This document shows positions 1-25,483 of a stretch of 25,483 nucleotides of DNA, piece after piece (the first letter of the stretch is position 1; every line of letters begins with the position of its first letter). Location: positions 1-25,483 of IMG/VR virus record IMGVR_UViG_3300049448_000207. The stretch is one strand, 5' to 3'. Source of the stretch: a virus. The notes under the pieces are model-generated. The model was not told the DNA's origin. It saw only the letters and a list, made by a program, of their open reading frames with translations, and did no database searches. The position numbers and the translations under genes are program-made.

Positions 1-2815
1 TAAGATCGCCTCCAGCCGTTCCGTTGGGCGGAAGTGCCGATGCTGGCGTTTGCCAAGTTGCAGCACTCGAACCAGTAGCTGTCAGGACTTGCCCTGATGA
101 AGGCGCGGTCGCTGAACCAACGCTCACCGTTGTGGTGGCACTCTTAAGGCCACGAGCCTGAGTAACGGTAGGCGCTGTCCATGTCCCACCAAGATCGGTA
201 GACGGTTGAACCCACGTGGCATGGGTCGAATCCGTCGCGATCAAAGCTGAACCTGCTGTCGGGGCCGTAGCGGCTGAAGTGTTAACGGCAGTGGTCGCGC
301 TATTGATAGCGTTGGCAGCTGCCGTAGTGGTGGGGGTCTGCCAATTTGCTTGCCCAGCTGACGTAGCTGTCAATACCTGCCCAGAGGACGGCGGGTTAGC
401 GGAGTCAAAAAATACATCGAATGGAGTGCCCCCGAGTTGCATCCGCAGAGCTTGTGCTTTGGGCCAGTTCCAGGCAGCCGCTGTGGGAGTTCCCGCGACA
501 AGCACCTGTCCTGCTACCGGGGGCGTACTCGCAGAGATATTGACCGTGCCAGTAGATGTCTTGAGTCCTCGAGATGTGGAAACAAGTGGATTTGGATATG
601 TGCTCGCTAGATCTCCACCTGCGGTTCCTGATGGCGTTCCGCTGCTAGGATCTTGCCAGTTAGCGCCGGTGGTTGAGGTTGCAGTGAGAATCTGGCCTAC
701 CGACGGCGAGATGTTGCTAATCGCGATCGCTGTTCCAGCCGTCGAGATTTGATCCGCAGTCTGCGGTGATGCGGCTCTCCCGCTAGCATTGGTGAGAACG
801 AGAGCTGAAGGCGTACCGAGGTCTGGTGTGACAAGCGTCGGTGAATTCGAGAAGACGAGGTTGCCTGAACCCGTCTCATCTGTGCACATCGCAGCTAGGT
901 TCGCGCTGCTTGGAGTCGCGAGTGCTGTCGCAACCCCGGCGCCAAGTCCAGTAACTCCCGTCGAGATTGGAAGTCCAGTGCAGCTTGTCAGAGTGCCGCT
1001 CGCAGGCGTTCCCAAGATTGGAATGGTGAGAGTCGGGTTGTTGGCAAAAACTAGAGCGCCAGACCCGGTCTCATTCAGAACAGCAGCTGCCAGATTAGCT
1101 GAATTTGGAGTCGTTAGAAATGCCGCGACACCGGTTCCTAGCCCCGTCACACCTGTTGAGATCGGAAGCCCAGTCGCATTCGTTAGAACCGCGGCCGTAG
1201 GGGTTCCTAGATTCGGCGCGATGTTTGACTGGATCGCTTTGCCAGAGGTGCCATTGAACGTCGCAACGAGATTCGCTGTTGCACTCGCCGGCCCCGAGAC
1301 ATCGCCCGTGCCCGATACCGATTGCCAGGTTGCAGCCGTCCCCGAAGTAGCGGTCAAAACCTGTCCAACAGTTGGAGCTGCAGCCGCTGAGACAGAGACC
1401 GTAGTGGTCGCCGACTTGAGCGCGACAACATCAGGATTTGGATATGTCCCACCAAGCATCCCACCAGCGGCACCTGTTGGGGCTCCGCCGCTGCCACCGG
1501 TTGGAGTCTGCCAGGTCGCAGCTGTCGCTGATGTAGCGGTCAACACTTGACCGGTAGTCGGTGCAGTAGCGGTACCAAGATCGACCGGCGTTCCAGTCGT
1601 GGCCAGCTTGTCTGCGGTCTGACTAGAGCTAGCTCTACCGGTCGCGTTAGTCAGCACTACTGCCGAAGGTGTTCCGAGGTTAGGTGTAACCAAGACTGGA
1701 GAAGTCGCGAACACTGCCGATCCGCTGCCCGTCTCATCTGTTAGGGCGGCACGCAGATTTGCTGATGTTGGGGCGCCCAGGAATGTGTTGACGCCTATGC
1801 CCATGGTTGAGATGCGGCGAACGTCCGAGCTACCAAAGCCAGCGCTCTTGATCGAGTTGCCCGATGTATCCGCATAGGCAGTCACATCATTGGTTGCCAC
1901 AGCTCCACTGGTGCTGACACCTCCACCAGTGCCGCCCGGAGGCGTCTGCCACACCGCGCTGAAAATATCGTCAGCGGTAGTAACCAACACTTGCCCCGCC
2001 GCAGTGGGGGCGGTCGCATCAATCGAGACTGGGCTGCCTGCACTGCCGAGCTTGCGGACGTAGTCCCATTCGGCGAAGGCCTCCGAGTCAGCGACCAGCG
2101 TCATCCCTGAGGTGGGCGGCCCACTGTCTCCGATGTTGATCGGATCGGTGTTGGTTGCGAGTTCAACAGCTGGCGCTGAGGCGGCTGCATCCGCGAGCTG
2201 CAAATCTCCATCGACAAGCGTCAATACCTGACCGTTCTCCCCGGAGTCGCCAGTGACCGCCACGTCGCGATCGTCGAAATGGAGCGCTGTTGCCGCACCA
2301 CCACCACCGCCGCTATTCTTGGAACGCCATACAGCGCCATCCCAGAAGAACTCGGCGTAAGTATTGGGGGTGGTGATGAAGAGCAAGCTCGATGAGATAT
2401 TTCCATCCTCGTGCTCGATCCCATCCGCACCCGGATCGATTCTCACCGCAGACTCTGCGGCGACATCCAATGACTTGACCGCAAAATCTCCCCGAGTATT
2501 GAGCGCGATCGTGACGCTGCCTGCCCCGGCATCGACCTCATAGATGTGGCCAGCAGGAACTGAACTATCCGCGCTGATGACCCCGTCTGGAGAGAGCGTG
2601 AGCCCGCCCGAGCCTCCGCCCGTTGAGTCTTGCCAGGTTGCAGTCGAGGTCGAGGTCGCGGTCAACACCTGACCCACACCAGGTGGCGCGGCTGCAGCAG
2701 TCGAGACACTGGTACTCGAGTTCTTTAGGCCCCGCGCCTCAAGCTTCTTCGTCGCTTCGTTCAGTACGACCGTGACGCCATCAACGACTGTACGAAGATC
2801 TTTAGTTTCTGCCAT
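1..2815 (-). CDS. tail fibre protein, C-terminus outside the window
   Basis: The frame is open from ATG at 2815 to the left edge: 938 codons with no stop, checked codon by codon, and the end lies beyond position 1. GAGAGGG precedes the ATG, 10 nt after the wedge gene. The N-terminus (MAETKDLRTVVDGVTVVL) is followed by low-complexity Gly/Ala/Ser/Thr modules: about nine versions of GQVLTATS.TAATWQ, four of LGTP...LTNATG, three of ETGSG.LVFAN.PTL and three of G.DL..TYPNP. Such modules are known from long phage tail fibres, where they form a trimeric shaft carrying a receptor-binding tip. Location at the distal end of the tail operon fits. The tip, and therefore the receptor type, is not visible. 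Long open frames on the opposite strand here are shadows of this biased composition. Confidence 0.9.
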   Translation of the reverse strand, partial: MAETKDLRTVVDGVTVVLNEATKKLEARGLKNSSTSVSTAAAAPPGVGQVLTATSTSTATWQDSTGGGSGGLTLSPDGVISADSSVPAGHIYEVDAGAGSVTIALNTRGDFAVKSLDVAAESAVRIDPGADGIEHEDGNISSSLLFITTPNTYAEFFWDGAVWRSKNSGGGGGAATALHFDDRDVAVTGDSGENGQVLTLVDGDLQLADAAASAPAVELATNTDPINIGDSGPPTSGMTLVADSEAFAEWDYVRKLGSAGSPVSIDATAPTAAGQVLVTTADDIFSAVWQTPPGGTGGGVSTSGAVATNDVTAYADTSGNSIKSAGFGSSDVRRISTMGIGVNTFLGAPTSANLRAALTDETGSGSAVFATSPVLVTPNLGTPSAVVLTNATGRASSSQTADKLATTGTPVDLGTATAPTTGQVLTATSATAATWQTPTGGSGGAPTGAAGGMLGGTYPNPDVVALKSATTTVSVSAAAAPTVGQVLTATSGTAATWQSVSGTGDVSGPASATANLVATFNGTSGKAIQSNIAPNLGTPTAAVLTNATGLPISTGVTGLGTGVAAFLTTPNSANLAAAVLNETGSGALVFANNPTLTIPILGTPASGTLTSCTGLPISTGVTGLGAGVATALATPSSANLAAMCTDETGSGNLVFSNSPTLVTPDLGTPSALVLTNASGRAASPQTADQISTAGTAIAISNISPSVGQILTATSTTGANWQDPSSGTPSGTAGGDLASTYPNPLVSTSRGLKTSTGTVNISASTPPVAGQVLVAGTPTAAAWNWPKAQALRMQLGGTPFDVFFDSANPPSSGQVLTATSAGQANWQTPTTTAAANAINSATTAVNTSAATAPTAGSALIATDSTHATWVQPSTDLGGTWTAPTVTQARGLKSATTTVSVGSATAPSSGQVLTATGSSAATWQTPASALPPNGTAGGDL
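49..2673 (-). repeat. diverged intragenic repeats of the tail fibre
   Basis: On the plus strand the repeat reads as variants of TGCCAGGT(T/C)GCAGC...GTAGCGGTCAA(C/A)ACCTG(A/T)CC, seen near 49-92, 211-262, 340-383, 466-511, 653-697, 1323-1366, 1509-1552, 1950-1998 and 2631-2673. They encode GQVLTATS.TAATWQ-like segments. Spacing is irregular and copies differ in sequence, so this is shaft architecture in a coding region rather than a simple tandem array. Confidence 0.75.
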
Positions 2816-2824
2816 GCTGCCCTC

Positions 2825-3253
2825 TCAAAACGTGATCGGCACACCGTCAATCGTGATCCCCATGCCATCAAGCGTGAGCTGGCCATCCGTTAGACCGGCC
2901 GTGATGTCGAATGAGATCGCCTCGCCGCTCACGACTTGAGCCGTGAAGTCGACCGCTAAGTTTCTAAGGCGGCGATCGATCGTGACGTTGCATTCGGGCA
3001 CCGCTACGACATAGCTGTCAGCCAGAATCTGATTGCGGAAGAGCGTGCGGAGCACCCCCTCATCAGGCACCGTGACGAAGATCTCCTGGAAGTACGGCAG
3101 GCCCGACGTGACATCAAGGAACCATTCGCCCAGGAACATCAGCAACCGGACACGTAGACGCTGGGCCGCGGCCTGAGCGGTGCCGCTTGTGAGGCGAGGC
3201 TGTCCATCGGTCGGGATCAATAGATCCCCATCGGCACCTAACATCAGATCCAT
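2825..3253 (-). CDS. baseplate wedge protein, gp25/Mu gp46-like
   Basis: This 142-residue protein matches the gp25/gp46 family of contractile-tail baseplates, which forms the wedge core that anchors the inner sheath ring. The diagnostic stretch is RLRVRLLMFLGEWFLDVTSG (about residues 32-51), followed by LPYFQEIF; the family has a GEWFLD...G.P....I pattern at this point. A repetitive beta-like C-terminus (about 110-142) follows. ATG at 3253 is preceded by GGGGGT. The gene lies 37 nt after the upstream gene and its stop is 9 nt from the fibre ATG. In Mu-like clusters the next genes are baseplate J (gp47) and gp48; here the fibre follows directly. Confidence 0.8.
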   Translation of the reverse strand: MDLMLGADGDLLIPTDGQPRLTSGTAQAAAQRLRVRLLMFLGEWFLDVTSGLPYFQEIFVTVPDEGVLRTLFRNQILADSYVVAVPECNVTIDRRLRNLAVDFTAQVVSGEAISFDITAGLTDGQLTLDGMGITIDGVPITF

Positions 3254-3290
3254 ACCCCCGATTTTTAACAGGGCTTTATGGGCTGACTCT

Positions 3291-3737
3291 CTATGTCCAA
3301 TTCAGCAGAGTGTTTGGCGGGGCCGTGAGGGTCGCCTGGCCAGTGTGAAGCCAGTTGACTATTAGGTTCGTGACATCGATTGCCGCCTCTTCGTGGGTGT
3401 CGCGGAATGAGCTGGCAAGATCCAAGAAGCCGACAGGGCCAGGCGGCGGCACAGCTGTATAAGTGGGAGCCATGCCCAGCCCGACCGTTACCCCAAAAGT
3501 GGTGAACGCCAGCTCGATAGCATTGATGCTCGCTGGGTAGGCCGTCGCGAATGCTGCGGCGAGCTGGGCCTTGAGCACCCCTGCGGCGGCTGAGACCGTC
3601 AGTGATGGAGGGACGATGCTAGCGCAGCCTGCCTGCACCGCTGAGCCCCACGCATCCGCACAAGCGGCAATCGTATCCCCGGGATCCTTGAACAGATCGA
3701 GGAGCTGGTCGTGCAGCGAAGTAGAATTGATCGCCAC
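3291..3737 (-). CDS. unknown protein of the baseplate cluster
   Basis: I do not recognise this 148-residue protein. It is rich in Ala, has no clear membrane segment or signal peptide, and carries a Pro/Gly run near residue 100 (TYTAVPPPGPVGFL). The start is GTG at 3737, directly after the TGA stop of the spike gene (3740-3738), with AGGA 6 nt upstream, so it should be translationally coupled to the spike. Its place between spike and wedge suggests a baseplate or spike-associated structural role. This is inferred from position only. Confidence 0.7.
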   Translation of the reverse strand: MAINSTSLHDQLLDLFKDPGDTIAACADAWGSAVQAGCASIVPPSLTVSAAAGVLKAQLAAAFATAYPASINAIELAFTTFGVTVGLGMAPTYTAVPPPGPVGFLDLASSFRDTHEEAAIDVTNLIVNWLHTGQATLTAPPNTLLNWT

Positions 3738-4295
3738 TCAGGATCCTGGGATAGGACTTCCGGTCGGCCCCAGCGGGGTCGGATGCTTGTGCTCATGAAG
3801 CGTGATCGAGTCAGTCCCGGCGTGCGCAGTTACCTGGCCCGTGACTTCGAGATCCCCCTGAACCTTGACGGTGCCGCTCCCCGTAAAGCCGATCGTGATG
3901 ACGTCGCCATCGAGACCCGAGATCGCTTGATCGTCTGGGTAGTGCATCGGGATCGCGACCGCACCATTGAGCCCATGCCGATCTTGGAAGCCAGCGCTCG
4001 CGAGCGCACCCTTAATCTTGCGCCATGTGCCAGTGTGTTCTTCCTGGAACACCACGAGCACGAAGTCGCCGGGCTTGACCGGCAGATGTACGAATGCGTT
4101 TGAGGTGCGGGGATGCCCAACCGGGATCTTGTTGAGGATCGGGATCGGATTGCCGGCGACCTTGATCCTGATCTGCACATCCGCGAGCTGCGTTGATGCA
4201 TCATACGCTATGACGCAGCCGGGCAGCGCGGTATGCTGCCTGAGCTGCCGCTGGTCTAGCCAGTCCTTGATCGAGTCGATAAGCGCTAGCGTCAT
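3738..4295 (-). CDS. baseplate spike protein, gp45/gp138-like
   Basis: From ATG 4295 the protein has 185 residues. The N-terminal part shows the OB-fold pattern of Gp138/Mu gp45 spikes: LPGCVIAYDASTQLADVQI at about 24-42, and the PVKPGDFVLVVF strand at 72-83. A short beta region (128-160) leads to a C-terminal tip with H167, H169 and H171 (LHEHKHP) and a G-P-T-G-x-P tail. Such H-x-H tips bind an iron ion in known phage spikes. It caps the hub and pierces the outer membrane. The ATG overlaps the hub stop as ATGA (4295-4292); the frame is open further upstream, but that would overlap the hub by about 70 nt. Confidence 0.87.
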   Translation of the reverse strand: MTLALIDSIKDWLDQRQLRQHTALPGCVIAYDASTQLADVQIRIKVAGNPIPILNKIPVGHPRTSNAFVHLPVKPGDFVLVVFQEEHTGTWRKIKGALASAGFQDRHGLNGAVAIPMHYPDDQAISGLDGDVITIGFTGSGTVKVQGDLEVTGQVTAHAGTDSITLHEHKHPTPLGPTGSPIPGS

Positions 4296-5227
4296 TGGCC
4301 CGCCGTAATAGTGAATGCTGGAAGGCTGACGACGTTGGTTTTCACGGCAGTCGACACGCAATCGACGTACCAGTCAGGCCCCGCATACTGGCCCTGGTAT
4401 GAACAGGAGATCACTCTGAAGTAACCGTCGACCTGCTTCGACTCGATCTTCACTTGCCGGCCCGGATAGATCTCACTCGTCAGCAGTGATCTAAACTTAC
4501 ACCCACCCTTGACCTTGACCCCCGCAGCATTCTTGATGGTGGCGATCTCGGGCGAACCGACCAAGCCGTTGTCGATGTTCAAGACATAGGCGGTCTGATT
4601 GTCTGGCTTGCCTGACTCGAGGATCTGTAGCTCGCCATTCTGGATCGAATAGCTTTTGCCCATGCTGCGAAGCAATCGCTCTAGTTGCTGCCCTGCCGAC
4701 CCATGCATCACAGCACCCGAGGGCATTTGGTTACCGCCCCCATTCAAGAATCCGGCCCCGAGGATCGCGGTCTTCGCGTTCCCAATCGAGACCTCCATCT
4801 CCTTGATCAGCTTGTTGACGGCCTCGGTTAGACTTGCACCCGGCCCGATCGAAAAGCTCACCACCTTGTTGGCCTCGTCACCGTCTCCGCTCGAGACTCG
4901 GGTGATCCAATCCGAGCCTTGATTGGCACTCGTGATTTCCCGAAGCTTGCCCTTGAATAACAGGCCTGGCTGCCAACCAGGATCGATCGGGCCGGGGTCA
5001 GAGCCTGCATGCAGCTCGACGGGGACGGCACCATCGAAGCCCTGCATGGTCTTCCTGGTTTGCTCGCTCAGATTGTAGACCAGGATCTCCGCGGTGTTCG
5101 AAGTGGGCGTGAGACTGCGCTCGATCGTGAACTCGATGTCGAGCTTCGTGGAATCGGCTCCGCTGATCTGGACGCCTGCGATGTTCAGCAAGTAGGCTGG
5201 CTTCGCTATGGTGGGGTTATCAGCCAT
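4292..5227 (-). CDS. baseplate hub protein, gp27/gpD-like
   Basis: This 311-residue protein lies between plug and spike, the usual place of the baseplate hub that joins the tail tube to the spike. The N-terminal beta domain has the pattern of phage hub proteins: a ligand-like strand (LDIEFTIERSL, about 29-39) followed by NTAEILVYNLSEQTR (44-58). A later GS.GQQLERLLRSMG segment (about 175-190) and beta strands to the end (KIESKQVDGYFRVISCSYQG) fit the hub barrel fold. The ATG at 5227 overlaps the end of the plug gene by 8 nt. The family is assigned from gene order and overall pattern, not from a catalytic motif. Confidence 0.8.
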   Translation of the reverse strand: MADNPTIAKPAYLLNIAGVQISGADSTKLDIEFTIERSLTPTSNTAEILVYNLSEQTRKTMQGFDGAVPVELHAGSDPGPIDPGWQPGLLFKGKLREITSANQGSDWITRVSSGDGDEANKVVSFSIGPGASLTEAVNKLIKEMEVSIGNAKTAILGAGFLNGGGNQMPSGAVMHGSAGQQLERLLRSMGKSYSIQNGELQILESGKPDNQTAYVLNIDNGLVGSPEIATIKNAAGVKVKGGCKFRSLLTSEIYPGRQVKIESKQVDGYFRVISCSYQGQYAGPDWYVDCVSTAVKTNVVSLPAFTITAGQ

Positions 5228-5579
5228 CCCTGCCTAGTTCACTCGCGGGGTAATAGGCCAATAGGTAACGAGTACCTAGGTTCCCATGGGTAGGGTCATC
5301 GCCTTGATCGATCGTATCCCACAGGACGATCTCACCCGGAGGCCGAGCATCACCGGGAATCGAGGCGAGCACGGGCCACCATGGTGATAGCCGCGCTCCA
5401 TTCAACACCGACTGCTGGACGCCATTCTGATCGACCGCATACACATCGAGGTACCAGCTGTTGGAGCGCTCGCTCCAGCTCACGAGCAGACGGAATGTCT
5501 TGCCGTCCAGTGAGACCGTGAGCGCAAAGTCGTTGGTCAGATCGGTCTGCGTCTCGAGGGGGATGATTGTTGCTTGCAT
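5220..5579 (-). CDS. baseplate plug protein (Pam3 gp18-like family)
   Basis: At 119 residues the length fits the small plug family described from the minimal myophage Pam3. Family features visible here are an early strand FALTVSLDGKTFRLLVSWSE (18-37), W-Y-L-D-V (42-46), NGARLSPWWPVLA (about 60-72), the turn PGEIVLWDT (81-89), a D-P-T segment and LGTRYLLAYY near the end. In Pam3-type baseplates it sits with the Dit-like adaptor at the centre of the baseplate. ATG 5579 lies 13 nt after the stop of the adaptor, with no strong ribosome-binding site. The end overlaps the hub start. Confidence 0.82.
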   Translation of the reverse strand: MQATIIPLETQTDLTNDFALTVSLDGKTFRLLVSWSERSNSWYLDVYAVDQNGVQQSVLNGARLSPWWPVLASIPGDARPPGEIVLWDTIDQGDDPTHGNLGTRYLLAYYPASELGRDG

Positions 5580-5592
5580 AGGCTTCGCGCGC

Positions 5593-6330
5593 TTATTGGA
5601 AAATCTTACTCACAACGGACTCGGCTTGCTTGGGCTCCTCGACCGTCGCAGGCTTCGCCACCTTACGGCCCGTCTCCTTGACCTCAGTTGCGATCGCCGG
5701 GATCTCTACACTCTCGGTGCGGCCAACCCGGATCTGCTTTAGATCGAGGCTCAAGACCAAAGAGGTTCCCGTCTTTGCCTCTTGGATGATCTGACAGTTG
5801 ATGAGCGCCATGCTCGGATACGTGTGGATTCGCGTGACAAGCTGCACCAAGAGGGCGTCATCACGGATCCTTCGCAGAGCATTGAAGCAAGCCAGCGTCC
5901 TATTGAAGACGGGATCGAATCCGAGCGCCACCCCATCCTTACTTTGGAAAAGCTGGGGCAAAGGGATCCCGCTGGTGAGCGCCGTGATCGGCCCGAGTGC
6001 CCGACCTCCGGGGATCGATCCGACCGTCTGGACTGGGGCCTTGATCTTCACCTCGACTGGCCGCGAGCCCTCGATGAAGTCCGGCGGAAGAAGCATCGGG
6101 GTATCGGTGATTATGCCGCGGATGTTGACCTGATCAGGCAGAGGCCTGATGTGATCCGTCAGGTTCACACCTATCTCGACAGGATGGTCGGTAGCTTCGC
6201 TCGCGATTGTGTGAGTCTGCTGGAGGGTTGCATCCAGAGTGCAATGAAAAGTCTGTCGCGTCACGCCTTGCCAAACAAGTTGGCATCGCACGAACTCACG
6301 ACGGGGGGCTTGCGCTGGATCTTGGGCCAT
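5593..6330 (-). CDS. Dit-like baseplate adaptor protein
   Basis: The protein has 245 residues. The N-terminal half follows the Dit-like pattern of myophage adaptors: conversion to EATDHPVEIGVNLTDHIRPL (about 44-63), then QVNIRGIITDTP (67-78). The second half has a conserved-looking strand series (VQLVTRIHTYPSMALINCQI). The last 40 residues are Lys/Pro/Glu-rich and probably flexible. It should join the end of the tail tube to the hub. The ATG at 6330 overlaps the tape-measure stop by one base (TAATG). Neighbours on both sides (tape measure, plug) support the call. Confidence 0.83.
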   Translation of the reverse strand: MAQDPAQAPRREFVRCQLVWQGVTRQTFHCTLDATLQQTHTIASEATDHPVEIGVNLTDHIRPLPDQVNIRGIITDTPMLLPPDFIEGSRPVEVKIKAPVQTVGSIPGGRALGPITALTSGIPLPQLFQSKDGVALGFDPVFNRTLACFNALRRIRDDALLVQLVTRIHTYPSMALINCQIIQEAKTGTSLVLSLDLKQIRVGRTESVEIPAIATEVKETGRKVAKPATVEEPKQAESVVSKIFQ

Positions 6331-7925
6331 TAGTTCTCGTCCAGCTGTTCAAGATCCTCATCTCCGCCAAGATCATCCTGTGCGGGGAGAGGTTCAGGTC
6401 GTCCGTGATTGCGCTTGATCGAATCAGCCGTCTCATCCATCGCCTCTTGCGCTCCGCGTTTTGCGTGCCTCGCGATCTCAGCGGCGGTGGCACCAGACTT
6501 GACGTTGATATTCTGCTTCACTGTCTTGGTGATCTTGTCACCCTCATTGACGATGACGGTCTGACCCTTGGCGTTGGTGATGGCCTTCTCGCCGGGGCTT
6601 AGATAGGCGCCCTCATTGACTGCACTCGCTGAGGCAGTGCCGGCTTGCACCTTCTCGAGGGCACCACCGAGCCCGCGCTCCGCGCGCGGGGTCTTGCCCA
6701 TCTGGGCCTCGGACACATCTCGGTTGTACTGGAGCTGGCGAATCAGTTGCCTGACGATGATCTGTTTCTTCTCGGGATCTGTCTCCGCGGCAAGCTGCTT
6801 CTTGAGCGCGTCGGTGCGATCCTCGCGCGCGAAGCGATCCGAACTTATCTGCGCTGCATCCGTGATCGCCTGCTTGATTCCGCCGAAATATCCGAACTTG
6901 TGGATCTCCTTGAGCCCCTCGCCGATCGATCTAACCAGCGAGTCCACGGTACCGAGGCCCGCCCACTTATCGATCCACGCGCCGATCAAAGTCTTGCCGC
7001 CACGTAGCGCGGTGCCTATCTCATCCAAGAGGGCAGCCATCAGCGTTAGCATGCCCAACAAGCCGGCCTTGCTTCTGAGCGCTTGCGATGCGAAGAGGCT
7101 GGCGACACCCCACGCTATGAAAGCAGCCGCTCCCACGATGAGGGCTGAGCGTATGAACTCACTGCCCTCGAGAAGCTTTTGAAGGACGACCGCCCAGTCA
7201 GTCAGCATCTTGACCGTGCGGATGATCGATGGCAGCAACGCTGAGCCTAGAGCGACACCAAGTGAGGTGGTCGCGACATGCATCTCGGCGAGCTGATCGT
7301 TGACCTCATCACTCTTCTTAATGAAGTCGTCTGAGAGCCCACCACCCAGGGCTTTGAACTTCTCCTCGATCTCGGCCAAGCCATCACGGCCCTGCGCCAA
7401 CGTCGGCACCAGCGCTGCGCCCGCACGACCCAACACCTTGACCGCGAGCGCGGTACGCTTCGCCGGATCTTCGGTAGCCGCGATCTTATCGGCGAGCCGC
7501 GCGAGGATCTCACCGGTGGGTAGACCGTTCTTTAGATCTTTGGCGGAGACACCAAAGCTCCTGAATGCCGCGGCCGCTTCTTTGCTGCCGCCAGCCGCTG
7601 CTTGGCCATTCACCTGGAGCTTCGAGAGCGCTGCGCCCAGTTCCTCCAGACTCGAGCCGTTCTGCTCAGCGGCGAGGCCAAGCGCCTGCAGCTGTTGGCC
7701 ACCGATGCCGGTCTTCGCGATCAAGTCGTTCAACGCATCGCCGCTCGCGACCAGTCCCTTGAAATAGTTGACGGCTGCGCCGCCTGCGAAGAGCAGTCCG
7801 AGCGTCGAGGCTACTTTGCCAGCCGTGGCGCCAATGCCCGTGAGCGCAGACTCGGCGGCCTGGAAGCTGCCCTTGTCTTGCTGCACCGCAAGACTAGCAA
7901 CGAAGCTGGAGACGACCTCACTCAC
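6330..7925 (-). CDS. tail tape measure protein
   Basis: This 531-residue protein follows the frameshifted chaperone, the near-universal position of the tape measure. The N-terminus is alpha-helical with repeated Ala/Gly/Leu. A hydrophobic stretch near 256-276 (FIRSALIVGAAAFIAWGVAS) and another near 285-300 could cross a membrane during DNA ejection. Residues about 375-420 are a charged helix. The C-terminus is acidic and Gln-rich (GGDEDLEQLDEN). By the usual rule of about 0.15 nm per residue, the tail would be roughly 80 nm. The start is GTG 7925, overlapping the TGA that ends the -1 frame extension of the chaperone (GTGA). Confidence 0.9.
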   Translation of the reverse strand: MSEVVSSFVASLAVQQDKGSFQAAESALTGIGATAGKVASTLGLLFAGGAAVNYFKGLVASGDALNDLIAKTGIGGQQLQALGLAAEQNGSSLEELGAALSKLQVNGQAAAGGSKEAAAAFRSFGVSAKDLKNGLPTGEILARLADKIAATEDPAKRTALAVKVLGRAGAALVPTLAQGRDGLAEIEEKFKALGGGLSDDFIKKSDEVNDQLAEMHVATTSLGVALGSALLPSIIRTVKMLTDWAVVLQKLLEGSEFIRSALIVGAAAFIAWGVASLFASQALRSKAGLLGMLTLMAALLDEIGTALRGGKTLIGAWIDKWAGLGTVDSLVRSIGEGLKEIHKFGYFGGIKQAITDAAQISSDRFAREDRTDALKKQLAAETDPEKKQIIVRQLIRQLQYNRDVSEAQMGKTPRAERGLGGALEKVQAGTASASAVNEGAYLSPGEKAITNAKGQTVIVNEGDKITKTVKQNINVKSGATAAEIARHAKRGAQEAMDETADSIKRNHGRPEPLPAQDDLGGDEDLEQLDEN

Positions 7926-8220
7926 CTGCTACTCCTGAGGCTCATCACCTTTGTGGCGCTCCGCTCTTCCTTGGCTCGCGCATCAGCCTTACTGGCCGCG
8001 TCCTGGAAAGCATCAAGAACTATGTGAGCGTCTAACAGCATGTCCAACGTCCAGTCCCACATCAGTTCGTGAAGCCCTGAGTGGTAGTGCCCACTAATAG
8101 CGATGCGATGAAAGAACCAGGCGTCATCGCTGATGTCTAAGTGGTCGCCCTGGTCTCCCGACTTACGCTCTGATCTGGCACGCCCTTGAACACCTTCCAG
8201 ATACTGGCTGCGTCTGTAAA
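7922..8220 (-). CDS. -1 frame extension of the tail assembly chaperone
   Basis: In the -1 frame relative to the chaperone there is an uninterrupted reading frame that carries on past the chaperone stop (8139-8137) to TGA 7924-7922. It has no ATG, GTG or TTG before a Met deep inside the ORF. If ribosomes slip at TTTTTT (8223-8218, codons TTT TTT), 98 residues are added: 152 + 98 = 250 instead of 178. The extension looks like real protein, with WFFHRIAISG, LHELMWDWTLDMLLDAHIVL and DAASKADARAKEE. This reproduces the gpG/gpGT arrangement that precedes tape-measure genes in most tailed phages. The GTGA overlap with the tape measure strengthens the case. There is no experimental proof. Confidence 0.82.
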
Positions 8221-8673
8221 AAAGCTGGCGAAGTTCATGTTGAGGTGCTCGACCAGGAGGAGCATCAGCCCGCCGTAGTCACAGGCGAACGCTGACTCTG
8301 GATCGAGCCCGACCCATTCCCCATCATCGAGCCGCTTGCTTCTGGGGATGAACAGGTCGGAGAAGTACTGGAGGTCATCCTCGTCCAAGACATCGATCAG
8401 CTGTTGGAGCGTCTTAATCCCAACATCGATCTTGGCTGCGGTCTCGGCGTCGTTCCGGGCGATCTCCGCGGCAATGAACTCTTCGGGAGGAAGCCGTTTA
8501 TCGACCTCGGCTCGCCGGCTTTGCGAGCCCCTCACGACCTCGGAGATCTTGGCCAGCGTCGGGGCGGCAAGACGCATGATGCGAGTCATCGCCTTGACCC
8601 CAAGCGCGGGCGGCAGACCCTCGATGCGGTACCTCTGATCCTTGACCGTTACGTCCCTGGTGGGCTGTGGCAT
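8137..8673 (-). CDS. tail assembly chaperone
   Basis: From ATG 8673 the protein has 178 residues: MPQPTRDVTVKDQRYRIEGL, then PPALGVKAMTRIMRL and a mostly helical rest with charged segments (EEFIAAEIARNDAETAAK). The start RYRI..LPP..G pattern matches myophage tail assembly chaperones. Chaperones coat the tape measure while the tube polymerises. The frame is open up to an ATG at 8790, but this would translate through a 13-bp hairpin and tandem 12-mers (GAPF/GAPL repeats), so I prefer 8673. No good ribosome-binding site precedes either one. A palindrome (8678-8697) lies immediately upstream and may control translation. Confidence 0.85.
   Translation of the reverse strand: MPQPTRDVTVKDQRYRIEGLPPALGVKAMTRIMRLAAPTLAKISEVVRGSQSRRAEVDKRLPPEEFIAAEIARNDAETAAKIDVGIKTLQQLIDVLDEDDLQYFSDLFIPRSKRLDDGEWVGLDPESAFACDYGGLMLLLVEHLNMNFASFFTDAASIWKVFKGVPDQSVSRETRATT
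8197..8223 (-). promoter_or_regulatory. programmed -1 frameshift site
   Basis: In the chaperone reading frame the codons AGC TTT TTT ACA lie at 8226-8215, giving a run of six T (8223-8218) on which both tRNA-Phe can re-pair in the -1 frame. Ten bases further on is a weak 4-bp hairpin, CCAG-TAT-CTGG (8207-8197). The -1 frame then stays open to the tape-measure start. The heptamer is C TTT TTT rather than a perfect X XXY YYZ, so the precise slip position is likely but not certain. Confidence 0.7.
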
Positions 8674-8677
8674 ATAG

Positions 8678-8697
8678 GTACCGATATTTATCGGTAC
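8678..8697. promoter_or_regulatory. palindrome upstream of the chaperone start
   Basis: GTACCGATA-TT-TATCGGTAC is a perfect inverted repeat with 9-bp arms, ending 4 nt before the ATG at 8673. As RNA it would form an 8-bp stem with a four-base loop where a ribosome-binding site would be expected. It could equally be a DNA operator. Confidence 0.6.
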
Positions 8698-8724
8698 ATT
8701 ATGGCCCTGAGTGGGCAGCCCAAA

Positions 8725-8772
8725 GGGAGCCCCGAGGGGAGCCCCGAGGGGAGCCCCGAAGGGAGCCCCGAT
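8725..8772. repeat. four tandem 12-mers between tube and chaperone genes
   Basis: GGGAGCCCCGAG (8725-8736) is repeated at 8737-8748, 8749-8760 and 8761-8772, differing only in the last base. A degenerate unit (GGGCAGCCCAAA) lies at 8713-8724. Each unit contains CCCCGAGGGG or GGGGCTCCCC, so the RNA can fold into several alternative stems. Confidence 0.85.
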
Positions 8773-8797
8773 GACCCTACTGCAGGTCATCGGGGCT
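8764..8797. terminator. perfect 13-bp hairpin after the tail tube gene
   Basis: AGCCCCGATGACC (8764-8776) is the exact reverse complement of 8785-8797, with an 8-nt loop. The stem lies about 20 nt downstream of the tail tube stop. No run of U follows on either strand, so it is either an imperfect terminator or an RNA stability/processing element. Confidence 0.55.
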
Positions 8798-8817
8798 AAG
8801 TCTTGCGCTCAGAAGCG

Positions 8818-9249
8818 CTAATTTCCTGCATCAACGCGCGTGATGTCGGTCAGATAGATCTGCCACTCACGCGCGGTCGCGGTTCGATCGAGCGAAATAT
8901 CGGGGGCCTTGATCACGCGGGCCGCCGGACTGAATACGCTCGAGAGGCCATTGCCATCCTTCAACAAGAAGCCCACGACACCCGCGCCATTGGGTGCGTT
9001 TAGGTCTGTCGAGTGTAGGCCCGAGAGGAAGATGTTCATCGAGCTGGACTGCATCAGCTTCACCGTAGCGATGCCGTTCCGGTTGTTTGACTTGGAGCTA
9101 GTGGTCTCACCATCCGTACCCACGACGAATAGGAATGCATCGCTCTCCATCGCCAGGGTGAACCATTCGCCATCCGCGAATCCTGAATCGATGACGAACG
9201 CACCAACGGCCAGCGTCCACTCATTGCTGTCTGTAATTTTGAGAGCCAT
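8818..9249 (-). CDS. tail tube protein, DUF3277-like
   Basis: The length of 143 residues is normal for a myophage tube protein. It shows the features of the DUF3277 group: an early ITDSNEWTLAVGAFVIDSGF, ESDAFLFVVGTDGETTSSKS (about 35-54), the strand IATVKLMQSSSMNIFLSGLH (59-78) and a terminal AREWQIYLTDITRVD. It polymerises as hexameric rings around the tape measure, inside the sheath. The ATG at 9249 is 2 nt after the sheath stop. Tandem 12-mers and a hairpin follow the gene, perhaps protecting or isolating a highly expressed transcript. Confidence 0.88.
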   Translation of the reverse strand: MALKITDSNEWTLAVGAFVIDSGFADGEWFTLAMESDAFLFVVGTDGETTSSKSNNRNGIATVKLMQSSSMNIFLSGLHSTDLNAPNGAGVVGFLLKDGNGLSSVFSPAARVIKAPDISLDRTATAREWQIYLTDITRVDAGN

Positions 9250-9251
9250 GA

Positions 9252-10595
9252 TTAGACCGCCACCCTTCCGGTGATCGTGTGCACCGAGTGAATTCGGGAA
9301 GCCAGCTTCGCCGTGAAATTGATATCTGGCAGATTGCGCGCCAGCTTGTCGGCGTCCGGAACATCGGCAACCTTAGGCCCGGTGCAGACTGGGGCATCAG
9401 CGCCGCCTAACAAGAAGCCACCCTTGACGAAGACGTCGAGGATGCGGAGGATGTTCTGGCAGACCAGGTCGACAGACTTATCGCTGTAAGTCAGCTGGCC
9501 CGTTGCCAACAGGGTGAACACGCCTTCCTGAATCCGGGCATGCATCTCATCACGGCCGGTCACGAGGTCTATGAAGTTGTTGATGCCCTCGAACGTGTAA
9601 CCGGTCTGAGTGATCTCAAGACCCGCGATCGAGACATAGCGATTGACGCATTTGCCCTTGAGTGAGGCGAGCGCCGTGGAGCTGAGGTTCTCCACGGGTA
9701 CACCCGAGAGGGTCGCGAAGTTCCAGGTATCGCCGAAGTGCGGGTCACGTGGGAACCGTTGCCCCATCCAGGCAGCCGCAGCAAACGCGGAGGAATCCGA
9801 GTGGTAAATGCCGAACGTCCGGACGTAGGCGGCGTTCTTCAGCTGAGACGCCAGATCCGTAGTGACGGTTGAATCGAGGGCTGCAGTACCGTTGATGTCA
9901 ACGCCGAACAATTTGATCCGGGCTTCGGCCCAAGCAGCGGCATCCTTCTTAGCGGTATCGCTGGGCGAATCGATGACGAAGCCATACCAAGTATCGTTCG
10001 CCGCCTGGATTGCCGAGAGATCGGCGGCGATATTGGCGTCGGTGCTCGCGTCATCGGCCTTGAGGCCCGAGGTGCTGGGGCTCACTTGTAGCGCACCCAA
10101 GCTTGCGAGGGATCCCGAAGCTGTCACCGTCACCGTGACGAAGGTGCCGCTCGATACAGCGCTCACATCAGCGAGCGCATCAATCGCGGTGGAGATGCCG
10201 GTGCAGACCTCAGCGATCGTCGGCGTAGCATCGCTACTGAATGTCCACGGGATCCCGTTGAGTTCGCCCGAGAAGGTGTTGATGACCGATGAGGTAATGG
10301 CGGGGGTCAGCTTTGTGACCTGCTGCCACGAGTGCTCACGGCGACCGACCACGAAGCTCGAGACACGCGGGGTGCTCGAGACAAACTTGGTCGCCGCTAG
10401 ATACGCGGGCTCGGTCGAGGTGAACCCATCGGTCGTCATGTCCGCCAGCCCCGTGGAGCTGGAGTAAATGCGGAACAGGTCGGTGTTGTGAGTGTGGTAG
10501 GCGGCCACCATGGGCACGCCGAACGCCTCGACATCAACAGACGCCGTATCAATTAGTATATCGCAAGTGACTACGTCGTCTAGACTGGCGCCCAT
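9252..10595 (-). CDS. tail sheath protein, DUF3383-like
   Basis: The protein has 447 residues from ATG 10595. GGGGAG lies 7 nt upstream, whereas an upstream in-frame ATG at 10610 has no ribosome-binding site. Family features are the early F..YSS..G (LFRIYSSSTGLADM), the ATKFVSSTPRVSSFVVGRR segment, the Ser/Thr-rich insertion, and a C-terminal sheath domain with TGRDEMHARIQEGVFTLLAT and FKLA-like INFTAKLASRIHSVHTITGR at the end. It forms the contractile outer tube. Position directly before the tube gene agrees. The ribosome-binding site is partly hidden in a small hairpin (10603-10618). Confidence 0.9.
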   Translation of the reverse strand: MGASLDDVVTCDILIDTASVDVEAFGVPMVAAYHTHNTDLFRIYSSSTGLADMTTDGFTSTEPAYLAATKFVSSTPRVSSFVVGRREHSWQQVTKLTPAITSSVINTFSGELNGIPWTFSSDATPTIAEVCTGISTAIDALADVSAVSSGTFVTVTVTASGSLASLGALQVSPSTSGLKADDASTDANIAADLSAIQAANDTWYGFVIDSPSDTAKKDAAAWAEARIKLFGVDINGTAALDSTVTTDLASQLKNAAYVRTFGIYHSDSSAFAAAAWMGQRFPRDPHFGDTWNFATLSGVPVENLSSTALASLKGKCVNRYVSIAGLEITQTGYTFEGINNFIDLVTGRDEMHARIQEGVFTLLATGQLTYSDKSVDLVCQNILRILDVFVKGGFLLGGADAPVCTGPKVADVPDADKLARNLPDINFTAKLASRIHSVHTITGRVAV

Positions 10596-10602
10596 CTTAG
10601 TG

Positions 10603-10618
10603 CTCCCCATGTAGGGAG
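10603..10618 (-). promoter_or_regulatory. hairpin over the sheath ribosome-binding site
   Basis: In the minus-strand RNA, CUCCC (10618-10614) can pair with GGGAG (10607-10603) across a six-base loop (UACAUG). GGGGAG (10608-10603) is the best ribosome-binding site for the sheath ATG at 10595, so pairing would hide it. The stem is only 5 bp. Confidence 0.4.
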
Positions 10619-10631
10619 TTGATAGAAAGTT

Positions 10632-11198
10632 TCATGGGAAGGTCTCCTCATCGAACGGGGGATGGAGGCCGGTCGAGCTGACCTGGACGGTCTCGATCGA
10701 TCCGGCGTCGAGGGCTCCCATCAGCGAATCCAAAAGGATGTTCACTGTGATGAGCATCGTCTGGACTGAGTCATGTCTATCCGTTTGAGGTGAGGCGACC
10801 TTCATGGGCGGCCCATACTCAGTGCGGGCAAAGCTCATCCCCACCAGATTGAAGGCCTTGCTGGTCTGTGGCAGCCAGAGCGCCATCTCCGCTCGATTCA
10901 AATAGGTGGCGGCTTTGAGGGATGCTCGCTGAGACTGACTCACAACTCTCAACGAGAAGACGCAGACCTTACGGCCGCGAGGTCTTGGGTATGCGGTGCC
11001 CGGGTCAACCTGCACCAGCTCTATGTCAGGGGTGCCCGCTGACTCCAGCGAAAGGGGGCCGTCGAGGATCCCATACGTGAGGGCTGCGCCCCCTCTCACA
11101 TCAGGGCGAGGCTCGTCATCCCAGACGATCCTAAGACCCGTCCATTCTTGCGCCCAATCCTGCAGGGCCTGCTGATATGGCAGGAGCGAGAATGCCAT
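10632..11198 (-). CDS. tail terminator / neck terminator-like protein
   Basis: This 188-residue protein resembles the neck terminator family (gp12-like, LIC_12616-like) of myophages: an N-terminal helix (LLPYQQALQDWAQEWTGLRI), then AALTYGILDGP and strand repeats (RKVCVFSLRVVSQSQRASLK). The C-terminal part carries VQTMLITVNILLDSLM. It should cap the tail and join it to the head. The start is ATG 11198, sharing its A with the TGA of the upstream gene (TGATG); a GTG one codon earlier is possible. AAGGGA lies at a good distance. Position between neck protein and sheath supports the call. Confidence 0.75.
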   Translation of the reverse strand: MAFSLLPYQQALQDWAQEWTGLRIVWDDEPRPDVRGGAALTYGILDGPLSLESAGTPDIELVQVDPGTAYPRPRGRKVCVFSLRVVSQSQRASLKAATYLNRAEMALWLPQTSKAFNLVGMSFARTEYGPPMKVASPQTDRHDSVQTMLITVNILLDSLMGALDAGSIETVQVSSTGLHPPFDEETFP

Positions 11199-11665
11199 CA
11201 CTGTCCCTTCGGGATGGGCTTGGCGGACTCGATCCGGTAAGAGATGTTCTGCCGGAGCTGACCCGTGTCGACGAGGGTGGTGTCGCTACCCTTACGGGCG
11301 ATCGTTGCTGGGCGGTTCGGGGGCTCAAGACTTAGAGCGATGATGCGCTGGACTTCCTTCACACCCCAGATACCGAGAAGCTGGGCTGCTTGCTCAATCT
11401 CGAGCTTCCCCTCGATGACAGCCTTCGCGACCCTCTTGCAGATCTCCTGCACAGGTTGGGCCTCACCGTTCAGCGCCACGTATAGGAATGGACGCGATGG
11501 AATGGTGGCTGTCCCCCAGTGATTCCAACGAGCGACATCGGCCAGTGAGGCGCCGCTACTCGTGCGCTTGGAGTCATTGATGCCGACCATCACGTGCAGG
11601 TCTTTGAGCCCACTGCCCCGAGTGAGCTTTGTCCACAGCGCGCTATTGGTTCGTGTGACTGGCAT
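11198..11665 (-). CDS. neck / tail completion protein (HK97 gp10-like)
   Basis: The 155-residue protein has the signature of the tail-completion group: VMVGINDSKRTSSGASLADV (25-44), the WNHWGTATIPSRPFLYVAL segment (47-65), and near the end LVDTGQLRQNISYRIES. The W(N)..GT..IP.RPF motif and the KG...LVDTG.L..SI pattern are typical. It likely attaches to the connector and receives the tail. The ATG overlaps the TAA of the preceding gene (TAATG, 11667-11663). Confidence 0.8.
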   Translation of the reverse strand: MPVTRTNSALWTKLTRGSGLKDLHVMVGINDSKRTSSGASLADVARWNHWGTATIPSRPFLYVALNGEAQPVQEICKRVAKAVIEGKLEIEQAAQLLGIWGVKEVQRIIALSLEPPNRPATIARKGSDTTLVDTGQLRQNISYRIESAKPIPKGQ

Positions 11666-12036
11666 TAGGTCACCGCCGCGGCCGCCTTCTCCAGAAGAAG
11701 CCCGGCATAATGAAGCGCGGCCGAAGCAGCCTTAAGTCGCTTGCCCATGACCTCGATCTCACGGATCACTTCTGTGAAATCCCGAGTCTCATCGTCGAAT
11801 GCTTTGACCAGGTCTTCGCCAGCCTTGACCTCAAGTGCCGCGGCCGTCACAGCATTCCTGATGCTGGAAATGGCAGCTTTAGCGGCGGCTAGCAGAGCTT
11901 TGACCTCATTGGATACCGGATGGTCGAAGAGGTGCTCAAGAGCGATCGAGGCGTTCTGTTCATCGGCACTTAGAGAACCGCTTCGGGAGAGAGCTTCACG
12001 GATAAGCCGGACAAGAATCAGGACTTGAGTGATCAT
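11665..12036 (-). CDS. unknown helical protein of the neck cluster
   Basis: I do not recognise this 123-residue protein. It is Ala-rich and almost entirely predicted helix, with heptad-like leucines (VIREIEVMGKRLKAASAALH). No membrane segment or enzyme motif is visible. The ATG overlaps the stop of the DUF4054 gene (ATGA, 12036-12033) and its own stop overlaps the neck gene, so it is made with the head-tail joining proteins and probably acts there. Role is inferred from position. Confidence 0.75.
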   Translation of the reverse strand: MITQVLILVRLIREALSRSGSLSADEQNASIALEHLFDHPVSNEVKALLAAAKAAISSIRNAVTAAALEVKAGEDLVKAFDDETRDFTEVIREIEVMGKRLKAASAALHYAGLLLEKAAAAVT

Positions 12037-12323
12037 GTATTCATCATCCTGACTGGCAGGGCGAGCTTCATATCGTCGAAGAGGCTCGAGTAGATGGTGG
12101 CGGCATCGGTCTTGCTGAGCCGGGCCGATAGCCCGAAGGGATGCATGCTCACGAGATGCGCCGCCTTACAGAAGACCCCGGCCTCATAGCGATTCCCCCA
12201 CCGGACGGGATCGCAGAAATAGGTGGCATCCTGCAGGCACGCGGGGATGAGGGTCGGGTTCTCATCATTGGTCTGAGTGAACTCGGGGAACCTCTGCAAA
12301 AAGCTGGCTGTATCGATCGCCAT
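12033..12323 (-). CDS. head-tail connector protein, DUF4054-like
   Basis: The protein has 96 residues. It starts with FLQRFPEFTQTND (8-20), the F...FPEF motif typical of DUF4054, followed by LIPACLQDATYFCDPVRWGN (about 26-45) and CKAAHLVSMHPFGL, in which the AAHL..... segment is also typical. It is a small adaptor between portal and neck. It is slightly shorter than usual family members. The ATG overlaps the upstream stop as TGATG. Confidence 0.8.
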   Translation of the reverse strand: MAIDTASFLQRFPEFTQTNDENPTLIPACLQDATYFCDPVRWGNRYEAGVFCKAAHLVSMHPFGLSARLSKTDAATIYSSLFDDMKLALPVRMMNT

Positions 12324-12766
12324 CAGTTGGCCGCCTCCGCTTGGGTCGATGCCTCGTCTACTGCGATCTGATAAGACCGGTTGATGAGCAGCTCCCTTAC
12401 CTCCGGGTTGCCAGCATCGTTGAGCCAGTTACGGATCTGATCCCTGGACTTACAGATCTGGACGGCTTCACGGATCGTCTCGAGCGATAGTCCAAGAAGA
12501 CTCAACGGGAGTCCCATCGAGAGGTCGTATTGGACTGAGCCAGGCTCGGGCACATGCTCGCGGATACTGAGCAGGCCTTTGGCGAGCCACTTCCGCATCA
12601 GCGGGTTGGTGCGCACCATCTCGAGCGTCTTCGCCGAGACTTGATTAGCGCCAGGTACAACCTCGGTTCCATCAGGGAGGCGAGCCGGAGCCTTGAGGTG
12701 CAGCAGAAGTTCTTGTTTGCCGACCGTGTGGGCCGGAGCCTGCGTTGGCTTCTTTTTCGGGGGCAT
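12323..12766 (-). CDS. Mu gp35-like structural cluster protein
   Basis: From ATG 12766 it has 147 residues; GGAG lies 5-6 nt upstream. A longer frame (to 12820) would run through the hairpin behind the capsid gene and is less likely. The N-terminus is Lys/Pro-rich (MPPKKKPTQAP). LPDGTEVVPGANQVSAKTLE and a C-terminal LSLETIREAVQICKSRDQIR-NWLND..NPEVRELLINR pattern resemble small Mu gp35-like proteins found just after major capsid genes. Function in such clusters is not established; it may be a head-associated protein. Confidence 0.7.
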   Translation of the reverse strand: MPPKKKPTQAPAHTVGKQELLLHLKAPARLPDGTEVVPGANQVSAKTLEMVRTNPLMRKWLAKGLLSIREHVPEPGSVQYDLSMGLPLSLLGLSLETIREAVQICKSRDQIRNWLNDAGNPEVRELLINRSYQIAVDEASTQAEAAN

Positions 12767-12784
12767 AGATCTCCACGTGGAAAC

Positions 12785-12823
12785 GGGGCGCTGGGTATGG
12801 TGCCTGGCACCCCCCAACACCCC
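12785..12823 (-). terminator. structured RNA stem behind the major capsid gene
   Basis: In the minus-strand transcript GGGGUGUUGGG (12823-12813) pairs with CCCAGCGCCCC (12795-12785) over all 11 positions, two of them G-U. An inner hairpin, GGUGC-CAG-GCACC (12811-12799), fills the loop. On the plus strand the two wobble pairs would be A-C mismatches, so the structure belongs to the capsid transcript. Only a short UUU follows, so it may be a weak terminator or an RNA stabiliser. Confidence 0.6.
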
Positions 12824-12847
12824 GCTCTACACTCGCGGCAAGAGCCC

Positions 12848-13852
12848 TTAGGCTATCGCGCCGTCCAGATAGACTACTGCCATCGGTTGCTTCACACGGG
12901 TTCCGGAGAACCGGCTCCACATGAAGACACTGATAGCGAGCCCATCGTTCTGCGGTGGCACGGAGTTCATTTCCATGGGGATCGCCACATCGATGAACTG
13001 CGGGTCATTGTTGTAGAAGACGACTCGTGAGGAGCCCGTGGAGCTAGCGGTCTCAGCGTAGTCCCAGAGGATGATCGCGTCCGTCGACTTAATGTATGGG
13101 TTCGAGTTGAACCAAGCCGTCAGCAAGGACTGGCCCGTGTAATAACCCGTGGTACCGAACAGACTTGAGTCCAGGATGCGGTAGACATCGAAACCCATCA
13201 CACAACGGTTCGGTCTAATCTGGCCCTTGCTGAACTTGACCATGTCAGACATGGCCCCATTCAGATCTTCCAAGACCTTCTGGGCATTGCCTGCATCGAT
13301 CTTGGCCTGGAAGCCGAGCCCACCACTTACGGTGTTGACGCGAACATCTGGGTTATTCAGGAGCCCCGTGGTGGAAAGTGAGGGCTCGCCGATCGCGGCC
13401 GCCTTGTCTTGCAGGTTCTCAATGAACCTACCGGCTGCTCGGGCCTCTTCGGCCTCCAGCTGCAGCCCTGACATTTGCGCCGCCTGCAACTCAGGGAGAT
13501 GAACCTGGTAACCCTGGCCGATCGTCCCGACCCGTTGCGTCCCCTTGCCCATCTGGAGCTTGACCAGCGGGATATCGTCGCCAGAGTTGGCGATGAACTT
13601 GGCTTGTCCAACATAGTCGATGACCTTGATCCCGACCGTGTCACAACCAGCGGGGAAGTTGGTATTGATGGCCATCGCCTGGCGGTACTGATTCGGAGTC
13701 TTCAGCACCTCATAGGGCTGTTGCTCAAGCGCTTCCAGTTGGAGGGCCAGGAACTCACTACCCAGAACGATCGCGGCATCCTTACGGACATCGCCCGAAT
13801 CTTTGCGAGTCAAAGGAAGCTGCTCGAGAACCCTATCGTATTTACTTGCCAT
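12848..13852 (-). CDS. major capsid protein, DUF2184-like
   Basis: This 334-residue protein has the features of DUF2184 capsid proteins: early LGSEFLALQLEALEQQPYEV (30-49), then GCDTVGIKVIDYVGQAKFIA (about 69-88) and the YDYAE-like IILWDYAETA segment. The end PMAVVYLDGAIA fits the HK97-fold capsid P-domain. It makes the icosahedral shell. There is a good ribosome-binding site (AAGGGA, 6 nt before ATG 13852). It lies between cement and connector genes as in Pam3-like phages. A strong RNA stem follows. Confidence 0.88.
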   Translation of the reverse strand: MASKYDRVLEQLPLTRKDSGDVRKDAAIVLGSEFLALQLEALEQQPYEVLKTPNQYRQAMAINTNFPAGCDTVGIKVIDYVGQAKFIANSGDDIPLVKLQMGKGTQRVGTIGQGYQVHLPELQAAQMSGLQLEAEEARAAGRFIENLQDKAAAIGEPSLSTTGLLNNPDVRVNTVSGGLGFQAKIDAGNAQKVLEDLNGAMSDMVKFSKGQIRPNRCVMGFDVYRILDSSLFGTTGYYTGQSLLTAWFNSNPYIKSTDAIILWDYAETASSTGSSRVVFYNNDPQFIDVAIPMEMNSVPPQNDGLAISVFMWSRFSGTRVKQPMAVVYLDGAIA

Positions 13853-13862
13853 GTTGGTTCCC

Positions 13863-14648
13863 TTACTTGCAATCGACCTGGACTATGGCGACCCCGCCGG
13901 CAACGCCGTCGGTGAAATACTTAGCGTTCGGCAGCGCCACACAGGTCGCGGTATCAGCCGACTTACTGAAGCCGCCAAGCTGTGAGGCCCGTGCTCCAGC
14001 TGCGAATCTAACGAAGGCTGGATCACCAGCGGTCACAGCTTCCTCGCACAGCACGAAGAGCCGGCCTTCACGCATGCAGTCGACCATGCCGATCTGATGG
14101 ATGTCGGACTCATGAGCGACGGTGTCGGTGGCGACTCCGAAGGCGAGCGCCGTAACATCGGTACTGGCCTTGGGAAGCCGGACTGCGTAATCCATCGGCC
14201 CGTAGTTGGCTCGCTCATCCAAGACAAGCAGACAACCAGGAGGCACCGAAGAGGCGCCCGCAACTGTCACGGTCTCAGTGAGGGTGCCGGTGCCCGCACT
14301 GTAGGCGCTCGCGAAGTTGCCGGTCTTGCCCTCAATGGTGAACGGGGTATTGGCGCCGGTCGCCTTCACGTAGGCGCCAGCATTGGTGTTGATCGCGCTA
14401 ACCAGACCCGCAGTGATGAGGGCCGTGGTGGTACCGACACCCGCGGTGAACTGGCTCACGATCGGGACACCCGTCACATCGGGAGTGATGGTGACCTTGT
14501 AGACCTGTGAGTCGCTCGCTCCAACGGCGACACTCACAAGCTTATTGGGGACGAAGTAGCCGCTGAGAATCTCGAACTCTGCGTCCGCCACCATCCCGGG
14601 GACACCGACGAGGGGCCGACTAACACTAGTCTGAATGGACATGCTCAT
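13863..14648 (-). CDS. head cement / decoration protein
   Basis: The 261-residue protein starts MSMSIQTSVSRPLVGVPGMV, then DAEFEILSGYF, a pattern shared with structural cement (Gp24-like, DUF2190-like) proteins that stabilise capsids with DUF2184 shells. An internal beta-sandwich-like insertion rich in Thr and Val (TGVPIVSQFTAGVGTTTALI, about 59-78, to 130) may be a decoration domain. The last third (AVTAGDPAFVRFAAG) again matches the cement family. ATG 14648 has AGAGGG 7 nt before it. Adjacent to protease/scaffold upstream and capsid downstream. Confidence 0.75.
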   Translation of the reverse strand: MSMSIQTSVSRPLVGVPGMVADAEFEILSGYFVPNKLVSVAVGASDSQVYKVTITPDVTGVPIVSQFTAGVGTTTALITAGLVSAINTNAGAYVKATGANTPFTIEGKTGNFASAYSAGTGTLTETVTVAGASSVPPGCLLVLDERANYGPMDYAVRLPKASTDVTALAFGVATDTVAHESDIHQIGMVDCMREGRLFVLCEEAVTAGDPAFVRFAAGARASQLGGFSKSADTATCVALPNAKYFTDGVAGGVAIVQVDCK

Positions 14649-14660
14649 AGATTTGCCCTC

Positions 14661-15272
14661 TTACTTTCGGTTCCAGGCTTGGTGTGCGGCCTCGAGCGCC
14701 TTACTGCGCCGGACGTCCGGGGACTCAGGGATCGGATCCTTGCTGTCGGCCTTGGGCACCACCAATTGACCCAGCGCATCGATAGATCCTGCGGGCCGAG
14801 CCAACACAGCCTCGAACGCACCCTCGACCCAACCATCGGACTTGCCGTCACTGCGCTGTCCAACCTTGGTCAAGACAGCCTCACGGATCGCCCGATCGGT
14901 TAGACCGACATGCTTGAAGTCGGGGCCGAGCAAACGCTTTGCTGCAGCGATCAACTCAACCCTCGCATCGATGCGCTGGCTCAGATCCTTCTGGAAGTCT
15001 TGCAGCGCCTTCTCGGCTTGATCGGCTCGGGCCTCAGCGGCGCCCAGCTTTTGCTCGACATCTTTCTGGTCGAGCTTTTGGCCCTGCGGGCTACCCTGCG
15101 GGGTTTCCTGCGGCTTGGTCTGGGCTGCCTGAAGCTGAGCTTGAAGCTCAAGAAGGCGCGCCTCATTGGTCTTCAGCTTTTGCTGCAACTGCTCAATGAG
15201 AGGAGCTACAGCCTCGGAGACCTCATGCTGCGCGGGCTGCGCCGGGTCTAGTTGATCGAACTTGATAAGCAT
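14661..15272 (-). CDS. nested scaffold protein (internal start)
   Basis: Inside the protease gene, in the same frame, the tandem codons ATG ATG (15275-15270) follow AAGGA, placed 4 nt before the first and 7 nt before the second ATG. This would make a separate protein of about 203 residues that starts MLIKFDQLDP. It has a coiled-coil-like Gln/Glu/Leu-rich middle (LIEQLQQKLKTNEARLLELQ) and a basic end. That is the composition of phage scaffolds. Protease genes with scaffold nested at their 3' end are known (lambda C/Nu3). The internal start is inferred from sequence only. Confidence 0.6.
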   Translation of the reverse strand: MLIKFDQLDPAQPAQHEVSEAVAPLIEQLQQKLKTNEARLLELQAQLQAAQTKPQETPQGSPQGQKLDQKDVEQKLGAAEARADQAEKALQDFQKDLSQRIDARVELIAAAKRLLGPDFKHVGLTDRAIREAVLTKVGQRSDGKSDGWVEGAFEAVLARPAGSIDALGQLVVPKADSKDPIPESPDVRRSKALEAAHQAWNRK

Positions 15273-15860
15273 CATGGGTTCCTTAGGTAGTGAGAACGCA
15301 CTAGTAGAATCTTGGGCGTCGAGCCTGAGCCCCACCTCTGAGCCAGAGCGGCCTTGTCCAGATGGCAGGAGAGCTACATGGTTGAGCCGGACTTGGCGTT
15401 GGATGGCGTCGTAGGGTTGGCCATTCCAACAACCGGGTGTCTCGTCGAGCTGGACTGTGTAGCCGCAGCTCAGCTCTTGAAGCTCGCCTGCATCGATACT
15501 GCGGATGGCTTGGGCGTCCTCTATCTGTAGGCGGGCTGATAGATATTGGGACGCTGATCGGCCCCTTTCAGGTGCCGCGTCCTGGACTGATTGCCCAACC
15601 TTCAGCGCTTTGACATTGGTCGGGGAGACCATCTCGCGAGGGTGACCAATGGTGATGGGGAGGCCCGCGGTCGCCGTCTCGAGTGCATCGCGGTGGAAGA
15701 CTTCCTCAGGAAGGCGAAGCTCACGGCGGATCGAACCGTTAGAGAGGTGGTACTCAAGGACGCCTGTGCGGGCGAGCCGGGAATCGAGTTGGACGAATCC
15801 CTGTGAGGTGCGGCGAGCTTTGCCTAACCGTGAACCGTCAAATCTAAGAACCTCTGCCAT
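14661..15860 (-). CDS. prohead protease, DUF2213, with scaffold domain
   Basis: The 399-residue protein has a DUF2213 protease-like domain at about 1-185: FHRDALETATAGLPITIGHP (36-55), then VKALKVGQSVQDA, the ELQELSCGYTVQLDETPG segment and PYDAIQRQVRLNHVALLPSG, matching a family in phage prohead operons. From about residue 196 follows a Gln/Glu-rich coiled-coil and a C-terminal basic segment, as in scaffolds. It would clip capsid parts during head maturation. Start: ATG 15860, or GTG one codon earlier. Three tandem 14-mers lie upstream. The active-site residues cannot be assigned from sequence alone. Confidence 0.83.
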   Translation of the reverse strand: MAEVLRFDGSRLGKARRTSQGFVQLDSRLARTGVLEYHLSNGSIRRELRLPEEVFHRDALETATAGLPITIGHPREMVSPTNVKALKVGQSVQDAAPERGRSASQYLSARLQIEDAQAIRSIDAGELQELSCGYTVQLDETPGCWNGQPYDAIQRQVRLNHVALLPSGQGRSGSEVGLRLDAQDSTSAFSLPKEPMMLIKFDQLDPAQPAQHEVSEAVAPLIEQLQQKLKTNEARLLELQAQLQAAQTKPQETPQGSPQGQKLDQKDVEQKLGAAEARADQAEKALQDFQKDLSQRIDARVELIAAAKRLLGPDFKHVGLTDRAIREAVLTKVGQRSDGKSDGWVEGAFEAVLARPAGSIDALGQLVVPKADSKDPIPESPDVRRSKALEAAHQAWNRK

Positions 15861-15880
15861 CACCTACGCGGGATACAGAA

Positions 15881-15922
15881 GGGTTAGCGACCCAGGGTTA
15901 GCGACCCAGGGTTAGCGACCCA
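15881..15922. repeat. three tandem 14-mers
   Basis: GGGTTAGCGACCCA occurs three times without change (15881-15894, 15895-15908, 15909-15922) in the gap between portal stop (15975) and protease start. Each unit has GGGT...ACCC ends and could make a small stem. There are no spacers. It may be an RNA structure, a protein-binding array or a slipped duplication. Confidence 0.85.
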
Positions 15923-15974
15923 GGGGGCGGCACCAACCAGCGAGCAGATTGCGGCCCCACCGGGTCGGGTGTCG

Positions 15975-17615
15975 CTACACCAAGGGTGCCGAAGCCGGTG
16001 GCGGAGCTGCTGGCGGTGGTGATGGTGGCGGAGCTTTGGGCAATGGAGGCGCCACCGGCGTGACCGTCACATCCCCGATCATTGAGCGAGCTACATCCTC
16101 AGAGAGACCGAAGAGGGCCGTGACCTGGGCGATAGCGGTGTCCTGACTGATCGTACCTTGGGCAACCTGCGTGATGATCTTGCCGATCGCATCGACCTGA
16201 GCGCCCACTGTACCGAGGTCTTTGTTGTTAGCTCCGCCCTCAACCAGGAGCGCATTCTCACCCTGCTCGAGCTGTTCATATAGAGCGGTGTCGATGCTCG
16301 TCTCCATTGACCAGCCATCGGGGCCGAAGCGATCGAGCGCCACATTGGAACTGGTGAGGACGCCACTGTTGAGGTAGATCTGGTCAGTCTCGGCGACAGT
16401 CTTACGGAGCGCTGCATCCTTCTCACCCTGTTGGGGATCTATGGGCGCGAACTCAAGGCGCCACATCTGAGGTTCTTGTTGTCCGCCCTCCGCGAGTAAC
16501 AATCGAACTAGATGTCTGAGGCGTGGGCGTATGACATCGCGCTGATAGATGGAGGCATCCCCGTAGGCGATCTCCAGATCAGATTTGCCCGTAGCGTTAA
16601 GCCCAGCGGGGGCTTGGCCGGCGAGCATCGTTACGGGGATTCGAGCGGCAGCGGCCAGCCTATTGAACAGCCGATCGAGCATATCGGGAACGCCCGCGAA
16701 GGTGGTGGCGACCTTTTCAAAGCGTTCCCCGTCGGCATCTATAACTAGCGCTGAGGCGTTGTTGCGGGCGTAGTTGATGGTGCGCATGCGCTTTTGGAAC
16801 TGGACTTCGCCGTTCTCAGACTCGAGAATGGCCATCAGATCCTTGACCGCGTAGACGCCCTGACTGGCATCGTGTAGCAGTCGGGTAGCGTCTGCCCACG
16901 CGAGGCCAAACTCACGGAGCACGTCGTAGACTGCATCCAGGATCGAGTAGTCCCAGTAGGCGTTGGCGAGCTTTTCAAAATCACCTGTGAGAACGCCCGG
17001 GAAGACGATTACCCGTGAGGCATGCACCTGGATCGACTCGTACTGAGCGCCCATTCGGTGATTGAACGAGTACAACGAGGGCTCCCCGAACCGGGGATCG
17101 GTAGGGTCTTGGTTGAACTCTGAGACCCGTGAGATGGCTCGACGATCGAATGCCTTGATGAAGTTGATCCGGCGGATGCCCTGAGGGTTGCCTTCGAGGT
17201 CAGTCTCGACTGGTTCCCAAGGTTGACGACCGTCATCGATACCTAACAGGAGGATGCCGCCGCCTGTGCAGAGGCCCCAGATTGCGGCTTCGAGCACGAG
17301 GGGTGTAACGCGTAGCTCCTCGATCCGCATATGGATGGCCTGCTCGCGAGGGTCGTCATCCTCGATGCAGACTTCCCACTTGTTCTTGAGAGCCAGGCCA
17401 GGCTTGAACGAGCAGATGAGCCTGGCGAGATCGTTGCCCATGAACAGGCCCATCGCCATCTGCGGGCTCATCGCCGTGGTCGGGCGGAACTGCGTCTCTG
17501 AGCGGACGTCTCGAGAGCCACCCAAGCCGAGCGTCACGTTAAGCCAGCCGTCGAGCCTGGCCTTAGCGGCCGTCATCGCTGAGGCAAATGTGGACTGGAG
17601 CTGGGTCTCACTCAT
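15975..17615 (-). CDS. portal protein, DUF1073-type
   Basis: From ATG 17615 the protein has 546 residues; a TTG six codons earlier (17633) is an alternative. The portal core shows AMSPQMAMGLFMGNDLARLI (about 48-67), LEAAIWGLCTGGGILLLGID, the stalk region and the diagnostic QAPAGLNATGKSDLEIAYG (near 340), which is a G.NATG.SD..Y motif of DUF1073 portals. It makes the dodecameric DNA gate at the capsid vertex. The C-terminus ends in a Pro/Ala-rich tail of about 25 residues. No terminase gene precedes it here. Confidence 0.9.
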   Translation of the reverse strand: MSETQLQSTFASAMTAAKARLDGWLNVTLGLGGSRDVRSETQFRPTTAMSPQMAMGLFMGNDLARLICSFKPGLALKNKWEVCIEDDDPREQAIHMRIEELRVTPLVLEAAIWGLCTGGGILLLGIDDGRQPWEPVETDLEGNPQGIRRINFIKAFDRRAISRVSEFNQDPTDPRFGEPSLYSFNHRMGAQYESIQVHASRVIVFPGVLTGDFEKLANAYWDYSILDAVYDVLREFGLAWADATRLLHDASQGVYAVKDLMAILESENGEVQFQKRMRTINYARNNASALVIDADGERFEKVATTFAGVPDMLDRLFNRLAAAARIPVTMLAGQAPAGLNATGKSDLEIAYGDASIYQRDVIRPRLRHLVRLLLAEGGQQEPQMWRLEFAPIDPQQGEKDAALRKTVAETDQIYLNSGVLTSSNVALDRFGPDGWSMETSIDTALYEQLEQGENALLVEGGANNKDLGTVGAQVDAIGKIITQVAQGTISQDTAIAQVTALFGLSEDVARSMIGDVTVTPVAPPLPKAPPPSPPPAAPPPASAPLV

Positions 17616-17663
17616 GCCATAGCCGACTAACAAGATGGTTACGGCAGAGGGGTGCGCGTGGGC

Positions 17664-17873
17664 TCAGCGGCGCAGAGCTTGATTTAGGAGGCCCGCGAGG
17701 GCGAGGCCACGGCCAGGCATCGCTCGGAATTCTGGGCCGCCCCTAATGGAATGCCGATGGTTGCCGACCTCGTGAGCGAACTGAGCCAGCCTCTGCGAGA
17801 GTTGATGCTGGCGATATCCGAGGACGATGAGGCCCAGCCCTTGAGCCACCGTGATAAGGATCAGAGCGATCAT
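17664..17873 (-). CDS. small one-helix membrane protein
   Basis: A 69-residue ORF starts MIALILITVAQGLGLIVLGY, a likely single membrane helix, followed by a Gln/Leu helix and a basic C-terminus (LLNQALRR). ATG 17873 has GGAG one base upstream, a poor distance. The product could be an unrecognised small phage membrane protein. It lies about 40 nt upstream of the portal and downstream of the large inverted repeat. I do not assign a function. Confidence 0.5.
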   Translation of the reverse strand: MIALILITVAQGLGLIVLGYRQHQLSQRLAQFAHEVGNHRHSIRGGPEFRAMPGRGLALAGLLNQALRR

Positions 17874-17883
17874 GCTCCGCGTT

Positions 17884-18002
17884 TACACCATCCAGGATGA
17901 TGAGGCCGTCCGGGTGATTCATGCCCCGCGTTCAGTTGGGGGTTGGGGATTTCCACCAACACCACACCCCGGGCGGCCATCCAGGCGTACACCATCCAGG
18001 AT
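17884..18002. repeat. 15-bp direct repeats upstream of the membrane protein
   Basis: TACACCATCCAGGAT lies at 17884-17898 and again at 17988-18002, 104 bp apart. A part (GCCATCCAGG) also occurs at 17976-17985. The second copy runs into the left arm of the large inverted repeat. Such repeats could be recombination or protein-binding sites. Apart from them I see no gene between 17874 and 18109. Confidence 0.65.
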
Positions 18003-18104
18003 CCGTCCCCCGCGATCCTTCTCTCTCGTGGCTTCTGATCTCGGATCTCAGAGAGAAGAAGAGAGAAGATGTGAGTGTATAGGAGCGCGGGGGACGGATC
18101 TTGG
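17996..18104. repeat. large inverted repeat with 19-bp arms
   Basis: The left arm 17996-18014 (CCAGGATCCGTCCCCCGCG) is the reverse complement of 18086-18104 at 18 of 19 positions, the inner 15 being perfect. The 71-nt interior carries a second set of complementary runs: CTTCTCTCT (18018-18026) against two copies of AGAGAGAAG (18050-18058, 18060-18068). The whole 109 nt can form an elaborate stem-loop. The right arm lies 6 nt after the stop of the 51-residue gene. There is no U-tract, so it is not a textbook terminator. Confidence 0.8.
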
Positions 18105-18109
18105 AACCG

Positions 18110-18265
18110 TTAGGGCAAGGCTCCGCGCTCGCCAAGCTCCCGGCGGATGTCGTCCAAGAGGCCTGTGTAGTATTGACGCAGGCGCCCTGAGTCAAAGAAG
18201 CGCAGCATGGCCAACAGATCCTCGGTGCTCGTGGTGCGGATCCGCTCGTAGAGGGATGTGCTCAT
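18110..18265 (-). CDS. 51-residue protein coupled to the recombinase
   Basis: This is a short reading frame from ATG 18265 to TAA 18112-18110. Its ATG overlaps the recombinase stop (ATGA, 18265-18262), so translation should be coupled. The protein is charged and helical, starting MSTSLYERIRTTSTEDLLAM, followed by LRFFDSGRLRQYYTGLLDDI and a short acidic/basic end. I do not recognise a family. Its coupling suggests it works with, or controls, the recombinase. It is followed by the 109-nt inverted repeat. Confidence 0.65.
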   Translation of the reverse strand: MSTSLYERIRTTSTEDLLAMLRFFDSGRLRQYYTGLLDDIRRELGERGALP

Positions 18266-18849
18266 GCTGCCGCCTTGGCGAGCGCTCGATGCAGTGTACC
18301 CACTCCACAGCCTAGGCGCTTGGCGGTCGCCTCGATTGAGAGCCCCTGCTTGCGGAGTTTGAACGCCTCGTCCAGGTCGACCGTGACCTTGGGTCGACCG
18401 AGCCTGATGCCATTACGGCGAGCCGTGTCTAGCCCCGCTGCTGAGCGCTCGATGAGGCGGGCTCGCTCTTGCTGGGCAGCCCAGGCAAAGACGGCGATCA
18501 AGAGAGGGCGGACTGGTGAGTCACGCTCCATCGAGAGCCAGGGCTCTGAGTAGCTGACCACTTGGCACTTGATGGCGTCGAGGTCGGTGATGGTCTTGAC
18601 CACGTGGGGCATGTTGCGACCCAGGCGGTCTATCGCCCAGCAGAGCACCACTTGGTAATCGCCACGGTGGGCACCCGCGAGCAGCTCATCCAAGCCCGCC
18701 CTCCTAGTCTTGGAGCCGCTCACCCGGTCGATGATGGGTTCGCCCACTAGGGTCAGACCACGGGCTGCCGCAATCTTCAGCAGGGCCGGCAGCTGGTTCT
18801 CGGGGCTCTGATCGGGGCGTGAGACTCGGAGATAGATCTTCGCTAGCAC
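18262..18849 (-). CDS. small serine recombinase (resolvase/invertase family)
   Basis: The 195-residue protein is full length for a small serine recombinase. The catalytic N-terminus is IYLRVSRPDQSPENQ, with R8 and the nucleophile S10. The DRLGR motif is at 74-78 and the family helix QQERARLIERS at 126-136. The C-terminal 35 residues (LRKQGLSIEATAKRLGCG) form a helix-turn-helix that binds DNA. Such enzymes cut both strands at short crossover sites to resolve or invert DNA. The start must be GTG 18849, since TAA lies two codons upstream. Target sites are not known; the inverted repeat and the 15-bp repeats downstream are candidates. Confidence 0.9.
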   Translation of the reverse strand: MLAKIYLRVSRPDQSPENQLPALLKIAAARGLTLVGEPIIDRVSGSKTRRAGLDELLAGAHRGDYQVVLCWAIDRLGRNMPHVVKTITDLDAIKCQVVSYSEPWLSMERDSPVRPLLIAVFAWAAQQERARLIERSAAGLDTARRNGIRLGRPKVTVDLDEAFKLRKQGLSIEATAKRLGCGVGTLHRALAKAAA

Positions 18850-18990
18850 CCCTTAGGGTAGCACAGATCCGCCATCAATCATTCGGTTCCGGAAGGCGAA
18901 AAGCTAGGGATTCTGGGGGCCTAACTTCTCGGATTCCTTGGCCAGGCTTTCCAGACTCGCGAGACGTATTTGGAAGACTAGGGGCTGTCC

Positions 18991-19305
18991 CTAACGAGTC
19001 CACTGCGCAGCGAACCGGCGGAGCTGATCCATCGCCCGGCGTACCCCGACCTCTGCCGCGACGCTGGCAATCAAGCTCTGGATGTGGGGCTCGCGAGCCC
19101 GGAAGAATCGGAGGTCTTCGTGGTCATCATCCCCGAGCGGCTCAGGCTGCTGCTGGACGCCCACGAGCATCGCCTCCATTGACCGCTGGGCATCGCCTAG
19201 GAGGCGGTGCAGTTCGACGTTCTCCTGCTTGAGCAGGGCCGTGCTTCTGGCCAGCTCGAGAAAGTGGCGGTTGGTCGGCGGGGGCTGGGGGCTGGGCATG
19301 CTCAC
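18991..19305 (-). CDS. unknown small protein, coiled-coil-like
   Basis: This 104-residue protein is not recognised. After a Pro-rich start (MSMPSPQPPPTNRH) comes a helical stretch LARSTALLKQENVELHRLLG with leucine heptads, and a basic C-terminal helix (VRRAMDQLRRFAAQWTR). The start is GTG 19305 overlapping the upstream stop (GTGA) or ATG 19299, which has AGGG 5 nt upstream. It precedes the recombinase by about 140 nt. No function is assigned. The gap 18850-18990 holds no gene that I can see. Confidence 0.6.
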   Translation of the reverse strand: MSMPSPQPPPTNRHFLELARSTALLKQENVELHRLLGDAQRSMEAMLVGVQQQPEPLGDDDHEDLRFFRAREPHIQSLIASVAAEVGVRRAMDQLRRFAAQWTR

Positions 19306-19862
19306 CCTACACCTGCCAGGATGGCGGCGAAGTCCTCGTCGAGATCAGGGATGGGCTCCGCTGGCGGCTCCGGAGCTGGCACCGGGATCGGGCTCTCATC
19401 CTCCGGGGCATCCAGCACAGGGTCTTGCTCGGGCTCGGGCTGGGCGGGGGGTGCCCATTCAAGTGGGCCGCGTCCATTGGGGATCGCCTGCATCGCAGCC
19501 TCACCGGCTTGGTAGGGAGCGGCGGAGAAGTTGTTCTGGGTATAGAGCTGGGCGGGGATCAAATCACCCATGCACCGCAGGAATATCTCGGCCAGGCCCC
19601 GGCGAATGAGCATCGCATTGGGGGTGCCAGGATTATCGAATCCGGCCCCGGCCATCCAGTCGGCCAAGTACATGAGGCGCATCTCCCGGTCGGTCACGAG
19701 CATCCTCGCGAGCGGACTAGGTAGGTAGTTCCGGGGCTTGGCCAAGATGTGCTCGACCACCTCGGTCACGGGCAGCGCGGTGGGGGCGACCAGCGACTCG
19801 GTCACCGCCTCCCTCGTGGGGCGGCCAGGAGGCTTCTGTCGAGGCGTATAGTTACGGGTCAT
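19302..19862 (-). CDS. unknown protein with acidic Pro-rich C-terminus
   Basis: The protein has 186 residues: a basic N-terminus (MTRNYTPRQKPPGRPTREAV), a helical core (MLVTDREMRLMYLADWMAGA, about 54-73) and a C-terminal Pro/Glu-rich linker (PPAQPEPEQDPVLDAPEDE) ending in DLDEDFAAILAGVG. I do not recognise the fold. Its position before the portal invites a small-terminase guess, but no helix-turn-helix or terminase motif is seen and no large subunit follows. ATG 19862 has no ribosome-binding site. It is divergent from the plus-strand gene at 19956. Confidence 0.6.
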   Translation of the reverse strand: MTRNYTPRQKPPGRPTREAVTESLVAPTALPVTEVVEHILAKPRNYLPSPLARMLVTDREMRLMYLADWMAGAGFDNPGTPNAMLIRRGLAEIFLRCMGDLIPAQLYTQNNFSAAPYQAGEAAMQAIPNGRGPLEWAPPAQPEPEQDPVLDAPEDESPIPVPAPEPPAEPIPDLDEDFAAILAGVG

Positions 19863-19955
19863 CTAACACAGGAGGTTCATTGAGAGAACTTTCCCCCATG
19901 GCTTCAGCTCGCGAGGGCCTGAGGGGATTTTTCCGCTATTGGTGTACTTGCCTTA

Positions 19956-20159
19956 ATGATCACTCTAAACCTCCTACACCCAGATCTACTCAATCAGATC
20001 GTCCTAGAGCGTCGCAAGGTTCGCCAGCGTGAGCACACCCGCAAGTGGAAGCTCTGCAACCCCAATGCTGTAAGAGGGCATAACGCTAGCTGGAGGGCGG
20101 CTCACCGCGAGCACCACAATAGCTATCACAGGGCATACCGTGCCAATCATAAGGGGTAG
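19956..20159 (+). CDS. small basic Arg/His-rich protein
   Basis: A 67-residue plus-strand ORF. After a leucine-rich start (MITLNLLHPDLLNQIV) comes a strongly basic part: ERRKVRQREHTRKWKLCNPN, then W46RAAHREHHNSYHRAYRANH. The W..AHRE..N.Y.RAYR.NH pattern is like the basic repeats that precede HNH nuclease domains and probably contacts DNA or RNA; no nuclease domain is present. No good ribosome-binding site precedes ATG 19956. The intergenic stretch 19863-19955 should hold divergent promoters, but I cannot point to a convincing one. Confidence 0.5.
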   Translation: MITLNLLHPDLLNQIVLERRKVRQREHTRKWKLCNPNAVRGHNASWRAAHREHHNSYHRAYRANHKG

Positions 20160-20269
20160 TGCCCCAATAGGAGGGGGTCTGAGAGGGGCGGGGCTTCGCC
20201 CGGCCTAGCTCAAGCGTTATGTCCAGTGCCCCCGGGCGGCTGAGAGCTGGGCAGCGACAGCGCGGTCAG

Positions 20270-20290
20270 AAACGAGTCTGACTCGTTTTT
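20270..20290 (+). terminator. rho-independent terminator-like hairpin
   Basis: AAACGAGT (20270-20277) pairs with ACTCGTTT (20281-20288) across CTG, and the run ends in five T. It lies about 110 nt after the plus-strand gene that ends at 20159. The preceding stretch 20160-20269 holds no gene but has a GC-rich hairpin near 20190 (GGGC-TTC-GCCC). The T-run also shows that the TTG at 20289 is an unlikely start for the next gene. Confidence 0.65.
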
Positions 20291-20302
20291 GGGTGCGCAA
20301 TC

Positions 20303-20352
20303 ATTGCCAAGTGGGCAACATTGGCAACATTGCCAGATGGCTACATTGCCAA
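20303..20352. promoter_or_regulatory. cluster of TTGCCA/TGGCAA operator-like half-sites
   Basis: TTGCCAA occurs at 20304-20310, TTGGCAA (same site, opposite strand) at 20321-20327, TTGCCA at 20330-20335 and TTGCCAA at 20346-20352, with GGGCAA at 20313-20318 as a weaker copy. All lie within 50 bp over the likely start of the RHH protein. Repeated half-sites with mixed orientation are typical of RHH operators, so autoregulation is plausible. Confidence 0.5.
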
Positions 20353-20618
20353 TGAGCAATCTTACCCAAGGTGTAGCCCAGCCCATGCCCTCCCCGAAGC
20401 TCTATTTCCGTTGCCCCCAGGGGCTCCATGACCGGTTCATCGGGCATTGTCTGGCTCAGGGGCTGTCACCCAGTGAGGCACTCAAGATGGCCGTCGAGCA
20501 ATGGTTGGGGCCTATTATTCTCGAGCTGTCACCCAGGCCTCCGGCTGACCTTGAGGCTATTCTCGCCGAGTTCCAGCGTCAGGGTGTGCTAACCATTGCT
20601 GACCCATCTCTAGAGTGA
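20337..20618 (+). CDS. ribbon-helix-helix (RHH) DNA-binding protein, putative
   Basis: From ATG 20337 the protein has 93 residues; ATG 20352 is equally possible. The frame is open to a TTG at 20289, but this is inside a terminator. The segment KLYFRCPQGLHDRFIGHCLA followed by QGLSPSEALKMAVEQWL resembles an RHH domain: a strand, then two helices with the G.S.SEA turn. Such proteins are dimeric repressors. Repeated TTGCCA half-sites lie over its start. It overlaps the following gene by GTGA (20615-20618). Family assignment is by pattern and is moderately sure. Confidence 0.65.
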   Translation: MATLPMSNLTQGVAQPMPSPKLYFRCPQGLHDRFIGHCLAQGLSPSEALKMAVEQWLGPIILELSPRPPADLEAILAEFQRQGVLTIADPSLE

Positions 20619-20818
20619 CCCGTCAGTCCGTTGCTCCAGATTGCGCCAATCATCACCATCGATGGCATATTGCCTATCTAGTCCAGCAGGGAACTTGGTT
20701 GCTAGCATTTGGCCATTGCCTCTATTGCGGCGCTCCCGGGGAGGGCGAAACTCCACAGGCTCAACCTGACCCAGTGGGTTGCATGCGTGTTGTGAGGCTG
20801 GCCGCGACCATGGTCTAA
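20615..20818 (+). CDS. small Cys/His protein, possibly zinc-binding
   Basis: The 67-residue protein starts at GTG 20615, overlapping the stop of the RHH gene (GTGA), so the two are translated together. C10, H13-H15, H18, H34, C35 and C38 (FGHCLYCGAP) could make one zinc site. No known family is recognised. Its stop codon overlaps that of the converging minus-strand gene by 3 nt. The role may be regulatory, together with the RHH protein. Confidence 0.55.
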   Translation: MTRQSVAPDCANHHHRWHIAYLVQQGTWLLAFGHCLYCGAPGEGETPQAQPDPVGCMRVVRLAATMV

Positions 20819-21138
20819 GACTCGGTTGCAGCCCGGATCTCTATCGCCTCGACCGTGCAATCGTAGGATTGGGCAGTTGCCTCCAGCCGCAAGACAGCGG
20901 TCAAGCCCCTAGCCTGTACCCTCTCTAGCTCTTGCTTCAACAGTCGGGCATCGACGAGGCTAATACCTCCAACTTCGATCGCCAGCTGATCCAGCATGTC
21001 ACATGCACCCTCTAGGGTCATTGACCGAGAGTCATCGATATCGACCTCGGGTAGACTCAACATGACCACCACCCTCGATGGATCGAAATAGGGGTCATCA
21101 AGTAGTTCTCGGATCTCATGAAGGAACAGGTCTGGCAT
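20815..21138 (-). CDS. unknown acidic protein
   Basis: From ATG 21138 (or GTG 21141) this 107-residue protein begins MPDLFLHEIRELLDDPYFDP, followed by RVVVMLSLPEVDIDDSRSM and a helical part (GACDMLDQLAIEVGG, LLKQELERVQARGLTAVLRL). It looks like a compact globular alpha/beta protein, but I do not recognise it. It lies 6 nt after the HNH gene in a minus-strand operon and converges with the Cys/His gene, where stops overlap. Confidence 0.6.
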   Translation of the reverse strand: MPDLFLHEIRELLDDPYFDPSRVVVMLSLPEVDIDDSRSMTLEGACDMLDQLAIEVGGISLVDARLLKQELERVQARGLTAVLRLEATAQSYDCTVEAIEIRAATES

Positions 21139-21147
21139 CACTCTACC

Positions 21148-21693
21148 CTAGGCAAGACGTTTGAACTTCCCGTGAAGCCGTTCAGCCGCGTGACAGTAGG
21201 CTTGGTATGCTTCTTCCTTGGTTGCAAAACAGCCTAGAGACGCGGTCTTACCCGCGATCGTGATCCTGGCGTTCCAGGGCCTTGTGGAATTGACCGAGCG
21301 CTTATCCCGGCGCACTCCCTTGATCTTTGCTTCATTGTTGCTCCTCAAGCATTGATTGCAGGCGTTCTGCGATGGCGTGGCCAATCTGAGATTGCTCAGT
21401 CGATTGTCGATGCGATTGCCATTGGCATGATCCACCCATAGACCCGATGGTATTGGGCCATTGTGTCGTTCCCAAATCGCCCGGTGGAGAAGCATCCGGT
21501 GGCTACCGATGAAATAGACTTTCCCTTGGTCGCGAGATGGGGCATGTGATGACCAATTCCACTGGGACGCCCAGCTAGCATCCTCTATGTCTATGATCAC
21601 ACTGAAGCCCTTGGTTGCCTCGATGAGGGCCGTCCCACTGAATGGCTCTTGATAGACGGCGCGCAGTGAATTGGTTCTGCCAGGCACGAGCAC
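21148..21693 (-). CDS. HNH homing endonuclease with AP2 domain
   Basis: The 181-residue protein has the N-terminal strand pair of HNH-AP2 nucleases (TKGFSVIIDIEDASWASQWN, about 27-46). The HNH core has H70-R71 (LLHRAIWERHNG), D88-H89 (WVDHANGNRIDNRLSNLR) and N97/N101. A C-terminal AP2 DNA-binding domain (KGVRRDKRS...RPWNARITI...GCFATKEEAYQAY...AERLHG) spans about 125-178. Such free-standing nucleases spread by cutting alleles that lack them. The start is GTG 21693, two bases after the upstream stop, so it has settled between genes without an obvious break. No intron is seen. Confidence 0.9.
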   Translation of the reverse strand: MLVPGRTNSLRAVYQEPFSGTALIEATKGFSVIIDIEDASWASQWNWSSHAPSRDQGKVYFIGSHRMLLHRAIWERHNGPIPSGLWVDHANGNRIDNRLSNLRLATPSQNACNQCLRSNNEAKIKGVRRDKRSVNSTRPWNARITIAGKTASLGCFATKEEAYQAYCHAAERLHGKFKRLA

Positions 21694-21695
21694 GA

Positions 21696-22712
21696 CTACA
21701 CCGGCTCCATGAAGTCGACTACCTTAATCGCTGGCTTAATGGGCGCATCCAGTGACCCTCTCCAGGCAGGCTCTCGCCAAATCAGCTTGCGTAAGCTTGA
21801 CCTCGGCCCGTACGGTTGATGCGTCCAGTGACCCCTCACTAGAGTCGCCACCGTTGAGGGTTGCCTACCCCCCGCGCAGTAGTCGACCACTTGTTGGCGA
21901 ACATCAATCTTGGTCGGTCTCGCCACCATGAACCGCCGGTGCTGCGGTGCTCCCTCTTCGCGTTGGGGGCCTCTCGTCCATCCGGGTCGATGCTTGCCAA
22001 GAGGTCGGCACCACTCGGGATTACTCATCGCGATCAGGAGGTTGGTCACTAGGGATTTCAAGCAGGCGATGATCCTGTCTACCTCTCGAGGAATCGGCCA
22101 CTCGAGCGCAGTCCCCGTCCCCGGATCACCGCTTGGCTCTGCCTTGAGCAGCTCTTGTTGGGTCAGGTTCCTCGTGCCCAGTTGCACGATGCTGGCATCA
22201 GCCATCGCTGTGATTGACCATCTTGGCCCGACCTCGGTCTCCATCACCCTCACGAGCGCGTAGCGGAGCCATGTCCTCTGGTGCTGCTCGGGGTCTTCTA
22301 CCCACAAGAGTCGATCCGGGATCTCTAATATCCAAGCTCGCCAAGGGGTATGCAGCTCCAAGGTCTCGGGCAATGATGTACAGATTGCCGCCGCTGCCCA
22401 CCTATGGGTGGTCTGGACGATCGCGCAAGCCTCGTGTACCCACAGGACATCGCTCAGCAGCTCCTGGCGGCAGCTGGGCACCGTCATCATGTCTCTCAGA
22501 TAGCTCTTGCGCGGTGACTCGGGTAACTCTTCTACATATTTGATCAGCGCCGCGAGCGCTTGTAGATCATTGGCAACATCGGGGCGACCGTATGTGTACT
22601 CCCAGAGGGCAAGACCATTGCCCCGCAACAGGTCGAGCCAATCGACCCGGGTAGTCGGGTCGACTTGCTCTCGGATCCTGGCGGCGGCGTCTAGGATTGC
22701 CTCGGAGTGCAC
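21696..22712 (-). CDS. unknown protein with C-terminal GHW-YGP motif
   Basis: The 338-residue protein starts at GTG 22712. Most of it is helical, with many Trp and Leu. Near the C-terminus (292-310) there is VRGHWTHQPYGPRSSLRK, followed by WREPAWRGS. A G-H-W-x-x-Q-x-Y/H-G-P...LR motif near the end is known in uncharacterised phage and plasmid proteins of varied hosts; function is unknown. The upstream part (ITAMADASIVQLGTR and beyond) gives no further hint. It lies 8 nt after the next gene upstream in a minus-strand operon. Confidence 0.75.
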   Translation of the reverse strand: MHSEAILDAAARIREQVDPTTRVDWLDLLRGNGLALWEYTYGRPDVANDLQALAALIKYVEELPESPRKSYLRDMMTVPSCRQELLSDVLWVHEACAIVQTTHRWAAAAICTSLPETLELHTPWRAWILEIPDRLLWVEDPEQHQRTWLRYALVRVMETEVGPRWSITAMADASIVQLGTRNLTQQELLKAEPSGDPGTGTALEWPIPREVDRIIACLKSLVTNLLIAMSNPEWCRPLGKHRPGWTRGPQREEGAPQHRRFMVARPTKIDVRQQVVDYCAGGRQPSTVATLVRGHWTHQPYGPRSSLRKLIWREPAWRGSLDAPIKPAIKVVDFMEPV

Positions 22713-22720
22713 CCCAGCCG

Positions 22721-23518
22721 CTACACCCCCAGCTCCTCCTCCAACTCGGCGAGCCTATCGAAGACGGTGGGCGGCAGCTCGGCGAGCGGCTGCTCGCTCA
22801 AGACCGGTGCACAGCCGCCCAGTACTTGCTCCAGTTGGTATCGGCTGCGCTGATAATTCTCTGGGCTGATCCTGAGATCAGGCGCATCGATCAGGGCCAA
22901 CTCGACCGCTCTCCTGTAGTCCACCTCAGCTATGCGGATGTCTCGTCGAACGAGGATCCCGTTAATCGTGTCTCTCAAATGTGCCCAGCAGTCCGGGTCA
23001 CCGGATAGCCAATGGAAGCCAAGAGGCCCTTGCGCGAGGTGAAAGCCATCCTTGCTGAGGCTATATTCGCTCTCGATCCCCGTCTCCGCGCAATAGAGGC
23101 GCACGATGTAGGTACGCTTCGGGTGGCCCATTTGGGCCATCAGGTACTCGTCGGTCTTACTCTTCTGGTTGCTTCGGTTTTCGCTCGATTCCCTAGACTG
23201 GCAGGCGATCACGATCCTATCGTCTGGGCGCTCGATCACGAACGCACCCGCGCAGCGCTCCACCGTGCAGCCGCAGTGCCTTGCGGCAAGTAAGCGGGCG
23301 CACTCACCCAGGCATAGGCCGATCGTCGATGTCCTGACCGTGAGGAGCCTACTGGAGGCCAATTCATCCTCCCGCATGTTTGCAACCCTGAACGGATTGC
23401 GGATGATGTGGGCGGCGACCTCGTCGGCCTCGCGGGTGCGCCTCTGGAGGTAGCGTAGCCAGCTGACTCGTAGGCCATCCATGGCGGGTTGGACTATCTG
23501 TTCTAGTGTTGGCGGCAT
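22721..23518 (-). CDS. unknown protein with clustered cysteines
   Basis: The 265-residue protein is the first gene of the minus-strand operon. ATG 23518 follows GGAGA by 6 nt. C69, C73, C82, C84 and C89 (GLCLGECARLLAARHCGCTV) form a cluster that may bind a metal. An acidic C-terminus (VFDRLAELEEELGV) ends it. I do not recognise a family; the middle shows mixed alpha/beta composition (GHPKRTYIVRLYCAETGIES). The preceding 170-bp gap carries repeated operator-like sequence, so the operon is probably repressed. Confidence 0.65.
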   Translation of the reverse strand: MPPTLEQIVQPAMDGLRVSWLRYLQRRTREADEVAAHIIRNPFRVANMREDELASSRLLTVRTSTIGLCLGECARLLAARHCGCTVERCAGAFVIERPDDRIVIACQSRESSENRSNQKSKTDEYLMAQMGHPKRTYIVRLYCAETGIESEYSLSKDGFHLAQGPLGFHWLSGDPDCWAHLRDTINGILVRRDIRIAEVDYRRAVELALIDAPDLRISPENYQRSRYQLEQVLGGCAPVLSEQPLAELPPTVFDRLAELEEELGV

Positions 23519-23595
23519 TCGGGGTCTCCAATCGGTTGGACTGCCAGCGCCTCTACACCGACCCGATCAATCTCGAATAGGTCGCCAAGATCAGA

Positions 23596-23638
23596 TCCCT
23601 AGTGGTCTATATGACCTCGACCTACATTCCCTAGTGGT
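23596..23638. promoter_or_regulatory. paired direct repeat, candidate operator
   Basis: TCCCTAGTGGT lies at 23596-23606 and at 23628-23638, exactly 32 bp apart, that is about three DNA turns, so both copies face the same side. They lie in the 168-bp divergent gap between the minus-strand operon (start 23518) and the RHH gene (start 23687). No convincing -35/-10 pair could be chosen. Confidence 0.5.
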
Positions 23639-23686
23639 TGGCGAGCCGATCGATCATGCTCATCGAGATCTGGTGTACTGGAGGGC

Positions 23687-23875
23687 ATGGATATCTTGAG
23701 CGAGCTGCTGCGACCTGGCCCCCCGAGGCTAGATCACCAGCTCTCGATAATGATGACGAGCGAGCTACGAGACCTGATTAAGGAGCTGGCTGTCAGGGCT
23801 AGCTTGAGCCAAGCAGAGGTCGCACGTCGACTTCTGCAGGATGCTGCTGAGCGGCTGATGGCCACGAACCCTTGA
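23687..23875 (+). CDS. small RHH repressor, CopG/Arc-like
   Basis: The 62-residue protein has a ribbon-helix-helix pattern: strand HQLSIMM (17-23), helix A TSELRDLIKELAVRA (24-38), turn SLSQ, helix B AEVARRLLQDAAERLM (43-58). This is the core of CopG/Arc repressors, which act as dimers. A ribosome-binding site (GGAGGG) lies just before ATG 23687. It is divergent from the minus-strand operon across a gap with a pair of 11-bp repeats. It likely controls that operon and itself. Domain assignment is by pattern. Confidence 0.7.
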   Translation: MDILSELLRPGPPRLDHQLSIMMTSELRDLIKELAVRASLSQAEVARRLLQDAAERLMATNP

Positions 23876-23878
23876 AGC

Positions 23879-24163
23879 ATGGCTAGCCCGATCCATATGA
23901 TCACGTGGGGTCAGAAGATCCCCCTGGGCGCCCTTGGCCCCTTGCCGCTGGGAGCCACTCTAGGCGGGCATGCAAAGATCCGTGTTGCACCGGGGTGGGA
24001 TCAAACCCACCACGTCTCCTGGAGCCGTCTGAGCCCGTTGCTGGGCGAGGCTCTGAGAATGGGATTCCCCGAAGGGTTGGATGACCTGGGATGGGGAGGA
24101 CGACCAATCGCCACGAGGGAGGCCATCCAGGGGCTCAGCCCCAGTCCTCCTCCAGGTATATGA
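23879..24163 (+). CDS. possible small protein after the RHH gene
   Basis: A 94-residue frame starts with ATG 23879, 3 nt after the RHH stop, so the two could be co-translated. The sequence is rich in Gly, Pro and Leu (LGALGPLPLGATLGG) and then has HHVSWSRLSPLLGEALRMGF and EGLDDLGWGGRPIATREA. No family is recognised and composition is not strongly protein-like. A minus-strand frame (23960-24307) overlaps it but looks less likely. I give it only even odds. Confidence 0.45.
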   Translation: MASPIHMITWGQKIPLGALGPLPLGATLGGHAKIRVAPGWDQTHHVSWSRLSPLLGEALRMGFPEGLDDLGWGGRPIATREAIQGLSPSPPPGI

Positions 24164-24223
24164 TCTCTTTAGGTTAATTGTTAAATTAACTCTAGAGAGA
24201 GAATTATCCTGTGTGGTTAACCG
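24164..24223 (+). promoter_or_regulatory. AT-rich inverted repeat, possible promoter
   Basis: GTTAATT (24173-24179) is inverted at 24184-24190 (AATTAAC) around GTTA, and the flanks CTCT.TAG / CTAGAGAG extend the symmetry. The stretch is notably AT-rich against its surroundings. TTGTTA (24179-24184) and AATTAT (24203-24208) are 18 bp apart and could serve as -35 and -10 for the tiny ORF at 24224. This is a weak match. Confidence 0.4.
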
Positions 24224-24370
24224 GTGACACCTCACCACAAAAAGCACAAGCAAGAACAGAAGCACGAGAACCCAGTGAACAATCAACCCATCCAAGAGAA
24301 GGAGCAACAGCCCTCAATAGAGCTGAATCCGAATCTCTCCGTGATGCTTGATCAACACCAGCCTCAATAG
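24224..24370 (+). CDS. possible 48-residue Gln/His/Lys-rich peptide
   Basis: A short frame begins at GTG 24224 and ends at TAG 24370. It reads MTPHHKKHKQEQKHENPVNN, then QPIQEKEQQPSIELNPNLSV and MLDQHQPQ: strongly polar and rich in Gln, His and Lys, unlike random frames of this G+C-rich DNA. It may be a disordered small protein. An AT-rich palindrome with weak promoter-like boxes precedes it. No ribosome-binding site is clear. It converges with the endonuclease gene. Confidence 0.4.
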   Translation: MTPHHKKHKQEQKHENPVNNQPIQEKEQQPSIELNPNLSVMLDQHQPQ

Positions 24371-24392
24371 CTGTGATCGCCGAAGCTCCAGT

Positions 24393-24423
24393 GCCCCAGG
24401 TTGCCTCAATGGTAGCCTGGGGC
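24393..24423. terminator. hairpin between converging genes
   Basis: GCCCCAGG (24393-24400) pairs with CCTGGGGC (24416-24423), an 8-bp stem with a 15-nt loop, followed on the plus strand by a modestly T-rich stretch (CTTGGTTATT). It lies between the plus-strand peptide ORF and the end of the minus-strand endonuclease and could stop transcription from both sides. No other gene is seen in 24371-24471. Confidence 0.45.
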
Positions 24424-24471
24424 CTTGGTTATTGGGCTAGCCTTCAATAGCTAGGCGAGCGAAGCGAGCCC

Positions 24472-25483
24472 CTATCGATGAGCGGCGGCAGCCGCGCCCC
24501 GCCGCGCTCGTCGACGCTTCCCGGATGAGAGCAGCCGGACATTCCAATTGGGATGGCTCAAGAGGTCGGCGGGATCGTCGTGCTCGTCCGTGTACTGCCA
24601 GGGCTCGCTATGCGGGCTAGTTTTCTGGAACAGCTGTCTGGCCGTGACCTTGTAGTAGTCCATCGGGTCTTTCGGCATTGAGACTTTGAAAGCCAGAATG
24701 TTTCTGCCCTGTCTGAATTGCCAATAGTGCTCGACACCCAATCGCCGACACTCCCTCCGAAAGCCGGAGAGCGTCGGAAAGTCTTGGCGTCGACCTTTGG
24801 CGGCATCAGCGTTGTCTTCTCGACCGCAGTCGGGGCAAAACCTAGCTGCGCTCTTCATGATTGTCAGAGTGTTCTTGAACACCTTCCCGTGTGTCGTACA
24901 GAGCCAGCGGTGCTCGTCCGTAGGTGAAAGGCACATCTTACCCAAGAACTCGCCCTCGTGGGCTGCAGCGTACTCATGGCATTCTTTGGTTAGCTCCTCG
25001 ACCCTAGCGGAATTGACCTTCAGTCGGAACGAGCGGATCAGCCGCTTGAGGCCCCCTGGTCGAAGTCGTATGCCACGCTTAGTCAGCATGCCCGCCGCCC
25101 AACGCAATAGCGCCTCCTTCCCCTTCTTCTCTGCGGCCTCGAACTCCTCAATGGTAGGGCGCATCAGCTTCACACGCTTCTGGCGGCACCTCCTGACCTT
25201 TAGCGGATCGTACTTTGAGCGGCCTCCAAAATGAGCGACCTCCCGATTGTGCTGTTGCCCTTGAAACTCGAACGCGGCCAGAAGCTCTTCGCAAAAACCG
25301 TCCAGCTCCAGCGGGACACCTCTCGACGACTTGCGCCTTACCTTCGGACTCCTCAACCACTTGGGGCGCGTCTTCGGCCACTTGAACCCCGTAAGATGTT
25401 CAACCATCTGCCTGAAGATGGTCTCGCCACGCGGAAGCTTGCTGCAGATCGCGCAGCCTTTGCCCCGCTTCAAGGCTTTGTAG
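24472..25483 (-). CDS. zinc-ribbon/restriction-fold endonuclease, 5' end outside the window
   Basis: The frame is open to the right edge. TTG 25473 could be a start, but the frame continues (Y-K-A-L) and begins inside a treble-clef repeat (second pair CAIC), so the N-terminus is missing. Residues numbered from that TTG show CAICSKLP, then TRPKWLR, the nuclease-fold signature LELDGFCEELLAAFEFQGQQ (55-74) with E56/D58 and E69, H75, then a basic region. A second treble clef is at about 190-217 (WLCTTHGKVFKNT...FCPDCG). This fits EDxHD/Vsr-related free-standing nucleases of phages. A His/Arg/Ala-rich end follows. Function as a homing endonuclease is inferred. Confidence 0.65.
   Translation of the reverse strand, partial: YKALKRGKGCAICSKLPRGETIFRQMVEHLTGFKWPKTRPKWLRSPKVRRKSSRGVPLELDGFCEELLAAFEFQGQQHNREVAHFGGRSKYDPLKVRRCRQKRVKLMRPTIEEFEAAEKKGKEALLRWAAGMLTKRGIRLRPGGLKRLIRSFRLKVNSARVEELTKECHEYAAAHEGEFLGKMCLSPTDEHRWLCTTHGKVFKNTLTIMKSAARFCPDCGREDNADAAKGRRQDFPTLSGFRRECRRLGVEHYWQFRQGRNILAFKVSMPKDPMDYYKVTARQLFQKTSPHSEPWQYTDEHDDPADLLSHPNWNVRLLSSGKRRRARRGAAAAAHR

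Follow-up and report, generated by a model that had tools for sequence, protein, structure and literature searches.

In the phage genome fragment analysed here, a long inverted repeat lies directly behind a serine recombinase unit, and the question raised by this locus is whether the repeat is a DNA site on which that enzyme acts, some other signal of the phage DNA, or a structure that works in RNA. The window, that is, the whole stretch of DNA that was analysed, is a 25,483-base IMG/VR viral record, a linear fragment with a G+C content of 59%. It belongs to a contractile-tailed phage, in which a portal protein (PF06381), a head maturation protease, a major head protein, a tail sheath and a tape measure protein were recognised, all of them encoded on the minus strand. 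Reading along this strand, the order is serine recombinase, 51-aa ORF, a 236-nt gap, 69-aa ORF and portal gene (Table 1).

The inverted repeat and the gap that holds it

The inverted repeat is real and non-random. Its two 19-nt arms, 17996-18014 (CCAGGATCCGTCCCCCGCG) and 18086-18104 (CGCGGGGGACGGATCTTGG), show complementarity at 18 of 19 positions, with a 71-nt spacer between them, exactly as the initial annotation had described for an element of 109 nt; moreover, the repeat can be extended to 17995-18105, with 25 nt in each arm and two mismatches. Its ungapped score of 17 is the highest for any spaced inverted repeat in the window and was reached in none of 600 order-2 simulations, in which the maximum was 16. 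The short, bounded arms do not suggest a chimeric assembly as the origin of the repeat.

Table 1. Positions of the hairpin, the direct repeat and the neighbouring genes in the window.
Feature	Position	Strand	Remarks
Portal protein (PF06381)	15975-17633	minus	First recognised head gene past the hairpin; family match
69-aa ORF	17664-17873	minus	Hydrophobic N-terminus; first coding ORF past the hairpin; codon signal
Non-coding gap holding the hairpin, 236 nt	17874-18109	minus	Codon signal of the ORFs in the gap off-frame-like or well below that of genes
Direct repeat TACACCATCCAGGAT, copy 1	17884-17898		Just before the 69-aa ORF
Direct repeat TACACCATCCAGGAT, copy 2	17988-18002		Runs into the left hairpin arm
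Left arm of the inverted repeat, 25 nt	17995-18019		Complementary to 18081-18105 at 23 of 25 positions; 18 of 19 in the inner 19-nt part, 17996-18014
Interior between the extended arms, 61 nt	18020-18080		C/T-rich and G/A-rich runs
Right arm of the inverted repeat	18081-18105		Pairs with the left arm
51-aa ORF	18110-18265	minus	Overlaps the 3' end of the recombinase gene; positive codon signal; no relative found
Serine recombinase, resolvase/invertase type	18262-18849	minus	Intact YLRVS and DRLGR motifs; C-terminal HTH

The gap also contains a 15-nt exact direct repeat, TACACCATCCAGGAT, whose two copies are 104 nt apart; a comparably close 15-nt direct repeat of any sequence arose in 5 of the 600 simulations, and a third copy, with two mismatches, is found at 19308-19322. 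Repeats of other kinds occur elsewhere in the window. Three tandem copies of a 14-nt unit (AGGGTTAGCGACCC), each of which might form a small hairpin, lie at 15880-15925 between the portal and protease genes. A 12-nt tandem repeat at 8719-8766, which forms the local fold of highest stability in the window, lies within the coding frame 8137-8790 (minus), where it yields a repeated Gly-Ala-Pro-Leu/Phe near the N-terminus. Lastly, a tail-fibre-like ORF of more than 938 aa (2-2815) has degenerate internal repeats of about 62 nt and runs off the left end of the record.

The codon signal was used to delimit the genes around the hairpin, with 0.15 as the 5% level for pieces of known genes. The 51-aa ORF scored 0.14 bits per codon in frame, and -0.43 and -0.38 when the frame was shifted; the 69-aa ORF scored 0.22 bits per codon. 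Four ORFs run across the hairpin or border on it, at 17870-17995, 17743-17922, 17932-18195 (minus) and 17851-18315 (plus). With lengths of 41, 59, 87 and 154 aa, they gave codon scores between -0.12 and -0.38 and were thereby ruled out as genes. Since the crossing or abutting ORFs score off-frame-like or well below genes and the flanking ORFs are coding-like, the hairpin lies in a non-coding gap.

Both the recombinase gene and the gene coupled to it, as first annotated, are present, and the coupled ORF has a coding-like codon signal. Its stop codon is 4 nt from the extended arm; the adjacency claimed for this gene holds, but its distance from the right edge of the 109-nt element is 5 nt and not 6. 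Similarly, the placing of the repeat ahead of the late operon is true for the reading direction, the 69-aa ORF and the portal gene coming next; an operon may start at this point or run through it.

A predicted stem-loop between two gene blocks

The hairpin is predicted to fold strongly in every form considered: -66.1 kcal/mol for the plus-strand RNA (z -6.9 versus shuffles), -61.1 kcal/mol for the minus-strand RNA (z -5.8 versus shuffles) and a z of -6.7 for the DNA. The predicted stem is G+C-rich and 20-25 bp long. An unbroken run of 20 pairs is predicted for the plus strand; on the minus strand the run is interrupted once (15 + 4 pairs) at an outer pair which is G-U on the former and A-C on the latter, so that the antisense (plus) transcript folds slightly better than the sense (minus) one. 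The polypurine and polypyrimidine runs that had been noticed in the interior are indeed there; in the predicted folds of the minus-strand RNA and of the DNA they pair to give an upper stem, in that of the plus-strand RNA only loosely.

On these grounds we tentatively suggest, with a probability of roughly 0.45, that the repeat is an intercistronic mRNA stem-loop of the leftward (minus-strand) transcript, which would mark off the recombinase unit from the head genes, rather than a site for the neighbouring recombinase. This reading is supported by a repeat that exceeds chance, by the strong fold predicted on both strands, by the position in a non-coding gap between coding-like ORFs, by the start of the hairpin so close behind a stop codon with a coding ORF of the same direction downstream, and by the finding that distantly related phages have similar spaced inverted repeats, including one between the terminase and portal genes of locus L022. 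A long loop (about 60-70 nt) disfavours the extrusion of a cruciform from DNA; thus, the spacer of this size points to RNA as the natural form of the hairpin, and of the options listed by the initial annotation it is the structured RNA that is favoured. Counting against it are the slightly better fold of the antisense strand and the fact that no copy of the hairpin was found elsewhere.

If the mRNA stem-loop is the correct explanation, the gap would be transcribed leftward through the hairpin, and the stem would act as a boundary in the mRNA, via cleavage by a double-strand-specific RNase and/or via protection of the 3' end of the upstream mRNA. The recombinase unit and the head genes would thereby be expressed, and would decay, at different rates; factor-dependent termination might also contribute to such an uncoupling. 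Stem-loops that process or stabilise mRNA between cistrons are known in phages, e.g., the RNase III sites between the early genes of T7, and the stem core has about the length used by double-strand RNases such as RNase III. Indeed, the predicted fold offers the 20 bp or so (or more) of double-stranded RNA in mRNA that an RNase III site has, broken once by the A-C on the minus strand. The literature on phage RNase III sites in late operons yielded nothing directly usable.

The same position behind a stop codon would also suit a terminator of the recombinase unit, either of the Rho type or a hairpin lacking a U-tract, perhaps bidirectional, which would insulate the unit from the head genes. Along the entire minus strand, C exceeds G most in a 78-nt stretch that begins at 18120, where the 51-aa ORF ends, and continues into the hairpin, as does its plus-strand counterpart, which begins at 17950; however, the C excess on both strands is partly a product of the arms themselves, and the C-minus-G ranking was examined after the fact. 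Furthermore, a U-tract is absent on both strands, no terminator was called at the site, and no promoter of its own was identified for the portal side, and we regard a terminator as possible but unlikely. No T-run follows the stem, the next letters being TGGTGTACGC (minus) or ACCGTTAGGG (plus), and the missing U-tract rules out a standard intrinsic (Rho-independent) terminator. Instead of the short loop of such terminators (3-8 nt), there are 61-71 nt between the arms, even though the inner pairing may shorten the effective loop.

The neighbouring recombinase and the terminase slot

The adjacency of the recombinase gene raises the possibility that the repeat is a DNA site of this enzyme, in the form of crossover sites, of a site for resolution or of a very small invertible segment. 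The protein, with a resolvase catalytic domain and a C-terminal HTH, aligns over its full length with the Tn3 and gamma-delta resolvases and with DNA invertases and, judging from its sequence, looks catalytically intact. The sites of this class of recombinases are imperfect dyads of roughly 26-34 bp, and an imperfect 28-bp dyad (20/28) does exist in the interior, at 18033-18060; however, it is probably part of the upper stem. Neither of the arms forms a dyad that stands out from the background (the best 26-bp dyad scores 0.46 over the left arm and 0.38 over the right one, against a 99% level of 0.54 in the window), scans for hix- and res-like consensus sequences were negative at the arms, and the 71 bp that Hin/Gin-type enzymes would have to invert make a short segment, a shortness which the initial annotation had also remarked. 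Hence a role as site of the adjacent enzyme appears decidedly improbable, and neither the recombinase target nor the tiny invertible segment put forward at first is borne out by these data.

The link between the recombinase and the hairpin is one of position only. We know of no serine recombinase that uses long-loop hairpins as sites, and for this reason the hairpin would be of greater import only if it were tied to the recombinase. One could imagine that it is a functional partner of the recombinase unit, as an RNA or folded DNA recognised by the recombinase or by the 51-aa protein, and that the unit is a mobile cassette inserted in the terminase slot upstream of the portal gene, a scenario to which we assign only a very slim chance.

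As for that slot, its usual occupant is the large terminase gene, situated no more than 3 kb upstream of the portal gene in 50 of the 53 related loci having both genes; here the place is occupied by the recombinase unit. The window, including 18110-25483, yielded no large terminase gene, which may lie beyond the ends of the linear fragment. The same part of the window encodes, at 21148-21693, an HNH endonuclease with an AP2 domain, homing-endonuclease-like. The presence of the hairpin at the usual place of the terminase, beside the portal gene, together with the best fold being that of the plus-strand RNA, would be compatible with a phage signal for packaging, for replication or in single-strand DNA, or with a small RNA made from the plus strand. 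Against them, no sigma-70-like promoter was found nearby on the plus strand and no family of Rfam 15 matched the hairpin at the gathering threshold, and functions of this kind seem to us very improbable. The sub-threshold hits of a relaxed Rfam search were mostly animal microRNA-precursor models, which reward any long hairpin, and none was credible.

Copies, relatives and comparison with known systems

Copies of the hairpin were found neither among 50,697 phages nor among 2.9 million viral contigs, which is not evidence of uniqueness; the exact patterns of the arms and of the core hairpin had no match in the viral contigs, and DNA similarity searches of phages and plasmids gave nothing meaningful. 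Searches with the recombinase, the portal protein and the major head protein revealed no close relatives of the phage; the relatives identified through the sheath reach only 31-34%, and the best recombinase match in two phyla is 36%. No relative of the 51-aa ORF was found in phages, in plasmids or in 299 genomes of one phylum, the last of these results carrying no weight, as the search lacked a positive control.

The comparison was extended to 82 loci of distantly related phages (1.0 Mb), none of which encodes a relative of the recombinase or of the 51-aa ORF. They contain 32 inverted repeats above a looser cut and about nine at the score of that in the window, i.e., approximately one comparable repeat per 100 kb, which implies that such inverted repeats are not rare. 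Besides the one in L022, another, in L014, is 114 nt long; several of the long repeats belong to A+T-rich genomes and may represent a different type of structure. The hairpin is probably an element of an ordinary sort, in a phage for which no close relatives are known.

In bacterial genomes the arm core has 16 matches, none of which shares the interior or the outer arm of the hairpin. At L090:131-222, L091:7081-7172 and L096:1875-1966 there are large hairpins that have the arm core CGTCCCCCGCG and a common interior; they recur in two Pseudomonadales genomes and apparently form a repeat family unrelated to that of the window.

These comparisons bear on the idea that the repeat is a single REP/REPIN-like miniature palindromic element derived from a host genome. 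Inverted REP doublets have this length, about 110 nt, with two inverted arms around a spacer, and this placement behind a coding sequence (PMC3116915; PMC3733652), and CGTC, the tag of one REP superfamily, occurs within the arms. However, in CGTC-tagged REPs each arm is a small stem-loop with the tag outside the stem (PMC3733652), whereas the arms of the hairpin have neither an internal stem of 8-9 bp with a loop of 4-5 nt nor a GTAG/CGTC tag placed outside such a stem. The phage record holds a single copy, the bacterial matches diverge as described, and no RAYT-type transposase was recognised among the scanned proteins; an origin of this type appears improbable.

Among the other known systems, the invertible segments of Hin, Gin and Cin resemble the locus in that inverted repeats lie close to a suitable type of serine recombinase, but the arms here are not 26-bp dyads, and a segment of about 71 bp is far below those known to be inverted. 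Factor-dependent (Rho-type) terminators have in common with it a strong stem behind a stop codon, preceded by a stretch rich in C and poor in G; the ranking of that stretch is partly caused by the arms, and the terminator would be a candidate one. If the hairpin does work as an mRNA stem-loop, it would be one more untranslated stem-loop parting functional gene blocks in a phage, in this case in a lineage for which no close sequenced relative was found. In comparison with the RNase III sites of the early genes of T7, the hairpin, known from its predicted fold, has a larger loop and was found as one site only; it resembles them in its long G+C-rich stem, in its place in an untranslated gap between genes of the same direction and in its position behind a stop codon.
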